Source: Parapedobacter koreensis (GTDB taxonomy: Bacteria; Bacteroidota; Bacteroidia; Sphingobacteriales; Sphingobacteriaceae). From it: a stretch of DNA of 64,000 nucleotides. Position 1 is the first letter of the stretch. The number at the start of each line of letters is the position of its first letter. Where the stretch lies: assembly GCF_900109365.1 (NCBI RefSeq), contig NZ_FNZR01000001.1, positions 62,001 through 126,000 on the forward strand, written 5' to 3'. Under the pieces are notes generated by a model. It did no database searches. It worked only from the letters and a program-made list of their open reading frames with translations, and was not told the DNA's origin. Below, piece after piece: positions 1-64,000 of the stretch. The position numbers and the translations under genes are program-made.

Positions 1-3000
1 TTAAGCAATGCATCGGGAAAAGCGATTTTGGATCGATCGTCTGCATAAACAATGATCAGTTTGTCTTCTCCCCGCTGCCTCAAGCCTTTTCTGATGACCG
101 AAATGTTTTTGTCATTTTGCAGTGTGCCTACATCGCCGTCGGCATCTACCTCCACCATGCTCCAGCTGCCTTCATCGGGCAACTGTACCGACCCCCTGAC
201 CGTACCGATGAATGCCGGATCGGCGGCATTATCTTCCTGGTAGGAAGCCGTGATATCCACGCGGCTGGCTTTCAGGATTTGCCCACTTCCAGCAATATTT
301 ACCAAGCAATCCACATTTCCACCAAGCGAAGCGTTATTTCCCTGCATCAGCTCCCGCAGGGCGTGTGCAGGAATGGGCACCCCTTCGGGAGCAAGCTGCA
401 AATAGCCTTTGAACTTCCTGCCGACGACGCGATTGCTGCCGTCTTCATTGGCCACGCCGTCTATGGCCGCATCGGCGTCAAACGTGACACCGATGAAGCG
501 TGCATGTTGCTGCGGCACACTGTCACCCGGCTGGTATTCAAAAATGTTCAGCGGGTCGGTATCCAACTTATAATAGTCGCCCGCTCTCAGGTTGTAATCG
601 AAATCGATGTAATCACCCTGGATTTCCTGAATATTCCTGACGTTGTATGCGCCAAGGAAAAGGCCGGGGTGAAACGAAAAGCGGCTCGGCAAATTCGTGC
701 CGTCTTCTTCATTCTGCACCGTAAAACTGAACAAGCCGTCGCTTTGGGCTATCCAGCCGGAGTCTTCCCGGTAGATAACCGCATTGTTTTTCCTGAAAAA
801 TGAAATGGTGCGTGTAGCACAGATGCCATACGGATAAATCATGCTCACGGCCTGCACGATCTCATGCGCCGTGCGGCCACGCAGGATGTCGAATTTGGCT
901 TGGGCGATGGATGCATATTTGGCCAATGGCCGACGCCAATCGCTGTATGTGGAGGCACCATAGCCCGAAAAGTCGATATGCGTGAGCGGCACACCCAGCT
1001 CATAATGGATGTCCTTTGCAAAAACATTGTTGAAGATGTAGTGCACCGATTCGCCCAGTACGGTTTTCCCGGCATCATTTTTTATGCTCCTTAGTTGCCG
1101 GGTATAGCCGGTCATTTTTGGTGGCGCAAACGCAGTCTCCGGCTGAAACGCCGCGATCCGGAATTGCGTACCCCCTGTCAACGCTGCCGGTGTACCGGAT
1201 TTGAATGTAGGAACAATGAACTCCAAATGTTTCTGCGCTAACGTAGGGTTATCCGGGTCAAATTTTTCGATGCTCGCGATGGACAATTTCCCGTTGGGCA
1301 AGGTGAAAAATATCCGGCTGTCCGCAGCTTCCTGATTGTAAAATGTGCCTTCCTCTGGATTTAGGTTTTGTTTGAAACGGGTGATGTAATCCAGCGGATT
1401 GATGTTAACCGGCAGGTTGTCTACCTGCGAGAAGACCGTCGGGTAGCTGTTGTTCTCCTGCGTCAGGTAGCCGGGCACGGGCTCCGCCGTGTTGAGGGTT
1501 CCGTCCGGATTGCGTATTTCCGTTTCGTTGATAAACGGCTCCCAGGTGATGTGTGGCAGCGTCATCCCGTTGAGCAAGGTCATCGGTGCCTGTAGGTTCA
1601 TCCGGCTGATGGTGACGATGTTTTCACCATCTACACTGATCCCTTCGGCCCGTTTTTCGCGTAGCGCCCGCAGGTTGTTGAACGACATGGAAATGCCAAG
1701 GTGGTCATAATTGGTGCTTACGTCAAAGAGCGTGAAAGCTTCCGTGCTCCTCCTTTTGTTTTCTTCATCCTCAAACAGGAATAGCTGCTGATGCTGCCGG
1801 AAATCCAGCTTATATAATTGTTCGTCTTTGGCCAGCAAAAAGCGGTGATTATCCAGGTTAGTTGGATGTAAAACCTTTTCCTTGATGGTGAAATCGACGT
1901 CTACTTCCCGTCCGTTTGCTGCAGGCTCCCAGCTGCAGATGGCTTGCAGCGACCCGTTGGCAGATGGTATCCCACGGTATTGGTTTCTGTAAATGTCCCA
2001 CTGGTGTTTATCGGTAAAATTGATTCGTCCTGTATAGGGATGGGGTAGCGACGGGATCAGTCGGTACAGGTCAAAATTCAACGCCAGGGTTCCTTTCGTC
2101 ACGTGGTTATCGGCATCAAGAGTACCTGTAAGCGCCAGGCCGTTTAGGCCACCCGTCGTGAAGAATGCATTTTCAATGGCAAACTGGTGCTGTTGCTCGG
2201 CGGTGTCTTTGAAACCATCGGGATACGCTAAGAGGGATACCGATTTATTGGCTTTGTTGACCATCTTGACATACATACTGCCCTGCGACTCGGGCGAAAG
2301 CGGTGTGCCGTCTGCACGCAAGGGTTTATTGATGTGAAAATCCAGATCGGCCTTTGCCGCGACAATTTCCGTACCCTGGCCCAAGCTTAGCAAGAGAAAA
2401 TCAGGATGCTTACCGAAATCGGCACGGACTTCGGTATTCAGCGGCTCATTTTCTTCGGTATAACGGTCGTCGCCCGGGTATTGCCACAGGTAAAGTGTCT
2501 CGCTCAGCGGGCCGAATTTGGCCGCCGAATCTTTGATTTGTATCGTTCCTTTCAGGAAGTAGGCTACCGCCTTTTGCAAAAGCACGCGCTCAGGGGCCTT
2601 TTCCAGTCCGCTCCAGCTACAGGAAAGCCCTTCGGCAAACTGCACCTCCAGGAAGCCGTTGTGGCTCACGGGGATGGCCTTGTTTTCAGGTAGCCGCCTG
2701 CTATTGAATTTCCAGTAGCTTTTCAGGATTTTGGTTTTGCCCTGTAAGGAGAAAAACGGCGAGGCACTTTCCACGATTGCAAAATCATTTTCGCCCACCG
2801 GGGCAATGCCGAGGTAAAGGAGGCTTTCCGCACTGTCGTATCCAAAGGTGGTATTGGCCATGGAGAATGCCTGCTTATCGCCAAAAGCGGTCAGCTCAAT
2901 TCCCGATGCCAAGGGATTGAGGGTAAGTTTTTTGCCGGCATAGGCAAAGTTCAACGTTTCGGGCAAATCCAACTCCACATGCTGCGCATCTTTGCCATAG

Positions 3001-3635
3001 GTATCGTCCGGTGTGGCTGCTACCTCGTTGTCCAGTTCGAGGCTGAGCGCAAACGTGTTTTGGCCGGTAAGGGTGATGCCCGTGGCCGATGGTCGCACAG
3101 CTGTCCGAAACGTGATCTTACCCCCTTTTATCTTAAAGCCGATAAAACCATCCGTTGGTGCCTGGGTGTTCAATAAGTTTGCACGGATCCAAATGCTGCC
3201 CTTGGGTATTGCTAGTTCGGTGACGGACCGCAACAGCAAGGTATTCAGCGAAAGATACAAAATCGGCACACTGTCGCCCGCCACGCTGATGCTGCCCACC
3301 TTGATGAATTTCACGAAATCAAACCATACCTGCTGGCCCAAATCGGTGATAAACGGCCCCAGCGAATGGTCGGGCTTCACGGACAAATCGGCAAACCGGA
3401 AGTCGCGGATGGCACCCAGCGACGGCACAGCAACTTCCCGCTTCAGGACTTCATACTCCGGCGAGTCGACTTCGATGGCTTCCCCGGGTTCCAGGACTTG
3501 CACGGAACGGCGGTTTACAACAGATTTTTCCAGCAATCCGGCTAACTCGGCGACGGATTGCCGTGTGGCTCCGGTGGAAACATCCAGGTTGTGCAGTAGC
3601 TGCTGCAAAATATGGGGTTGGGGTGTTTTTGCCAT
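1..3635 (-). CDS. Giant hypothetical protein, C-terminus beyond window
   Basis: I do not recognise this family. The minus strand is open from ATG at 3635 (starts MAKTPQPHILQQLLHNLD) to the window edge without a stop: about 1211 codons, with the C-terminus missing. There is no signal peptide, lipobox or transmembrane run at the N-terminus, so the product looks cytoplasmic. The sequence is rich in beta-type segments such as GLNGLALTGTLDADNHVTKGTLALNF and aromatic residues, with no clear tandem repeat and no enzyme motif that I can see. A consensus promoter lies 112 nt upstream, so it is a separate transcription unit from dnaE, which ends upstream on the same strand. A long antisense frame at 117-803 is only its mirror. 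It could be a large structural or secreted-system protein, but nothing in view proves this. Confidence 0.75.
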   Translation of the reverse strand, partial: MAKTPQPHILQQLLHNLDVSTGATRQSVAELAGLLEKSVVNRRSVQVLEPGEAIEVDSPEYEVLKREVAVPSLGAIRDFRFADLSVKPDHSLGPFITDLGQQVWFDFVKFIKVGSISVAGDSVPILYLSLNTLLLRSVTELAIPKGSIWIRANLLNTQAPTDGFIGFKIKGGKITFRTAVRPSATGITLTGQNTFALSLELDNEVAATPDDTYGKDAQHVELDLPETLNFAYAGKKLTLNPLASGIELTAFGDKQAFSMANTTFGYDSAESLLYLGIAPVGENDFAIVESASPFFSLQGKTKILKSYWKFNSRRLPENKAIPVSHNGFLEVQFAEGLSCSWSGLEKAPERVLLQKAVAYFLKGTIQIKDSAAKFGPLSETLYLWQYPGDDRYTEENEPLNTEVRADFGKHPDFLLLSLGQGTEIVAAKADLDFHINKPLRADGTPLSPESQGSMYVKMVNKANKSVSLLAYPDGFKDTAEQQHQFAIENAFFTTGGLNGLALTGTLDADNHVTKGTLALNFDLYRLIPSLPHPYTGRINFTDKHQWDIYRNQYRGIPSANGSLQAICSWEPAANGREVDVDFTIKEKVLHPTNLDNHRFLLAKDEQLYKLDFRQHQQLFLFEDEENKRRSTEAFTLFDVSTNYDHLGISMSFNNLRALREKRAEGISVDGENIVTISRMNLQAPMTLLNGMTLPHITWEPFINETEIRNPDGTLNTAEPVPGYLTQENNSYPTVFSQVDNLPVNINPLDYITRFKQNLNPEEGTFYNQEAADSRIFFTLPNGKLSIASIEKFDPDNPTLAQKHLEFIVPTFKSGTPAALTGGTQFRIAAFQPETAFAPPKMTGYTRQLRSIKNDAGKTVLGESVHYIFNNVFAKDIHYELGVPLTHIDFSGYGASTYSDWRRPLAKYASIAQAKFDILRGRTAHEIVQAVSMIYPYGICATRTISFFRKNNAVIYREDSGWIAQSDGLFSFTVQNEEDGTNLPSRFSFHPGLFLGAYNVRNIQEIQGDYIDFDYNLRAGDYYKLDTDPLNIFEYQPGDSVPQQHARFIGVTFDADAAIDGVANEDGSNRVVGRKFKGYLQLAPEGVPIPAHALRELMQGNNASLGGNVDCLVNIAGSGQILKASRVDITASYQEDNAADPAFIGTVRGSVQLPDEGSWSMVEVDADGDVGTLQNDKNISVIRKGLRQRGEDKLIIVYADDRSKIAFPDALL

Positions 3636-3746
3636 GATCTTGTATGTTGGAGTTTATACGTTAATACTACTATTTTATATGTGTGTGATTCGTGTAATGA
3701 ACCGTAGTATCAGCAGTGCGTCTAACTGGTAGCTGTTTATATAGAG

Positions 3747-3777
3747 CAAAAGTAGTAGCCAAGGACAGGAATAGCAA
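3747..3777 (-). promoter_or_regulatory. Bacteroidota promoter of the giant gene
   Basis: On the minus strand TTG (3777-3775) is followed by exactly 20 nt and then TACTTTTG (3754-3747), matching the primary Bacteroidota consensus TTG-N19-21-TAnnTTTG. The expected start of transcription near 3740 leaves a leader of about 105 nt before the ATG at 3635. Apart from this, the gap 3636-3824 shows no gene. Confidence 0.6.
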
Positions 3778-3824
3778 TACCTATAAATAGGTATTTTACA
3801 GCACGTTACATAAAAACCTGTATT

Positions 3825-6761
3825 TCATTCGCTCCGGGGATCCAGCTTGAGGGGCATCTTGCCGCAGCGGGCAACCTCAATGGACAGGCAACCAAAATCT
3901 TCGATGACCTTGCCTTCGATCAGGTACAGGCCTGCCCCGCGCAGGGGGTAGTGACCCAACGTTTGCGGGAAATGCACGGTGTCAAAAAACACACCATCCT
4001 TATCGAGAAAGGTACCGAATTTCATGGCGTCGCCACGCTTGGTCTTCAAGGTCTTGTCCATCACGAAATCGCCTACCATACGTATCGTCTTGCCCTTGTG
4101 CTGCAATAAATCAACAGCCCCTGCTTCGCCCCGGTAGGTGCTCTTGGCCAAATCGAACAAGCTGCCCGACACGGGGAAACCGATGAGTTCCAACTCGTCA
4201 TACAGATCCTCGATGGGCGAGGTATCCAGCTTGGGTAGCACGGGCTTGCTGCTCATGGTTTCAAAAAGCACCGGGCTGCGTACGGCTTTTTTGTCGCCGG
4301 ATAAGAGCAGGTGTGCTTCCCACAGCAACTCCTTCTTGCCCGTGCCCATGAAGCGCATGGCACCTGCCCGTATCAAGATCACCAGCTGCTCCAGCCTTGC
4401 TCCCGTGCGCAGGTGGAAATTCTCCAAGCTGGTATACGGGCCATTGGCCTTGCGCTCTTCCGGAATGCGGTGGGCCAGCCTTTCCTCCAGGTGCAGCAGG
4501 CAATCGAAGCCGAGGTAAATGTCATCGCCATGGATCGTGGCATTGAAGGCGCTGCGGTTGACACAGGGTAGGACCACCCGGGCACCTGCCCTTTTGGCTT
4601 CATTGACATAGACCTTGCGGTTGTAGAAACCGCCATAATTGTTCAATACGGCCACCATGAATTCTTTAGGGAAGTAGGTTTTCAGGTAGAGGCTCTGGTA
4701 GCTCTCCACGGCGAAACTGGCACTGTGTGCCTTGTTGAAGCTATAGCCGGCAAAGCTTTCCATCTGCCGCCAAATGTCACGGCTCACCTTTTCGTCGTAT
4801 CCTCGTGCCCGGCAATTTGTAAAGAACCTGCCCTCAATCTCCATTAGCTGATCCCGGCTACGGGACTTGCCACTCATCATGCGGCGCAGCACGTCGGCAT
4901 CAGCCATATCCAGGCCCCCGTACGCATTGGCGATCTTCATCACGTCTTCCTGATAGACCATCACGCCATAGGTTTCTTCCAATTGCTCCTTGAATACCGG
5001 ATGTGGGTACTCAACGTCGCCGGGGCGATGATGCCGCTTGATATACTCGGCCATCATGCCGCTGCTGGCCACCCCCGGCCGGATGATGGATGAGGCGGCC
5101 ACGAGCGTGAGGTAATTGTCGCACTGCAGTTTGATGAGCAACTGCCGCATGGCGGGCGATTCCAGGTAAAAACAACCGATGGTATTGGCGCACTTGAGCT
5201 GTGCGGCAATATTCGGATCGGTAAAAAACCGGCTGGGATTGGACGTATCGATAACCTGGCCCGTGCGCTGCCGAACAATCTCCCGGCAATCCCTGATGTG
5301 GCCGATCCCCCGCTGCGAGAGGATATCAAACTTCTCAAAGCCGATATCCTCGGCCACATGCATATCCAACTGCATGGTGGGCAGCCCCTTGGCGGAATAG
5401 TCCATGGCAGAATAATTGGTGAGCGGCAGCTCGGCAATCAATACCCCGGATGCATGGATGGTGCGCTGGTTGGGAAAATCGGTCATGCGGTTATATACGC
5501 TCAGGATGGTATCGGTCACCTCGTTTTTGTTGAGCATGTTTTCCGGCTCATTCACCAAGCGGTCTATCTCGGCCTTGGGAAGCCCGTATACCTTGCCCAA
5601 CTCCCGCAGGATACTGCGGCTGCGGAAGGTGCTCATGGCACCCATGAGTGCAGTATGACCCGATTGATAGCGGTTGAAAATGTAGTCATAGATGGTGTCG
5701 CGCTCGTTCCAGGAAAAATCGATATCGAAATCGGGCGGCCGCTGCCGCTTGGGATTGAGAAAACGCTCGAAAGGCAGGTGCAATGCGATGGGATCGACAT
5801 CGGTGATACCCAGGCAATACGCGACGGCACTGTTGGCACCGCTGCCGCGCCCTACGTAGTGAAACCCACGCCCACGGGCATGGCGGCAGATATCGTCGGT
5901 AATGAGGAAATAGCTTGAAAAATGCAGCTTCTCGATGATCGCCAGTTCGCGCGTCACGCGCTCCAGTGCAGCATGATCATGCTTGCCATAGCGGCAGCCA
6001 AAACCATCCATCGTGTATTGGTGCAGCATCTCCCGGTCGCGCTGGTGGTGGTCGGTGAAGGTTGCCTTGTTTTTGACCACGCTGAAATCAAAATCAAAGG
6101 AACATTGCCCCAGCAACCGGTTTGTATGCTGGATAAGCTGCGGGAAATCGCGATACCAAGCCATCAGCTGGGCATGGGGGACGAATACTTCGTCCGGCGC
6201 GGCGATCATCGATTTATCCAGTTGGGAGAACAGCAGGTTGTGGTCGATGGCCCGGAGCTGCTGATGCAGCTTGTAATCTTGCGGTGCAAAGGTGACCGGG
6301 GCCAGGATGACGTAACGCCCGAAATTGGCGACGGGCTCCATGCGGATTTGGTTTAATTGAGCGGGTCGGATACCGATGTATTCGAAATCCCGCAACGCCG
6401 TGATAGGCGTCGTCCCATGTGGGTATACTACAAAGACATCCTTAAACTCGGGTGCCCGATCGGGCAGTAGCCTACCCTCCTGATTGTAACGGGTGCGGAA
6501 CTCATTCAGCTCACGAAAGCCCGCTTGGTTGCGTGCTACACCTACATACAACAAGGTGTCCCCATTGCGCAGTTCCATGCCGGCCAAGATATTCAGCCCA
6601 TGCTCCCGTCCCTTGCGCAGGAAATCCAGCGAGCCGGAAGAATTGTTGATATCGGTGAGTACTGCCGTATCATGCCCACCGAGCAGCATGCCCTGTATGA
6701 GGTCATCCAAGCTCATGGTGCCATACCGAAGGCTAAAATAGCTATGCAGGTTGAGCAGCAT
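3825..6761 (-). CDS. dnaE: DnaE-type DNA polymerase III alpha subunit, short accessory form
   Basis: C-family DNA polymerase of 978 aa, shorter than the usual 1150-1200 aa replicative DnaE. It begins with a PHP domain (LHSYFSLRYGTMSLDDLI) and carries the palm motif PDFDIDF near one third of its length, followed by finger motifs (GVMVYQEDVMKIA, MSGKSR, FNKAHSASFA) and a C-terminal OB-like region. Start chosen at ATG 6761 because AAAGGAGG stands just upstream; the longer frame to 6836 lacks this. It overlaps the 3' end of dinB by 20 bp, so the two are translationally coupled. Bacteroidota commonly carry such dinB-dnaE cassettes for error-prone translesion synthesis. The pairing points to an accessory, damage-related role and not to the main replicase. 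No ImuB-like protein is present. Confidence 0.88.
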   Translation of the reverse strand: MLLNLHSYFSLRYGTMSLDDLIQGMLLGGHDTAVLTDINNSSGSLDFLRKGREHGLNILAGMELRNGDTLLYVGVARNQAGFRELNEFRTRYNQEGRLLPDRAPEFKDVFVVYPHGTTPITALRDFEYIGIRPAQLNQIRMEPVANFGRYVILAPVTFAPQDYKLHQQLRAIDHNLLFSQLDKSMIAAPDEVFVPHAQLMAWYRDFPQLIQHTNRLLGQCSFDFDFSVVKNKATFTDHHQRDREMLHQYTMDGFGCRYGKHDHAALERVTRELAIIEKLHFSSYFLITDDICRHARGRGFHYVGRGSGANSAVAYCLGITDVDPIALHLPFERFLNPKRQRPPDFDIDFSWNERDTIYDYIFNRYQSGHTALMGAMSTFRSRSILRELGKVYGLPKAEIDRLVNEPENMLNKNEVTDTILSVYNRMTDFPNQRTIHASGVLIAELPLTNYSAMDYSAKGLPTMQLDMHVAEDIGFEKFDILSQRGIGHIRDCREIVRQRTGQVIDTSNPSRFFTDPNIAAQLKCANTIGCFYLESPAMRQLLIKLQCDNYLTLVAASSIIRPGVASSGMMAEYIKRHHRPGDVEYPHPVFKEQLEETYGVMVYQEDVMKIANAYGGLDMADADVLRRMMSGKSRSRDQLMEIEGRFFTNCRARGYDEKVSRDIWRQMESFAGYSFNKAHSASFAVESYQSLYLKTYFPKEFMVAVLNNYGGFYNRKVYVNEAKRAGARVVLPCVNRSAFNATIHGDDIYLGFDCLLHLEERLAHRIPEERKANGPYTSLENFHLRTGARLEQLVILIRAGAMRFMGTGKKELLWEAHLLLSGDKKAVRSPVLFETMSSKPVLPKLDTSPIEDLYDELELIGFPVSGSLFDLAKSTYRGEAGAVDLLQHKGKTIRMVGDFVMDKTLKTKRGDAMKFGTFLDKDGVFFDTVHFPQTLGHYPLRGAGLYLIEGKVIEDFGCLSIEVARCGKMPLKLDPRSE

Positions 6762-7938
6762 GGTGCCCTCCTTTCGCCTGCCCGTCGCAGTCCCCTTCCG
6801 GCAAATAGATACCCCTGCCGATATACTGCTCACCATAGCGCAGACGGATGCGATCCATCGCCTGCATCAGGTTGATTTCTTCCTGGGTATCATTGAATAG
6901 ATCAACCTGGTAGGCTCCATGGATGAGGTTGGAAAATTTGACCCCTACCAACCGTATCAGCATCCGGCGGCTATATAACTTGCCGAACAATTCCATCACC
7001 TTATCGGTGATGGCGCGATCGGAATTGGTATAGGGGATGCGCACCTGCTGGGTGTGGGTGTCAAAATTGGAGTACCGGATTTTAAGGGTGATACAGCCCG
7101 TAAGTTTCTGGTCTGTGCGGAGGTCGAATGCCAACGCATCAACCATACTGATCAGGATGCGCCGCAACATGCCGACATCGATGGTATCCTGCTGGAAGGT
7201 CGTCTCCTTGCTCATGGACTTCTGCTCGCGAAACGGCACCACCGGGCTATCATCCAACCCGTTGGCTTTGCGCCAGATGGTCACCCCATTCTCGCCCAAC
7301 ACGCGACGCATGGTGAATGGCTCCATCGCTTGCAACGTGTGGATGCGGTGGATGCCCATGTTGCGCAACAACACATACGACTTCTCGCCTACCATGGGGA
7401 TCTTGCGGATGGATAGCGGAGCCAGGAAAGGCTTTTCGGTACCCCCTTCGACCAGCCACTCGCCACAGGGCTTGGCCTCTCCCGTGGCAATCTTACTGAC
7501 GGTCTTATTGGCCGACAAGCCAAAAGAGAGCGGGAGCCCGGTTTCTTTCATGATGCGCTGCCGGAGTTCGCGCGCCCACTTCCAGCAGCCGAAATACTTA
7601 TCCATGCCCGATATATCGAGGTAATGTTCGTCGATACTGGCTTTTTCGACCACCGGCGTACTTTCTTCGATGATTTCGGTGACGGTGCCCGAATATTTGG
7701 CATACCTATCGTGATCGCCGCGCACAATCACCGCTTCCGGGCATAGCCGCAATGCCAGCTTCATGGGCATGGCACTATGTACCCCGAAACGCCTGGCCTC
7801 ATACGAACAGGAAGCCACCACACCCCGATCGCTGCTTCCGCCGATCAGCACCGGTTTGCCCACGAGCTCGCTATTCAGCAGCCGCTCCACCGATACGAAA
7901 AACGTATCCAGATCACAATGTATGATATGTCGCTCCAT
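6742..7938 (-). CDS. dinB: Y-family DNA polymerase IV (DinB)
   Basis: Translesion DNA polymerase of 398 aa. The N-terminal palm motif CDLDTFFVSVER and the catalytic SIDEHYLD (the Asp-Glu pair is intact) give the two metal-binding sites; the fingers carry SYEARRFGVHSAMP. A helix-hairpin-helix thumb (IRKIPMVGEKSYVLLRNMGI) and the little-finger domain follow. Near the C-terminus QVDLF matches the beta-clamp-binding pentapeptide consensus QL(S/D)LF. The ATG at 7938 has AAGGAGG at 7955-7949, ten bases upstream. It is the first gene of a two-gene operon with dnaE. Its promoter spacer is a perfect inverted repeat, so a repressor probably controls it; no repressor gene is adjacent. Confidence 0.93.
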   Translation of the reverse strand: MERHIIHCDLDTFFVSVERLLNSELVGKPVLIGGSSDRGVVASCSYEARRFGVHSAMPMKLALRLCPEAVIVRGDHDRYAKYSGTVTEIIEESTPVVEKASIDEHYLDISGMDKYFGCWKWARELRQRIMKETGLPLSFGLSANKTVSKIATGEAKPCGEWLVEGGTEKPFLAPLSIRKIPMVGEKSYVLLRNMGIHRIHTLQAMEPFTMRRVLGENGVTIWRKANGLDDSPVVPFREQKSMSKETTFQQDTIDVGMLRRILISMVDALAFDLRTDQKLTGCITLKIRYSNFDTHTQQVRIPYTNSDRAITDKVMELFGKLYSRRMLIRLVGVKFSNLIHGAYQVDLFNDTQEEINLMQAMDRIRLRYGEQYIGRGIYLPEGDCDGQAKGGHHAAQPA

Positions 7939-7968
7939 GGACTGCTAACCTCCTTTTTATCCAGCGTA

Positions 7969-7999
7969 CAATATTACTAAATACTAATATATTTAGCAA
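7969..7999 (-). promoter_or_regulatory. dinB-dnaE promoter with operator-like palindrome in the spacer
   Basis: On the minus strand TTG (7999-7997) is followed by a 20-nt spacer and TAATATTG (7976-7969), one mismatch from TAnnTTTG. The spacer itself (7977-7996) is an inverted repeat with 7-bp arms CTAAATA/TATTTAG and a 6-bp centre, filling the -33/-7 interval exactly. A protein bound there would cover both promoter elements. The rest of the 347-bp gap (7939-8285) holds the dinB ribosome site and the promoter of the next gene, and I see nothing else in it. Confidence 0.65.
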
Positions 8000-8207
8000 A
8001 AAATAGTTGATAATATCCTGAGGTACAGCCCGAAAATTTTCACAGGCAGTTCGGTCGCTCGTCTTTCAAATCGGTAAAGGTGCTTGCTGACTTGTGGTTC
8101 GTAACCTATTACCTTGCCCAAGGTTAGTTTTTTATTAAAAAAACGTAATTTTTTTAACTACTTTCTTACATACCTTATCACTTTTGTACACTTTTTCAAT
8201 TTATACA

Positions 8208-8237
8208 TTGATTTTTTAATTCGTATTGCTATTTTAG
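8208..8237 (+). promoter_or_regulatory. Probable promoter of the LecA-like gene
   Basis: TTG at 8208-8210, a 19-nt spacer and TATTTTAG at 8230-8237 (one mismatch from TAnnTTTG), about 45 nt upstream of the ATG at 8286. Confidence 0.45.
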
Positions 8238-8285
8238 CAGTAAAATTAAACTAAACCTTGCATTCTTACCGAAAAACTGGCAACT

Positions 8286-8666
8286 ATGATACTGTCCGTA
8301 AACCAAGCCATGATAATAGAAGTTGAAGCGAAGAAGCTGTGGAACGCAACGGATCTGGAGGTTTCCGCCAATCAGACCTATCGATTTGTCGCAAAAGGCC
8401 GCTGGCGTGATTTTATCGTCAAGACTGGGGCGAATGGGTATACCGCATCTTATATGCGGCTATTTGATGGCTATAAACGGTTTCAAAACGCCAATTGGTT
8501 TTCATTGATTGGCTCCATTGACAAAAGCCGCGACTTCGAAATCGGGAAGACCAACACGGTGGAAATGAAAGCTTCAGGCTTTTTATACCTGTATGCAAAT
8601 GATGCACCACGATTTTATTTCAACAACTCGGGAAAAATCAGTGTGGTCATCACGCGGATAAAGTAA
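8286..8666 (+). CDS. Small PA-IL/LecA-like beta-sandwich protein
   Basis: A 126-aa protein without a signal peptide. The pattern VEAKKLWNATDLEVSANQTYRF, then GRWRDF, then FYFNNSGKISVVITRIK near the C-terminus resembles the galactose-binding PA-IL (LecA) fold seen in stand-alone Bacteroidota proteins; this is recognition from memory, not a search. The calcium and sugar ligands of Pseudomonas LecA cannot be confirmed by eye. ATG 8310 (MIIEVEAKKLWN) is an alternative start. It is transcribed alone, divergently from dinB, and converges on the DUF4374 gene. Function unknown beyond possible carbohydrate or lipid binding. Confidence 0.6.
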   Translation: MILSVNQAMIIEVEAKKLWNATDLEVSANQTYRFVAKGRWRDFIVKTGANGYTASYMRLFDGYKRFQNANWFSLIGSIDKSRDFEIGKTNTVEMKASGFLYLYANDAPRFYFNNSGKISVVITRIK

Positions 8667-8670
8667 GATA

Positions 8671-8705
8671 CCGCTACCCGACGCCGACAGGCTATCGGAT
8701 AGCGG
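8671..8705. terminator. Possible bidirectional hairpin between convergent genes
   Basis: CCGCTAcCCGA (8671-8681) pairs with TCGGATAGCGG (8695-8705) with one mismatch and a 13-nt loop. It lies between two convergent stop codons. There is no T-tract on either side, so it is a weak terminator candidate. Confidence 0.3.
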
Positions 8706-8737
8706 CAGGCGCGAACACGCCTCAACATAAAAATTGC

Positions 8738-10006
8738 TTAATTGGCCGGGTGTGGTGCGATAAGCTGTACTTGAACCCAACCTCCGGCATCTAAGGCCAG
8801 TCCTTTCTTAAACGAATCGGCACCGCCACTTGGGTCAAACTCATACAAGGCGGCTTCGCCATCGGCAATGCAGAGTGCTGTATAGTATTTGCCGTCTTGC
8901 ACAAGGGGCGAACGAACCATGGCTACGGGGCTGAGGGGTGTATTCATTACCGTTGCGATTTTATTTACCAAGTCGAGTTTCACTACCTGACCTACGTTTT
9001 GCAGGCGATCGCGCACATGCGTCATCAGCTCCTCGTACTGCACCGTACCGAAGGCGATACCGTCGCCCACGTAGTTGATACCCATTAGGCATGCCGCTCG
9101 CCCAACCTGGCTCGTCACATCAAAGAAGTAATCGGGGTCAAACTGCGTTTCGCCCTTTTTGATGCGCACTATCCCTGAATTGCCCCCGTTGCCGGTCCAG
9201 TACTTGCCAGCGCTGGCCACAAAATAATGGTTGCCTGCTTCGTCGGTATCCAACGAAGACAGGTAGTCATAGCCGATGCCTCCAGAGGTGACATCCGTCT
9301 GGATGACACGCATATTGGTCATCGCTGGATAATCGTACACCAGCGCTTTCACACCATCGGAGGCATATGCGCCGCTTGCATTGTCATAGAAATAACCGCC
9401 GAGGATGAAGTGCCCATTGTCCGCATAGCCACGGCCTACAAAAAATTCCACGCCCGGGTTGGCTTCATCAAAGGGCACTTCCAGCGTGCCTTTATCTACC
9501 ACCTCAAACTCCGGCACCTTGATGCGGGCCCAACCGGCCGTTCCCCGGTTGCCATCCACGGCACCAAGCACCAGCAGGGTATTGTCATCCACTACGTTCA
9601 AGGATTGAAAGTAATTGGGTACCACCCCATCCGTAAGGATATAGGCTTTCTCCGTAATGCTGCCGTCCGTGCCGAGCTCGTACTGGATGAAGCGCTTCTG
9701 CGGAAGGTTCATGAGGTAGACGTAGTTTTTGTGCCAGAGGTAGCGGGAGCCTTCGGCCTCCAGCCCATTGCCCACGAACGAAAGCGTGCCTTCGGTGAGC
9801 GAAGGTGCAGAAGCCAGGTATTGCGGCTCATCCGCCCACGCGGCAAGGGTATAGTACTGTTCGCTGGCTGGCGGTGGTGTGCCGGAATCGTCCTTATTGC
9901 AGGAAACTGTACAGGCCATGATGGTCATTACGGTCATGGCCAGCATGCCCATGGCGGTTCTTTTCCTGAAACGTTGCATTGTTGTGTTGAATGGAATCAT
10001 TGTCAT
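8738..10006 (-). CDS. DUF4374 lipoprotein, XusB-like (cassette 1)
   Basis: An exported lipoprotein of up to 422 aa: hydrophobic N-terminus ending in the lipobox-like TVSC, then a linker CNKDDSGTPPP and a repetitive beta-propeller-like body. It belongs by pattern to the DUF4374 family. From memory, XusB of Bacteroides thetaiotaomicron is a surface lipoprotein of this family that binds ferric enterobactin beside its TonB receptor XusA. The receptor gene lies immediately upstream with a 10-bp gap, which fits a receptor/surface-binder pair. ATG 9979 (MQRFRKR) is an alternative start. It is one of three DUF4374 genes in the window. Ligand unknown; ferric siderophore is the likeliest. Confidence 0.75.
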   Translation of the reverse strand: MTMIPFNTTMQRFRKRTAMGMLAMTVMTIMACTVSCNKDDSGTPPPASEQYYTLAAWADEPQYLASAPSLTEGTLSFVGNGLEAEGSRYLWHKNYVYLMNLPQKRFIQYELGTDGSITEKAYILTDGVVPNYFQSLNVVDDNTLLVLGAVDGNRGTAGWARIKVPEFEVVDKGTLEVPFDEANPGVEFFVGRGYADNGHFILGGYFYDNASGAYASDGVKALVYDYPAMTNMRVIQTDVTSGGIGYDYLSSLDTDEAGNHYFVASAGKYWTGNGGNSGIVRIKKGETQFDPDYFFDVTSQVGRAACLMGINYVGDGIAFGTVQYEELMTHVRDRLQNVGQVVKLDLVNKIATVMNTPLSPVAMVRSPLVQDGKYYTALCIADGEAALYEFDPSGGADSFKKGLALDAGGWVQVQLIAPHPAN

Positions 10007-10016
10007 CGTGTATTAC

Positions 10017-12203
10017 TTATTTTGATGTGAGTTGATAATTAATTTTCATACTGATAAACCGCCCCGGCTTTTGCAAGAGGTAGTTGTCATAGACCTGGCG
10101 ATTAAAGAGGTTGTGGCAGTCTGCCGTAAGCTGGCAGGGCAACCGCTTCAGCCGATAGGATACCCCGACATCCTGCACAAATTGGGCAGGTATGGTGGTT
10201 TTGAGGGAAGGGGTGCCCAGGCTCGGCCACCACAAGTAGTATTCCGGCACGTAGTGTGTGCTTAGGTAGAGCGATGCTGCTCCAGCATCCAGCAGACCAC
10301 CCGTGCTTTTTATACGCACTTCGCCGCTGGCCAAGAAGCTCGGCATGTTGCGCAGGCGATCGTTGTAAACGAGGTTGGGGGTTCCAGCAGCGGTATAGCG
10401 CTGCCTATTGCGTATATCCTGGTAGGTAGCGTTGGTCGTAATTTCCAGCAATTGCGCCAGGTGGTAGGTTGCCGAAGCCTCGGTGCCCACGGTACGGATC
10501 CTACTGAGGTTTTCATAGCGTGCCGTGCCCAGGTGGGTGCCTTCGCCCAGCCAGATCAGGTCTTTGGTATCGCGGAAAAACAATCCGCCCATGATGCTCA
10601 GCATATCGCCGCCAAGGAGAAAATGATGCTGGACGGCCGCATTTGCATTGAAGCTGCGCTCCGGCTGCAAGCCGGGCGCATTGAGTATGCTGGTGCCGTC
10701 TCCAAAGAGTTCAACCGGGTCGGGCATGCGCATGGTCTGCTCGGCCGAGGCTTTCAGCAATGTCCCCGAGGCCAGCATCGCCCGGCCAGCATAACTAAGA
10801 CCCCAATCCTGTGCGGCACGGTGTACAGGTATCAATTCCCTTTGGTCGGTATCCACGTAATCGTACGCGTTTGACCGCCCCCTATAGTGATAGTATTTTG
10901 CAGCGAGGATGTGCTTGAACGGGCCATGATTGAGTTCGTAGGCTACACCGGCCACTTGCTTGTACAGGTGCTGCGGGAAACGCAGCGGAATGGTCCACTC
11001 GGCGAGGGCCAGCGCATCACTGCCGCGCCGTGAAAGTGCCTGGCTGTTGTAGGCCAGCCGAAGCAATTGGCGCTCACTGGGCCGGTAAGTGACCAACGCC
11101 CGCCATAGCGCGGTGCCATCACGGAAGCGGTAACTGGATTTCTGGGCATAGATGCCGCCCATCTCACCGTGCACGCCCGTGCTGATGCCACGCCCTTCCC
11201 AATTGTACTTGACCGAGCTGGTATCGAGCGTATGGCCTTCCACATGGCTGTATGAGCCGTAAATCTCCACATCGAGCTTTCCCCGCAGCAAGCCTGTCTT
11301 GGCGTAGGTGAGCGAGGGCATTACCGTTTGCTCATCATAGCGTACGCTACCGAATACGAAAGCCATGGTACGGCCCGTCTGGATGCCGCGGTCTATGGAC
11401 GAAAGGCTGGTTCCGAACAGCAATTTGTCCGCCCAGCGTTTGCCGGCAACACCGATTTCGGTGCGCAGCAAGTAGGACGTATAATCATCGTTGAACCGCC
11501 TGGCGGAGAATCCCGGTATCGGCCGGCCCGTCACATCAGCCACCTCTACACCCGTGCCCCACACACGGTAGTCATTGTCCGATCGGTTGAAAAAGGCATT
11601 GCCCTGTACGGTGAAGCCACTGGCGGTGTGGTACCACTTGCCGGAAACAGCAGCCCGATGGGTATTGAATGACCCGTAAGCATAAGACAGATCGAGATAA
11701 GGCTGGGGGTCTTGCCGGGTAACGATATTGATAGCGCCACCCAAGGCATCGCTGCTCAGGTGCACGGGCACTACACCCTTATACACTTCGATGCGCTCCA
11801 CGGTGTTTACCGGAAAATTGGAAATCCCGAAAGCGCCGCCCAGCTGTTCGGCGGGAATACCGTCTATGAAAAACTTCACGGATTTGCCCGAGAGGCCATG
11901 GATGGTATAAGACGCATCGGAGCCCAGACCGCCCGTTTCCCGTACACGCACACCCGGCACGCGATCGAGCAGCCGATTGAGTGCGGCATTCTGCCCGCGG
12001 ATAGCCCCCACGTCTACCACATCTATCGCATAGGGTTGCTGTTGCAGGAGCGTTGTCGCCAGCTTGCCTGCTACCACGGCCTCATCCAGTTGTACAGAGC
12101 GTATGGCTGTATCAGCCCGGGTATCCCGGCGAGGTGGCTGGGCTACGGCATAAAAACTGAGCATCCATAGGAGGCCTATCGGAAAAATTTCCCTAATTTG
12201 CAT
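10017..12203 (-). CDS. TonB-dependent outer-membrane receptor, XusA-like (cassette 1)
   Basis: Outer-membrane active transporter of 728 aa from the ATG at 12203, which opens a clean signal peptide (MQIREIFPIGLLWMLSFYAVAQ). The longer frame to 12302 has no better start. The plug carries LLDRVPGVRVRETGGLGSD, FFIDGIPAEQLGG, RIEVYKGVVPVHLSSDALGGAINIVT; a 22-strand-type barrel follows and ends in an aromatic-rich C-terminus. Only about 25 residues separate the signal peptide from the plug, so there is neither an STN signalling domain nor a CarboxypepD_reg-like domain, although the gene sits directly after an ECF sigma/anti-sigma pair. Partner of the DUF4374 lipoprotein downstream. Substrate probably a ferric siderophore (inference). 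Confidence 0.85.
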   Translation of the reverse strand: MQIREIFPIGLLWMLSFYAVAQPPRRDTRADTAIRSVQLDEAVVAGKLATTLLQQQPYAIDVVDVGAIRGQNAALNRLLDRVPGVRVRETGGLGSDASYTIHGLSGKSVKFFIDGIPAEQLGGAFGISNFPVNTVERIEVYKGVVPVHLSSDALGGAINIVTRQDPQPYLDLSYAYGSFNTHRAAVSGKWYHTASGFTVQGNAFFNRSDNDYRVWGTGVEVADVTGRPIPGFSARRFNDDYTSYLLRTEIGVAGKRWADKLLFGTSLSSIDRGIQTGRTMAFVFGSVRYDEQTVMPSLTYAKTGLLRGKLDVEIYGSYSHVEGHTLDTSSVKYNWEGRGISTGVHGEMGGIYAQKSSYRFRDGTALWRALVTYRPSERQLLRLAYNSQALSRRGSDALALAEWTIPLRFPQHLYKQVAGVAYELNHGPFKHILAAKYYHYRGRSNAYDYVDTDQRELIPVHRAAQDWGLSYAGRAMLASGTLLKASAEQTMRMPDPVELFGDGTSILNAPGLQPERSFNANAAVQHHFLLGGDMLSIMGGLFFRDTKDLIWLGEGTHLGTARYENLSRIRTVGTEASATYHLAQLLEITTNATYQDIRNRQRYTAAGTPNLVYNDRLRNMPSFLASGEVRIKSTGGLLDAGAASLYLSTHYVPEYYLWWPSLGTPSLKTTIPAQFVQDVGVSYRLKRLPCQLTADCHNLFNRQVYDNYLLQKPGRFISMKINYQLTSK

Positions 12204-12301
12204 CGCTTTTCGTGTAATCGCACATGAAGCATTTCCTGCTTGCAGGGATCCGGGGTACGTAGCGCCACTATGTACCCCTTTTTTTACCTGTAAGCTTATC
12301 A

Positions 12302-12973
12302 CTATAAACTAAATCGCTGCGCCAGCTTCGACTTGAACCCCATGGGTATGCCATCAAGGAGTTCGTCATCAGTCGCTGCCACAAACTGGCAATCTACATC
12401 GTCTACCGCCAAATAACGCTGCCCTCCATGGAGATGCACCCGATCTTTGCCCTGGCGGTCACCATTTTCCATGCCGGTGGAGATGCGAAGGTTCCTTGAC
12501 CGTGAGGTTGGGTTGGTCACAGCCACCGCTCCCTGAAAATCCAAGCTGCCCTCCCTGCCAAACCAAGGCAGGGATACGGCACAACTGCTGTGGGCAGCCA
12601 CCTCAATCTGTAGCCCGCCAACATACACCAGCTGCGCAGACTCGCCCGAACGGTTGTCTATCACCACCCGGCTATGCGCATAATGAGCTATTGCCAGGAT
12701 GCCACCCATCACGAAGATCATACTTGCAGCCGCGGCCAGCCGGATACTTCGCCACATATGCGATCGCCTCTTGGGCATGGTATCGCTCGGGTACATGACC
12801 GGTGCTATCCCTTTCCAAAGCTGGCGTCGCACATCTTCTTCATTTTCGTCACCAAATGACAACGAAGTCTGCGCGTCTACTGCCCCATCCAGCCATTGCC
12901 TTACAAAAGCCTCTTCGGCCGCAGAGCAGCAGCCTAAATGATATTTTGTAAGTAATGCAGGTGTAATCTTCAT
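12302..12973 (-). CDS. Probable anti-sigma factor, short FecR-like
   Basis: A 223-aa protein with a cytoplasmic N-terminal helix region (MKITPALLTKYHLGCCSAAEEAFVRQWLDG, the usual layout of Bacteroidota FecR proteins), one transmembrane helix (SIRLAAAASMIFVMGGILAIAHYA) and a periplasmic beta-rich part. Canonical FecR proteins in this phylum are about 320-390 aa, so the periplasmic domain is much reduced and the FecR motif is poor. ATG 12973 chosen. It lies 92 bp after the sigma gene and is followed by the receptor. Anti-sigma function is inferred from position, topology and the N-terminal pattern. Confidence 0.68.
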   Translation of the reverse strand: MKITPALLTKYHLGCCSAAEEAFVRQWLDGAVDAQTSLSFGDENEEDVRRQLWKGIAPVMYPSDTMPKRRSHMWRSIRLAAAASMIFVMGGILAIAHYAHSRVVIDNRSGESAQLVYVGGLQIEVAAHSSCAVSLPWFGREGSLDFQGAVAVTNPTSRSRNLRISTGMENGDRQGKDRVHLHGGQRYLAVDDVDCQFVAATDDELLDGIPMGFKSKLAQRFSL

Positions 12974-13065
12974 ATAAACTGTCCCAATCCCCAGCAAACG
13001 CTGTATACGTATTAAGTTGCGCTGGGTAACGGTAACCCTATATTGAAAAATGATTTTTTTGTTGG

Positions 13066-13581
13066 CTAACGAAAAATGCTGAGCCTGGCCCGCAGAAAGG
13101 CCAAGGCGCGCGTGATGTTGCTTTCTACCGCTTTCTCGGAGATGCCCAGCATGCCAGCAATGGCTTTATTGCTCAGGCCATCCTCACGGCTCAGGCGGTA
13201 CACCTCGCGGCAACGCGGGGTGAGATCACCGATGCTTTGCTGAATGTGATGCACAAGCTCTTTTCCTTCCACATAATGTTCAGCGCTGCGCTCATGAGGC
13301 AAATCCGCGAGCAGGTGCTGTTCTAAGTATTTGATACGAACAGCCTGTTTGCGGTAATACTCGAAGATTTTGAGCCGCAATCCACCATGTAAATAATCTT
13401 TTAGCGTGGTACGGATGGTCAAGGCTTCCCGACGTTCCCATAAATCACGGAAAAGCTCTTGCACCAGTTCCTTGGCGAGCTCCGCATCTTCGGTATCACG
13501 CAAACAAGTTAGGTACAATGCCTTCCAATGATCTTCATAGGCCTGCACAAATGTCTTTTCGTCTAGTTTGAGGTGACTCAC
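13066..13581 (-). CDS. ECF sigma-70 factor, FecI-like
   Basis: RNA polymerase sigma factor of the extracytoplasmic-function group. Region 2: FVQAYEDHWKALYLTCLRDTEDAELAKELVQELFRDLW; region 4 with helix-turn-helix: LTPRCREVYRLSREDGLSNKAIAGMLGISEKAVESNITRALAFLR. I start it at GTG 13581 (171 aa, the normal size), because a TATATTTG promoter element lies at 13616-13609, inside the longer TTG-started frame (13647); a start upstream of the promoter would not be transcribed from it. It heads the operon sigma, anti-sigma, TonB receptor, DUF4374 and probably controls that operon or a remote iron regulon. Confidence 0.85.
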   Translation of the reverse strand: MSHLKLDEKTFVQAYEDHWKALYLTCLRDTEDAELAKELVQELFRDLWERREALTIRTTLKDYLHGGLRLKIFEYYRKQAVRIKYLEQHLLADLPHERSAEHYVEGKELVHHIQQSIGDLTPRCREVYRLSREDGLSNKAIAGMLGISEKAVESNITRALAFLRARLSIFR

Positions 13582-13608
13582 TTTCTTGGACCGACTTGGT
13601 AATCGCTC

Positions 13609-13616
13609 CAAATATA
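13609..13616 (-). promoter_or_regulatory. -7 element for the ECF sigma operon
   Basis: TATATTTG on the minus strand is a perfect TAnnTTTG match, 27 nt upstream of the GTG at 13581. No good TTG is found at the -33 distance. A 16-bp sequence just upstream (13621-13636) resembles a motif found before the two other XusA-like operons. Confidence 0.5.
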
Positions 13617-13693
13617 CTTTATTTAGAATGAATAAAAATAATTTCAATTGAAATCAGGGATGAAAAGCCTGATTGTCATAGCGGGTATTTTTG

Positions 13694-14320
13694 TCATTCA
13701 TCTTTGGGAAAGTGTGCATCTGCCTTTACTTCGGCTATTTGTAGGGTGTGCCTGGCTGTATGGCCGGGAATATAAAGGAGGGAGTGGTAACCATCCACAG
13801 GCCCGAAGGGCGAGTCGGTAACCCGATTGCGCATATCTTCTTCGGAGAGGCTGTTGATGTAATCAATCAGCACGGTACGCTGGCTGCGCAGCTCCGCTAG
13901 TGCCACTGCCGCATCCGTGTATTTGCCCGCCTCCGCAGGCGTCAATTCTTTCGATGCCTGCGCCTTGAAACTCCGGTCTGTTATTCCGTTGATAATGTCT
14001 TCATCCGTCAGCTTGACCTCGTTCCTGCGCTCGGGATTTGGTGCCTGCGACAGGGTCTCTTGGTTAAAGCCAAGTAGCATTTTTTCGGTAAGGATAATGT
14101 GCTCCAGGCATTGGCTTATCGACCAACGGTCCGGTGCGGATTTGAATTTAAGCTGCTCTTCACTAAGCCCAGCCACAGCGTTCTCCAGATCGTCATACGT
14201 CTGCTGGCAATAGTTGAGCAAAAAGGCCTTGTCGTGCTGGGCTTCTTGTGCAGCCGATTGTCCAACCAGGAGGGGAGCTGCCGTACTTGTTGCAATGAAT
14301 AAGATGAAAAATCGTTTCAT
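13694..14320 (-). CDS. Exported DinB_2/YfiT-fold protein
   Basis: A 208-aa protein with a signal peptide (MKRFFILFIATSTAAPLLVGQSAAQ) followed by a four-helix DinB/YfiT-type domain. Typical motifs: RWSISQCLEHIILTEK and, near the C-terminus, HTARHTLQI, whose histidines would form the metal site. This fold occurs in thiol transferases and metal hydrolases, mostly cytoplasmic, so the signal peptide is notable. Not related to the polymerase DinB. No operon partner is evident; the sigma gene downstream has its own promoter. Substrate unknown. Confidence 0.75.
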   Translation of the reverse strand: MKRFFILFIATSTAAPLLVGQSAAQEAQHDKAFLLNYCQQTYDDLENAVAGLSEEQLKFKSAPDRWSISQCLEHIILTEKMLLGFNQETLSQAPNPERRNEVKLTDEDIINGITDRSFKAQASKELTPAEAGKYTDAAVALAELRSQRTVLIDYINSLSEEDMRNRVTDSPFGPVDGYHSLLYIPGHTARHTLQIAEVKADAHFPKDE

Positions 14321-14467
14321 ATCGTCTGAAGTTTGATGATGTGCCCAATGCTTTCGTCGCGCATTACAGCACCTATAGACAAAATTAGCTGGTCACCAGG
14401 AAAAACAACGATGCGGAATGCGACATATTCAATGGGGATTTGAGACAAGTTGTTGCCTAAAATAAAC

Positions 14468-14475
14468 TATTTTTG
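14468..14475 (+). promoter_or_regulatory. -7 element for the universal stress gene
   Basis: TATTTTTG matches TAnnTTTG, 31 nt upstream of the ATG at 14507. No TTG lies at the ideal -33 distance. Confidence 0.4.
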
Positions 14476-14506
14476 GAACATTCTTATCCTTTAAGTAGCT
14501 TTAAGC

Positions 14507-15316
14507 ATGGGAAATATACTTTTGCTCACGGACTTTTCAGTGGGAGCCAATAACGCTGCAGCATATGCCTTGAAACTCGCCTGGCAGCTTGGGTTTGATT
14601 TAATTTTATTGCACGTAAAGGATGTCGGCAGCGATGGGGCCATCGCTAACGATACCTTACGCAAATTCGACGATTTGAAAAACAGCATCAGCGCAATGAA
14701 CCCTGGCAAGGACTACCTCCAACCCGTCTTGATGGATATCATTGTAAAGGGACAACTGAAGGAAGGCATTGCAAAAGTCTTAAAGGAAAAAGAAATCGAC
14801 CTGGTGGTCATCGGTGCTACTGATGGGGAAAACAAGACGGGTTTTCTATTTGGTAAACGGGTGAGAGAAATTATCGACTGGGTATCCCACCCTATCTTGC
14901 TGGTGCCGCCCGCGGCAAGCTTCAAAAAAATCGAGAATGTGTTTTATGTGACGGATATCCGCTATGCCAGTCCCCAAGTGATTGCACGCCTCATGCGGCT
15001 CGTGCAGCTATTAAGGGCCAATTTTTCGGTATTGCACGTAGGGGTTTCGGGTCGTCCGGAATTACCTGCAGACCATGCCCAATCGCTATTCAACGATTTC
15101 ATGGCCAATATACCCGGCCAGGCACCGCGGTTTTTGATCCGCAATGAAGGCAGTAATCCCGAAATGATCATCCGTGAACTTTTTGTGAAGCATGGACAAG
15201 ATGTATTGGCCGTTGCACACCGTGAGCACCATTTCTTTGGCCACATCTTCATGGAACATCCCACCGAAGAAGCGGTAATCTATAAAGAAATACCCATGCT
15301 GGTCATGCCAACATGA
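14507..15316 (+). CDS. Universal stress protein with two Usp domains
   Basis: A 269-aa cytoplasmic protein made of two tandem UspA-like Rossmann domains. The first (residues about 1-135) runs from ILLLTDFSVGANNAAAYALKLA to DLVVIGATDGENKTGFLFGKRVREIIDWVSHPILLVP, which includes the phosphate-loop-like stretch. The second (about 140-269) starts FYVTDIRYASPQVIARLMRL and ends EEAVIYKEIPMLVMPT, with the ATP-loop replaced by HREHHFFGHIFMEH. Such proteins usually bind ATP or AMP and respond to stress. It is a single-gene unit converging with the barrel-protein gene. Confidence 0.88.
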   Translation: MGNILLLTDFSVGANNAAAYALKLAWQLGFDLILLHVKDVGSDGAIANDTLRKFDDLKNSISAMNPGKDYLQPVLMDIIVKGQLKEGIAKVLKEKEIDLVVIGATDGENKTGFLFGKRVREIIDWVSHPILLVPPAASFKKIENVFYVTDIRYASPQVIARLMRLVQLLRANFSVLHVGVSGRPELPADHAQSLFNDFMANIPGQAPRFLIRNEGSNPEMIIRELFVKHGQDVLAVAHREHHFFGHIFMEHPTEEAVIYKEIPMLVMPT

Positions 15317-15345
15317 CCAGGCAACCTTACTTGCAACCTAAGATA

Positions 15346-16137
15346 TTATAGCGAAAAGGTGTACCCAAGCATGACCGTACCGGCTCCGGTGTTATTTTTG
15401 CCAATGACACCATCGCCTTTTTGGATCTTGATGAAACCATAATTGCCACCCCCTTCAAGGAATACGCTGCTGCGACCAAATGAATAGGCGATACCGACAT
15501 TGCCCTCGAATCCAACGTTGACCTTGTTCAGCCGATCCTTGATGTCTGTCTCATCCGTAAGGTTTTGCGGGAATGGTGTGGAGGGATCCATGCGAAGCGG
15601 CATTTGACCGCCTTCATCCAGGTACAACTCACTGGTGCCGGTGGTCACTTGCTTGGCGTTGAGCAGGAAGCCTACAAACGGCCCCCCATCCACATAGACC
15701 CGGAATGGGCTATTAGCCCCTAAATCCCAACCGAATTTGGCAAGCACGGGCACCAACAGGTAGTCGAATTTTGCTTCGCTTTTGAAATCGGCATAGAGCA
15801 AGGAAGGAGCGGGTACGCCCTCGGGTAGGCCGGCTTGCAGGAGCGGGGCTAATTCAGCGGGCACTTCAAGCGCTTGGAACTTATCCTTTTTTCCCCCCTG
15901 CGCCGAATACTCAATGGCAGGCTGCAAGGAAAACCGTTTGGACAGCTTAAATTCGGCAAAGACGGCAAAACCGGGGCCGAGTCTGGAGCTGTAGCCTTCA
16001 CTCAACGGTGTAGCATCATCACCACTTGATGTAAGATTGGGTATACTGAGGCCTCCACGGGCTCCTATACTGACTGTTTGGGCTTTGGCAATGCCACAAA
16101 TTACAAAAGCGAGCAGGATAAACGTAATTTTCTTCAT
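15346..16137 (-). CDS. Outer-membrane beta-barrel protein (PorT/OMP_b-brl_2 type)
   Basis: A 263-aa protein with a signal peptide (MKKITFILLAFVICGIAKAQ) followed by alternating strands typical of the small 8-10 strand Bacteroidota barrels: SIGARGGLSIPNLTSS, FAVFAEFKLSKRFSLQPAIEYS, DYLLVPVLAKFGW, FRVYVDGGPFVGFLLNAKQ, ending TVMLGYTFSL with a terminal aromatic position. The ordered loops suggest a structural or receptor-like porin-family protein. No partner gene. Function unknown. Confidence 0.8.
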   Translation of the reverse strand: MKKITFILLAFVICGIAKAQTVSIGARGGLSIPNLTSSGDDATPLSEGYSSRLGPGFAVFAEFKLSKRFSLQPAIEYSAQGGKKDKFQALEVPAELAPLLQAGLPEGVPAPSLLYADFKSEAKFDYLLVPVLAKFGWDLGANSPFRVYVDGGPFVGFLLNAKQVTTGTSELYLDEGGQMPLRMDPSTPFPQNLTDETDIKDRLNKVNVGFEGNVGIAYSFGRSSVFLEGGGNYGFIKIQKGDGVIGKNNTGAGTVMLGYTFSL

Positions 16138-16251
16138 TTAAGGCGTGATTAGTTATAACGATTGACAAAAGTGCGCAATTGATAGCACATATTTCGTCCA
16201 AGAATTGTCATAAACCAACTGTGTACGCCTTAAACTGACGCCTTATGTGAT

Positions 16252-17073
16252 CTAAATGGTGCCACTGGCTACCAAAACACGCTTGAGCCACCGATCTGTG
16301 CCATCCATCTTGGGCGTGATGGCAGATCGCGCATGAATAGTATTCCGGTTGTTAAACATGAGCATATCTCCCTTTTCGAGCACTACCCGGATATACACTT
16401 GCTCTGCGGACTCTTGCCAGCTGTTATCCAGCATGGCCATTTTAGCAGAAGCAGCGTATTCTTCATGGAACAAACCATCAATCCCATGGCTATAAATCGT
16501 CCCGATCAATGAGGATAACTGCTCCTGATACCATTCGATATCGTCATAGCGTGCAATCTTGGTGATGGCCTGCTTGTCTTCCCGGATACAGAGTAACCCC
16601 ACCCAGTCTGCCCGTGCGGAATAGGCTCCATTTTCGACGTGCCAGTCCAGCTCATTGGTGCTGTAGGGAAACTGAGCAGCGGACTCGCCGCGAACCGGAT
16701 AGATATTCTGGATGTGCCGATTGCACGGTCTTTCAAAAAGATAAGTCTGTCCGAATAATGCGGCGATGGCTCCTACCAGGCCATCAGAAAACATCGGGAT
16801 GTGATCGGCGACAAATTGCCTTTTGGGCGTATCCACCAAGAAGTCTTCTGTTGGGAGATTGCGCAGTAGCCCCAAATCGAATTGTTCGGTTTCCTGCTTC
16901 CATCCGATCAAACGCGCTGGCATTAGTTTAGCGGCCTGTTGGCAGCTGTGTATAAATGCATCGAAATTTTCCGTGCTATACGGAATGACAACATCGTCTA
17001 CCATTTCCCGAATGTATCGTTTTTCTTCGCTGGTCAAGGTATAATAAGGTTGTTGAATTTCGGTTATCATCAT
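16252..17073 (-). CDS. Fe(II)/2-oxoglutarate oxygenase, clavaminate synthase/VioC-like
   Basis: TauD/TfdA-superfamily non-haem iron oxygenase, 273 aa from ATG 17073 (an ATG one codon later is equally possible). The iron triad appears as H-x-E in ELDWHVENGAYS (about residue 145) and the distal His in NTIHARSAI (about residue 247); GTDRWLKRV supplies the arginine expected to hold 2-oxoglutarate. H-x-E in place of H-x-D, and the layout YSARADWVGLLCIRE, fit the clavaminate synthase/VioC/AsnO branch, which hydroxylates free or carrier-bound amino acids such as arginine and asparagine. No peptide-synthetase gene is nearby. Substrate is inference. Confidence 0.78.
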   Translation of the reverse strand: MMITEIQQPYYTLTSEEKRYIREMVDDVVIPYSTENFDAFIHSCQQAAKLMPARLIGWKQETEQFDLGLLRNLPTEDFLVDTPKRQFVADHIPMFSDGLVGAIAALFGQTYLFERPCNRHIQNIYPVRGESAAQFPYSTNELDWHVENGAYSARADWVGLLCIREDKQAITKIARYDDIEWYQEQLSSLIGTIYSHGIDGLFHEEYAASAKMAMLDNSWQESAEQVYIRVVLEKGDMLMFNNRNTIHARSAITPKMDGTDRWLKRVLVASGTI

Positions 17074-17274
17074 ATTGGTTTTAAAATGTGAAACAAACCT
17101 CCCAATTGCCGGAGGAAGCATTAATTTCTTTAAGTGAAGTAGATAATAGGGTCAAGCACATAACTTAGTTTTTTATAGCTGTTCGGTGACAAATTTCGTA
17201 ATACAAATCAACGTTGTAAATACACCAAAATGGGTATTTTTCAACAGTCTTATCCACAGTGGTGAATATCCGGC

Positions 17275-17313
17275 AAAAAAAGAACCCCGTTCCATAAAAA
17301 AGAAACGGGGTTC
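17275..17313 (-). terminator. Rho-independent terminator after the SusCD-phosphoesterase operon
   Basis: A perfect 10-bp stem (GAACCCCGTT at 17282-17291 with AACGGGGTTC at 17304-17313) and 12-nt loop; read on the minus strand it is followed by a run of seven T (17281-17275). It lies 75 bp past the stop codon of the phosphoesterase gene. Apart from this, a small GCCCC/GGGGC hairpin (17315-17334) is all I see in the 315-bp gap 17074-17388. Confidence 0.85.
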
Positions 17314-17388
17314 CGCCCCAATGGGGATAGGGGCTATCAACCTAAACCTAATGCAAAGGTAAGAAAAAAATCAAAATTGCAACACCCT

Positions 17389-18276
17389 TCATCGTTTTAC
17401 CTCCCATCCATAATCCACGTATTCCCAGCTGAAATCATCACCATCCGTGGTTACTTTCAAGTACCCTTCTTCTGTACCATGGAATGCGCCACTCCACCAA
17501 TTGGCGCTCACGGCACCTGCGGTAATGAATTGCACTCCTTTTACCTTGATTTCTTCGTATAGGTGCTGGTGGCCTTGCAGGACAAGTTTCAGCTTGTGAT
17601 CGGCAAACATATCGAAGATCTCTTTTTGGTTTACAAAGGTATCCGCATCGGTGTAGCGGCCTTCCAAAACAGGGTAATACAATGACAGGAATGGTACATG
17701 CGTAGACACGATAATTGGTTGGCTTGTTGGTGTAGCAGCTAGCAAATCAGCCAACCATTTTTTTTGGGCGTCGCCTACGCAGTATTTGCCATCACAGATT
17801 TGCACCGAATTGAGCACGATGAAAAGCCAACCTTTGTATTCAAAGGAATAGTACGAATCACCAAATTGGGACTGGAATAGGCCGCTGCCCGCCAGTTCGC
17901 TCTCCTGCCCATCAGCCCAATAGCGGTCATGATTGCCTATCGTATAATGGAAGGGCAGCCGAGCCGCATCGGTAATGGCTTTGTAATCGCGGTACAATTG
18001 GAAAGCAATCTCCCGCTGATCGTGCTTGATGCCATCCACGTCTACATTGTCCCCGCCGGTGAGTATAAAATCGGCTCCGCTCCCTTCTGCATGGCTGACA
18101 GCTTGCTTGAACCCTTCTACACTCCGGCTCACCGGATTGACATTCATGTGGATGTCCGTAAGAAAAGCGAAACTGAACTTTTCTTGGGCTGGGCTGAATT
18201 GAACGCTGCATAAACCAGCGAGTATGGATACAAAAAGAAATTTCATTTTCAACATGTTCGCTTTTTTAATTTTCAT
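17389..18276 (-). CDS. Exported calcineurin-like metallophosphoesterase
   Basis: A 295-aa protein with a hydrophobic N-terminal segment (MKFLFVSILAGLCSVQFSPAQ). All metallophosphoesterase motifs are present: D-x-H in FLTDIHMN, GGDNVD, GNHDRYW, a lone His in STHVPF and G-H-x-H in QGHQHLYEE, giving a two-metal phosphoester hydrolase in the periplasm or on the cell surface. ATG 18276 overlaps the TAA of the susD-like gene by one base (TAATG), favouring this start; ATG 18255 or 18246 would shorten the signal region. Third gene of the SusC-SusD operon, so the imported nutrient is plausibly a phosphorylated compound (inference). Confidence 0.87.
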   Translation of the reverse strand: MKIKKANMLKMKFLFVSILAGLCSVQFSPAQEKFSFAFLTDIHMNVNPVSRSVEGFKQAVSHAEGSGADFILTGGDNVDVDGIKHDQREIAFQLYRDYKAITDAARLPFHYTIGNHDRYWADGQESELAGSGLFQSQFGDSYYSFEYKGWLFIVLNSVQICDGKYCVGDAQKKWLADLLAATPTSQPIIVSTHVPFLSLYYPVLEGRYTDADTFVNQKEIFDMFADHKLKLVLQGHQHLYEEIKVKGVQFITAGAVSANWWSGAFHGTEEGYLKVTTDGDDFSWEYVDYGWEVKR

Positions 18277-19733
18277 TATTCGATTGTCAATAACCACATT
18301 TCCGCATTAATATCATCGCCTTGTGGAAACTGGCGCGTGATGGCTTCCATGATGTGCTCACTGTTGTTGGTCAATTCACCATCTGGATACATCCATCGTT
18401 TGGGGATCCGTCCATTGTTTACCACGCCTCCACCAGCTACGTTGAACACCGGAAAGCCTGTACGGCGCTGCTCATAAAAAGGATGCCAACCATTGTTCAT
18501 GAACGACGCGATGTATTTCTGCATGATAATCTGTTCGATTTCCCGGCCTGCAACCAGCCCGGTCTGCGCGATGGATGCAACGTAGGCCGCAGCCTGCTCG
18601 GCTGGCACCTGAATTTCTTCCACCGCCGCTGCAATCCCATTGATATAATAATCGCTGGCATTTCCACCAACCCATCCCCGCAAAATCGCTTCGGCAATCA
18701 ACAATTGCAATTCTGCATAGCTTACGGTTTTGCAAGGTTCGTTTGTAGCGCTGTTGTAATAACGGGCATTGATTTTAGAAACATCTCCGGCGATAACTTT
18801 TTCACGATTAGCGCTCAATATGCCACTTCCCAATACCCCGGCATACGCGTTGAAATCGTCATCAGCTAATGCCGCCGCATTGGGTGTTTTTGCAGCATAG
18901 CGGAACAATCGCGGATCCCGGAGTTCCTTGAGCAAGTTGACAAACGACTCTTCCATGTATTCAGCGGTCTGGATATCATTGTTGTTGAAATACGGATAGC
19001 GGTTGCCGACCAAATCATAATACCGCAAGGATGCATTGTCCGCATTGCTTTCAAAAATCGGATATTGACCCGGATTATTGATAATCTGTGCAAATTTTTG
19101 TTTGATATTAAGTGTCATGCTGCCTTCTTTCCGGGACAATGACATCAGCACGCGCAATGAAAACGTATTGATGAGTTTCTTCCATTTCATGATGTCCCCA
19201 TCATAGATGATGTCATTCAGTACAGGCAAAGATTCCGTGCCCAACATGGCATTGGCTTCTTCCAGTGCCGCCAGGATACCCGCAAAAATATCCGCTTGCT
19301 GGTCATATGCCGGCGTATAAAGCTGCTCATCGCCCTTGGCCGCATCGGTATAGGGCACATCGCCGAACCGCAAGGTAAGCTCGTACGTAAGCCAGCTTTT
19401 GAAAAACTTGGCCAGCGCGACGTACTCCGGCCTGCCGACACGATTTGCCTCTTGCTCCATTCGGTAAACCAACCGCAAATCATTATATTCATCAAATCCA
19501 CCACGCTGCCATCCATAATACTGGACATTGCTCACCCCATCGGTATAGACCATCTGGCGTGAGGCAAGCGCAACATTTAAGTCGACTTGATTGAATACAT
19601 GCTGGGATATGGTATTGAGCAGCAAATCCGGTGAGGCTTGGGTCGTTTTGTTGGGATCCGTACCGAACGAATCAAATTTTTTGCAGGCGCCGAAAAGCCC
19701 TGACAGTACGAGGAGAATATATAACCTTTTCAT
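18276..19733 (-). CDS. SusD/RagB-like nutrient-binding lipoprotein
   Basis: Surface lipoprotein of 485 aa; ATG 19733 opens MKRLYILLVLSGLFGAC with the lipobox FGAC followed by KKFDSFGTDPN, a typical SusD-like_2 N-terminus. Internal features of the family: long TPR-like helices (FFKSWLTYELTLRFGDVPYTDA), WKKLINTFSLRVLMSLSR, YAELQLLIAEAILRGW, and near the end FYEQRRTGFPVF with NNGRIPKRWMYPDGE. It starts 19 bp after the SusC stop codon and is coupled to the phosphoesterase gene. SusD proteins form the lid of the SusC transporter and hold the substrate. Confidence 0.93.
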   Translation of the reverse strand: MKRLYILLVLSGLFGACKKFDSFGTDPNKTTQASPDLLLNTISQHVFNQVDLNVALASRQMVYTDGVSNVQYYGWQRGGFDEYNDLRLVYRMEQEANRVGRPEYVALAKFFKSWLTYELTLRFGDVPYTDAAKGDEQLYTPAYDQQADIFAGILAALEEANAMLGTESLPVLNDIIYDGDIMKWKKLINTFSLRVLMSLSRKEGSMTLNIKQKFAQIINNPGQYPIFESNADNASLRYYDLVGNRYPYFNNNDIQTAEYMEESFVNLLKELRDPRLFRYAAKTPNAAALADDDFNAYAGVLGSGILSANREKVIAGDVSKINARYYNSATNEPCKTVSYAELQLLIAEAILRGWVGGNASDYYINGIAAAVEEIQVPAEQAAAYVASIAQTGLVAGREIEQIIMQKYIASFMNNGWHPFYEQRRTGFPVFNVAGGGVVNNGRIPKRWMYPDGELTNNSEHIMEAITRQFPQGDDINAEMWLLTIE

Positions 19734-19752
19734 ATGCAAAATTCGTGGTAGT

Positions 19753-22700
19753 TTAAAATTGAACATTGATATTGAACCCAATATTCCGGGTCGATGGGGT
19801 TTGCAAATTGTCTCTTCCTGAATCCGGATCTACATTGGGCAATTTGGAAAACAGTAAGAGGTTCCTCCCCACAATATTGACACCGACATTGCTGACAAAT
19901 CCAATCTCATTAAGCCATTTGCGGGGCAACTGCCAACCGAGGCTGACCTCGCGCAATTTCAGAAACGTTTGCGAGAAGTAGCTGTAGTTGGTATGTGCGT
20001 AATTGCTGGTCGTCGTCATGTAATCAATATAACTAACCTCCTGTGTATTGGGTGCAAATTGCCGGGTATCGCTGGTCACATTACCATAACTATCGTAGGT
20101 GATTTCGCCCGAAGTAACGACAACCCCCTGCCCTACATAATTTGATAGGCCGTCGTTGGCATCCTCCCGGAATGGATTGACCGTACCTGGATGGGAACCA
20201 CCCCACCACATTTTTTGGTTGGTCTCTGAAAACATGGATCCACCGATGCGACCATCGACCTGAATGCCCAAGGAAAAATCCTTGAACCTGAAGTTGTTCG
20301 TGAAACCATAAACTAAGTCTGGATCCCTGTAGCCGATAAGCCTTGAAAATGGGTCACTTTTGGGCATGCCGTTGCTTTGGTATACCACTTCGCCAGCAGG
20401 TGATGTTTCAAACATACTGGTATAGATGGCATCTGCCCGATCGCCTACCTGCAACCTATCTAAGTAAGGTTCATCACCATAGATTTCGGTAAGCGTACGC
20501 CGGTAGGTACTCAGGTTCAACAACATGTCCCACGTGAAGGTGCCCCGCACGGGCGTGGCATTGACCATAAACTCCCACCCCTCCCTACGGTACCTGTTGC
20601 CATTTTCAAGGCGCTCGAGATAGCCGCTGCTGATGGGTGTGGGCAACCGCACGATTTGATTAAAATCATTCGAACGGAAATAAGCCACGTCGATACTCAA
20701 CCTGTCGGCAAGCAGTCGCCATTCCAGACCGGCTTCCCACGTGTCTGACGTCTGGGGTTTGATATTGGGATTGATTTGAACATTGCCGAAATTGACAGCG
20801 GGCCTGCCATTCCAGATGGTACCCCTATCGTATGAGGCAATGAAGCCGTACGGATCTTCATTATCGCTGGCATCCAGTATAATCCCGCTGGTCACCCGTG
20901 CCCATGAACCCCTTAGTTTGAGGAAATTGGTCCACTCCGGCAGGGGCAAAAACCTCGACAACGCCAATGAACCCGCTACTGATGGATAAAAATAGCTGTT
21001 GTTTTGCACCGGAAGGGTAGACACTTTATCCTGCCGGCCTGTGACCGTCAGGTACAGGGCATTGTAAAGCTCAAAATCCACAAAACCATAAGCACTGGTC
21101 GTCCTCCGCTGTTCGATACTATTGGTAGCCAATATCGGGCTGATGGAATTGTCCAGGTTGTAGAACCCGGCAACATTGAGCCCATCCGTATTGCTTTCTA
21201 ACTGACGTATGTTCCGGTAATAATTGTATCCACCTAGTTCTGCATGGATAGCAAAATTGTCGGAAAAAGATTGATTGTATTTCAAGATCAGGTCGCTCGC
21301 GATATCAAAATAGCTGGTGGCGCGTTCGGTGTAGTTGCCACGGGAGAAGCTGCTATACCCAACATAGCTTTTTGGCTCTTTCCAATTGCGCCGGAGGCCG
21401 TACTCATTGATACCATTGCGGAGGCTCACACTGAACTGATCGGTAAACCTATAGTCAAAGGATACCGAGCCGAACACATTGTCTTTATCGTATCCCTGCA
21501 AATATTCATACGCCTGGAAATAGGGGTTGTTATACCAAGAGATGTTATAGTGCCGTTGCTGTATGCCTTCTTGTCCTTCCCGCCAATAATTCCGCAAGTC
21601 GCGCACATCGATATCAGGGCCGGTCCACAGTACGAGGTTGTACAAATAATTGGTAGGCCCATACCCTACCACCGGAAAATTTTCCGTGTATTCTTTATTG
21701 TAACTGATGCGGGCATCCATCAATAAGCGTTCGGTCAATTGATAGTTTCCCGCTACGTTGAATGACGTATTGTTCAAATCCGTATTGGGAACAACTCCTT
21801 TTTGATAAATATGGGACGCTGAAGCCCGGAAACTACCACGTTCGGAGGCCTGCGTAAGACTCACGTTGTTCGTGGAAATCAATCCTGTTTCGAAAAAATT
21901 ACGGATATTGTCTTTTCCACGGCTCAAAAAGGGTAACGGCACTAATTCGCCGGTATTAGGGTCGACAGGGCTGTTGAATTGCGGTGTCTCCCAATAGCCA
22001 CTGGGCGTAGTGGGATCCGGCTGATCTAGCTTCGGCCCCCAAATCCAGCCTGCGCCTTCCGTACCTCCCCCCGAACCGTCAACATAAGCGTATTGCCCAA
22101 AGTTGCCATTGCCATAAATAGTCTGCACTTCCGGTACCCGAATAAAACCAGTCTGGAACTGGGTAGATGAATTGACTTCCAGGTTGATTGCTTTTCCCTT
22201 ACCCCGCTTTGTCGTGATCATAATGGCACCGTTTTGACCAATGGAGCCATAGAGCGCAGAAGCTGTTGGGCCTTTAAGCACGTTCATGCTTTCGACGTCA
22301 TCCGCATTAATCCGCCAAAGGTCGGCCGTTTGGTCAGGAATACCGTCAATGACAATCAGCGGTGTACGGCCACGCAATGAAATACCGGGATCCTGAAAAA
22401 GATCGGTGGTGTTCCGAATATTAAGACCGGCGACTTTACCCGTCAACGAATTGACTAAATTGGGTTCTCTTGCCTTGTTCAGATCGGATCCTTGCACCTC
22501 TTGTACCGCATACCCTAATTTTACTTTCTCCTTTTTTACACCCAAAGCGGTCACCACAACTTCTGAAAGACTCTCGCTGTCTTCCTGTAGAACTATCTGA
22601 TAGGTAATGGTATCTGTGACCTCCACTTCTTGAAGTACATAGCCAACCATCGAAACACTCAGCACATCCCCCGCTTCTGCAATTAGCTGAAACAAGCCGT

Positions 22701-22908
22701 TGGCGTCTGTGGATGTACCGGCTAATTTCCCCTGCACCCGAATGCTCACACCCGCTAAGGGCCCGCCCGATACATCGGTGACCGTACCCGTCACCTGATT
22801 GCCCTGGGCAGCTGATAAAACAGGAATCAGCAATAGCGCCACTAATAGGCTCACCAACAACTGTGGGAGGTGACGGCAGCATGTGACTCGTTGTCGTTGT
22901 TTTTCCAT
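19753..22908 (-). CDS. SusC/RagA-family TonB-linked outer-membrane transporter
   Basis: A 1051-aa transporter: signal peptide (LLVSLLVALLLIPVLSAAQG), a CarboxypepD_reg-like domain (VTGTVTDVSGGPLAGVSIRVQG), the SusC signature stretch SEVVVTALGVKKEK, plug motifs (GKVAGLNIR, LIVIDGIP, SMNVLKGPTASALYG, NGAIMITTKRG) and a long barrel ending NIGFNINVQF. It pairs with the SusD-like lid protein downstream. The operon also codes for a phosphoesterase and no glycoside hydrolase, so the substrate need not be a polysaccharide. The divergent TetR gene is a natural candidate regulator. Confidence 0.95.
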   Translation of the reverse strand: MEKQRQRVTCCRHLPQLLVSLLVALLLIPVLSAAQGNQVTGTVTDVSGGPLAGVSIRVQGKLAGTSTDANGLFQLIAEAGDVLSVSMVGYVLQEVEVTDTITYQIVLQEDSESLSEVVVTALGVKKEKVKLGYAVQEVQGSDLNKAREPNLVNSLTGKVAGLNIRNTTDLFQDPGISLRGRTPLIVIDGIPDQTADLWRINADDVESMNVLKGPTASALYGSIGQNGAIMITTKRGKGKAINLEVNSSTQFQTGFIRVPEVQTIYGNGNFGQYAYVDGSGGGTEGAGWIWGPKLDQPDPTTPSGYWETPQFNSPVDPNTGELVPLPFLSRGKDNIRNFFETGLISTNNVSLTQASERGSFRASASHIYQKGVVPNTDLNNTSFNVAGNYQLTERLLMDARISYNKEYTENFPVVGYGPTNYLYNLVLWTGPDIDVRDLRNYWREGQEGIQQRHYNISWYNNPYFQAYEYLQGYDKDNVFGSVSFDYRFTDQFSVSLRNGINEYGLRRNWKEPKSYVGYSSFSRGNYTERATSYFDIASDLILKYNQSFSDNFAIHAELGGYNYYRNIRQLESNTDGLNVAGFYNLDNSISPILATNSIEQRRTTSAYGFVDFELYNALYLTVTGRQDKVSTLPVQNNSYFYPSVAGSLALSRFLPLPEWTNFLKLRGSWARVTSGIILDASDNEDPYGFIASYDRGTIWNGRPAVNFGNVQINPNIKPQTSDTWEAGLEWRLLADRLSIDVAYFRSNDFNQIVRLPTPISSGYLERLENGNRYRREGWEFMVNATPVRGTFTWDMLLNLSTYRRTLTEIYGDEPYLDRLQVGDRADAIYTSMFETSPAGEVVYQSNGMPKSDPFSRLIGYRDPDLVYGFTNNFRFKDFSLGIQVDGRIGGSMFSETNQKMWWGGSHPGTVNPFREDANDGLSNYVGQGVVVTSGEITYDSYGNVTSDTRQFAPNTQEVSYIDYMTTTSNYAHTNYSYFSQTFLKLREVSLGWQLPRKWLNEIGFVSNVGVNIVGRNLLLFSKLPNVDPDSGRDNLQTPSTRNIGFNINVQF

Positions 22909-22962
22909 AATTAATTTTTTAGGGTTATTATGTATATATTAATTGAACATTTAGTCAATAAA

Positions 22963-22970
22963 CAAAAATA
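22963..22970 (-). promoter_or_regulatory. -7 element for the SusC operon
   Basis: TATTTTTG on the minus strand matches TAnnTTTG, 54 nt upstream of the susC ATG. No clear TTG at -33, which may mean the promoter needs an activator. Confidence 0.45.
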
Positions 22971-23103
22971 GTAAGGCGGGTTAAAGGTTAGTTAACCGCA
23001 GTATTATCTATTCATTAAGCTTTACTAAAAGCAGGGAATACACTGCAAGCCTAAACAAACATAATTTGTTACAAATCAGATATTTAATTAAATAAATTGA
23101 ATA

Positions 23104-23113
23104 ACTGTACAGT
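23104..23113. promoter_or_regulatory. Perfect palindrome, candidate TetR operator
   Basis: ACTGTACAGT is a perfect 10-bp palindrome within the gap between the divergent susC and tetR genes, 70 bp before the TetR start. TetR proteins usually bind such dyads beside their own gene. No longer symmetry is visible around it. Confidence 0.4.
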
Positions 23114-23182
23114 CAATTAATGCAATCAATTTTCTATCTCGAAACAAATGATTATTTTCGTCAATTCGATTAAAAATCCATT

Positions 23183-23806
23183 ATGGGTAGGAAAAGCTTA
23201 AAAGAAATCCGACAACGTGAAATTGTGAAGGTTTTTTATAAAGTGGCCAAGAAAGAGGGGCTTGAAAACACATCCATTGCCAAAATAGCCAAGGTGATGG
23301 ATATTAATCCGAGTTTGATCATCCACTACTTCCAAACCAAAGAGGAACTTACTTATGCGTTGATAGATTATATCCTGGAAAAGTACTTGCTTATTTATAA
23401 AATAAGCCGTGACAACAATGTGCCGCTGCATGAAGCATTGGTTACGGTCATTGATGACCTCTTTTCAAAGAAATGGAATAAATTGTTTGACGATGGCTTA
23501 TTTTACAGCTGCTACGCGCTGGCATTTCGTGAGGACAAGGTAAAGACGATGTACAAAAACCTGACGGACTCGCTCCGGGAAAAGCTGACGGTGCTTATCC
23601 AACGCTGCCAACAGGAAAACGAATTGGATGTGCCAAACCCCAGGCGCACGGCAGACCTTATTTTTGCGTTGGTAGACGGGGCTTATTTTTACCTAAGCCT
23701 GGCCGACAACAATAAGGAATTTGACTTGAAGATTGCCGATTATAAAATGGAAGCTTATCGATTATTGGGAATCCGTGACGCTTCGCTTTTTCCGCAAACT
23801 ACGTGA
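23183..23806 (+). CDS. TetR/AcrR-family transcriptional regulator
   Basis: A 207-aa regulator with an N-terminal helix-turn-helix (IVKVFYKVAKKEGLENTSIAKIAKVMDINPSLIIHYFQTKEELTYALIDYIL), the standard TetR DNA-binding domain, followed by an all-helical ligand and dimer domain ending FALVDGAYFYLSLADNNKEF. It is divergent from the SusC operon and probably controls it or itself through a palindrome in the 274-bp gap. The 3' end overlaps the convergent CBU_0592-like gene by 45 bp. Ligand unknown. Confidence 0.9.
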   Translation: MGRKSLKEIRQREIVKVFYKVAKKEGLENTSIAKIAKVMDINPSLIIHYFQTKEELTYALIDYILEKYLLIYKISRDNNVPLHEALVTVIDDLFSKKWNKLFDDGLFYSCYALAFREDKVKTMYKNLTDSLREKLTVLIQRCQQENELDVPNPRRTADLIFALVDGAYFYLSLADNNKEFDLKIADYKMEAYRLLGIRDASLFPQTT

Positions 23807-24046
23807 TTTTTTTGAATAGCTGAGTATTCCGAATAGCGCGATAAGCACCCACACGCTATTGGCCGCTATATTGGGATGATCGCGGAAATAAATGGCGCTT
23901 ATCACTAACCCCAAACCTCCAATGGCGTTCAATACTTGATATCCTACGCCATCAAAGCGTATTTTCCGGAGGTTCAACAGCAGGTAAGCCACCGTGCAAA
24001 AAACAAATCCCAGCCATCCAATAATGGTAATCGTAGATTCCGTCAT
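23762..24046 (-). CDS. Small membrane protein, CBU_0592 family
   Basis: A 94-aa protein with three hydrophobic helices (IIGWLGFVFCTVAYLLLNL, GYQVLNAIGGLGLVISAIYF, AANSVWVLIALFGILSY) and a basic C-terminal tail. The sequence fits the CBU_0592 family of small inner-membrane proteins of unknown role. ATG 24046 chosen; the longer frame runs back through the YceI gene. It follows yceI by 16 bp in the same direction, and its 3' end overlaps the convergent tetR gene. Confidence 0.75.
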   Translation of the reverse strand: MTESTITIIGWLGFVFCTVAYLLLNLRKIRFDGVGYQVLNAIGGLGLVISAIYFRDHPNIAANSVWVLIALFGILSYSKKSRSLRKKRSVTDSQ

Positions 24047-24062
24047 CGCATTCCTGAATGAT

Positions 24063-24662
24063 CTATTTCGCGGCGACGATTTCGATATCCAACTGGAATT
24101 CATCTGAAATCGCCCTATCGCCCAATCCACTGAAAAAGTTTCCCGAGCGGTATTTGATATCAAACTGTGTGCGGTCGATCTTAATGCCCTTCGCTGTGGC
24201 ATGTACCGTACTGCCAGACTGGTGGACTGTTGCAGGGAAGGTGATGGGTTTTGTTATCCCCTTGATGGTCAAATCACCGGTGATGGACAGGTTGCTTCCC
24301 GTTCCGCTGATCTTGGTCACTTTAAATACGGCCGTCCCAAACTTAGGGGCATCGAAAAAATCTTCGCTCTTGAGGTGAGTCTCAAGTCTTGTGGCACGGT
24401 CGCCCGTCAAATCGGTCACACTGATGGAGTTGATATCGACGGTAAAACTACCGCTTACAAGCGTATTACCATCAAATGCCAGGCTGCCCTGGCTGACACC
24501 GATTTCACCGGTATGTTTGCCACCGGCTACGTTATACCCAATCCAACCTATCTTTGATTTGCTGGCATCAACCTTGAACACATCCGCTGCTGGCCGTGTA
24601 AACGCATAAAACGCCAATAATGATGCTGCAACAAAAAGTATCGATGAGATGGTTTTTTTCAT
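24063..24662 (-). CDS. YceI-family periplasmic protein
   Basis: A 199-aa exported protein: signal segment MKKTISSILFVAASLLAFYAF, then the lipocalin-like YceI fold from FKVDASKSKIGWIGYNVAGGKHTGEIGVSQG through SFTVDINSISVTDL, LKSEDFFDAPKFGTAVFKVTKI to ITGDLTIKGITKPITFP. YceI proteins bind isoprenoid-type lipids in the periplasm. Start ATG 24662 fits the signal peptide; the -7 box TATCTTTG lies 51 nt upstream. It is probably co-transcribed with the small membrane protein downstream. A second, diverged YceI gene occurs at 39016. Confidence 0.9.
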   Translation of the reverse strand: MKKTISSILFVAASLLAFYAFTRPAADVFKVDASKSKIGWIGYNVAGGKHTGEIGVSQGSLAFDGNTLVSGSFTVDINSISVTDLTGDRATRLETHLKSEDFFDAPKFGTAVFKVTKISGTGSNLSITGDLTIKGITKPITFPATVHQSGSTVHATAKGIKIDRTQFDIKYRSGNFFSGLGDRAISDEFQLDIEIVAAK

Positions 24663-24713
24663 ATTAAGTCTGATTAATGTAGTGAATTGCCGCTGGCTGT
24701 TTTTATCCGGATT

Positions 24714-24721
24714 CAAAGATA
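24714..24721 (-). promoter_or_regulatory. -7 element for yceI
   Basis: TATCTTTG on the minus strand is a full TAnnTTTG match, 51 nt before the ATG at 24662. The nearest TTG is 23 nt upstream of it, slightly too far. Confidence 0.45.
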
Positions 24722-24825
24722 AGTGTTGGAACGGTTGTTTGCGCCAATTGATGCTGTAATTTTTTCATTAAAATTTGTTTACCTATTTTCATCGGTCATG
24801 AAGCTGCCTGGCGCACTTCGTGAAT

Positions 24826-24849
24826 AAAGTCGTACCTTTGTGCGACTTT
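24826..24849 (+). promoter_or_regulatory. Promoter of khtTU embedded in an inverted repeat
   Basis: AAAGTCG (24826-24832) and CGACTTT (24843-24849) form a perfect 7-bp inverted repeat. Between them lies TACCTTTG (24833-24840), a full TAnnTTTG element. The expected transcription start falls in the right arm, 22-25 nt before the ATG at 24871, so the repeat could be an operator or a 5' hairpin. Confidence 0.5.
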
Positions 24850-24870
24850 TAACTATAGGGAGAGACTACT

Positions 24871-25347
24871 ATGTCAATTGTTAGAGAATCAGACCTGATT
24901 GGTATCGGTAAAAAATATCAAATTGAGACCGAAGCCGGGGATTACATGGTTGTGGTTATTCACGACGACGGCCGGCGGGAGCTCTACCGCTATGACCAGG
25001 AAGAAAGTGAATCCAAATGTGTGATGACTTTGTCTGATGAAGAATCGCGTCAAGTGGCTGGCATCATCGGTGGCCTGTCTTACAAGCCAAAGGCCCTTGA
25101 AACCATTGAAGTTGCGTTGGACGACTTGATCATCGAATGGTATAAGGTGGAAGCCAATGCCTCCAGCATTGGCAAATCCATCGGCGAACTGGAAGTGCGT
25201 AAACGTACCGGTGCATCCATCATCGCTGCTATCAAAGGTGGCGATAGCATCATCAATCCAGGACCGGAATACGTCATCACGGCAGACACCACATTGGTAG
25301 TGGCAGGCAAGAGAAGCCACATTAAACTGTTGAAAGAAATTTTGTAG
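24871..25347 (+). CDS. khtT: KhtT-like regulatory subunit of a K+/H+ antiporter
   Basis: A 158-aa cytoplasmic protein. The N-terminal half ([34 protein letters not shown]) is typical of KhtT/YhaT, and the C-terminal half is a TrkA-C (RCK_C) domain: [42 protein letters not shown] to [20 protein letters not shown]. In Bacillus subtilis KhtT regulates the cation/proton antiporter KhtU and binds nucleotide. The antiporter gene follows after 25 bp, supporting the call. Confidence 0.9.
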
Positions 25348-25372
25348 CATTCCATAACGCTAGCAGAACCAT

Positions 25373-26611
25373 ATGCTGTCACATACCCTGATATTAGAAA
25401 TAGGCATTGCCGTAGGGTTGGTAGCCGCCGTTGGACTGATATCCAATAGGCTCCGCTTTTCGGTCATTCCTTTCTTCATTCTCATCGGGATGGTGCTCGG
25501 CCAACATGCCCCTAAAATCGGCAATATCGACCTTGCTTTTACGGAAAGCAAACCTTTCATCGATTTCATGGGACGGCTTGGCGTATTGTATTTGCTTTTC
25601 TACCTGGGATTGGAGTTTTCGGTAGGCCGGCTTATCAAGTCCGGAAAATCCATCCTCACGGGGGGTACTTTTTACGTCGTCCTCAACTTTTGCTCGGGCT
25701 TGCTGATGGGCTGGTTGATGGACTTGCCATTCAAGGAAACCATGGTACTTTGCGGCATCATGACAAGCTCTTCTACGGCTATCGTGGCCAAAGTACTTAC
25801 CGACCTGAAACGCACCGCCAATCCGGAAACGGAAGTCATCATGGGCATGATCATGTTTGACGACCTCTTCATTGCCATGCACATTTCGTTTCTCTCGGGC
25901 CTTATCTTGACTGGAAGTAGCTCTTTCTGGACAGTGGCGGGCACATCGTTGCTTGCCTTAGGATTCATTTTGGCCTTTCTCATCTTGGGCCGGAGATTGG
26001 TTCCGGCCATCGATAAGGTACTCCAGGACAAGTCTTCCGAACTGTTTATCCTCGTCATATTCGCCCTCCTATTCATCGTAGCCGGTTTTTCTGAAACCAT
26101 CCATGTGGCCGAAGCCATCGGTGCCTTAATGGCCGGATTGGTATTGGCAGATTCGCAATACATCAAACGTATCGAACAGCTCGTGCTACCTTTCAAGGAT
26201 TTCTTCGGTGCCATGTTTTTCTTCAGTTTCGGGCTGTCGATTGACCCCATGACATTGGGAGGAGCCGTTAGCTGGGCAGCCATCGCCGCAGTGGTCACCG
26301 TGGCGGGCAATGTAGCATCCGGCTATTTTGCATCACGCTTCGCTGGATTAAAAAAGCGGAATTCCGTAGACATCGGCTTTACGCTCGCTGCCAGGGGCGA
26401 ATTTTCCATCATCATGGCCAACATTGGCAAAGCGGGCAAACTGCTGCCCGTCATCCAATCGTTCGTGGTGGTGTATGTATTGATTTTGTCCATCGTGGCA
26501 CCGCTATTGACCAAGGAATCGCGTAAAATCTGGAATGCGCTATTTGGAAAAGACAAGGTGGAAAAGAAACCGGTGAAAACACTCAGCGACCTGGAAAATC
26601 GGCAAGGGTGA
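25373..26611 (+). CDS. khtU: CPA2 cation/proton antiporter, KhtU-like
   Basis: A 412-aa inner-membrane protein with about 12-13 hydrophobic helices, without a C-terminal TrkA-N domain, which suits partnership with the separate subunit upstream. Typical CPA2 stretches: FSVIPFFILIGMVLGQHAP, GRLGVLYLLFYLGLEFSVGRL, TSSSTAIVAKVLTDL, EAIGALMAGLVLADS, FFGAMFFFSFGLSIDP, TLAARGEFSIIMANIGK. In Bacillus the KhtTU system exports potassium, for example under alkaline or electrophile stress. Ion selectivity here is inference. Confidence 0.9.
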   Translation: MLSHTLILEIGIAVGLVAAVGLISNRLRFSVIPFFILIGMVLGQHAPKIGNIDLAFTESKPFIDFMGRLGVLYLLFYLGLEFSVGRLIKSGKSILTGGTFYVVLNFCSGLLMGWLMDLPFKETMVLCGIMTSSSTAIVAKVLTDLKRTANPETEVIMGMIMFDDLFIAMHISFLSGLILTGSSSFWTVAGTSLLALGFILAFLILGRRLVPAIDKVLQDKSSELFILVIFALLFIVAGFSETIHVAEAIGALMAGLVLADSQYIKRIEQLVLPFKDFFGAMFFFSFGLSIDPMTLGGAVSWAAIAAVVTVAGNVASGYFASRFAGLKKRNSVDIGFTLAARGEFSIIMANIGKAGKLLPVIQSFVVVYVLILSIVAPLLTKESRKIWNALFGKDKVEKKPVKTLSDLENRQG

Positions 26612-26749
26612 CGTGCTATTGGTCACTTATTCCGATGATTGTTGTCCCTTTTGTTGCAGGCATTGAAAATATTGTGGATTTTTGGGGAACAAGCTCCATG
26701 CGAGGTTGTTGGTAAGTAAACCAGGGTATACACTTAAAAAAACAAAGCA

Positions 26750-27355
26750 ATGAACCGTTCTATCCTCATGCTGCTGTGCTCGGTAAGCCTGATGGCTTCC
26801 TGCAACAACGTTTCCCAATCGGGCGACGAGCGCACCAAGAAGCTGTCATCAATGACCCATGACACCGAAAACCCCACGTCAATTTTCCTCACCTTGCTCG
26901 ATAAGACAGTGAATGCGACCACCATCTCCTACGTGGCAAAGGGTATTTACAAGAATGACACGGTAGGCTTGCTTATTGAAGTGGATAAAGACATCCCTGC
27001 GGGCATCAACGCGGATGGATCGGTAAATGAAGCGGCCGGGTTCAAAAAGGGGGCCATTAAATTCATAAAATCAGGTGCCGAAAGCGATCGCTTTGTAGCT
27101 GCGCTCGGCGAACTTTGGCAAGTCAACGATGTAGCCGCCATGAAATCAGCCATCGAACCCTTGGTATTTTCGTCCAATAAGAAGGCTTTTAATGAGGACA
27201 AGCCTTCTACCAATAATTTCAAGCTGTTCTTTGATGAGGAGGCACCGATTCCCGGTGAGCTGTTCTTTACCTTGGACACGTACAAACACCTTGTGCAATT
27301 CCAAGAAAAGAACGCGCAATACCGATCGCAAATTGTCCATGCTTTTGCGGAATAG
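26750..27355 (+). CDS. Hypothetical lipoprotein
   Basis: I do not recognise this family. The 201-aa protein has a signal peptide with lipobox (ILMLLCSVSLMASC, then NNVSQSGDER), so it is a lipoprotein. The body is of mixed helix and strand with no enzyme motif; SYVAKGIYKNDTVGLLIEVDKDIPAG and FFDEEAPIPGELFFTLDTYKHL stand out. It stands alone 138 bp after khtU and converges with the SufT-like gene. No function can be assigned. Confidence 0.75.
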   Translation: MNRSILMLLCSVSLMASCNNVSQSGDERTKKLSSMTHDTENPTSIFLTLLDKTVNATTISYVAKGIYKNDTVGLLIEVDKDIPAGINADGSVNEAAGFKKGAIKFIKSGAESDRFVAALGELWQVNDVAAMKSAIEPLVFSSNKKAFNEDKPSTNNFKLFFDEEAPIPGELFFTLDTYKHLVQFQEKNAQYRSQIVHAFAE

Positions 27356-27375
27356 CTACGGGTATAGGAGCGCTA

Positions 27376-27699
27376 TCACATAAAGCCGAGCTCTAATTGG
27401 GCGACCTCACTCATCATGCTTTTGTCCCATGGTGGGTCAAAGGTCAATTCTACCAACGCCCGGCTTACACCATCCACCCCTTCTACCTTGCGCTGAACTT
27501 CATCCATGATATTGCCCGCCACGGGACAGCCAGGTGCAGTAAGCGTCATGACCACCTTGGCCGAGCCGTCTTCTTTCGTAATGATCTCGTATACCAAGCC
27601 CAACTCTACGATATTGACCGGTATTTCCGGATCAAATACGGTCTCCAGCACCTCCGTAATGGCCGGCGCGAGATTCAACGGATCATTGATAATCATCAT
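27376..27699 (-). CDS. MIP18/DUF59 iron-sulfur assembly factor, SufT-like
   Basis: A 107-aa DUF59 protein: VLETVFDPEIPVNIVELGLVYEI, then VVMTLTAPGCPVAGNIMDEVQRKVEGV with the conserved Cys of the family, then VELTFDPPWDKSMMSEVAQLELG. Such proteins help deliver iron-sulfur clusters to apo-proteins. GGAGGAAA lies just before two adjacent ATG codons (27699 and 27696); either may start. A TAACTTTG promoter element is 22 nt upstream. It is transcribed alone, back to back with nnr. Confidence 0.9.
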   Translation of the reverse strand: MMIINDPLNLAPAITEVLETVFDPEIPVNIVELGLVYEIITKEDGSAKVVMTLTAPGCPVAGNIMDEVQRKVEGVDGVSRALVELTFDPPWDKSMMSEVAQLELGFM

Positions 27700-27720
27700 T
27701 TTCCTCCAATTGTGATAAGA

Positions 27721-27728
27721 CAAAGTTA
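27721..27728 (-). promoter_or_regulatory. -7 element for the SufT-like gene
   Basis: TAACTTTG on the minus strand matches TAnnTTTG, 21 nt before the ATG at 27699, leaving a short leader that contains GGAGG. Confidence 0.5.
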
Positions 27729-27765
27729 ATGCTTTTTTTGCACAAACGGCAGTTGGTCTTTCATC

Positions 27766-27796
27766 TTGACATTGCCATCGCAAAGCCGTACCTTTA
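27766..27796 (+). promoter_or_regulatory. Promoter of nnr
   Basis: TTG (27766-27768), 20-nt spacer, TACCTTTA (27789-27796), one mismatch from consensus; 21 nt upstream of the ATG at 27818. Confidence 0.55.
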
Positions 27797-27817
27797 GCTA
27801 ACCATCCATATCAGAAG

Positions 27818-29308
27818 ATGAACATTATTACCGCAGCACAGACACGGGATGCCGATCGGCATACCATCGAAACCGATCCTATTGCTTCCATCGATTTGAT
27901 GGAAAGGGCTTCCGGCACTTTTGTAACGGTATTCATGCAGCTGTATCCCGACAGAAACACCAGCATACTGGTTTGCTGCGGCACAGGCAATAACGGTGGC
28001 GACGGACTGGCCATCGCACGCCTCCTGCAAGCGCACGGGTATGACGAGATTGCGGTATGGATAGCGCGGTTTAGCGACAGGGAAAGTGACGATTTTTCGG
28101 CAAACCTCGCCCGCCTGCATAACACTCCTATCCCCATCACCGAGTTTTTTCCGGGTGACGAGCTTCCCGTCATTCACCAAGCGGTCGTCATCGATGCCCT
28201 GCTGGGATCCGGACTGAACAAACCCTTAACGGGGGACTGGCTGCGGCTGGTGCAACATATCAATGAGGCAGCAAGCCGAAGGGTAGCTGTAGACATTCCC
28301 ACTGGACTACCGCCAGATGGCATCATCCCAGAAGCGCAATATACGGTGTATACGCACGACGTGATTTCGTTTCAGCGGCCTAAGCTGAGCTTTTTTTTTC
28401 CAGAATCGGCAAAGGCCATCGAACGTTTCCACGTCGTAGACATTGGCCTTGACGAGTCCTTCATTGAGCGGTTGCCCAGCGATTTCAGCCTCATCACCGC
28501 AGCGGACATCCAACGGATCTACCACAAAAGGAAACCGTTTACCCATAAGGGTACGTATGGGCATGCCCTGCTCATCGCCGGAGACAGCCGTACCATGGGC
28601 GCCGCCTTGTTGAGTTGTGGGGCAAGCCTATACAGCGGCGCTGGCCTTACTTCGGCTTGCATCCCGCCAGAAGGGCTTGTGGCACTAAATACAAGCCATC
28701 CGGAAGTGATGTACTGCCCGGCGGCCGACTTGCCTGAGGCGTGGGACAAGTTTGACGCGGTGGGCATCGGGCCGGGGTTGGGCCAGCGGGAAAAACTCCT
28801 TGCCGAATGCCTGACATACGTAGCGAAGCCCCTGGTGATCGATGCAGATGCCATTAACCTGCTTGCCCGAGCATCCCCACTGATGGGCCGCCTCCCCGGG
28901 CAATGTATCCTCACCCCGCACATGAAAGAATTTGACCGCTTGTTTGGCACGCACCGCACTTGGTGGGACCGGCTATGCACGGCGAGGGAACAGGCCGAAG
29001 CCCGCCACATCATCTTGGTATTGAAAAATCGCTATACCTTTATCGTGACGCCTGATGGCAAGGTATACATCAACCCCACTGGTAATCCGGCGATGGCCAG
29101 CGGAGGCACGGGCGATGTGCTGACGGGAATGCTCACGTCATTCCTCGCACAGCACTACACGCCCGAAGAGGCGGCTATACTGGCGTGCTATTTACATGGC
29201 GCTGCTGGTGATCTGCTGGCTAACGAAGGTATGGCTGTGGTACCGGCGGGAAGATTATTGGAAAACATACCGAGGGCTATTGGAACGCTGAACCAGCAAA
29301 ATAGCTAA
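27818..29308 (+). CDS. nnr: Bifunctional NAD(P)H-hydrate epimerase/dehydratase
   Basis: A 496-aa fused metabolite-repair enzyme. The N-terminal YjeF_N epimerase domain (residues 1 to about 215) carries TRDADRHTIETDP, LMERASG, CCGTGNNGGDGLAIARLLQ and VDIPTGLPPDG. The C-terminal ribokinase-like dehydratase domain (about 230-496) carries KGTYGHALLIAGD, MGAALLSCGASLYSGAGL, ILTPHMKEFDRLFG and NPAMASGGTGDVLTGML. Together they re-form NADH and NADPH from their damaged hydrates. Its 3' end overlaps the convergent uvrC by 32 bp. Confidence 0.94.
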   Translation: MNIITAAQTRDADRHTIETDPIASIDLMERASGTFVTVFMQLYPDRNTSILVCCGTGNNGGDGLAIARLLQAHGYDEIAVWIARFSDRESDDFSANLARLHNTPIPITEFFPGDELPVIHQAVVIDALLGSGLNKPLTGDWLRLVQHINEAASRRVAVDIPTGLPPDGIIPEAQYTVYTHDVISFQRPKLSFFFPESAKAIERFHVVDIGLDESFIERLPSDFSLITAADIQRIYHKRKPFTHKGTYGHALLIAGDSRTMGAALLSCGASLYSGAGLTSACIPPEGLVALNTSHPEVMYCPAADLPEAWDKFDAVGIGPGLGQREKLLAECLTYVAKPLVIDADAINLLARASPLMGRLPGQCILTPHMKEFDRLFGTHRTWWDRLCTAREQAEARHIILVLKNRYTFIVTPDGKVYINPTGNPAMASGGTGDVLTGMLTSFLAQHYTPEEAAILACYLHGAAGDLLANEGMAVVPAGRLLENIPRAIGTLNQQNS

Positions 29309-31085
29309 TGATCTCACGGGTTTGGCGTTCGTTCAGTACTTCCCGCAATTGGTCCGCAGTGGCTTCCCGTATTTTTTTGACCGACTTAAATGCTTTGAGC
29401 AGTTTTTCAGCAGAGGTCTTGCCGATGCCGGGAATATTCTCGAGTTCGGTACGGAAGGTTTTCAGGCTGCGTTGCTTACGGTGGAAGGTGATGCCAAAGC
29501 GGTGGGCTTCATCCCGCAGGTGCTGGATGATTTTCAATGTCTCTGATTTTTTATCTAAATACAACGGATACTGGTCACCGGGATAATACAGCTCTTCCAA
29601 CCGTTTGGCAATGCCGATGACGGTGACCTGCTTGTCTATACCCAATAGCTTGAGACTTTTGAGTGCAGCGGAAAGCTGGCCCTTACCGCCATCAATGACG
29701 ATAAGTTGCGGGAGGGTCTGCCCTTCATCCAACAGCCGCCGATATCGCCGATGTACCGCTTCTTCCATGGTGGCAAAGTCATTGGGTCCCTCAACCGTTT
29801 TGACATTGAAATGCCGATAGTCTTTTTTTGACGGCTTGGCGTCTTTGAACACCACGATGGCCGATACCGGATATTTCCCTTGGAAATTGGAATTATCAAA
29901 ACACTCGATATGCCGTGGTAGCACATTCATCCGAAGGTCTTTCTGCATCTGGGTAAGGATGCGCTCGGTCTTCAGTTCAGGATTCAGCTTTTCATACTGG
30001 TCCAGCCGTTCTTTTTTGAAATAAAGCGCATTCTTCAAGGAAAGATCCAACAGGTTTTTCTTCTCACCCAGTTTGGGTATGGTAAATTTGATATCCTCCG
30101 ATTTGATGCCAATGGCAAAAGGAACGATAATTTCCTTGGATGTACTGTTGAAGCGGCTCCGGATTTCAGGAATAGCCAGGCTGAGCAGCTCGCCATCGGC
30201 TTCGTCAAGCCTTTTCTTAAGTTCTACGGTCTGCGTTTGGATAATCACGCCATTCATGACCTTGAGGTAATTGACAAACGCATGGCCTTGATCGGACGCA
30301 ATGCTGAATACATCCACATTGGTGATGGAGGAATTGACCACGGTGGACTTGCTTTGGTAACGATCCAGTAGGTCGAGCTTGCTTTTCAGGTGGTGGGCAT
30401 ATTCAAAATTCAAGCCGACTACGGCACCATCCAGCTGATCTTTCAGCCGCCGGATGACCACGCCGATTTTGCCGTTGAGAATATCGCGGATGTCATTGAG
30501 GTTTTGCTCATAATCATCCTCCGTTTGATACCCCTCGCATGGCCCCTTGCAATTGCCTATCTGGTATTCCAAACACACCTTGAACTTTCCCCTGCTGATA
30601 TTTTCCTCGGTAAGCGCGAGGTTGCAGGTACGCAATGGGAAAAGCTCACGGATCGTTTCCATGATCGCGTGCATCATGCCCACCGACGCATAAGGGCCAA
30701 AGTATTTCGAACCATCCTTGATGTATTTCCGGGTAGGGAAAACACGCGGGAAAGGCTCGTTTTTAATGACAATCCACGGATACGTCTTGTCATCTTTGAG
30801 CATGACGTTATACCGGGGCTGGTGCTTTTTGATGAGGCTATTTTCAAGCAGCCATGCATCGATTTCGGTATCGACGATGGTAAATGTGATGCGATTGATC
30901 TTGCGCACCAGCACGCGGGTTTTTCCGTTGAGCAGGTTGGTCTTTACGAAATAAGAACTAACCCGGTTTTTGAGATCCTTGGCTTTACCGATGTACATGA
31001 GCTCCCCGCTGGCGTCCCAATACTGGTATACGCCCGGCCGATGCGGTATTTCTTCAAGTGCCTTACGGTAATCAAATTTGGTCAT
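29277..31085 (-). CDS. uvrC: UvrABC excinuclease subunit C
   Basis: A 602-aa nucleotide-excision-repair nuclease. N-terminal GIY-YIG domain (HRPGVYQYWDASGELMYIGKAKDLKNRVSSYF) for the 3' incision, four-cysteine-like motif region (CNLALTEENISRGKFKVCLEYQIGNCKGPCEG), a UVR helix pair (LKDQLDGAVVGLNFEYAHHLKSKLDLL) for UvrB contact, the RNase H-like domain for the 5' incision (ECFDNSNFQGKYPVSAIVVF, LIVIDGGKGQL) and a terminal double helix-hairpin-helix (LENIPGIGKTSAEKLLKAFKSVKKI). Complete. It follows the penicillin-binding protein gene by 26 bp in the same direction. Confidence 0.97.
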   Translation of the reverse strand: MTKFDYRKALEEIPHRPGVYQYWDASGELMYIGKAKDLKNRVSSYFVKTNLLNGKTRVLVRKINRITFTIVDTEIDAWLLENSLIKKHQPRYNVMLKDDKTYPWIVIKNEPFPRVFPTRKYIKDGSKYFGPYASVGMMHAIMETIRELFPLRTCNLALTEENISRGKFKVCLEYQIGNCKGPCEGYQTEDDYEQNLNDIRDILNGKIGVVIRRLKDQLDGAVVGLNFEYAHHLKSKLDLLDRYQSKSTVVNSSITNVDVFSIASDQGHAFVNYLKVMNGVIIQTQTVELKKRLDEADGELLSLAIPEIRSRFNSTSKEIIVPFAIGIKSEDIKFTIPKLGEKKNLLDLSLKNALYFKKERLDQYEKLNPELKTERILTQMQKDLRMNVLPRHIECFDNSNFQGKYPVSAIVVFKDAKPSKKDYRHFNVKTVEGPNDFATMEEAVHRRYRRLLDEGQTLPQLIVIDGGKGQLSAALKSLKLLGIDKQVTVIGIAKRLEELYYPGDQYPLYLDKKSETLKIIQHLRDEAHRFGITFHRKQRSLKTFRTELENIPGIGKTSAEKLLKAFKSVKKIREATADQLREVLNERQTREIISYFAGSAFQ

Positions 31086-31111
31086 CGCTTATAGCCCCAA
31101 ACTAAACCAAC

Positions 31112-33358
31112 TCAAAATCCCAATCGGTCGTCCAATTTTTCTTCGTCTTCCCCTAAAAACCGCTCAAATTTGCTGCAATCCAGTTCGCGGGTAAGCCCCC
31201 CTTCCGGTAAGGGAAAATCACCTTTGGAGTAGTGGAGTGAGGTATCGGCATAGACTTTTTGCATGTAGATAGCAAAAACCGGCAATGCGGCCTGTGCCCC
31301 CTGCCCTTCGGCCATCGAATAAAAACTGATGCCGCGATCTTCAGCACCCGTCCACACCCCACTCACCAATTCCGGGGTGATGCCGATAAACCAGGCATCC
31401 GCATTGTCATTGGTCGTACCGGTCTTCCCGCCGATGGGATTCGTAAAGTTGTACCGGAAGCGCAATCGCTGTCCTGAACCTTCGTCCACCACACTCCGCA
31501 GCATATCCACCATAATGTAGGCACTCTCGCTATTCAGCACCTTGGTTACACGGGGCGCCTTTTCATAGATGGGCATTCCATTTTTGTCTTCTATGCGCAG
31601 GATATACGTAGGTTCTACCCACACGCCTTGGTTTACAAACGAGGAATAAGCCCCCACCATGTCGTATACGGAGGCCTCATAAGCCCCCAGCGCGATGGAC
31701 GGGTACTCCGGTACTTCGGAAGTAATCCCCATGCGCTTGGTCAGTGTAGCGACTGCCCTGGCACCCACTTCATTGATCATATAGGCCGTGGCAAAATTCT
31801 GCGAATTGGCCAATGCCTTGCGTAACGTGATGGGGCTCCCCACGGATTCGCCACGCGGCGTCCATGCATACTGGCCAGTACCTACGGTCAACGGCACATT
31901 CGGGACTTGAAAGCATGGTGAAAAATCATTATCAATCGCTACCGCATAGGTAAATGGCTTGGCCGTAGAGCCCACCTGCCGGGTACCCATCTTTACTTGG
32001 TCATATTTATAGTGCTCGAAATTAATGCCACCCACCCAAGCACGCACGTAACCTGTATGCGGCTCCATGGACATGAATGCGTTCCGGAGGACGAGTTTGT
32101 TGTAACGGATGGAGTCCATGGGCGTCATGGTGGTGTCCTTATTGCCTTCCCATGTAAATATCGTCATCGGCACGGGCGTATCGAAATCTTTCCGGATCTC
32201 CTCATCCGATTTGCCAGCCTGCTTAAGCACCCGGTAGCGATCGGAGCGCCGCATACCCGTTTCCAATAACTTGGCTTTGTCACCTTGGAACGGATTCCGG
32301 TTGCGCCATTGCCGATCGAAATTCGCCTGAATGGTTTTCATCCATTCTTTCTGTGCTTCCTCAGCATATTGTTGCATTTTGGAGTTGATGGTGGTATAGA
32401 TTCTGAGCCCGTCCCTATCCAGATCCCACGGCGTGCCATCTGCCTTGGTAATTGACAGCTTGTTAAATTCCTGCTGGATGTCACGCTTCAATACCGCCCT
32501 TAAATAAGGGGCGAGCCCCTCACCGTAATTCGATATTAGCCTCAAATCCGTAACTAACGGTTCCTTTTTCAGCTTTTCAGCATCCTCCCGGGCAAGGAAA
32601 CCTTCTTTTCGCATATTATCGATGACCACATTACGGCGCGCAATGGCATTCTGCGGGTACCGTACCGGGGAATAAATACCCGGCCCCTTGAGCATCCCCA
32701 CCAATAGGGCCGCTTGCTGCACATTCAGCTTATCCGGCGTGGTATTGAAATAAGTACGTGCCGCCGATTTAATGCCATACGTATTATAAGCTCCGAAATC
32801 CACGGTATTGAAGTACATCGTAATGATTTCTTCCTTGGTGTAATTGCGCTCCAGGCGTACGGCGGTAATCCATTCCTGGAATTTCTGGATGATACGTTTG
32901 GCGGTATTGCGGGCGCGGCCTTCCGAAAACAGGTTGAGCGCCAATTGCTGTGTAATGGTACTGGCCCCCTGTCGATTGCCCACCAGGTTATAAAAAATAA
33001 TGGTAAAGGTGCGCCGGTAGTCAATGCCGGAATGTTGGTAGAAGCGTTTGTCTTCCGTGGCAATGAGCGCCTGTATCAAGTAGGGTGACAATTCGTCATA
33101 CCGCACATTGGAACGGTTTTGTACAAAATAGGTACCCAGTACCACACCATCATCCGAGATCACTTCAGACGCAAGGTTGCTTTTCGGGTTTTCCAAATCA
33201 CGGAAAGTTGGTAGTTTTCCAAAAAGCCCCATCCCGACACTGAAAATGAATAAAAAGCCTAATAAGATGAGGCCTATCAGTATTTTCCAAAAATTGCGGG
33301 TATATCGGCTGACTTCTGCTTTTGCTAACGTATTCGTTTTCTTTGTCTGTTTCTTCAT
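31112..33358 (-). CDS. mrcA: Class A penicillin-binding protein 1A
   Basis: A 748-aa bifunctional peptidoglycan synthase. Short basic cytoplasmic tail, one membrane anchor (FWKILIGLILLGFLFIFSVGMGLF), then the GT51 transglycosylase domain with ATEDKRFYQHSGIDYRR and GASTITQQLALNLF, and the transpeptidase domain with the serine motif STAKPF, the SQN triad in NSQNFATAY, and KTGTTND. All active-site motifs are intact. It stands between the porW/sprE-like gene (24 bp upstream) and uvrC, all in one direction, so the three may be co-transcribed. Confidence 0.96.
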   Translation of the reverse strand: MKKQTKKTNTLAKAEVSRYTRNFWKILIGLILLGFLFIFSVGMGLFGKLPTFRDLENPKSNLASEVISDDGVVLGTYFVQNRSNVRYDELSPYLIQALIATEDKRFYQHSGIDYRRTFTIIFYNLVGNRQGASTITQQLALNLFSEGRARNTAKRIIQKFQEWITAVRLERNYTKEEIITMYFNTVDFGAYNTYGIKSAARTYFNTTPDKLNVQQAALLVGMLKGPGIYSPVRYPQNAIARRNVVIDNMRKEGFLAREDAEKLKKEPLVTDLRLISNYGEGLAPYLRAVLKRDIQQEFNKLSITKADGTPWDLDRDGLRIYTTINSKMQQYAEEAQKEWMKTIQANFDRQWRNRNPFQGDKAKLLETGMRRSDRYRVLKQAGKSDEEIRKDFDTPVPMTIFTWEGNKDTTMTPMDSIRYNKLVLRNAFMSMEPHTGYVRAWVGGINFEHYKYDQVKMGTRQVGSTAKPFTYAVAIDNDFSPCFQVPNVPLTVGTGQYAWTPRGESVGSPITLRKALANSQNFATAYMINEVGARAVATLTKRMGITSEVPEYPSIALGAYEASVYDMVGAYSSFVNQGVWVEPTYILRIEDKNGMPIYEKAPRVTKVLNSESAYIMVDMLRSVVDEGSGQRLRFRYNFTNPIGGKTGTTNDNADAWFIGITPELVSGVWTGAEDRGISFYSMAEGQGAQAALPVFAIYMQKVYADTSLHYSKGDFPLPEGGLTRELDCSKFERFLGEDEEKLDDRLGF

Positions 33359-33382
33359 TATTTTCTAGTACTAAGTACTGAG

Positions 33383-36250
33383 CTACTCCTTGCCCCGTTC
33401 GCGCTGTTCTTGGTAAATGGCGTGGTAATCATCAATTTTATCAAAATCAGATAACGTGCCAAAATGCGTTTCAGTAATTACAAATGTGTTATAGATATCT
33501 CCCGGGATTTTCATCACATCGGGTAACAATGGTAATAATTGTGTTTCATACCGCCTGACCTCATCATAGCTGTAAAATGGGCCGATATAGACCAATTGAT
33601 TTTCGCCATTTACGATTTTCAGTTGGTGGCTGATGGCATTCCCCGTATACCGGGTGCGGTTGAACTGGCCAATGCCGAATCGCGAGGGGGCTAGGTTCAC
33701 CCGTTCATTCATCACATTGACAACAAAATAATAGGTAGCCGAATCGGGAAGCAATTCAATATCCCGGTAGGCATTCGGCGCGATCTCACCAACTTCGGCT
33801 GTCCTTGCCAGCTGCTGCCTGGATACGCCAGACGTGTTGCCGATGGCATTCCGGCCACTTATTCCGGTTTGTCCGGCGGCATTGACGGCCAGTTGCCTAC
33901 GTGGCCTGGGCCGTTCCGGCCCGCTATTGATCACCAATTGCGGCCATAGGGTCATCGTTGGCTCGTCTACAAACCGCTCCCGGCTTTCGTCGGCAGCTTG
34001 CAACGCGTACGTCCGGGCCGCCAGCGTGTCCCTGTTTGCTGCTATAAAGGCAAGGTGCTGGTTGGCCAACGGCGTAATCAAGCTATCAGCGGGAAAATCG
34101 TTGACAAGCTGCTGCAACGCATTTTCAAACGTATCCAGCGGTGCGGTGCGCCCCAGCGCCAAAGCCCGCAAATAGCCCAATTGGCTGATGAGTTGTTGCC
34201 GCTCGGGCTTTTGGCGAAGTAGCCGTTCTACCTCTTCAATGACCTCCCGGTATTGCGCTTGCGTGTATCGCGTATATATCTTTTCATACGCTTGATCCAG
34301 CACCCGCTTTTGTTGTTCGAGCTTCGCCATGTATGAAGGATCGCGGATCAGGTGGCTATACAACACATCTGGAAAGTCCTTCAACAATTTGTCTTTGTAA
34401 TATGCCGCGCGCGGTTCATCCACATCCGTGTATAGCCGGTACAGGTTGTAATAAAGCAGTGCCGCATCTTTGCTATCCGGATAGCGTTTCAATAAGTCTT
34501 CATACGTATTGGCAGCTTCTTTAGTATCGCGCAATTCATCGCGATACGTGTTTCCAACGCGGAGCAAAGCATCCTGTATCTGGCCATGCGAAGCGGCCAG
34601 TTTCTCTTCGGTATCGGGCAATGCATTTACATAACGTTCCCGAAGCTTCGATGCCCATGCCGTGCTGTCAAATGCCAGGGTATCTGCCAATACGGCCGCA
34701 CCCTCCCCGAAAGCTGCGGGGCCGCTGCCGCCCGTGGTCGATGGCTGGCTCAGCATATCGCTAAACCGCCAATTGTCGCGCAGTTGACGATTGCCCCACC
34801 GTCGCCGAAATTCTGCTTGCCCCATACCCATGGCATCCGGATTGTTGAAGTAAAACCGATTGTCCGTATACGTGACTGTCTCGGTGATCATATCATCAAA
34901 CGGCAGCCGCTGCGCGGATTGCCGCCCGGCTTCCTTTACCTCACTTTTATTGGTCTCCAACTGGGCATAAGCATGGCTGATAATGCTGTCAAGCGCTACC
35001 CTGCGCTGTGCTTCGTCCAATCCAACAAGATAGTGTAAGCTGTCTTGGTAGGCCACCACTTGCAATTGAGCTATCAAATCATCCAGGTTGGCTATTTTGC
35101 GTTGTACAGCCCCTACGTCGGGAAAATCCGCAGGCAGCGACATGCCTACGCTGTCGTAGTAGTGCTTGGCCGTTTGGTAATTTGCAACGTTAAAATAGTG
35201 ATCAGCCAATTTCAGGTAAGTGAGTGCCGTTTGATAGCGATTATCGCTTTGCTGGCGCAATGCCAAATCGTAATTAGCCAAGGCTTCAGACAGGTGGCCC
35301 TCGGCATAAAACACGTCAGCGATCTGATAATAAATTTGATCCTTGAACGCTACGTTTTTGCCATCACGCAACATGCGCCGCAGCAACTTTACGCGATCCA
35401 CGCCCGTTGTGCTGCCTGCTGTCGCGAGGAAGATACGGTTCAAGTCTGCATAAAACGACATTTCATACGGTGCATTGCTGTTTACTACCCGGCTATAATG
35501 TTGGTATGCTTCTTCTGCTCGGTCATGTTTTTGCAAAAGTTGTCCCAACAGGAAGTGCCAGCGCAGCCGGGTAGGCCTATGCCGGGTATGTGCTATGGCC
35601 TGTTGCAGCATGGAGATTGCGGATTCCTCATCATGGTTAAGCAGGTAGTACTTGGCTTGCGAGGCAAAAGCCAGCCCTTGGGATTTTTTATCCGACTCCA
35701 GTTGCATAAACGCGGTATCCAATACCAATCCGGCCTCATGCAGATTCCCCAATTGCATCAGCGAGCGGGCCTTCTCAACCAAGGCAGCCTGCCGGTATGC
35801 GGGCATATCAGCGAATGCCTCGGCAACATAGGTAAAAAACTCAGCCGCATTGTAATAATTCCCCTTTAAATAATTGGCTTTACCCGTAAGCAGGTAAGCT
35901 TCATTGATGTACTTGCTTTTCGTTTTCCGATTGATGATGTTCAACGCCTTTTCGATGACCGAATCCATCAATTGAACATTGGCCGCAGCCGTAGCTTCCG
36001 TAGGCTCAATCAGCACGGGAAGCAATTGCTGGTAGTTTTCTTTATGCGATTCAAAATTATCACGTTCGACGTCAGCAATGATTTTGCGGCCATGATAAAC
36101 AATATTATACCTTGCGGTAAGGTTCTCCATCATATCATACTCAGGCCCTTTGTCTGCTTGCCTGTTTACGGCGCAGGCTACAATCACGAAAGACAACAAG
36201 GCTAAAGCAGCTGGGCGAAAAAATGAAAGAGAATATAGATTACGTTTCAA
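33383..36250 (-). CDS. porW: TPR lipoprotein of the SprE/PorW type (type IX secretion)
   Basis: A 955-aa lipoprotein: signal peptide ending in VIVAC, the conserved N-terminal phrase MMENLTARYNIVYHGRKI, then many TPR-like helical repeats (KYINEAYLLTGKANYLKGNYYNAAEFF, YRQAALVEKARSLMQLGN, YPDSKDAALLYYNLYRLYTD) and a small C-terminal alpha-beta domain (YYFVVNVMNERVNLAPSRFGIGQFN). This architecture and the neighbourhood (M23 peptidase, bactofilin, AtpZ) match SprE/PorW, which is needed for type IX secretion and links the outer-membrane complex to the PorLM motor. The start codon is TTG at 36250. The gldJ-type gene at the window end supports a type IX system in this organism. Confidence 0.82.
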   Translation of the reverse strand: MKRNLYSLSFFRPAALALLSFVIVACAVNRQADKGPEYDMMENLTARYNIVYHGRKIIADVERDNFESHKENYQQLLPVLIEPTEATAAANVQLMDSVIEKALNIINRKTKSKYINEAYLLTGKANYLKGNYYNAAEFFTYVAEAFADMPAYRQAALVEKARSLMQLGNLHEAGLVLDTAFMQLESDKKSQGLAFASQAKYYLLNHDEESAISMLQQAIAHTRHRPTRLRWHFLLGQLLQKHDRAEEAYQHYSRVVNSNAPYEMSFYADLNRIFLATAGSTTGVDRVKLLRRMLRDGKNVAFKDQIYYQIADVFYAEGHLSEALANYDLALRQQSDNRYQTALTYLKLADHYFNVANYQTAKHYYDSVGMSLPADFPDVGAVQRKIANLDDLIAQLQVVAYQDSLHYLVGLDEAQRRVALDSIISHAYAQLETNKSEVKEAGRQSAQRLPFDDMITETVTYTDNRFYFNNPDAMGMGQAEFRRRWGNRQLRDNWRFSDMLSQPSTTGGSGPAAFGEGAAVLADTLAFDSTAWASKLRERYVNALPDTEEKLAASHGQIQDALLRVGNTYRDELRDTKEAANTYEDLLKRYPDSKDAALLYYNLYRLYTDVDEPRAAYYKDKLLKDFPDVLYSHLIRDPSYMAKLEQQKRVLDQAYEKIYTRYTQAQYREVIEEVERLLRQKPERQQLISQLGYLRALALGRTAPLDTFENALQQLVNDFPADSLITPLANQHLAFIAANRDTLAARTYALQAADESRERFVDEPTMTLWPQLVINSGPERPRPRRQLAVNAAGQTGISGRNAIGNTSGVSRQQLARTAEVGEIAPNAYRDIELLPDSATYYFVVNVMNERVNLAPSRFGIGQFNRTRYTGNAISHQLKIVNGENQLVYIGPFYSYDEVRRYETQLLPLLPDVMKIPGDIYNTFVITETHFGTLSDFDKIDDYHAIYQEQRERGKE

Positions 36251-36287
36251 TGCCGCTATTTCTTAGAGGATGTGCCATAAAAATAAA

Positions 36288-36295
36288 TATCTTTG
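36288..36295 (+). promoter_or_regulatory. -7 element for the M23-bactofilin-atpZ operon
   Basis: TATCTTTG matches TAnnTTTG in the gap after the divergent porW gene. It implies a leader of about 100 nt before the chosen TTG start at 36402. Confidence 0.45.
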
Positions 36296-36401
36296 CTGGG
36301 AACACATCTGCAAAAATATCATTTATTTTTATACTTTCATTGGAAAGCAATGCGAACAACAAGGATTGGCTACCAGCCACATGATAAAAAAAGGAGGAGC
36401 G

Positions 36402-37286
36402 TTGACTAAACAGAAAAAGAGACTTGCCAAGGCGCTCAATGTACGCTATAAGGTCGTCATACTCCAGGAAGAAACCTTTGAAGAAAAAGCTTCATTTACC
36501 GGAAAATTGTGGTATTGGATTACCGGAGCCAGCTCGGCGGCGGTTGTATTGATAATTTTTACGATTGTTTTTATCCGTGCCACGCCACTGCGCGAGTATG
36601 TGATGGGCATGTCGTTGAATGGTTTTGAGCGGAGCCGCCTTATCGAGGCCTACACACGCATTGATTCCATGGAGCAAGCAGCGCAAGCCAATACCATTTA
36701 CCTCACCAACCTCCAGCAAGTTATCGGCGGCCAGGTTGGTGAGACCTTGGAACAAGCCGCAGGGCAACAGGCCGCTGGAAAAGCGACAAATGCCGTGATC
36801 CCCGCCACGGCCGACATCGGGCTTTCCAAAGATGAACTGGCACTCCGTGAACTGGTCGAATCCGGTGCCCCTTATGACCTGCCTGAAAATCCGGGAAACA
36901 CCAGTACCGGCATTTCTTCCTATACATTTTATAGTCCCATCAAGGGCATCATTAGTTCCAGTTTCAGCGCCAAAGAACAACATTATGCGGTGGATATCGC
37001 CGTGAAACTGAACGAACCCGTGCGGGCTACGTTAAGTGGAAATGTGGTGTTTGCCTCCTATACGCCCGAGACAGGATACGTTGCCATCGTCCAACACAGT
37101 AATAATTTACTATCACTTTATAAACATTGCGCCTCGATTATCAAAAAAGTTGGTAGTTTTGTACGCGGCGGGGAAGTTATTGCATTTGCCGGTGATACAG
37201 GAGAATTGAGTACAGGCCCACACCTTCATTTCGAACTGTGGTACAACGGCAATCCAGTAAACCCTACCGACTACATCGCTTTTTGA
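36402..37286 (+). CDS. Membrane-anchored M23-family peptidase
   Basis: A 294-aa protein with a short basic cytoplasmic head (TKQKKRLAKALNVRYKVVILQEETFEEKASF, typical of this Bacteroidota family), one transmembrane helix (ASSAAVVLIIFTIVFIRA), a coiled-coil-like stretch and a C-terminal LytM/M23 domain (IKGIISSSF, HYAVDIAVKLNEPVRATLSGNVVFA, GPHLHFELWYNG). The HLHFE motif keeps two metal ligands; the first-ligand site reads SAKEQHYAVDI, so H and D seem kept. Start: TTG 36402 is preceded by AAAGGAGG, while the upstream ATG at 36381 has no ribosome site. Homologues begin at the same place. It precedes bactofilin, a pairing common for cell-wall shaping. Confidence 0.88.
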   Translation: MTKQKKRLAKALNVRYKVVILQEETFEEKASFTGKLWYWITGASSAAVVLIIFTIVFIRATPLREYVMGMSLNGFERSRLIEAYTRIDSMEQAAQANTIYLTNLQQVIGGQVGETLEQAAGQQAAGKATNAVIPATADIGLSKDELALRELVESGAPYDLPENPGNTSTGISSYTFYSPIKGIISSSFSAKEQHYAVDIAVKLNEPVRATLSGNVVFASYTPETGYVAIVQHSNNLLSLYKHCASIIKKVGSFVRGGEVIAFAGDTGELSTGPHLHFELWYNGNPVNPTDYIAF

Positions 37287-37315
37287 AAAACCGTGATTAC
37301 CTAAGCAAAACCAGC

Positions 37316-37747
37316 ATGTTTGTAAACAAAAAAAATGAAAAACTACAGGAACAACGAGGAAGCAGCTTTAACCTGATTGCCAATGGCACAGAAATCACCG
37401 GAGACATCAATACCTCGGGTGACTTACGCATTGATGGCCAAATTATCGGTGATATCACCTGTACCGCCAAGCTGATTATTGGCGAAAATGGAGAGGTCAA
37501 CGGTAATATCAATTGCCATTCCGGTGAAATCTCAGGCACCGTCCAGGGACAGATTGTGGCGAAGGAGATCCTCCAGCTCAATCAATCGGCGACGATACAA
37601 GGAGACATCAAGGCCATGCGGTTTGTTGTTGAGGACGGAGCATCTATCAATGGAAGATGCACAACGAGCAAAAGTTTAAGCCTGCCCGATCACCTGCCGG
37701 AAGTGAAATTGATTGGCTATGAAAAAAAACAGGCCGTTACCCGATAA
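37316..37747 (+). CDS. Bactofilin
   Basis: A 143-aa polymer-forming cytoskeletal protein. A disordered head (MFVNKKNEKLQEQRGSSFNL) leads to the DUF583 beta-helix of short repeats: GTEITGDINTSGDLRIDGQIIGDI, AKLIIGENGEVNGNI, GEISGTVQGQIVAKEILQLNQSATIQGDI. Bactofilins assemble without nucleotides and often position an M23 peptidase, whose gene lies 29 bp upstream. The 3' end overlaps atpZ by 29 bp. Confidence 0.95.
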   Translation: MFVNKKNEKLQEQRGSSFNLIANGTEITGDINTSGDLRIDGQIIGDITCTAKLIIGENGEVNGNINCHSGEISGTVQGQIVAKEILQLNQSATIQGDIKAMRFVVEDGASINGRCTTSKSLSLPDHLPEVKLIGYEKKQAVTR

Positions 37748-37946
37748 TGAGCTAAGCAAGTATGCCTATTTTACCGGTGTGGGATTCCAAATGCTTGCCA
37801 TTATTGGTATATTTACTTATGTGGGGTACCGTATAGACGAATCGAGAAATACCGAAAACTCCCTTTGGACCGCTTTGTTTGCACTGGCAGGTGTATGCAT
37901 TAGCATCTATACCGTGATACGTGCGCTGACGCGCAGGGGAAAATAA
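37719..37946 (+). CDS. atpZ: AtpZ/AtpI-family protein
   Basis: A 75-aa inner-membrane protein with two helices (FTGVGFQMLAIIGIFTYVGYRID and LWTALFALAGVCISIYTVIRAL) typical of the AtpZ/AtpI protein found ahead of F0F1-ATP synthase genes; it is thought to help ion (Mg2+/Ca2+) movement or rotor-ring assembly. ATG 37719 lies inside the bactofilin 3' end. In many Bacteroidota atpB follows closely; here the next gene is on the other strand, so the ATP-synthase genes must be elsewhere or have been moved. Confidence 0.87.
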   Translation: MKKNRPLPDNELSKYAYFTGVGFQMLAIIGIFTYVGYRIDESRNTENSLWTALFALAGVCISIYTVIRALTRRGK

Positions 37947-37966
37947 GGGTGGTTTGGCCATACCAA

Positions 37967-38003
37967 TGCCCACAGCAGCAACTGATGGCTACTACTGTGG
38001 GCA
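37967..38003. terminator. Hairpin between convergent atpZ and DUF5777 genes
   Basis: TGCCCACAG (37967-37975) and CTGTGGGCA (37995-38003) form a perfect 9-bp stem with a 19-nt loop between two convergent stop codons. No T-run is seen, so it is a possible bidirectional terminator only. Confidence 0.4.
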
Positions 38004-38025
38004 ATACCTTGAATATGCCGTTGCA

Positions 38026-39003
38026 TCAAGGGTGCTTTTCCACTTTATTTCCTAGTGAAAACCGCCTCGAAATGGTAAATCCCCACCTAAATTGACCCTT
38101 CGTCCATGACGAGGTGGTTTCGGGGATGTACTGCATTTCCTGTATCGCGGTAGCATTGGTAAAGTTCAGGTTGAACACGTGGCCACCCGTTTCGATTTCA
38201 AGGCCCACGCCCAATGGGTTGTATAGCGCCGTGATGGCATCCGCATACCTCTCCTTGCTTGCCGTAGAGCGGAAAGGCAGGAAATAATCCATCACAAGCG
38301 CCATACGCCTGCTTACCTTCAGTCTCCCACCAATCCCCATGGCAAACAGGTCATTGCTATCATCGTAGTACGCAGTCATATTGCGCCGGATATATGTGGG
38401 ATGCAACGCCAAGGAAAAATTAGCGCCAAACTTACGCGCAAGGATAAATTGGCCCACAAAGTTTAACCTATCCGAAAACTGTCGATACGATATGGCTTCA
38501 CCTTCATTCTGCCGATCGGCCTCGACCCCGGGGATGGTCATGCTGGTATAGAACGTGATGGAAAGTGGCGCCTTCCCATCAAGTGTCTGTCGCAGTAGTC
38601 GGTATTTCAGGTTAGCCTCGTACAATTGCGATACCCGCGTGGCTCCCTTGGCACGTGCAATGCCTACATTCAGGTAGTCCGTTATTCCATATTCAAAGCC
38701 AATCTTGATATCCGTGGAATTGTCCAGCCCGAAGAAGTTCCTGCCGCCGCCATTGGCTCCTGCAATATCACCGAAGCGGTGATCTACCTTGAAGTCAAGT
38801 TCATGTTTGTGAATGGTCTCGATGGATTGGCCATTGATGATCCGTGTTGTTTTGAATGTAGCCGCTACCTCTTCACGTTCAAGACCTGTGCTATCACCGG
38901 CCAATGCCTTTTCCAAATCGGTTTGCGCCAGCAATCGGCAGCCGATGGCCAACATGGCTGCCACCATAAGTAATTTACGCCCGTTTAATGTTGAAATACA
39001 CAT
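38026..39003 (-). CDS. DUF5777-family outer-membrane beta-barrel protein
   Basis: A 325-aa exported protein: signal peptide LLMVAAMLAIGCRLLAQ, then a region TFKTTRIINGQSIETIHKHELDFKVDHRFGDIAG that I associate with DUF5777, and amphipathic strands to the C-terminal FRWGFTISRRFSLG. It is last in the module Lipoprotein_15, cytochrome c, YceI, DUF5777. Its length (about 300 residues) would allow a 12-16-strand barrel in the outer membrane. Role unknown; the neighbours suggest service to an envelope redox process (inference). Confidence 0.8.
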   Translation of the reverse strand: MCISTLNGRKLLMVAAMLAIGCRLLAQTDLEKALAGDSTGLEREEVAATFKTTRIINGQSIETIHKHELDFKVDHRFGDIAGANGGGRNFFGLDNSTDIKIGFEYGITDYLNVGIARAKGATRVSQLYEANLKYRLLRQTLDGKAPLSITFYTSMTIPGVEADRQNEGEAISYRQFSDRLNFVGQFILARKFGANFSLALHPTYIRRNMTAYYDDSNDLFAMGIGGRLKVSRRMALVMDYFLPFRSTASKERYADAITALYNPLGVGLEIETGGHVFNLNFTNATAIQEMQYIPETTSSWTKGQFRWGFTISRRFSLGNKVEKHP

Positions 39004-39015
39004 AAATGAAATAAT

Positions 39016-39558
39016 TTATTGCTTTTGATAAGTAGATGAGACGTCCACCGCCACTACTTCTGCAATGTTTTTGATCACCACTCGCGGTATCTTGATGTCA
39101 TGGTCGGCCAGCTTCACGTCGAATTTGGCATGGGCTGTCACCGTGGTACCTTTGATTTCGACGGTCGTTTTCACCGCATACGGCTTCTTCACGCCATGGA
39201 TTTCCAAAAAACCCATGACGGTCACTGGATAGCTGCCGTCGCTGCTCCAGTCTATCGGCTCAGTAATCTTGCCGCCAAACGTGGCGTAAGGAAATTTGTC
39301 GCTTTCCAGGTAGTTTTCATTGAAGTGTTCCTGCATCAAGCGCTTGTTGAACACAAAGGATTTTATGGGAACTTTAAAAGCGATTTCATTGGTTTTTGTA
39401 TGAAGCGCGGAGCTTGCATGTTCGGTGGCTGCTGCGATATCTTCTAAAGGAGCTGCCGAAAAAAAAGAAATGTGGCTCCCTCTATCAACCCATATATCCT
39501 GCGCTTCCGCATGGAAGCACAGGATCATAACGAAAAACCAAACATAATATCTCTTCAT
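39016..39558 (-). CDS. YceI-family protein of the cytochrome module
   Basis: A 180-aa periplasmic protein with signal peptide MKRYYVWFFVMILCFHAEAQ and a diverged YceI fold: SHISFFSAAPLEDIAAATEHASSALHTKTNEIAFKVPIKSFVF, LMQEHFNENYLESDKFPYATFGGKI, YPVTVMGFLEIHGVKKPYAVK. Compared with the YceI at 24063, the first strand is reworked and the LKSEDFF motif is replaced by ENYLESDKFP. A soluble lipid or quinone-like carrier role is plausible for this fold. The stop is 12 bp from the DUF5777 start, so they form one operon. Confidence 0.85.
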   Translation of the reverse strand: MKRYYVWFFVMILCFHAEAQDIWVDRGSHISFFSAAPLEDIAAATEHASSALHTKTNEIAFKVPIKSFVFNKRLMQEHFNENYLESDKFPYATFGGKITEPIDWSSDGSYPVTVMGFLEIHGVKKPYAVKTTVEIKGTTVTAHAKFDVKLADHDIKIPRVVIKNIAEVVAVDVSSTYQKQ

Positions 39559-39587
39559 AACTATTGATACATCAAATACCAGCCTTT

Positions 39588-39962
39588 TTAATTTTGGGGT
39601 GCTCCCTTGTCTATCCAGGCCTCAAGCAACTGCAATTCGCGGGCGGATAAGCTCCCATTCTGTGGCATGATCCGACGTACAACCACCACATCATTGATGC
39701 GATCCAGGTTGTCATTTACGGAAGCGTAGCCCGAAAAGACCCATCGGGAGGTGCCAGCACCGGCACCCGTGTGGCAGCTGCTGCAACGCGATTGGAACAA
39801 TCCTCCCACAAAGTTGGCATAAGTCACGTTCTCCACCGTGACATCATTTCCACCCCCCGGCGGCGGCGGCTCAGGCGTGGGGCTGTCATTGTCCTTTCCA
39901 CATCCGGCAAAACCAAGCATCACTATCACAAGTAATGCTGCTTTCGATACATACTGTTTCAT
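39588..39962 (-). CDS. Monohaem c-type cytochrome lipoprotein
   Basis: A 124-aa lipoprotein: MKQYVSKAALLVIVMLGFAGC gives a lipobox, followed by a proline/glycine-rich spacer (SPTPEPPPPGGG) and a cytochrome c domain with haem-binding CSSCH (in FQSRCSSCHTG) and a distal methionine candidate in RIMPQNGSLSARELQLLEAWIDKGAP. It should carry one covalently bound haem at the periplasmic or outer leaflet. Start ATG 39962. It lies between the Lipoprotein_15 gene and yceI in one operon. Confidence 0.88.
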   Translation of the reverse strand: MKQYVSKAALLVIVMLGFAGCGKDNDSPTPEPPPPGGGNDVTVENVTYANFVGGLFQSRCSSCHTGAGAGTSRWVFSGYASVNDNLDRINDVVVVRRIMPQNGSLSARELQLLEAWIDKGAPQN

Positions 39963-40019
39963 ACTGTTGTGTTCGTTATTCGTATAGCTAGTTAATAAAA
40001 TAATATGCATATCGATTGG

Positions 40020-40862
40020 TTACGGTGCTGTGGCATCCGGCGAATTGGGGCCCAATACGGGCCATACGCCCACTGCCGGGAAGTTGATTCCCTTCGTCTC
40101 CCCCCTTACAGCATCCTGTCCGAAATAGTAGAGCGGCCACCCTTTATAAGTCAATTGTGTGCGGCCGTGCACTGTAATTTCAGCGAAATCATCTCGGGTG
40201 ACAGCTGACGGAACAGCCCCGGGCGTGGCTCCATATATCGGCCAGACGCCATCATTGCTGAAATCCGGATTCGTAAAATTGTTTGTATTGTAGCGATCGT
40301 TCCGAAACCCATACAACGTACGGCCGTATGCATCGACCAAATAAGGGGTCAGTCCCTCACCCGGTATCAAATCAGCGGTATAGGCCGTGCCATCACCGCC
40401 GACAAGCTGATGGCTCACCAACATGACCGTATAATCGGGCTTAGCTACAAACCAATTGCCGCCTACGCCATCTCCCGTGATTTCACCCGGATTGTCATCG
40501 CCTGAATAGTAATATAACGGCCAGCCTTTATACGTGGTCTGCAAGGAACCATTGGCAAGGGTAATCGTGCTGACATCTTCGCTGTCGATACCTTCGCCGG
40601 ATGCCGCCTCGCTATGATAGGGTGGCCACAGCGACAGGCAATTGCCACTACAGGCTGAGGTACCATCGGCATCAAGCGAAAAAAAATAAAGTGCCCGCCC
40701 CGCTCCATCGGTCAGCACTTGTCCGAAAGTTGCGTGGGCTTGCAAACGGATACCGGTGATTTCCGGTTCCGGCTCGGGCTCATCGTCATTGCAGGAAAGG
40801 ATGGAGAGCGAGACCGCTACGGTCACCACTCCAATCATTCGGGTGGGAAAAAGATCCTTCAT
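40020..40862 (-). CDS. Lipoprotein with two secreted-repeat (Lipoprotein_15) units
   Basis: A 280-aa lipoprotein, lipobox ILSC followed by an acidic linker (NDDEPEPEPE). The body has two copies of the PF03640-type unit: GRALYFFSLDADGTSACSGNC with SLWPP and later TYKGWPLYYYSGD, then GRTLYGFRNDRYN with GVWPIYGA and LTYKGWPLYYFGQDA. The first copy keeps two cysteines that could form a disulphide. Function of the family is unknown. First gene of the four-gene module; its promoter contains the element GGCAACC-N16-CGTATT shared with the divergent sigma gene. Confidence 0.85.
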   Translation of the reverse strand: MKDLFPTRMIGVVTVAVSLSILSCNDDEPEPEPEITGIRLQAHATFGQVLTDGAGRALYFFSLDADGTSACSGNCLSLWPPYHSEAASGEGIDSEDVSTITLANGSLQTTYKGWPLYYYSGDDNPGEITGDGVGGNWFVAKPDYTVMLVSHQLVGGDGTAYTADLIPGEGLTPYLVDAYGRTLYGFRNDRYNTNNFTNPDFSNDGVWPIYGATPGAVPSAVTRDDFAEITVHGRTQLTYKGWPLYYFGQDAVRGETKGINFPAVGVWPVLGPNSPDATAP

Positions 40863-40884
40863 TGTTGTTTATGTTATAATCGGA

Positions 40885-40913
40885 AATACGGGGAAAAACA
40901 GCAGGAGGTTGCC
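40885..40913 (-). promoter_or_regulatory. ECF-type promoter of the Lipoprotein_15/cytochrome module
   Basis: On the minus strand GGCAACC (40913-40907), 16 nt, CGTATT (40890-40885). AAC in the upstream half and CGT in the downstream half are hallmarks of ECF-sigma promoters. The start of transcription expected near 40877 leaves a leader of about 15 nt to the ATG at 40862. The same element is repeated on the plus strand 35 bp away. Confidence 0.7.
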
Positions 40914-40947
40914 ACAGCTAGCAGAATAAAAAATTTAGTTGCATCAA

Positions 40948-40976
40948 GGCAACCTTTAGCGACGATCCTCCGTATT
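40948..40976 (+). promoter_or_regulatory. ECF-type autoregulatory promoter of the sigma gene
   Basis: GGCAACC (40948-40954), 16 nt, CGTATT (40971-40976): identical in both boxes and spacing to the divergent element at 40885-40913. Transcription should start near 40984, which excludes the TTG at 40978 as start codon and favours TTG 40996. Confidence 0.7.
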
Positions 40977-40995
40977 ATTGTTAGATAAAGAGAAA

Positions 40996-41589
40996 CGCTT
41001 GCCGACGGTTAATGAAGAAGTAATACAAAAGTATATTGCCGGTTGCCAAAAACACGATAAGGAAAGTCAATATGCTTTGTTCAAGCATTTCTATAGCTAT
41101 GCTATGGGAGTATGCAGGCGTTATGCCCAAAATTCGGACGAAGCATCAGACATTTTGAGCGAAAGTTTCCTGAAAGTATTCAACCATATCGAACACTATG
41201 ACACCTCAAAACCTTTCAAATCGTGGCTTGGGAAAATCGTTACCAATACAGCGATTGACGCTTACCGTGCAAACCTTAAATTTAGCCAGCAGGAGGATGT
41301 AAAAGACCATGAAAACATCAGTGATGAAGCAAGCGTCTATGGTAAATTAGCCTACGACGATTTATTGGCGTTGGTACGATCACTCAGCCCAGCCTATCAA
41401 GCCGTATTCAATCTTTATGCAATAGATGGGTATAGCCACAACGAAATCGCGGAATTGTTGGGCATTACCGTAAACACTTCCAAGTCAAACCTGCATAAGG
41501 CACGCAAAAGGCTTCAGGAATTATTGGATGAAGCGGCCAAAACGGAAGGGACCGCCCGGGCACAAAAACAGGTGACAAGCGGTGAGTAA
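40996..41589 (+). CDS. ECF sigma factor, ECF21-like
   Basis: A sigma-70-family factor of 197 aa. Region 2: YALFKHFYSYAMGVCRRYAQNSDEASDILSESFLKVFNHIEHY and FKSWLGKIVTNTAIDAYR; region 4: LSPAYQAVFNLYAIDGYSHNEIAELLGITVNTSKSNLHKARKRLQELL. This wording is typical of the Bacteroidota-specific ECF21-type group. No ATG opens the frame; TTG 40978 gives six more residues but lies upstream of the predicted transcription start, so I chose TTG 40996. The gene for its likely membrane anti-sigma factor follows after 20 bp. It probably activates its own operon and the divergent cytochrome module. Confidence 0.85.
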   Translation, partial: RLPTVNEEVIQKYIAGCQKHDKESQYALFKHFYSYAMGVCRRYAQNSDEASDILSESFLKVFNHIEHYDTSKPFKSWLGKIVTNTAIDAYRANLKFSQQEDVKDHENISDEASVYGKLAYDDLLALVRSLSPAYQAVFNLYAIDGYSHNEIAELLGITVNTSKSNLHKARKRLQELLDEAAKTEGTARAQKQVTSGE

Positions 41590-41609
41590 CCAAGTAAAAG
41601 GAATGGATA

Positions 41610-42794
41610 ATGCAAGATAAACACCCCATAGATAAACTTTTCAAGGACGGGCTTGCCGACCCGCATATCCCTTTTGAAAAAAAGGAATGGCGGGCGCTGT
41701 CAAAAAAACTACATGTACGTAAGGAGCGCAAAATACCGCTGTGGATTTGGGTAGGAAGCGGTGCAGTTGCAGCGGTGATACTTGTTGCCATGTTATTAGT
41801 TATGGATCGCCAGACGCCCACGGAAGATGCTGCAGAATATGCGCGGGAAATACCGCGAACTGCACCATCGGCGGCGGCAGGCGATGATTCCACGACAACA
41901 CCCAATAACAAACAGCATGGTGTACCGGCTATTGCTGCCGAAGGCCGAAGTGGCAAGCCAACCCCACGACTGGTCAATGCTACGCAACATGTATCCCTCA
42001 CACCGCCGGAGCGTAATCAGACTCCAGCGCTACCACGCCCAAACACAGCTTTGCCATACGCATTATACACCCGACCCATAGCCCCTCACCTAACTCCATA
42101 TACAGATAGCCTACACGGCATCTCCTTTGCACACGTGGCCAGTCCGAATGCCACGCTGCGACAAGACCGTGACGCCCTCACCAGCGTGCGCGAACGCAGT
42201 TGGACGTTCAGCATATTGGCCGCCCCGGACTTCTCCGGTACGCAACCGCTGGGTGGTAAGCTCAGTGGCAACGCGGGCCTGATGGTGACCTATCGCCTCA
42301 ACCACTGGCTCACGGCAAGCACAGGTGCCCTTTACGCAAAAAAACGCTATGAAACCGACTTTGCCAACTATCGCCCCGGCCTCCGTTGGAGCGGCGGCAC
42401 AGGCTCACCGAGCCTTGTGATAGCTGACTGTGGCGTGCTCGATATTCCCCTTAATATCGGGGTTGACATCAGCCGGGCTGAACAATCATCTTGGTTTGTG
42501 TCTGCTGGCATATCCAGCTACCTCATGCTACGCGAAACGTATGATTATATTTATCCACCGCACGAATATGGATACCCTAAGCAGATTACCTTATACAACC
42601 AAAACCGCCATATCCTGGGTATCGGCAACCTGTCGGTAGGCTACCGCCGCAAGCTCATGCCCTCGTTGGCACTTACGGTACAACCGTTTGTAAAAGTACC
42701 CCTGACCGGCATCGGCAACGGCAACCTTAAACTTTATTCATCGGGTATAGCCATTTCGGCAGATATTGACCTTACCCGCCGCCGGAAACCATAA
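41610..42794 (+). CDS. Dual-membrane anti-sigma factor (Dma-like): inner-membrane helix plus outer-membrane barrel
   Basis: A 394-aa protein with three parts. Residues 1-45: cytoplasmic anti-sigma-like helices (IDKLFKDGLADPHIPFEKKEWRALSKKL). Residues about 46-66: one transmembrane helix (LWIWVGSGAVAAVILVAMLLVM). Residues about 67-190: a low-complexity proline/threonine-rich linker long enough to cross the periplasm. Residues about 195-394: an outer-membrane beta-barrel-like domain (WTFSILAAPDFSG, GLMVTYRLNHWLTASTGALYAKK, LDIPLNIGVDIS) ending AISADIDLTRRRKP. From memory, proteins with this plan (Dma) were shown in Bacteroides thetaiotaomicron to span both membranes and restrain ECF21-type sigma factors. 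It follows such a sigma gene by 20 bp. Confidence 0.75.
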   Translation: MQDKHPIDKLFKDGLADPHIPFEKKEWRALSKKLHVRKERKIPLWIWVGSGAVAAVILVAMLLVMDRQTPTEDAAEYAREIPRTAPSAAAGDDSTTTPNNKQHGVPAIAAEGRSGKPTPRLVNATQHVSLTPPERNQTPALPRPNTALPYALYTRPIAPHLTPYTDSLHGISFAHVASPNATLRQDRDALTSVRERSWTFSILAAPDFSGTQPLGGKLSGNAGLMVTYRLNHWLTASTGALYAKKRYETDFANYRPGLRWSGGTGSPSLVIADCGVLDIPLNIGVDISRAEQSSWFVSAGISSYLMLRETYDYIYPPHEYGYPKQITLYNQNRHILGIGNLSVGYRRKLMPSLALTVQPFVKVPLTGIGNGNLKLYSSGIAISADIDLTRRRKP

Positions 42795-42845
42795 AGACCC
42801 GGCCATATTCCTGTAAGTGCGCTCCTTTTTGTCCTGTAATTTGGT

Positions 42846-42865
42846 ATTAATCTATAATTAATCTA
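42846..42865 (+). repeat. Direct repeat upstream of XusA-like cassette 2
   Basis: ATTAATCTA occurs twice (42846-42854 and 42857-42865) separated by TA, an 11-bp period close to one helical turn, 30 nt before the GTG start at 42896. The second unit lies within a 16-bp sequence (42853-42868) that recurs with one mismatch before cassette 3 at 58498-58513. Direct repeats in this position suit an AraC-type regulator (inference). Confidence 0.5.
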
Positions 42866-42895
42866 AATTAGCAGCGGTTTTACAGATCGTCCACG

Positions 42896-45283
42896 GTGGG
42901 AAAGCACTTTCGTTTGTTTACGTATTTATTGATCATGACCATGCACGTCTATGGGCAATCCGCTCTGTTGTCCGGTGTTGTCCAGGATGAGCAGGGACAG
43001 GCAATACCGGGAGCTTCGGTGAGCATTGGTAATCAATTCGCCTCACAAATTACTGATCAATCCGGTAGGTTTTCATTTTCCGGTCTTCGCTTTGGCAATT
43101 ACACCTTGAAGGTAACACATGTAGGATACGTTGCATACGCCGAGGCGATCACGTTGGAGCGCCCAAAGACCAGTGTCGTCATCCAATTGATCGCCCAATC
43201 GACCATACTGGACGATGTAACCGTCACCGGAAAGACCGAAACCCAACAAGCACGTGAGCAGGCCATACGGGCGGTGGTGGTAGATACCCGCGCCGTAGCC
43301 GAACAGCCCGCTACGCTGGCTGAACTGATGAACCGGGCACCGGGTGTGAGAATCAGGCAGAGTGGCGGATTGGGGAGCCAGCCTGATATTTCCATGAACG
43401 GCTTTCAAGGACGTGCGGTTCGCTATTTCAAAGATGGCATACCCCTCTCCTACTTGGGGGCAGGCTACGGCATACACAATATCCCTGTAAATACCTTGGA
43501 GCGCGTGGAAGTATATAAGGGTGTATTGCCTATTGCTTTGGGCGCCGATGCACTTGGTGGAGCGGTCAACTTGATATCGCAAAGGCAAACAGGTAACCAG
43601 CTTAACGCCAGCTACGAAATTGCTTCGTTCAATACGCACCGGTTGACGGTGAATGCCGGTGCCGACTTCAACCACGGTTGGTACGGTGGTGTGGAAGCTT
43701 TTTATAACTATTCCAAAAACAACTACACCGCGGCGGTGATGGTGACCGACCCCGATACCCGAAATCAAACGGAACAAAACATCGAATTGTTCCATAATGC
43801 CTATAAAGGATATTATACTGAAGGACATATCGGATTAAGGAACCGTCCTTGGGCCGACGACCTCCGTCTTAGCCTTGCTTATTTCGATACAGAACGTCAG
43901 CAACAGCATCCCGCACTCATGACCGATCCATATGGTGCTGTGCTGGGCAAACAATCGTCATTTGTGCCTTCATTGCACTACCAATCGAGTTTCTTCAATG
44001 ATAAGCTAACAATCGACCAATTTGCGGTAGCAAATAATTTAGATCTTCATACGGTCGATACCGCACGTGGTTATTACGATTGGTTCGGGCAGTTCACACC
44101 CGTAACGGGCAGGGTGGGCGAAAGCTCACGTCCGTCCCTATCTAATGTGGATATCTGGCAGCTCACATCGCGCACATATGCCAGGTGGAGCTTCAACGAA
44201 CGCCATGCACTATCCATCAATTATGTGTATATGCGCAGCAGGCGTGAAGGTGAAGATCCGTATGGTCCGCGTTTCTCGGGTACGGACATCGACGTACTAT
44301 CCATTCCCGCCAACTACGCTAAACAGGTAGTAGGCGTAGATTGGTCAGGGGCGTTTACCGACCAATTGCAATTTTCGATAATGGGTAAAGGTTACCGTTA
44401 TCAGTCGCGCGGTACCGAATCCTGGGCCAACAGGCCCATTAACCTTGATGAAGAGGCTTCCGTATCAAAAACCTACGGTGGGGTGGGCGGCTCATTAAAA
44501 TACCAATATGCGCCGAATACATTTGCCCGCTTTTCTACAGAATACGCTTATCGGCTTCCCGAAAGCGAGGAATTGTTTGGCGATGCCATGTGGGTAGTAC
44601 CCAACTTTTCGTTAAACCCCGAGCGGAGTCTGAATGTCAACCTGGGTTTCAACACACGGCAACGCCTTGTCCGTTATGAGGTCAACGCCTTCTATCGGGA
44701 GACCAAGGGTCTCATCCTATTGGTCCCCACCATTGCCCCCTACGCGCAATATCGCAATATTAACAACGTGCGTGGTTTTGGTGTAGAAGCCGACGCTATG
44801 GTAACCTTGACCAATTACCTCCAAGCTACGGCTAATGTCACGTGGCAAAGCCTACGTCTATTTGGCTTTACTTCACCTCAAGACCTGTGGCGCAACGGCA
44901 CCCGCCTGCAGAACACTCCCTTTTTCTTTGCCAATGCTGGCCTAATGAACCGGCTCGAACCATTTGCCAACCACGGCCAGCTCAACACGTATCTGCACTA
45001 CAACTTCGTTAGGGAGTTTTACTTGCAGACTATACCGAAAGACGCTGAACCAGACGGTCCTCTGGGCCTATGGGGAGAAGCAGGCGTCGAATCGGCGGTA
45101 ATTATTCCCAATCAGCATTTGCTCAGCGGCGGCATCAATTACCAGTTTCCAGCAAACCGATATACCTTGGGCATAGAAGTAAAAAACTTAGCTAACACAC
45201 GACTATACGATTATTTCCGCGTACAACGCGCTGGAAGGAGTTTCCATTTAAAATTGACATACCAAATCACAGACAAGACATGA
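42896..45283 (+). CDS. TonB-dependent receptor, XusA-like (cassette 2)
   Basis: Outer-membrane receptor of 795 aa. GTG start, signal peptide (LFTYLLIMTMHVYGQ), a CarboxypepD_reg-like domain (LSGVVQDEQGQAIPGASVSIG), plug motifs (LMNRAPGVRIRQSGGLGSQPDISMNGFQGRAVRYFKDGIP, RVEVYKGVLPIALGADALGGAVNLIS) and a 22-strand barrel ending SFHLKLTYQI. Similar plug wording occurs in the receptors at 10017 and 56069. Its last codons overlap the DUF4374 gene by 4 bp (ATGA). It opens an eight-gene operon for binding, hydrolysis and import, so the ligand is very likely a ferric siderophore. Confidence 0.92.
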   Translation: MGKHFRLFTYLLIMTMHVYGQSALLSGVVQDEQGQAIPGASVSIGNQFASQITDQSGRFSFSGLRFGNYTLKVTHVGYVAYAEAITLERPKTSVVIQLIAQSTILDDVTVTGKTETQQAREQAIRAVVVDTRAVAEQPATLAELMNRAPGVRIRQSGGLGSQPDISMNGFQGRAVRYFKDGIPLSYLGAGYGIHNIPVNTLERVEVYKGVLPIALGADALGGAVNLISQRQTGNQLNASYEIASFNTHRLTVNAGADFNHGWYGGVEAFYNYSKNNYTAAVMVTDPDTRNQTEQNIELFHNAYKGYYTEGHIGLRNRPWADDLRLSLAYFDTERQQQHPALMTDPYGAVLGKQSSFVPSLHYQSSFFNDKLTIDQFAVANNLDLHTVDTARGYYDWFGQFTPVTGRVGESSRPSLSNVDIWQLTSRTYARWSFNERHALSINYVYMRSRREGEDPYGPRFSGTDIDVLSIPANYAKQVVGVDWSGAFTDQLQFSIMGKGYRYQSRGTESWANRPINLDEEASVSKTYGGVGGSLKYQYAPNTFARFSTEYAYRLPESEELFGDAMWVVPNFSLNPERSLNVNLGFNTRQRLVRYEVNAFYRETKGLILLVPTIAPYAQYRNINNVRGFGVEADAMVTLTNYLQATANVTWQSLRLFGFTSPQDLWRNGTRLQNTPFFFANAGLMNRLEPFANHGQLNTYLHYNFVREFYLQTIPKDAEPDGPLGLWGEAGVESAVIIPNQHLLSGGINYQFPANRYTLGIEVKNLANTRLYDYFRVQRAGRSFHLKLTYQITDKT

Positions 45284-46530
45284 AAAAGCAATTTCTTTTC
45301 GCAGTGATACCGACTGCACTATTAGCGTTCGCCGCCTGTTCGGACGACGATCCTACCCCACCGGAGAACGCTACCGCCCAATACCTTGTGCAAACGATGA
45401 GTGCCATTGAACAGGTAAAACCGGGATTCACGGCTGCCTATTCTGAATTTCCGTCAGGAACGATTTCTAATGTTTCTCAACCGAATGCTTTACAGGGTTC
45501 AGCCAATGAGGGCTGGCGTACATATAATGGGATGGTATTCAAAATGTTCAATGCGTCATTTGAGCGGGGCATTTACAAGTTGAATGTGACAGCAGACGGA
45601 CGGATTTCTTATGACCCTTCGTCCATCAAAACCAACAATACCATCAATGGTTCCGGCAATTTTGTCATCGAAAGCGATACCAGGGGTTACTATTGGGATG
45701 CCGATGCTCCATGGATCATCCAGACATTCAACCCGACCACCATGCAACGGACGGGCCAGTTGGATGATGATTTTGAAAGTGCATTAAAACGGGATGACGA
45801 GGGCATTAATTTCCAAGGCATAGGCCAGCATTTCTTAGCCATTAAGCAAGGAAAACTTTATGCAGACATTGTATACAGCAAAGGTAGCGGTGGACAAAGC
45901 GGCATGTTCAATGATTTTTTCGAAGACGTTTACATCGCCGTCATCGATCTCAACACCGGGACTTATGAAAAAACCATTACCGTCGAAAATACCGGAGGTA
46001 TTGCCTACATCAATGACAACGAGATGTTTTCTTTTGACTCCAATGGAGACTTATACATTGTGTTCCAAGGTAGGACAGCGTTGGGCGGATTGTCCAAAAT
46101 TGCGCGTATCAAAGCTAACGAAACCGATATTGATGCATCTTGGGAACTTAAATTCTCCGATTATAATGCTTCAGATGCTGGTAAATTTACCGGTGTATTT
46201 GCCAAAAACGGCAAGCTTATTCTTACGGTCAATCAGGAGCCGTTGGTCGGCGGACCCACTGGCAACATCAATGCCGGCGAAATCTGGAAATTCTATACCG
46301 TCGACATCGCCAGCAAGGCCTTTACAGCGGTAGAAGGTGTAGAGCTTTCTACAAATGCCGGGGGATCTTACGCCGCATTCGAGTTGGATGGCAAGACCAT
46401 TCTCCGCGTAAATGCGCCCAGCAAAGGCATCAGTGGTTTCTATGAACTGAATGGCAATACCGCCACCCAGTTGTTCCGCGTGGCCGAAGGCCATGCCGCA
46501 GGGTTTACCAAAATCAACGTAAACAATTAA
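45280..46530 (+). CDS. DUF4374-like lipoprotein, XusB-like (cassette 2)
   Basis: A 416-aa lipoprotein: signal peptide with lipobox FAAC followed by SDDDPTPPEN, then a propeller-like body (GISFEL-type strands such as YYWDADAPWIIQTFNPTTMQRTG, DVYIAVIDLNTGTYEKTITV, GEIWKFYTVDIASKAF). It is more diverged than the other two DUF4374 genes, but occupies the same place, coupled by an ATGA overlap to the receptor. Expected to sit on the cell surface and capture the siderophore for the receptor. Confidence 0.72.
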   Translation: MKKQFLFAVIPTALLAFAACSDDDPTPPENATAQYLVQTMSAIEQVKPGFTAAYSEFPSGTISNVSQPNALQGSANEGWRTYNGMVFKMFNASFERGIYKLNVTADGRISYDPSSIKTNNTINGSGNFVIESDTRGYYWDADAPWIIQTFNPTTMQRTGQLDDDFESALKRDDEGINFQGIGQHFLAIKQGKLYADIVYSKGSGGQSGMFNDFFEDVYIAVIDLNTGTYEKTITVENTGGIAYINDNEMFSFDSNGDLYIVFQGRTALGGLSKIARIKANETDIDASWELKFSDYNASDAGKFTGVFAKNGKLILTVNQEPLVGGPTGNINAGEIWKFYTVDIASKAFTAVEGVELSTNAGGSYAAFELDGKTILRVNAPSKGISGFYELNGNTATQLFRVAEGHAAGFTKINVNN

Positions 46531-46533
46531 TCC

Positions 46534-47724
46534 GTGATGACTCGCTTGTTGATGATATTGGGCTTGGTTTTTCCTTTGTGCACCATCGGGCAACATACCC
46601 TTACCGTGCAGGTGACGAACATTCCCAACGCCCATGCCGGAGAGCCTATCTACATCACCGGCAATTTCAACCGTTGGAATCCCGCCGAGGAAACCATGGC
46701 ATTGAAAAAAAACACGGATGGCACTTACGGCATCAGCGTGTTGCTCAAGGATGTGCCCAGTGACCGGCTGGAGTTTAAATTTACCCGTGGCGATTGGCAT
46801 ACTTCCGAATGTACAACCGAGGGGCGTTTAGAAGGTCCCCGGCTTGCAACGCTCGACCGTGACACCACCATCACCTGCCAAATCGAGGGCTGGCGCGATG
46901 ACTTCCCGGCTTCTACCGCATCACCCAATGTACATCTCCTTGATTCCGCATTCTACATCCCGCAGCTCGATCGGCAACGCAAAATCTGGATATACCTTCC
47001 GGAAGATTATGCGGCTTCCGGCAAGCGGTATCCGGTGCTGTACATGCAAGATGGGCAGCATCTTTTTGACGAAGCTACCTCTCAAGGCCGCATTGGCCCC
47101 ATCGAATGGGGTGTGGACGAAGTCATCGACACCGCGAAAGAAAAATGCATCGTGGTGGCCATCAACCACCAAACAGATTATAAAGACCGTGTGCCGGAAT
47201 ATTATTTCCACACCAACGCGGAATATCCCGAAGTGGAAGGCCCCCGCTACCTGGAATTCATTGCAAAAACGCTGAAGCCCTACATCGATAGCCATTACCG
47301 CACATTGCCCGACAAAGCCCACACGGGCTTGGCGGGCAGCTCCATGGGCGGGCTTATCACCTTCTATGGTGGACTGGCTTACCCGGATGTCTTTGGCACC
47401 CTTGGGGTCTTCTCCCCTTCCATCTGGCTGGACTACGGCAATATCGAAAAGGAATTAACTGCACTAACAACCATAGCAAACATCCATACCCAACGGTACT
47501 ATTTCTATGCCGGCATGAGCGAAAACCGCCTCAAGCCCGACAGCACCTTTGTACACATGCATGATGATGTACAACGGACGATCGGCCTGCTGCAAAAAGC
47601 GGCCGACCCCGAAATCAAGCTGTCAGCACGGGAAGACGGTAGGCATGGCGCGCTGTATTGGCGCGAAGCCTTTCCCGCATTTTATGACTGGTTCATAGCA
47701 GGTACCCAAAAGAGTGTTCATTAA
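46534..47724 (+). CDS. Exported esterase with starch-binding-like N-domain, siderophore esterase candidate
   Basis: A 396-aa periplasmic protein: signal peptide (LLMILGLVFPLCTIGQ), a CBM20/48-like beta domain (AGEPIYITGNFNRWNPAEETMAL), then an alpha/beta-hydrolase of the esterase-D/Fes type (RKIWIYLPEDYAASGKRYPVLYMQDGQHLFDE). The nucleophile is in AGSSMGG and the late His in EDGRHGALYWREAF. Fes and IroE-like enzymes cleave trilactone siderophores; the place between a DUF4374 gene and an ABC importer makes this the best guess. It begins 4 bp after the previous stop. Confidence 0.82.
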   Translation: MMTRLLMILGLVFPLCTIGQHTLTVQVTNIPNAHAGEPIYITGNFNRWNPAEETMALKKNTDGTYGISVLLKDVPSDRLEFKFTRGDWHTSECTTEGRLEGPRLATLDRDTTITCQIEGWRDDFPASTASPNVHLLDSAFYIPQLDRQRKIWIYLPEDYAASGKRYPVLYMQDGQHLFDEATSQGRIGPIEWGVDEVIDTAKEKCIVVAINHQTDYKDRVPEYYFHTNAEYPEVEGPRYLEFIAKTLKPYIDSHYRTLPDKAHTGLAGSSMGGLITFYGGLAYPDVFGTLGVFSPSIWLDYGNIEKELTALTTIANIHTQRYYFYAGMSENRLKPDSTFVHMHDDVQRTIGLLQKAADPEIKLSAREDGRHGALYWREAFPAFYDWFIAGTQKSVH

Positions 47725-47756
47725 TTAGGATGTTTAACCCCTTAAATTCTATTCAC

Positions 47757-48809
47757 ATGTCTACTATCAAAATCCACAGTTCACATTTCAAAGCCGGGGC
47801 ATTGGCTGCCCTTGTCGTTGCTGCTACCGGCATGTCGCATGCCCAGAGGCTTTCCAAATCTGCCAAAGTAGGCGCCAGCTTATATGAAATCGCAGTCGAT
47901 CACAGCGATGGCGCCGTATATGTAGCCTCGGTAGGCCAGCAAGGCAATCCCGGTCCGTTCATCTACAAGCTCGACGCACAGACGTTGGCCGCTGTCGATA
48001 GCATTGCACTGGGTGAAGCTCCGGGTTTCGGTCTGGGCATCAACCAAAAGACCCGCACCCTGTATACCACCAATACGCGGTCAAACTCCGTTCATGCCAT
48101 CGACCTGAAAACAGGCAGCATACTGGCTACCATTACCAATGGTGCCGAAAGTAGCCATACGCGGGAAGTGATCGTGGATGAAAAGGCCAACAAAGTATAT
48201 GTCTCTGATGTAGGCGACCCCAGCACCATCTGGGTCATCGATGGCAAAACCAACCAATACCTATATTCGTTGGAAGGTGCCGGAAAAACAGCAACCGGAT
48301 TGGCAGTCGACGGTGATAACGAGTTGTTGTACGTCACGGCCATGGGGGATAATGAAATACTGGTATACAACACGAAGACCCGCGAAAAGGTAAAATCTTT
48401 CCCTTCTGGATCGGAAAGCCCCATCAACATTGCGTTTGACAAAAAGGGCGATAGGCTGTTTGTCACCGATTCCAAAAACAGCGTACTCACCGTATTGAAA
48501 GCTTCATCCGGGGAGCTGCTACAAAAAGTCACCGTTGGCGAAAACCCCATCGGCGTCAGCTTCGATGCCGGGCGCAACCGCATTTATACCGCCAACCGCC
48601 AAGGCCAGTCACTTACTGTGGTTGATGGCAGTAGCTATGCGGTCATTAAGACCCTCCCTACGGAAGGTTTATCCAATACAGTGGCTGTACATCCCAAAAC
48701 CGGCGCGGTGTACGTCACCAATAAACAAGTGGGCACCCGGGTACGTGAAGGACAAACTCCTCCGGCTCCTCTACCCAATGGCGATACGGTCAGTTTAATC
48801 ACCCCTTAG
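47757..48809 (+). CDS. Exported YncE-like beta-propeller, copy 1
   Basis: A 350-aa protein with signal peptide MSTIKIHSSHFKAGALAALVVAATGMSHAQ and about seven YVTN-type blades (VYVASVGQQGNPGPFIYKLDAQTL, RTLYTTNTRSNSVHAIDLKTG, VYVSDVGDPSTIWVIDGKT, NRIYTANRQGQSLTVVDG). ATG 47730 would add nine residues. In E. coli YncE is iron-regulated and sits near the TonB receptor gene yncD. Here two copies follow a receptor/DUF4374/esterase set, so a periplasmic role in siderophore handling is likely (inference). Confidence 0.82.
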   Translation: MSTIKIHSSHFKAGALAALVVAATGMSHAQRLSKSAKVGASLYEIAVDHSDGAVYVASVGQQGNPGPFIYKLDAQTLAAVDSIALGEAPGFGLGINQKTRTLYTTNTRSNSVHAIDLKTGSILATITNGAESSHTREVIVDEKANKVYVSDVGDPSTIWVIDGKTNQYLYSLEGAGKTATGLAVDGDNELLYVTAMGDNEILVYNTKTREKVKSFPSGSESPINIAFDKKGDRLFVTDSKNSVLTVLKASSGELLQKVTVGENPIGVSFDAGRNRIYTANRQGQSLTVVDGSSYAVIKTLPTEGLSNTVAVHPKTGAVYVTNKQVGTRVREGQTPPAPLPNGDTVSLITP

Positions 48810-48842
48810 CTGAAACAGAAGAACGTTAAACAGTAAAAAGAA

Positions 48843-49874
48843 ATGAAAGTAACAACCAATCGTCCTGCGGCGGTGTTGACCATGGCCGCGGTCGCTTTAT
48901 CAGCAATTTCCATCACCCCGCTTGCGGCACAGACGCTTGTAAAGACCGAAAAAGTAGGTGCCAACATCTATCAGCCCGTTGTTAATCAAAAAGATGGATC
49001 TGTCTTCATCTCGTCTGCGGGCACCAGCATGGTGTATAAACTGGATCCGACGACGCTAAAGGCGGTAGACAGTATATCCACTCCCGAATCTGCCCCCATG
49101 GGCTTGGGAATCAGCCAGAACACGCAAACGCTTTATACCACCAACAGCCGGACAGGGCTTGTAGTGGCTATCCACATTCCTACCGGAAAGAAAACCCTCA
49201 TTGAGGCTGACGGAGAAGGACGGGCACCGCGTGAAATCCGGGTGGATGAAACCCGTGACTTGGTGTATGCAAGCAGCGTGCGTGGACGTGGCTTGTGGGT
49301 CATCGACGCCAAGACCAACAAATTCCTGAAATTCTACGGTGACCTTGGCAATGCCATCACCGGCCATTACATTGATGAGCAAAACAACATCATCTACGCT
49401 ACGGCAATGGGCGACAATGAGGTCGTCGTCGTAGACGGCGCCACCGGCAAGGTGCTCAAAAAATTCCCTGCCCATGGCGAACGGCCTACCAACGTACATC
49501 ATGACGCCAAAGGCAACCGACTTTTCGTAGCCAACCAGACCACGGAAAACATCACCGTGCTGGATGCCGAAACCGGAGCACTGATCAAGGCTATACCGAC
49601 AGCGGCAGGTGCCTTAGGTGTGAATCACGACCCCCAGCGCGACCGTATCTACGTGGCCAATCGCCATGGACGCACTGTCAATGTAATTGATGGCACATCG
49701 CTGGAAATCATCAAAACGTTTGAAATCGGTGCCCTGCCCAACACGGTGGCTATCAACCACCAAACGGGCGATGTATATGTCACCAATAAAGAAGCGGTAA
49801 GCGAGCGCGGTGAAAACGCGCCGGAGCCGGTACCTGCACCGAACGCGGACTCCGTGAGCCTCATCAAACTGTAG
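48843..49874 (+). CDS. Exported YncE-like beta-propeller, copy 2
   Basis: A 343-aa paralogue of the preceding gene: signal peptide MKVTTNRPAAVLTMAAVALSAISITPLAAQ and the same blades (QTLYTTNSRTGLVVAIHIPTG, DLVYASSVRGRGLWVIDAKT, RIYVANRHGRTVNVIDG), ending PNADSVSLIKL as copy 1 ends PNGDTVSLITP. The two differ widely at the N-terminus and in loops, so the duplication is old. Gap to copy 1 is 33 bp and to the binding protein 37 bp; same operon. Confidence 0.82.
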   Translation: MKVTTNRPAAVLTMAAVALSAISITPLAAQTLVKTEKVGANIYQPVVNQKDGSVFISSAGTSMVYKLDPTTLKAVDSISTPESAPMGLGISQNTQTLYTTNSRTGLVVAIHIPTGKKTLIEADGEGRAPREIRVDETRDLVYASSVRGRGLWVIDAKTNKFLKFYGDLGNAITGHYIDEQNNIIYATAMGDNEVVVVDGATGKVLKKFPAHGERPTNVHHDAKGNRLFVANQTTENITVLDAETGALIKAIPTAAGALGVNHDPQRDRIYVANRHGRTVNVIDGTSLEIIKTFEIGALPNTVAINHQTGDVYVTNKEAVSERGENAPEPVPAPNADSVSLIKL

Positions 49875-49911
49875 CCACGGCCCATTTTTCAAACTTTGTA
49901 GAAAAAACTCC

Positions 49912-51021
49912 ATGAACAGACACATAAAAACCAAATGGATTGCCGTCTTTCTCGGCGTCTTTGGCGTCATGCAGCTATACGCCCAGCCTATCACCGTGAC
50001 GGATGTCGTAGGTCGTGAGGTGACCATCCCCGCCCCAGCCAAACGGATTATCCTCGGCGAAGGACGGCAATTGATTACCTTGGGCTTGCTTGTACCTGAC
50101 CCCGTAGCCATCATCGCCGGCTGGACGGGTGATTTTGCCAAATCCGGCGGCCTGCTGTACAATGAGTACCGCAAACGTTTCCCGGCTATGGACAAGATCC
50201 CGCTGATAGGCACCTCCGGCAAGGAAACCGTCTCCACGGAGCAAATCATCGCATTGAAGCCCGATCTGGCGATTTTCGGCGCAGGCTCCCACGGACCGGA
50301 TGCAAAATCTACGGACATCATCCGCCAGCTGGAAGCGGCGGGCATCCCTATTGTATTCATCGACTTCCGGCTACACCCATTTACCAATACGGTTCCCAGT
50401 ATCGAAGTGCTGGGCAAAGTGTTGGGCCAGGAACAAAAAGCAGCTGAGTTCGTAGCATTTTACAACCGTCGGATGAACCATATCCAAGGTACATTAGCCA
50501 GGCAAAATGACCTGAAAAAGCCCAAAGTGTATATGGAAATGATTCGCGGCGGGGCGCCTCCCGGATCACCGGGTAAAGGCAATCTGGGCGAGTTTATTGA
50601 GTTTGTAGGCGGCAACAACATCGGCACCATTCTGCCCGGTGAAGTGGGCACACTCAACATGGAATACGTCATCAGCGAGCAACCTGATGTATACATCGCT
50701 ACCGGCATTGCGACACCCGGTGAGCCGGGGCTGGTCATCGGACAAGACGTATATACCCCCCAAACCCAGCAAAGCTTAGCGCAGCTGGCCGCCCGCCCCG
50801 TGGTGAGCCCGCTCAACGCCATCAAGCAGAGCAAGGTCTACGGCATGTGGCACCTCTTTTACGACTCCCCGCTCAACATTGCGGCTGTAGAGGCCCTTGC
50901 CAAATGGACCCACCCCGAACTGTTCGGCAAACTGCAACCGCATGGGGTACTGAAGGAAATAAATGAAAGATTTTTGGCGGTACCGCTGAAAGGTGTTTAC
51001 TTTGCCGAATTAAAACAATAA
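49912..51021 (+). CDS. Iron-siderophore ABC transporter, substrate-binding protein
   Basis: A 369-aa periplasmic binding protein of the FecB/BtuF class: signal peptide (WIAVFLGVFGVMQLYAQ), then the characteristic start ITVTDVVGREVTIPAPAKRIILGEG, the hinge helix region STEQIIALKPDLAIFGAGSHG and C-terminal lobe (VYMEMIRGGAPPGSPGKGNLGEFIEFVGGNNIG). It has no lipobox. It is followed by the permease and ATPase genes of the same importer. Predicted to carry the ferric chelate across the periplasm. Confidence 0.92.
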   Translation: MNRHIKTKWIAVFLGVFGVMQLYAQPITVTDVVGREVTIPAPAKRIILGEGRQLITLGLLVPDPVAIIAGWTGDFAKSGGLLYNEYRKRFPAMDKIPLIGTSGKETVSTEQIIALKPDLAIFGAGSHGPDAKSTDIIRQLEAAGIPIVFIDFRLHPFTNTVPSIEVLGKVLGQEQKAAEFVAFYNRRMNHIQGTLARQNDLKKPKVYMEMIRGGAPPGSPGKGNLGEFIEFVGGNNIGTILPGEVGTLNMEYVISEQPDVYIATGIATPGEPGLVIGQDVYTPQTQQSLAQLAARPVVSPLNAIKQSKVYGMWHLFYDSPLNIAAVEALAKWTHPELFGKLQPHGVLKEINERFLAVPLKGVYFAELKQ

Positions 51022-51031
51022 GGAGCAGAAT

Positions 51032-52078
51032 TTGTCGACGACAACCGCGGCCATTGAAAAAGGATATCGCAAGCAATTTGCCAAACGCATCGTATTACTC
51101 GTTGCCTTAGGCCTTGCCACTACGTTATCCTTTTTCTTTGATATGGTTGTTGGGCCCTCCATGCTCTCCGTCGCGGAGGTTTTCCAAGCCATCTTTTCGC
51201 CCGATGCCGTAGAACTATCCAGCAGGATCATCATCTGGGAAGTACGCATGCCGTATTCCATCATGGCGCTGCTGGTGGGCGCATCGCTCTCCCTCGCTGG
51301 CTGCGAGATGCAGACCATCATGAACAATGCCATGGCCAGCCCCTTTACCCTGGGTGTCTCGGCGGCTGCTTCTTTCGGAGCAGCGCTCGCCATCATCATC
51401 GGGGTAAGCCTCCCCGGCGTAGCCGGAGATTGGATGGTCATCGTCAATGCTTTTGTATTTGCCTTCGGCGCTACACTTCTCCTGCAAGCGCTTTCATCCA
51501 CACGCGGAGCAGGACCGGAAGGTTTGGTGCTCTTCGGCATTGCGTTGGTGTTTACCTTCAATGCCTTTACGGGCATTATGCAATATATCGCCAGTGCCGA
51601 AGCTTTGCAGCAGTTTATCTTTTGGAGCCTTGGCTCGCTGACGAAGGCCAACTGGGACAATATTCCCTTGCTTTTTGCCCTATTTGTGATCATCGTGCCC
51701 TTCTCGTTAGCCTCGGCATGGCCGCTCACCGCTTTGCGATTGGGCGAAGATAGTGCACGGAGCTTTGGTGTGGCCGTACGGCGCCTCCGGTTCCTGTCCT
51801 TGCTGCGCATCAGTCTGCTCACGGCTGGATCGGTTGCTTTCGTGGGCACCATCGGCTTCATCGGGCTGGTGGGACCGCACATTGCCAAGCTCTTGATCGG
51901 CGAAGACCACCGTTTTTCCTTGCCAGCAAGCATCCTTTCCGGTGCACTCATCATGTCACTGGCATCATTGGCCAGCAAGGCCATTGTGGTCGGCGCCATC
52001 ATTCCGGTGGGGATTGTCACCTCCCTCATCGGAGTACCGGTATTTATTGCGCTCATCTTAAACAAGCGGAAACGCTAA
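51032..52078 (+). CDS. FecCD-family ABC transporter permease
   Basis: A 348-aa inner-membrane permease with about nine to ten helices and FecCD motifs: LTTLS-like VGPSMLSVAEVF, RMPYSIMALLVGASLSLAGCEMQTIMNNAMASPFTLGVSAAASFGAALAI, FWSLGSLTKANWDNIP, GSVAFVGTIGFIGLVGPHIAKLLIGEDHRF. Start codon TTG 51032: AGGAG stands six bases upstream (51021-51025), overlapping the previous TAA; no ATG is close. Moves ferric siderophore or haem-type ligand into the cytoplasm. Confidence 0.95.
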   Translation: MSTTTAAIEKGYRKQFAKRIVLLVALGLATTLSFFFDMVVGPSMLSVAEVFQAIFSPDAVELSSRIIIWEVRMPYSIMALLVGASLSLAGCEMQTIMNNAMASPFTLGVSAAASFGAALAIIIGVSLPGVAGDWMVIVNAFVFAFGATLLLQALSSTRGAGPEGLVLFGIALVFTFNAFTGIMQYIASAEALQQFIFWSLGSLTKANWDNIPLLFALFVIIVPFSLASAWPLTALRLGEDSARSFGVAVRRLRFLSLLRISLLTAGSVAFVGTIGFIGLVGPHIAKLLIGEDHRFSLPASILSGALIMSLASLASKAIVVGAIIPVGIVTSLIGVPVFIALILNKRKR

Positions 52079-52091
52079 CCGTAGGCAGATC

Positions 52092-52871
52092 ATGGCAATA
52101 CTACTCATCGATAATCTCCACACGGGCTACCCAGGGAAACCCATCATCAGCGGGCTTACCCTCCCGCCTTTAACCAGCGGCGAGGTAACGGTACTGACGG
52201 GGCCGAATGCTGCGGGAAAATCTACTTTGCTACGTGCTATAGCGGGCTTACTCCGCATAAAAGGTTCCATGGCCTATGAAGGCCAGGAGCTGGAAGCATT
52301 ATCTTCACAAAAACGGGCTGAGGTGGTCAGCTTCATGCCGCAAAGTGTCCCTACAGACATCAACCTGTCGGTCATCGAAGCGGTAATCAGCGCATTGAAA
52401 GCCTCCCCCTTAGATGCTGCTACGAGCGGCAATGAGCAGTTGTACAAACGTGCAATTGCGGTGCTTGAACGCATCGGCATAGCGCACTTGGCATTGGAGC
52501 CGCTAAACCAGCTTTCCGGCGGGCAACGGCAGATGGCCAGTTTGGCGCGTAGTGTGGTACGTGAGCCGAAGGTGCTGTTGCTGGATGAACCGACCAGCGC
52601 CCTTGACCTCAACCACCAACTGAAGGTCATGCGGCTGGCCCGATCGTTTGCTGCCGATGGCCGCATCGTGGTCATGGTGTTGCATGATCTGAACTTAGCG
52701 TTGCGATGGGCCGACCACGTCATCGTCATGGATAAAGGAATCATTGCCAGCCACGGCCGCCCCACAGCGGCCATCACGCCCGAAATCATCGCCCAGGTGT
52801 ATGGCGTGGCAATACGCGTGGAAACCTGTTCATTGGGACTGCCCAACCTGATCGTCGATAGGGAGCTGTAA
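52092..52871 (+). CDS. Iron-siderophore ABC transporter ATPase (FecE-like)
   Basis: A 259-aa ATPase. Walker A GPNAAGKST, Q-loop SFMPQSV, signature LSGGQRQMASLAR, Walker B VLLLDEPTSALD, and switch His in MVLHDLNLALRWAD are all present. It energises the permease encoded 13 bp upstream. The last gene of the main siderophore operon before an own-promoter DUF1772 gene. Confidence 0.96.
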   Translation: MAILLIDNLHTGYPGKPIISGLTLPPLTSGEVTVLTGPNAAGKSTLLRAIAGLLRIKGSMAYEGQELEALSSQKRAEVVSFMPQSVPTDINLSVIEAVISALKASPLDAATSGNEQLYKRAIAVLERIGIAHLALEPLNQLSGGQRQMASLARSVVREPKVLLLDEPTSALDLNHQLKVMRLARSFAADGRIVVMVLHDLNLALRWADHVIVMDKGIIASHGRPTAAITPEIIAQVYGVAIRVETCSLGLPNLIVDREL

Positions 52872-52884
52872 TTCAAAAAAACAG

Positions 52885-52914
52885 TTGCAATCGGGCACCA
52901 AACGCGTATCTTTA
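52885..52914 (+). promoter_or_regulatory. Promoter of the DUF1772 gene
   Basis: TTG (52885-52887), 19-nt spacer, TATCTTTA (52907-52914), one mismatch from consensus. The box ends only 8 nt before the ATG at 52923, so the transcript would have almost no leader. Confidence 0.5.
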
Positions 52915-52922
52915 ACGCAACT

Positions 52923-53411
52923 ATGGTATTACAACTTGCTTTACTACTTGCGATCTTGGCTACCGGATTGATAAGCGGATTTTTCTACGCTTATTCCTGT
53001 TCAGTGAATACCGGACTCGGCCGGCTCAACGACGCTGTTTACCTCAAGGCCATGCAGTCCATTAACCGCGCGGTACTTAATCCGTTGTTTTTCCTCACCT
53101 TTTTTGGCACGCTGGTGCTCCTTCCCGTTGTGACATGGCTGGAGTTCCGGCTGGTGGGCACTACCAATACATTCTATGGGCTTTTGGTCAGCAGTCTGTT
53201 GTATTTTTTTGGTGTCTTTCTGGTCACGGCTATGGGCAATGTGCCGCTCAACGACGCATTGGCGCAGTTCGATATCGAGGCAGCGACCGAAGCGGACATC
53301 CGGCAACAACGGCTGGCCTTTGAAGGACCCTGGAACCGGTTTCACCTGATCCGCAGCGTCTTCAATGCGTTAGCATTTGCCGGAGCTGTTTGGGCTGGTT
53401 TGCAAGCGTAG
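52923..53411 (+). CDS. DUF1772 (anthrone oxygenase-like) membrane protein
   Basis: A 162-aa protein with four hydrophobic helices: LALLLAILATGLISGFFYAY, LNPLFFLTFFGTLVLLPVVTW, FYGLLVSSLLYFFGVFLV and the C-terminal FNALAFAGAVWAGL. The pattern NVPLNDAL and WNRFHLIRS matches DUF1772, a family including anthrone oxygenases and many uncharacterised membrane proteins. It lies 51 bp after the ABC ATPase but seems to have its own promoter. Its 3' end overlaps the convergent Fur-like gene by 42 bp. Function unknown. Confidence 0.8.
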   Translation: MVLQLALLLAILATGLISGFFYAYSCSVNTGLGRLNDAVYLKAMQSINRAVLNPLFFLTFFGTLVLLPVVTWLEFRLVGTTNTFYGLLVSSLLYFFGVFLVTAMGNVPLNDALAQFDIEAATEADIRQQRLAFEGPWNRFHLIRSVFNALAFAGAVWAGLQA

Positions 53412-53690
53412 GGCGTAATGAGACTTGGCCCGCGGGCGATGGATCCGTTTCGCTATCCCTTCGCGGACAAGCATATTCAAGTTGGTATATACAGCCGAAA
53501 TGCTGATTCGTTTCATGGCGCAGATATCCAGCCATAGCGTCTCGGCTGTAACAGGCTCCTGTTGGCGGCACAGTGCACAAATCACTTCCTTGCGGGGTGG
53601 ATTCAGGTGCAATCCCCTGGCTTGTATGAGGGAGCAGATTTGGGCGGCAAGCCCTGCATCATTATCCACTACATTGGTATATCCTTCCAT
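53370..53690 (-). CDS. Fur-family regulator lacking the C-terminal half
   Basis: A 106-aa protein that keeps the Fur winged helix: AAQICSLIQARGLHLNPPRKEVICALCRQQEPVTAETLWLDICAMKRISISAVYTNLNMLVREGIAKRI. Canonical Fur proteins are 130-160 aa and carry a C-terminal metal-binding dimerisation domain (HHDH and CxxC motifs); here the chain ends 30 residues after the wing. It could be a truncated remnant or a small competing repressor. It sits between two siderophore operons, in the right context for iron control. Confidence 0.75.
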   Translation of the reverse strand: MEGYTNVVDNDAGLAAQICSLIQARGLHLNPPRKEVICALCRQQEPVTAETLWLDICAMKRISISAVYTNLNMLVREGIAKRIHRPRAKSHYALRLQTSPNSSGKC

Positions 53691-53787
53691 AATCCCTTTA
53701 TATTCGGCTCATCTACTAAAGTACGATTGTAAGGGTTGTCCTTTCTTTCAATAAACGGATTATTTTTTGTGAATTTCGGACGAAAGC

Positions 53788-53817
53788 AAAAAGGAGAGAC
53801 CGTGGTGATCTCTCCTT
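53788..53817 (-). terminator. Rho-independent terminator of the cassette-3 operon
   Basis: AAGGAGAGA (53791-53799) pairs perfectly with TCTCTCCTT (53809-53817), loop 9 nt; on the minus strand it is followed by a T-run (53792-53788). It begins 4 bp after the stop codon of the binding-protein gene. Confidence 0.8.
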
Positions 53818-53821
53818 GTAC

Positions 53822-54769
53822 TTAGAATGTCAGCCCGTACAATTGTTCGCCCACATCCGTAATCTTTTTGTCGACTGAGATCAATCCCCCGCCGGATACA
53901 TACCAGATATTCCCGGGCAGCGTCACAACTTTTTTGTTCCGATAAGCCGGTGTCTGCTTCAATTCAACGCTCAGCAATTCATCGGTTTGCTTCTCTTCGC
54001 CACCCACTGCTGAATCACGGTCGATCAGGAAGAGGTAATCCGGATTTGCTTTCTTCACCAATCCGTCGCCTTCTTTAAACCGGTGGCCGGTATGGGTGGC
54101 ATCATCCAAGTCGGTCAATGACTGGCGCACCCCCAGCACATCATGGATGAAACCGAACCGCGATCCGCTGCCATATGACGTATGGCCGCCCCGCACGTGT
54201 AAGATAACGAAACCTGTGTGGTCATCATCTTTCGTCTTGGCGGTCACTAAATCCCGTTTCTGGCGCAATGCGGCGAGCTTCTGCTCAGCCAGCGCTTCTT
54301 TGCCATGTATCTTGGCAATATGGCGCACGTTGGTCTCGAAGCTGCTCCAATAGTTTTCCGTATCCACACCGAGGAATATCGTTGGCGCGATAGCTGATAG
54401 CGAATCATAGGCGCTCGACTGCCTGCCGGAGATGATGATCAGATCAGGTGCGAATGCAGTAATCGCTTGGATATCCGGGCCCTTGATGCCACCTAACTTG
54501 GCATATTTATCGCTTTTGTATTCAGCCAGATAGGCCGGTACACTGTTGGTCACACCAACAACCGGTATGCCCAGTTCGTGATACGTCTCCAACGAACCGA
54601 TATCGAAGACGACTACCCGTTGGGGGTTCTTCTTGACCTGGGTTTCACCGAGCCGGTGCTTAATCGTCACCAGTTCATCCCTGCCATCCGCCATGCCGAG
54701 GCTGGACATACTAATAAAAGCAGCGAGCATAATGCCCGCCACTTTTTGGATAAAGGTATTTCGTTGCAT
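53822..54769 (-). CDS. Siderophore-binding protein (YclQ/FatB/CeuE-like), orphan
   Basis: A 315-aa periplasmic binding protein: signal peptide (VAGIMLAAFISMSSLGMADG), IKHRLGETQVKKNPQRVVVFDIGSLETYHELGIPVVGV, and SDKYAKLGGIKGPDIQAITAFAPDLIIISGRQSSAYDSLSAIAPT, wording close to the catecholate-binding YclQ/FatB/FpuA group. Start at ATG 54769, because GAGGG lies six bases upstream of it; ATG 54775 is also in frame. No permease or ATPase is encoded next to it, so it may feed the importer at 49912-52871. It is the third gene of the operon from 58492. Confidence 0.9.
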   Translation of the reverse strand: MQRNTFIQKVAGIMLAAFISMSSLGMADGRDELVTIKHRLGETQVKKNPQRVVVFDIGSLETYHELGIPVVGVTNSVPAYLAEYKSDKYAKLGGIKGPDIQAITAFAPDLIIISGRQSSAYDSLSAIAPTIFLGVDTENYWSSFETNVRHIAKIHGKEALAEQKLAALRQKRDLVTAKTKDDDHTGFVILHVRGGHTSYGSGSRFGFIHDVLGVRQSLTDLDDATHTGHRFKEGDGLVKKANPDYLFLIDRDSAVGGEEKQTDELLSVELKQTPAYRNKKVVTLPGNIWYVSGGGLISVDKKITDVGEQLYGLTF

Positions 54770-54780
54770 AATCATCCCTC

Positions 54781-56049
54781 TTAATATTCGAACCTCGATA
54801 AGGCTGCTACCCCTTCTGCTTCTACCACCAGCCCTGCTTTTGCCGTTGCCGTTTTCGGATCGATGACATACACGGTGGGTTGTGCAGAGGCCGTCGTCAC
54901 CGGGAAATATATCTTGCCGTTATCAGCAAAAGGAAGCCCGGTAGCCGTGATTTCATCCTTACCGGGGAAACCCGAAGTCACCCAATTGAACGTCTTATCT
55001 TCCATTTTCACCACGGCATATTGCGTAGCAGGAGTTTGCGAACCGTATTCCAAATCGTTGTATACTTCCAACAGGAAATAGTCCTCGGTAATATGCCACA
55101 CTTTGCGAAAGCGATAACCACCTGATTTTTCCTGAATATTGAAGTAGTAGCCCTGGTCAAAATCCGTAGCGCCTTTATTGATGCGCAATGCACCAGCGGG
55201 TTTGGTCGTGCTGCTTTCGAATGCACCGGAGAATACGTAGACATTGCCTTGGTCATCGCTATCGATCTGCGAGTAATATTGCGAGCGGAAACGGCCAGAA
55301 GCATAGCTGATGCGATCATCACGATAGATCCGCTTTACGTTGAGATTGGCATCCAACGCCGCTACCCACACACTATCCGGATGGGTGACCGGGCCTGTGC
55401 TACCGCCCCCGCCCTGGCTGGGATCTTTCGGCTCCGATACCACCAATCCCGTGAGAAACTCGCCATTGCCTAAGTCAACGATACCGGAAAACGTCGCAAG
55501 CTGGCCATTGCCGGTAAAGTTTTCCGTTACGATATCCTTTTGCGTCATGGTATTGTGGTTTTCCAGATCGATGAAATTAAAGATAGACCCGGTCTTGCCG
55601 TCGGTCAGCGTCTGGCCGCTCACACTCGTGATAACGTATTTGTCAAATGCCCCGTAGGTCGTAAAGCGGGAGGTGATTTGGAATTCATTGCCGACAGGTG
55701 CCAAGTTGCCGCTGGCATCCAAGCCGTACGAGATGCCAATACCGGGATCCCCCTGTGCGTAAATAAGCCCTACCGATGCTTTGGTGCCGTTGTTGACCCA
55801 CATGGTATAGCTACGGGGAATTTCGACACCCTGCCCCACGATGGTCGCCGTACCCGATTCCAAATCATCTGCCGTAAGCAAGTACGTACTGGATCCTGCC
55901 GTAGCGGCGATAAAATACTTTTCACCGCTTCCCCCATTGCCATCATCCGGCCCCGGACCATCATTTTTGCTGCAGCCCACGACTGCCAAAAGCGCCAAGC
56001 CCATGGCCCATGCGCTGCCATTCATTGTTTTTAAGTGTTTCATATCCAT
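54781..56049 (-). CDS. DUF4374 lipoprotein, XusB-like (cassette 3)
   Basis: A 422-aa lipoprotein with lipobox VVGC followed by SKNDGPGPDDGNGGSGEK, then a DUF4374 propeller body: YFIAATAGSSTYLLTADDLESGTATIVGQGVEI, DSVWVAALDANLNVKRIYRDDRISYASGRFRSQYYSQIDSDDQGNVYVFSG, KPAGALRINKGATDFDQGYYFNIQEKSGG. These stretches parallel the DUF4374 protein at 8738 (GIVRIKKGETQFDPDYFFDVT). It lies 19 bp after the receptor gene and 11 bp before the binding-protein gene, giving receptor, surface binder and periplasmic binder in one operon. Confidence 0.85.
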   Translation of the reverse strand: MDMKHLKTMNGSAWAMGLALLAVVGCSKNDGPGPDDGNGGSGEKYFIAATAGSSTYLLTADDLESGTATIVGQGVEIPRSYTMWVNNGTKASVGLIYAQGDPGIGISYGLDASGNLAPVGNEFQITSRFTTYGAFDKYVITSVSGQTLTDGKTGSIFNFIDLENHNTMTQKDIVTENFTGNGQLATFSGIVDLGNGEFLTGLVVSEPKDPSQGGGGSTGPVTHPDSVWVAALDANLNVKRIYRDDRISYASGRFRSQYYSQIDSDDQGNVYVFSGAFESSTTKPAGALRINKGATDFDQGYYFNIQEKSGGYRFRKVWHITEDYFLLEVYNDLEYGSQTPATQYAVVKMEDKTFNWVTSGFPGKDEITATGLPFADNGKIYFPVTTASAQPTVYVIDPKTATAKAGLVVEAEGVAALSRFEY

Positions 56050-56068
56050 TCTGTTTTTATTTGCTGAT

Positions 56069-58492
56069 TTATCCGTTGCGCTTGATTAGGAAATAGCGTA
56101 GTTTAAGCGAGAAACTCCTTCCCGGTTTTTGCAAGCTGAAATTGTCATACAGCATCGAGTTGGTGAAGTTGCGTGCTTCGAAAGCAACGTTATATCGTCC
56201 ATTTCCCATCATGTATGACATGTTGAAATCGTGGTACAACTGCTGGGGCAATGTTGCTTTGGTGTTCTGGTTGCCCAAGCTTTCCCAATCGAGGAAAAAC
56301 TCGCCCACGAAATTAAACGTGTACCCCAAGCTCAAGACGTTGCCCATGCCCCATAAATCGTGCACATAATAGGCCGCGTCAGCATTGCCGAAGAAATAAG
56401 GCACATTGCGCATGCGGTTGTTGTAGGTTACACTCAGCCGATCGCCCGTAGACGAAGCATAGCGCTCTTTATTCCGCATATCCTGGTAAGTCACGTTGCC
56501 GCCTACCATCAACCGGTTTTTGTAGTAGTAGCGCAATTCTGCATCGACACCGATATTGCGTACCTTACCGTGGTTGCTGTATCCAGCCGTACCATAGCGT
56601 TGCTCGACCAGCCGTTGGATATAATCATTGATATCGCGGTAATAGCCGTTTACATCCGCATACAGCGTATGGTCATCCTGAATGGTGCTGTTCAATGTAA
56701 CGCCCACGTTGTAATTGAGGGAATTTTCAGCCCGCAACGACGTATTGCCCGTCTCCAGCACTTCATCCCCAAACAATTCATTGTCCGCAGGCAGCCGGAA
56801 GGCTTTCTCGATGGAAGCTTTGAATTGGAAATCATGGAAGAAATAGGTAGAGGCTACCCCGTACCCTGTGGTGCTAAACGATTCCGTACGCTCGGTATAG
56901 GCGGTACTGCCCGCTACATTTGACGTATCTACCGGACCGATGACGCGTTGGTAGTAGTATTTGCCGAAGAGGTTGGTATTCCAATTTTTATTGTGCTGGT
57001 AGCGATATGAAGCCCCCAAAACATTTTTAAGATTCGCGCGCCGCATGGTATCGATAGCCGAATAGACATCAGTAACCGCCACGCGATCGGCATTTTTACG
57101 CTCATAGCCCGTGATGACATCATTGAACGCCAGGGAATGCTTTTCATTGAAGCGGTAATTCACGTTGGCAGTGGCCGATGCATTGTCGTTATAAAACTTT
57201 CCCAGGGTGTAGCTTGATTCGCCAAGATACCGGGTAGGGCGGTACTCGCCAAACCAATTGTATTGGCGGGCAGCCGTGTCGATGTTATGGTTGTAATTCC
57301 GGTTGTAATTGGCTGTAAGCCGTACATGCAGGTTGTCTACGAACAGGTTTTTCTTCTCATAGGACAACGAGGGCAATACGGTGGTGCCGCTCCGCTCCCG
57401 CATGCCGAAAACAATCTTCATCAGGTTGGCATGCTGGATTTCGGCTTTCTCCTGTCCGAGTGTAATGCCCAGTAGCAACCGATCCGCCCAAGGTTTATTG
57501 ACAACGCCTACCTTTGCCATAATGGTTTCATTATGGTAAGCATCGTTGAAACGGCGTACCCAATATTCTTCCCACGAAAAATTACCGGTCTGCACATCCA
57601 GCACGTTGGTACGCACGTTATAATCGTTGTCTGAATAGTTTTGGAACGCATTGAGCTGGAAAGTAAAGCCCGCTTTGGTCGTATGCCCTACGCTGATGTT
57701 GGTCTTATGCGTGTTGAATGAACCGTAGGAATACGAAACATCCAAATAACTATTGGCACTTTGGTTGGTCACGATATTGATGACACCCCCCATGGCATCC
57801 GCGCCAAACTCGATGGGCACGACACCTTTGTACACTTCGATGCGATCAGCGATATTCACGGGAATATTATTGAGCTGGAAAGCCGATCCGAATCCCTCCA
57901 TGGGCACGCCGTCCATAAACAATTTGATGTGCCTACCTGTAAAGCCGTTCAGCGAAATCGACATGTTCGACCCCATGCCGCCGGTCTCCCGGATTTTCAC
58001 GCCCGATGCCCTATCCAGCATGTGCCCCAAATCCAAGGTGGAGTTATAGAGCGATTTGGCGTCAAGCGCCACTACGTTGAACGGTGATTCACGCACCTCC
58101 GTAATGGCCGACTTTCCCACTACCTCCACTTCCTGCAAGTGATAATTGTCACCCCTTACCAGCTGGAAATCCAGCCGGTAATCCCTGTCGTCATGGACGA
58201 CCAAATTAGCCTCCTGCGATTGGTAACCCACCAACGCACAGAGCACGCGGTGCCTTCCTGTGGATATCCGTAATTGGAATGCCCCGTTTGCATCAGTGGT
58301 TGCTGAAAAGGAACTGCCTGCAATATATACCGTAGCTTGCTGCAGCGGCTCCCCATCGTCATTCGTTACCACCCCACGCAAATGGACCACGGGCTGTTGC
58401 GCATATGCGGCAAATGTGGTGACGCATAAGACAAACGTGGCTATAAATGCATACTGCAAAAAAAGGTTTATGTAAATTTTTTCAGCTATCAT
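56069..58492 (-). CDS. TonB-dependent receptor, XusA-like (cassette 3)
   Basis: An 807-aa outer-membrane receptor: signal peptide (FIATFVLCVTTFAAYAQ), CarboxypepD_reg-like domain (LRGVVTNDDGEPLQQATVYIAG), plug (HMLDRASGVKIRETGGMGSNMSISLNGFTGRHIKLFMDGVP, RIEVYKGVVPIEFGADAMGGVINIV) and a barrel ending SFSLKLRYFLIKRNG. The plug is close to that of the receptor at 10017. The ATG at 58492 has no ribosome site; a later TTG (58459) before the signal core is an alternative. Divergent from the AraC/PchR-like gene, which is the likely regulator. Confidence 0.92.
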   Translation of the reverse strand: MIAEKIYINLFLQYAFIATFVLCVTTFAAYAQQPVVHLRGVVTNDDGEPLQQATVYIAGSSFSATTDANGAFQLRISTGRHRVLCALVGYQSQEANLVVHDDRDYRLDFQLVRGDNYHLQEVEVVGKSAITEVRESPFNVVALDAKSLYNSTLDLGHMLDRASGVKIRETGGMGSNMSISLNGFTGRHIKLFMDGVPMEGFGSAFQLNNIPVNIADRIEVYKGVVPIEFGADAMGGVINIVTNQSANSYLDVSYSYGSFNTHKTNISVGHTTKAGFTFQLNAFQNYSDNDYNVRTNVLDVQTGNFSWEEYWVRRFNDAYHNETIMAKVGVVNKPWADRLLLGITLGQEKAEIQHANLMKIVFGMRERSGTTVLPSLSYEKKNLFVDNLHVRLTANYNRNYNHNIDTAARQYNWFGEYRPTRYLGESSYTLGKFYNDNASATANVNYRFNEKHSLAFNDVITGYERKNADRVAVTDVYSAIDTMRRANLKNVLGASYRYQHNKNWNTNLFGKYYYQRVIGPVDTSNVAGSTAYTERTESFSTTGYGVASTYFFHDFQFKASIEKAFRLPADNELFGDEVLETGNTSLRAENSLNYNVGVTLNSTIQDDHTLYADVNGYYRDINDYIQRLVEQRYGTAGYSNHGKVRNIGVDAELRYYYKNRLMVGGNVTYQDMRNKERYASSTGDRLSVTYNNRMRNVPYFFGNADAAYYVHDLWGMGNVLSLGYTFNFVGEFFLDWESLGNQNTKATLPQQLYHDFNMSYMMGNGRYNVAFEARNFTNSMLYDNFSLQKPGRSFSLKLRYFLIKRNG

Positions 58493-58497
58493 TAACT

Positions 58498-58513
58498 ATT
58501 TAGACTAATTATA
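58498..58513 (-). promoter_or_regulatory. Motif shared with cassette 2
   Basis: On the minus strand TATAATTAGTCTAAAT; the sequence before cassette 2 (42853-42868) differs at one of 16 positions. A weaker form (12 of 16) lies before the ECF operon of cassette 1 (13636-13621). It is AT-rich, so chance is possible; a binding site for a common iron regulator is the interesting reading. Confidence 0.4.
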
Positions 58514-58515
58514 AA

Positions 58516-58534
58516 TATTTTTGCTGCAAAAATA
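58516..58534. promoter_or_regulatory. Back-to-back -7 elements forming a palindrome
   Basis: TATTTTTG (58516-58523, plus strand) and its mirror CAAAAATA (58527-58534, TATTTTTG on minus) are separated by CTG. They can serve as -7 boxes for araC and for receptor 3 at once and form an 8-bp inverted repeat. Clear TTG boxes are missing on both sides, as at activator-dependent promoters. Confidence 0.45.
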
Positions 58535-58633
58535 GGCGCTACGGAGAGACTGCGCTTGTGTCATCGGTATTATTATTGGTAAAAAAAGTTGGATTAGCTG
58601 GGGCATTCCACTCACGGAATCAGCATCGCGAAC

Positions 58634-59641
58634 ATGAAGTTGACGTCACGCATAACGAGCATACCGGGCTGGATTTACGATCTGGAGGTTGGAGATGATT
58701 ATCAGCCCGACAGCGTGTTGGAAGAAGGGGTTAACACGATTGATCATCCAGCCATCCGGTATATGGAGGCACATTACCTAACGACATCCGGGCTTATCAT
58801 TGCCAATTGCCGGATGAGCTTCAGCGAGGATACCGAAGATCTCTTCCGGATTGAAGGAAGCAACATCATGCTCAACTTTGGTTTGAGCGGTTCAATCGCA
58901 TTTGAAGTGGATAAGCTTATCCCGTTGCACCCGGCAGTCTTGACCAACCATGCCATATCGTATACACCGTACTTCCACGGGCGCTTCCTCATGCCCGCGG
59001 AACAACAAATTCACTATGTTTGCATTATCCTTTCAGAAAGTTTTTATTTCAATTTGATTAGCAAAGAATCGACATTACACAAAGATTTTGTCCATAAGAT
59101 GTTGAAAAAAGAACACACTTATTTTTCACCGGGACCGCTGAAGGTAACCCCCAGCGTGAAATGTGTGCTCTCCGAAATCGTTGCCGCCAACAAGCAGGGC
59201 CGATTGCCACGACTACTTTTGGAAACCAAAATAAAGGAGATATTAGTTGTCCAGCTGGAGCAGTTTCTTTATAATGATCAGCCGGTATTGGACAATCCTC
59301 CCCTCCAAGCCGCCGATGTCCCCAAACTGGCCGAAGCCAAGCGTATCCTTGATGAGCAGTTCGTCAAGCCGCCACTCATCCCAACACTGGCCAAGACCGT
59401 TATGTTGAATGAGTACAAGCTAAAAATAGGTTTTAAAGCCTATTATCAACAAACCGTTTATCAATACGTCATCCATAAAAAGATGCGGCTGGCCCTTTCG
59501 CTGCTGAAAGAAGGAAACTATACCATCAGCGAAGTTGCCTACCAAGTCGGCTACCGGGATATTTCCCATTTTTCAAATGCATTCTTAAAATATTACGGCT
59601 ATCGTCCGAAAGGCATCATGCATCGGCATGGTGGCGAATAA
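58634..59641 (+). CDS. AraC-family regulator, PchR-like
   Basis: A 335-aa cytoplasmic regulator. The N-terminal about 220 residues form a ligand-sensing domain without known motif (LFRIEGSNIMLNFGLSGSIAF is typical of the PchR branch). The C-terminal double helix-turn-helix is clear: VPKLAEAKRILDEQF, LAKTVMLNEYKLKIGFKAYYQQTVYQYVIHKKMRLALSLL and YTISEVAYQVGYRDISHFSNAFLKYYGYRPKG. PchR-type proteins switch on receptor genes when the ferric siderophore is bound. It is divergent from cassette 3, and its stop overlaps the DUF2218 gene by 14 bp. Confidence 0.9.
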   Translation: MKLTSRITSIPGWIYDLEVGDDYQPDSVLEEGVNTIDHPAIRYMEAHYLTTSGLIIANCRMSFSEDTEDLFRIEGSNIMLNFGLSGSIAFEVDKLIPLHPAVLTNHAISYTPYFHGRFLMPAEQQIHYVCIILSESFYFNLISKESTLHKDFVHKMLKKEHTYFSPGPLKVTPSVKCVLSEIVAANKQGRLPRLLLETKIKEILVVQLEQFLYNDQPVLDNPPLQAADVPKLAEAKRILDEQFVKPPLIPTLAKTVMLNEYKLKIGFKAYYQQTVYQYVIHKKMRLALSLLKEGNYTISEVAYQVGYRDISHFSNAFLKYYGYRPKGIMHRHGGE

Positions 59642-59966
59642 GCCCATAAAAAACGAGCATATCGTGGAGAAATCAACAAGCACCATCAAGACACAGGAAG
59701 CCAGCAATTACATCGGCAAATTATGCCGCCACTTCCGGCATAAAATCGAAGCCGAGTATACGCCGACTACGGGACGCGCCGTGTTCCCATCCGGGACATG
59801 TGAAATGCTGGCTATGCCCGACCAACTTATTTTTGATATTACCGCATCCGACACCGAAAATGTCGAAAAAATAAAAGGTGTCCTTGTGAGACACCTTCTA
59901 AAATTTTCCTATAAAGAAACGTTGCACATCGAATGGCAAGACGGCATTACGTCTTCCACCGATTAG
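59628..59966 (+). CDS. DUF2218 protein
   Basis: A 112-aa cytoplasmic protein: STIKTQEASNYIGKLCRHFRHKIEAEYTPTTGRAVFPSGTCEMLAMPDQLIFDITASDTENVEKIKGVLVRHLLKFSYKE fits DUF2218, whose members often occur beside siderophore uptake genes; the conserved LCRHFRHK and HLLKFSYKE give a basic/histidine patch. The biochemical role is unknown. The start overlaps the AraC stop (coupled translation); the end overlaps the convergent S9 peptidase gene by 4 bp. Confidence 0.82.
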   Translation: MVANKPIKNEHIVEKSTSTIKTQEASNYIGKLCRHFRHKIEAEYTPTTGRAVFPSGTCEMLAMPDQLIFDITASDTENVEKIKGVLVRHLLKFSYKETLHIEWQDGITSSTD

Positions 59967-62386
59967 TCGGCTTTATTTTTTACATACTTTTCCAGCCATT
60001 GATCCATTTCCCATAAGGTGTGGAATACCGATTCCTTTGCGCGGTAGCCATGCAGTTCCTTGGGAAGGAACACCAGGCGTATGGTGCCGCCGTGCCCTTT
60101 GATGGCGGCATATAGGCGCTCACTGTTGATCGGAAACGTTCCTGAATTGTCATCATCCATGCCGTGGATAAGCAAAATCGGCGTTTTGATTTTATCAGCA
60201 AAACTGAATGGCGACATCTGGTAGTATACCTCAGGAGCCTCCCAATACGTGCGGGGTTCCGCTTGAAAGCCGAATGGTGTCAATGTGCGGTTATAGGCCC
60301 CGCTTCTGGCAATTCCAGCGGCAAATAAATTAGTATGCGCAAGCAGGTTGGCCGTCATGAATGCCCCGTATGAATGCCCGCCGACGCCTATCCGCTTTGG
60401 ATCAGCCACGCCCAACGAAGCTACATAGTCAATAGCGGCCTTGGCATTGGCCTGCACCTGGGGCACAAAGGTGTCATTGGGCTCATCATCACCTTCGCCA
60501 ACGATCGGCATGTCCGCATTATCAAGCACGGCATAGCCCCTGGTCACCCAATAAATGGGCGAGCCCCATGCTATCCGCGTAAAACGGTATGGCGACCCCT
60601 TAATCTGGCTTGCCGCGGCAGCGGTTTTAAATTCCCTTGGATACGCCCACATCAGCATGGGGAGTGGGCCGTCTTCCTTTTTGTAGCCTTTCGGCAGGTA
60701 AAGTGTACCCGTAAGCGTCAATCCATCATTCCTGGGATATGACAATTGTTGTTTCTGGACGCCCTTGAGTGACGGATACGGATGCGGAAATGCCGTAATG
60801 GCCGTCAATGCCCGGTCTTTGAGATTGACAGCGTAGTAGTTTGGCGGTTCTTCAACCGATTCACGGGAAACGATAAGCGTGCCCGTATTATCAAAGAACA
60901 CCGGTGACTCATAATAGGGCGCCTGTGACCGGAACAGCGTATCTGTCTTCCCGGAAATCAAATTCCAACGCATCAAAAAAGGCCGATCCCCTTCGGGAGA
61001 TGCCCCTTCGGAGATGGTAAATACCGTCGGCTGCTTGCCCTTGTCCAGCAAAAGCACCGAACGGTCATAGGCATTGGGCGCGTATACAAATCGACCGGGA
61101 TCCGTGTACGTGTCTTCTGAAGAGCGGTTGGTAATGGTTTTGATGGTATCGCCGTTGTTCGAATCAAACAACGTCATCTTTTCGGCGCGCGACTGCCGCC
61201 ACCGCTCACTCAGGATGGCATATTCCTTATCGGCCCACGTAATGCCCCCAAACCGCAATGTGGTGCTGATGAGGTTGGTAGGTTGCGCCGTAAATGGTGC
61301 ATCCAATTGATACACCGCATCGCGCTTGTCCGCGCTTTTGCGAGCCAAGCCGCCGTCCAACGCTTCCACCCAATATAAGGTGGCCGCCTTGTCCGGACGC
61401 CAGCTATATCCCCGTGGACCGGGAGAAACGTTGTCGAAACCAATAGGTACATTGTCTGCCAAGGGAGCTTCATAAAATTTCTTTACTTCGTTGCCCTTGC
61501 TATCCCAAACAAGCACGTGGTAGGGAAAGGAAAATACCGGCACAAGATAAGAGTAAGGATGTTCTGTCCGTTGCACCAATAGGTAATTTCCATCGGGTGA
61601 GTAGTTCAACGAACGATATACAGCCGGAGCGCCGAGGTTGGTGATGCCACCCTGTAGATCCACCAACCCCAGTTGGGCGGTCATGTAATAGTCAAAGAGC
61701 GCTTCGTCGTGCGGATTTTCCAGCAAATTCTGATACGTTCGTGATGGGGCCGTTTTGCCGAGGCTTTCCTGCACAACGGGCCCAGTCGGCACGTCGCTTG
61801 CTTTGGGGGCTTCTCCTCGTCCGTCGGGGATAAACTTGGCTAAGATGTGTGTCCCGCTTGGCGTCCAGAGAAGCGTAGCGCCGAACGCATCGTTTAGCGG
61901 CGCTTCTGTCAATTTCCTCGCCGAGAACTGCTGCATATCCGCTATCCAAAGCTCAACGCCTGTCTTCGTACTATTGCTGAAAGCTACCCATTTTTCATCG
62001 GGGCTTATGGCCACGTTGCCAATGCGTGCTTCAGGTGGCAGCCCAGTGATAGGGCTTTCCTGGCCGCTTTTTACATCTTTTACCGTAATGCCCGTGAAGC
62101 CGGCACCTTCCGCTGCATTGTTGGCCGGATTTAACCGTATGCCTGCCAGCCCCAATACGGGCTGCGAAACATCCACAATCGTAGGAAAATCCGGCCGTTC
62201 AAGCAACAGCATCTTATCCCTGTTTTTAGTAAATAACACCGATGGTGTGGTAGGCGCATCCACCAATTCGCGGATACTTGCTGGCGGTGCCTGATAAACC
62301 AGGTTGTCTTGGGCGAATACTGCTGAGAAAAATGGCAACAGGAATAACGCCAAGATGCCGCCGAATGGGGTAAATATTCTTTTCAT
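59963..62386 (-). CDS. S9-family (prolyl oligopeptidase-like) exported peptidase
   Basis: An 807-aa enzyme. Signal peptide from ATG 62386 (MKRIFTPFGGILALFLLPFFSAVFAQ); the TTG six codons upstream gives a worse N-terminus. An N-terminal beta-propeller with WD40/PD40-like repeats (GNVAISPDEKWVAFSNS, LNYSPDGNYLLVQRTEH) precedes the alpha/beta-hydrolase domain: GTLYLPKGYKKEDGPLPMLMWAYPREF, Ser in GGHSYGAFMTANLL, Asp in GMDDDNSGTFP and His in KELHGYRAKES. The form resembles glutamyl-endopeptidase-like S9 enzymes. It likely cuts peptides in the periplasm. Single-gene unit after ispF. Confidence 0.92.
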   Translation of the reverse strand: MKRIFTPFGGILALFLLPFFSAVFAQDNLVYQAPPASIRELVDAPTTPSVLFTKNRDKMLLLERPDFPTIVDVSQPVLGLAGIRLNPANNAAEGAGFTGITVKDVKSGQESPITGLPPEARIGNVAISPDEKWVAFSNSTKTGVELWIADMQQFSARKLTEAPLNDAFGATLLWTPSGTHILAKFIPDGRGEAPKASDVPTGPVVQESLGKTAPSRTYQNLLENPHDEALFDYYMTAQLGLVDLQGGITNLGAPAVYRSLNYSPDGNYLLVQRTEHPYSYLVPVFSFPYHVLVWDSKGNEVKKFYEAPLADNVPIGFDNVSPGPRGYSWRPDKAATLYWVEALDGGLARKSADKRDAVYQLDAPFTAQPTNLISTTLRFGGITWADKEYAILSERWRQSRAEKMTLFDSNNGDTIKTITNRSSEDTYTDPGRFVYAPNAYDRSVLLLDKGKQPTVFTISEGASPEGDRPFLMRWNLISGKTDTLFRSQAPYYESPVFFDNTGTLIVSRESVEEPPNYYAVNLKDRALTAITAFPHPYPSLKGVQKQQLSYPRNDGLTLTGTLYLPKGYKKEDGPLPMLMWAYPREFKTAAAASQIKGSPYRFTRIAWGSPIYWVTRGYAVLDNADMPIVGEGDDEPNDTFVPQVQANAKAAIDYVASLGVADPKRIGVGGHSYGAFMTANLLAHTNLFAAGIARSGAYNRTLTPFGFQAEPRTYWEAPEVYYQMSPFSFADKIKTPILLIHGMDDDNSGTFPINSERLYAAIKGHGGTIRLVFLPKELHGYRAKESVFHTLWEMDQWLEKYVKNKAD

Positions 62387-62525
62387 GCGTAAATAATTGT
62401 TCAATGCGATAGCTATTCAACGTATTACTGTCAAATATGCCTTTTTTTCAAGTAAAATACACCAGGGTAACCATCAAGTTACGTTTAAATTCACAACATT
62501 CCGATCATTTTCCTTTGCTATTCGC

Positions 62526-63005
62526 CTATTTTCGTTCAATCAGGCAAACAGCATACGCCACGACACCTTCTTTTCTGCCGATAAAACCCATTGTTTCGTT
62601 GGTAGTCGCCTTAATGGAAATGTCATCTTCGGCGATACGGGCAGCAATGCCAATTTTTTGTTTCATTTCCGGCAGATAAGGTTTTATTTTCGGCGCTTCT
62701 AAGCATAACATCGCGTCGATATTGCCCAATACCCAGCCACGTTCGCCCAGCAGTTTTACACATTCCTCCAACAATATAAGGCTGCTTATCCCTTTCCAAC
62801 GGTCGTCCGTGTTGGGAAAGTGGTGCCCGATATCTCCCAAATTTGCCGCCCCTAACAGCGCGTCGCATATCGCATGCACCAACACGTCGGCATCGGAATG
62901 CCCAAATGCACCAGCATGGTGTTGTACAAGTACCCCACCCAAAACAAAGGGATGGCCTTCTTTAAGTTGATGTACATCAAAACCGAATCCTACTTTTATC
63001 TTCAT
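62526..63005 (-). CDS. ispF: 2-C-methyl-D-erythritol 2,4-cyclodiphosphate synthase
   Basis: A 159-aa enzyme of the non-mevalonate isoprenoid pathway. Metal ligands in GFDVHQL (Asp8 and His10 region) and the following GHSDADVLVHAICDALLGAANLGDIGHHFP; C-terminal NETMGFIGRKEGVVAYAVCLI closes the active site of the trimer. Full length and typical. Divergent from the gldJ-like gene, 139 bp upstream of the S9 gene. Confidence 0.97.
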   Translation of the reverse strand: MKIKVGFGFDVHQLKEGHPFVLGGVLVQHHAGAFGHSDADVLVHAICDALLGAANLGDIGHHFPNTDDRWKGISSLILLEECVKLLGERGWVLGNIDAMLCLEAPKIKPYLPEMKQKIGIAARIAEDDISIKATTNETMGFIGRKEGVVAYAVCLIERK

Positions 63006-63132
63006 ATCGTATTTTTGGTATCAACCCCATCACTGAGCACCCATCACCAGCCAAACTTAGGCAAATGCCCCCGTAATCTCAAAGGATACGCCGTATTTCA
63101 ATTGCCGAAAAACAAAAGTTATTTTATTTTGA

Positions 63133-63164
63133 TTGTGATAACTTCGATAATTTATCTATTTTTG
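63133..63164 (+). promoter_or_regulatory. Promoter of gldJ
   Basis: TTG (63133-63135), 21-nt spacer, TATTTTTG (63157-63164), a full consensus match; expected start near 63170, a leader of about 25-30 nt. Confidence 0.6.
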
Positions 63165-63201
63165 GTTCTTGGAAAAGAATTGTGTCTTTCTGATGTACCG
63201 A

Positions 63202-64000
63202 ATGAAAACGACAACTACGTATTTCTCTTATTGCCTCGTACTGCTCTGCTGTGGGGCCTTATTGAGTTCCTGTAGAAACCGAAGCGGAGTCTCATCAAAA
63301 ACCGGGGTTGCCTATAACGATCCGTATAACGGCGGATTGCAAATCAACCGGAAAGTGAAAGAAGGGCCCGGCCCGGGCTTGGTTGTTATCGAAGGGGGTA
63401 CCTTCGTCATGGGGGGTAGCCTTAACGAAGACATCACATACGCCCATGACAACCTCAAGCGTAGGGTAACGGTGGCCTCATTCTACATGGATGAGACCGA
63501 AGTATCCAATGCCGATTGGCTGGAATACCTGCAATGGATTCGCCAAAGTTTCCCAGACGACAAAGAAGCCTATTATAATGCCCTCCCGGACACGCTGGTA
63601 TGGCGTCAGCCACTCTCCTACAATGAGCCTTATGTGGATCTTTACCTGCGGCATCCTGCCTACCAAGATTATCCGGTGGTAGGCGTCACCTGGGAGCAGG
63701 CCAATGGCTATTGCGTATGGCGTACCGATCGCGTCAATGAACACATCCTTCGCCAGCGCGGGGCTTTGGTAGACTACCGTCAGCTGGCTGAGGCACAAGC
63801 GCGTCCAAATGAACCGTTTAACACGGACATTTACCTCAATGGCCAATATCGTGGCGAAGGCATCGATGGTGAACGGATGCCCGAAGATAATAGACCCGGC
63901 GCTGAAGATGGTGCGCGCCGCCCCGTACGGATGGAAGATGGTGTGCTTAAACAGCCCTACCGTTTGCCCACCGAAGCAGAATGGGAATACGCAGCACTGG
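63202..64000 (+). CDS. gldJ: GldJ-type gliding/type IX secretion lipoprotein, 3' end beyond window
   Basis: Open from ATG 63202 (ATG 63193 gives three more residues) to the window end, 266 codons seen. Lipobox LLSSC, followed by the GldJ-like TGVAYNDPYNGGLQ and the formylglycine-generating-enzyme-like (FGE-sulfatase) fold: VVIEGGTFVMGGSLNED, VTVASFYMDETEVSNADWLEYL, YPVVGVTWEQANGYCVWRT, RLPTEAEWEYAAL. Catalytic FGE cysteines are not expected in this structural family. GldJ and GldK form part of the type IX outer-membrane ring; GldK differs at the N-terminus. Consistent with the SprE/PorW-like gene at 33383. Confidence 0.85.
   Translation, partial: MKTTTTYFSYCLVLLCCGALLSSCRNRSGVSSKTGVAYNDPYNGGLQINRKVKEGPGPGLVVIEGGTFVMGGSLNEDITYAHDNLKRRVTVASFYMDETEVSNADWLEYLQWIRQSFPDDKEAYYNALPDTLVWRQPLSYNEPYVDLYLRHPAYQDYPVVGVTWEQANGYCVWRTDRVNEHILRQRGALVDYRQLAEAQARPNEPFNTDIYLNGQYRGEGIDGERMPEDNRPGAEDGARRPVRMEDGVLKQPYRLPTEAEWEYAAL

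Follow-up and report, generated by a model that had tools for sequence, protein, structure and literature searches.

Paired divergent elements of ECF promoter type between a sigma/anti-sigma pair and a lipoprotein-cytochrome operon in Parapedobacter koreensis

Two copies of the sequence GGCAACC-N16-CGTATT, one on each strand, separate two divergent operons in the 64,000-nucleotide stretch of Parapedobacter koreensis DNA analysed here (the window, to which all positions refer). From the sequence and its conservation we infer that the two elements are very probably divergent promoters used by the sigma factor whose gene lies at 40999-41589, and that this factor would drive both its own operon and the divergent operon for a lipoprotein, a cytochrome, a YceI-like protein and a DUF5777 protein. 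The elements are conserved in relatives, where they precede the first gene of the operon in more than one gene arrangement. The features concerned are the following.

38026-39003, minus strand: DUF5777 membrane beta-barrel (Pfam PF19089, E 1.8e-89)
39016-39558, minus strand: YceI-like exported protein (Pfam PF04264)
39588-40010, minus strand: exported cytochrome c with one CSSCH motif, taken from the open reading frame (Pfam Cytochrome_CBB3 below cut-off)
40020-40862, minus strand: Lipoprotein_15 (SCO0930-like) lipoprotein with three repeats (Pfam; NCBIfam SCO0930 below cut-off; LSC lipobox by eye)
40885-40913, minus strand: putative left ECF promoter, toward the Lipoprotein_15 operon; -35 box GGCAACC at 40907-40913, 16-nt spacer, -10 box CGTATT at 40885-40890
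40914-40947, no strand: 34-bp gap between the -35 boxes, centred exactly (40930.5) on an A6 run (40928-40933)
40948-40976, plus strand: putative right ECF promoter, toward the sigma gene; -35 box GGCAACC at 40948-40954, 16-nt spacer, -10 box CGTATT at 40971-40976
40999-41589, plus strand: ECF sigma factor with a probable TTG start at 40999 (mechanical open reading frame 40978-41589; Pfam sigma70 r2 and r4_2)
41610-42794, plus strand: Dma-like anti-sigma candidate of 394 aa (OMP_b-brl_2 below cut-off; AlphaFold2 model; Foldseek)

The paired elements and the genes they flank

A preliminary description of this DNA had claimed that the motif occurs twice, once per strand, and both copies were indeed found at the positions it gave, with identical boxes and spacing. 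AAC and CGT are hallmark bases of ECF promoters. Its further statement that the elements lie at equal distance from the two genes also held if TTG 40999 is taken as the start codon of the sigma gene, as 22 nt then separate the end of the -10 box from the start codon on each side (ATG 40862 in the case of Lipoprotein_15). TTG 40999 is within a GCTTGCCGAC block identical in nine of nine aligned Parapedobacter rows; the mechanical start, TTG 40978, is one base past the -10 box and would therefore be unusable from the right promoter. The rightward gene had been called an ECF sigma factor, and its product is a short sigma70 protein with regions 2 and 4, for which Pfam r2 and r4_2 and TIGR02937 scored above cut-off. 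Its own gene is preceded by what appears, from sequence and conservation, to be an AAC/CGT promoter of the autoregulatory type.

The genome-wide search that the preliminary description had proposed returned the exact GGCAACC-N16-CGTATT pattern only at these two sites (5,547,756 bases, 27 contigs), and the reversed pattern used as control gave no match in the same genome. When the window was shuffled by dinucleotides, 0.01 matches were expected and none of 100 shuffles contained two sites, even with a gap of 14-18 permitted. A chance similarity is scarcely credible, being contradicted by the shuffles, by the genome-wide uniqueness and by the conservation in relatives.

The distance between the two -35 boxes could be compared in 20 rows, giving gaps of 32 (three rows), 34 (six rows), 63-71 (nine rows), 157 and 160 (one row each). 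The inverted symmetry of the GGCAACC boxes and the fixed 34-bp gap in six of nine Parapedobacter rows would also suit an operator for a dimeric regulator in place of promoters. Such an operator is very improbable, as a single element heads the operon in 21 of 23 collinear loci and as it is the 16-nt spacer to CGT that is fixed, whereas the gap between elements varies over the values given above. In a box-aligned comparison of eight of the nine Parapedobacter rows (L103 was excluded because its gap is 157), the central A/T tract, which begins some 16-20 nt from each -35 box on its upstream side, was, apart from the boxes, the one invariant stretch longer than two columns. As a fair guess, it may be an UP element shared by both promoters.

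With respect to the leftward operon, the preliminary description had spoken of a redox set. A cytochrome with one CSSCH motif is present, and to that extent the term stood; as a label for the whole set it has this single haem motif for its sole ground. An in-frame ATG at 39962 within the cytochrome open reading frame would yield a lipoprotein signal peptide. In Lipoprotein_15, residues C71 and C75, four residues apart, were invariant in 13 rows. A model of this protein (pLDDT 86.7) produced no match to a PDB structure at E<=0.001, and a second comparison with Foldseek's candidates gave Z values of only 2.3-2.6, from which we deduce neither a role nor a novel fold. When the sequences were searched against the PDB, YceI had a single weak match, and neither Lipoprotein_15 (E<=0.1) nor DUF5777 (E<=0.5) had any.

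Conservation and distribution among relatives

The sigma factor was matched at E<=1e-20 in at least 137 of 150 genomes searched, its own included. Among the matches listed, 80 loci with their flanks were picked by hand, 40 of them mostly the best and 40 further ones that included second matches in the same genomes. Together with the window, these 81 loci comprised 12 with the divergent order, 23 with a collinear sigma-anti-sigma-YceI-DUF5777 order, four with the module before sigma, three with a divergent Lipoprotein_15 gene only and 39 with none of these. In one of the last group, the Parapedobacter locus L104, the contig extends only a short way upstream of the sigma gene.

Of the 42 loci with the module or Lipoprotein_15, 39 had the pattern GCAACC-N15-17-CGT in the 400 nt preceding the operon head (0.26% in shuffles), and it also preceded 16 of the 39 sigma genes without the module (0.21% in shuffles). 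As the pattern was derived from the window itself, only these hit rates are informative, the box columns being invariant by construction. By type, the element stood ahead of the operon head in 11 of 12 divergent, 21 of 23 collinear, three of three Lipoprotein_15-only and four of four module-first loci, and the loci that carried the module or Lipoprotein_15 but gave no match were L112, L138 and L147. The left element was present in all 12 divergent loci (window included), in the three Lipoprotein_15-only loci and in the three collinear loci that have a divergent Lipoprotein_15 gene. According to the preliminary description, relatives with the same gene order should keep the paired elements, and this was not refuted: in the 11 relatives with the divergent order, the left element was found in all and the right one in 10, the exception being L112, which reads ACAACC. 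The operon heads (39 of 42) and left elements (12 of 12) also favour its claim that both operons would be under shared control of the sigma factor of the window.

The module-first loci belong to one genus with the order lipoprotein-cytochrome-YceI-DUF5777-sigma-anti-sigma, and in the four loci the element is ahead of the first gene; this head was chosen after the element had been seen there, and a head at the cytochrome gene had given none of four. The leading lipoprotein was a CHRD-domain protein in the three loci scanned.

A second set consisted of named genomes and retained the best 80 of at least 584 loci, so near relatives are favoured in it. Within these best 80 of at least 584, the anti-sigma gene adjoined sigma in 78 loci and both YceI and DUF5777 were present in 30, with the motif near the sigma start in 21 of these 30 and in 22 of the 50 loci without the module (18 of 27 and 21 of 48, respectively, once five loci that duplicate the first set were removed). 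In the same best 80 of at least 584, the module loci had the motif in 16 of 16 cases in Sphingobacteriaceae and in none of four in Hymenobacteraceae, and the linkage of sigma and module genes extended to families of Cytophagales and one Balneolota genome. Across the sequences compared, the promoter form seems narrower in range than the gene linkage.

The reverse comparison started from DUF5777. PF19089 had matches throughout the phylum, in 98 of 247 genomes, and 20 loci (L268-L287, two of them on short contigs) were picked by hand from these matches. In these hand-picked loci YceI was near DUF5777 in 17, a cytochrome match in 17 and both in 15, whereas a strong match to the sigma factor of the window was found in one, and two more had weak ECF matches 3-4.5 kb away. 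The cassette is therefore more widespread than the sigma link, being found mostly without a sigma factor of the window type, and the link looks like a trait of some lineages. This scarcity of the sigma factor beside the cytochrome, YceI and DUF5777 genes (a strong match in one of the 20 hand-picked DUF5777 loci) would agree with a sigma factor that drives its own operon alone, the left element being a relic and the module being under another promoter. As all 12 divergent loci have the left element, a relic of this kind is quite unlikely. A locus that is neutral in this respect is L119, from genome G057, where sigma homology ends after about 113 residues in a long open frame that overlaps a TonB receptor gene of opposite orientation. 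No anti-sigma gene was found there, yet the module and both promoter elements persist.

Sigma lineage, paralogues and further targets

A tree of the sigma factors was built from 81 rows and rooted at the midpoint, with a program warning about long branches. One branch, with support values of 96/89, held 50 of the 81 rows, among them 47 of all 55 motif-bearing rows and 40 of the 42 with the module or Lipoprotein_15. A looser pattern (CAACC) was present in 49 of the 50 rows of this branch, the spacer measured 16 nt in all 20 left elements and in 48 of the 49 right ones, and a T was favoured after the -35 box. The motif tracks the clade of the sigma factor, not the presence of the module.

The genome of P. 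koreensis itself has four sigma matches at E<=1e-20 among the matches listed. One of these paralogues, L177 on contig C11, has the -35 sequence GCAACCTTTT, common to both, before its own gene, but with another -10 box. It falls in a neighbouring branch of 17 rows, six of which show the CGT form; these six are among the 16 motif-bearing loci that lack the module. When five rows of that branch (L159, L160 and L176-L178) were read by eye, GCAACC was followed by TCATC or GCATC at the place of the -10 box, compared to CGTA at the locus of the window. In these five rows the -35 box is therefore common to the paralogues and the -10 box is the part that differs, which suggests that paralogous sigma factors within one genome may share a -35 box and be distinguished by the -10 box.

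As a paralogous sigma factor has the same -35 half, cross-recognition is possible. The elements could thus be real ECF promoters with one or both driven by a paralogue of the same genome, alone or through cross-talk, to which the four matches, the -35 box of L177 and the CGT form in 6 of 17 rows of its branch lend something. We consider this unlikely, given the TCATC or GCATC in place of CGTA in the rows read by eye and the concentration of motif-bearing rows (47 of 55) in the branch of the sigma factor of the window.

The pattern GCAACC[AT]TT-N13-CGT[AG] was also searched in nine Parapedobacter genomes, with 18 matches, 12 at the locus and six elsewhere. As the reversed-pattern controls gave 10, there was no sign of further targets in Parapedobacter by this test, which is of low sensitivity, as its pattern misses the left element of the window. 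The shorter GGCAAC-N17-CGTA had 16 matches in the genome of P. koreensis, both sites included, vs. 20 in the controls. A family-wide scan with GGCAACC-N16-CGTA, which matched at least 234 of 301 genomes, was discarded for counting because the pattern is too loose. From the matches listed in it, 20 regions were picked by hand for paired or otherwise promising sites.

In Mucilaginibacter-like genomes the element was observed inside polysaccharide clusters adjoining the sigma operon (L113, L186-L192, L194 and L133). Query proteins resembling Wzx or Wzy were taken from loci selected for the motif; the Pfam matches of the polysaccharide queries were to glycosyltransferase 2 and polysaccharide flippase, and the Wzy-like protein had no Pfam match, so its name is a presumption. 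Homologues of the flippase (Wzx) or of the Wzy-like protein were near sigma in 11 of 161 loci scanned, mostly in Mucilaginibacter or Bacteroidetes assemblies. In seven of these 11 the element lay ahead of the Wzy-like gene and had the orientation of the polysaccharide cluster, which is divergent from sigma, and in three of the 11 it faced the first gene of the divergent cluster. In L133 the polysaccharide cluster is downstream of sigma, and the element again precedes the Wzy-like gene.

The proposed circuit and its relation to known systems

The preliminary description had also proposed a dual-membrane anti-sigma factor, and this layout gains support from an AlphaFold2 model built on 29 aligned sequences. 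The model predicts N-terminal helices at 6-16 and 24-39 (block pLDDT 62-79), a helix at 44-65 covering a hydrophobic stretch (a putative membrane helix), a disordered tether over about 68-190 (pLDDT nearly all below 50 over 68-188) and a C-terminal barrel of about eight strands at 197-387 (block pLDDT mostly 82-97). The best PDB matches of the barrel in Foldseek were OmpA-type barrels, with E 1.7e-08.

The circuit that we infer comprises recognition of both promoters by the sigma factor of the window, its contact with the anti-sigma protein, a signal, an activation step and a role for the A-tract. The co-encoded anti-sigma protein would hold sigma at the inner membrane: its sigma-binding part would lie in the cytoplasm and its barrel in the outer membrane, with the single membrane helix and the long tether between them. 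Once the barrel senses a signal from the envelope, sigma would be freed. To the right it would then transcribe its own operon (autoregulation) and to the left, from the identical promoter, the Lipoprotein_15-cytochrome-YceI-DUF5777 operon. Because the promoters are identical, both operons would be expected to rise together, and the central A-tract may serve both as an UP element.

Downstream of the anti-sigma gene, at 42896-46530, the window encodes an MxcH-like TonB receptor (match below cut-off) and a lipoprotein of 416 aa that matched no family, and the two follow the anti-sigma gene in four of nine Parapedobacter genomes. The gap ahead of them contains a sigma70-like match and an AT-rich palindrome similar to a Fur box, so these two genes may be under separate regulation.

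A wider reading joins the observations from the different genera, although we propose it as no more than tentative and somewhat doubtful. The Dma-type sigma clade would keep one promoter code, (G/A)GCAACCTTT-N13-CGT(A/G), and the divergent promoter would have captured envelope outputs that differ between genera. In Parapedobacter these would be Lipoprotein_15, cytochrome, YceI and DUF5777, at several Pedobacter loci just Lipoprotein_15, and in Mucilaginibacter polysaccharide genes. The anti-sigma barrel may sense the state of the output, and the A-tract midway between the promoters may couple them.

The preliminary description knew of no account of this system. In the open-licence literature searched we found no description of a unit formed by sigma and a lipoprotein-cytochrome-YceI-DUF5777 operon, and no mention of DUF5777, so that the statement stands for the output and the promoter; it does not for the circuit type, since a Dma-type circuit has already been described in Bacteroides. 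A concrete candidate promoter is hereby supplied for a clade of Dma-like sigma circuits whose output, in this case, is built from families of obscure role such as DUF5777 and Lipoprotein_15. Loss of the anti-sigma protein should turn the module on, giving a direct route to the roles of these proteins and to the signal of the barrel.

According to the main text of PMC13088901, Dma1/Das1 and Dma2/Das2 of Bacteroides thetaiotaomicron are ECF21 sigma factors with dual membrane-spanning anti-sigma factors. Dma2 has an N-terminal binding part, one transmembrane helix, a disordered tether and a C-terminal barrel, and the dma2 operon and its neighbours were among the most changed genes (PMC13088901). 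The present locus is similar in that an ECF sigma gene adjoins that of an anti-sigma candidate with the same modelled layout; the likeness is one of gene adjacency and anti-sigma layout, outside any placement of our sigma factor in ECF21. The words motif and YceI do not occur in that main text, nor does ECF21 in the main text of PMC3817407, where ECF sigma factors are described as usually transcribing their own operon and promoter motifs were derived from upstream regions. Compared to the Bacteroidota cytochrome-YceI-DUF5777 cassette, the gene set is as here (15 of the 20 sampled loci), whereas a window-type sigma gene adjoins it in one of 20. In contrast to autoregulated ECF operons in general, as presented in the main text of PMC3817407, a divergent target operon here bears a promoter identical to that of the sigma operon. 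And whereas the output studied for Dma/Das in the main text of PMC13088901 is vesiculation and polysaccharide-use loci, the predicted output in Parapedobacter is the lipoprotein-cytochrome-YceI-DUF5777 operon with its paired promoter.
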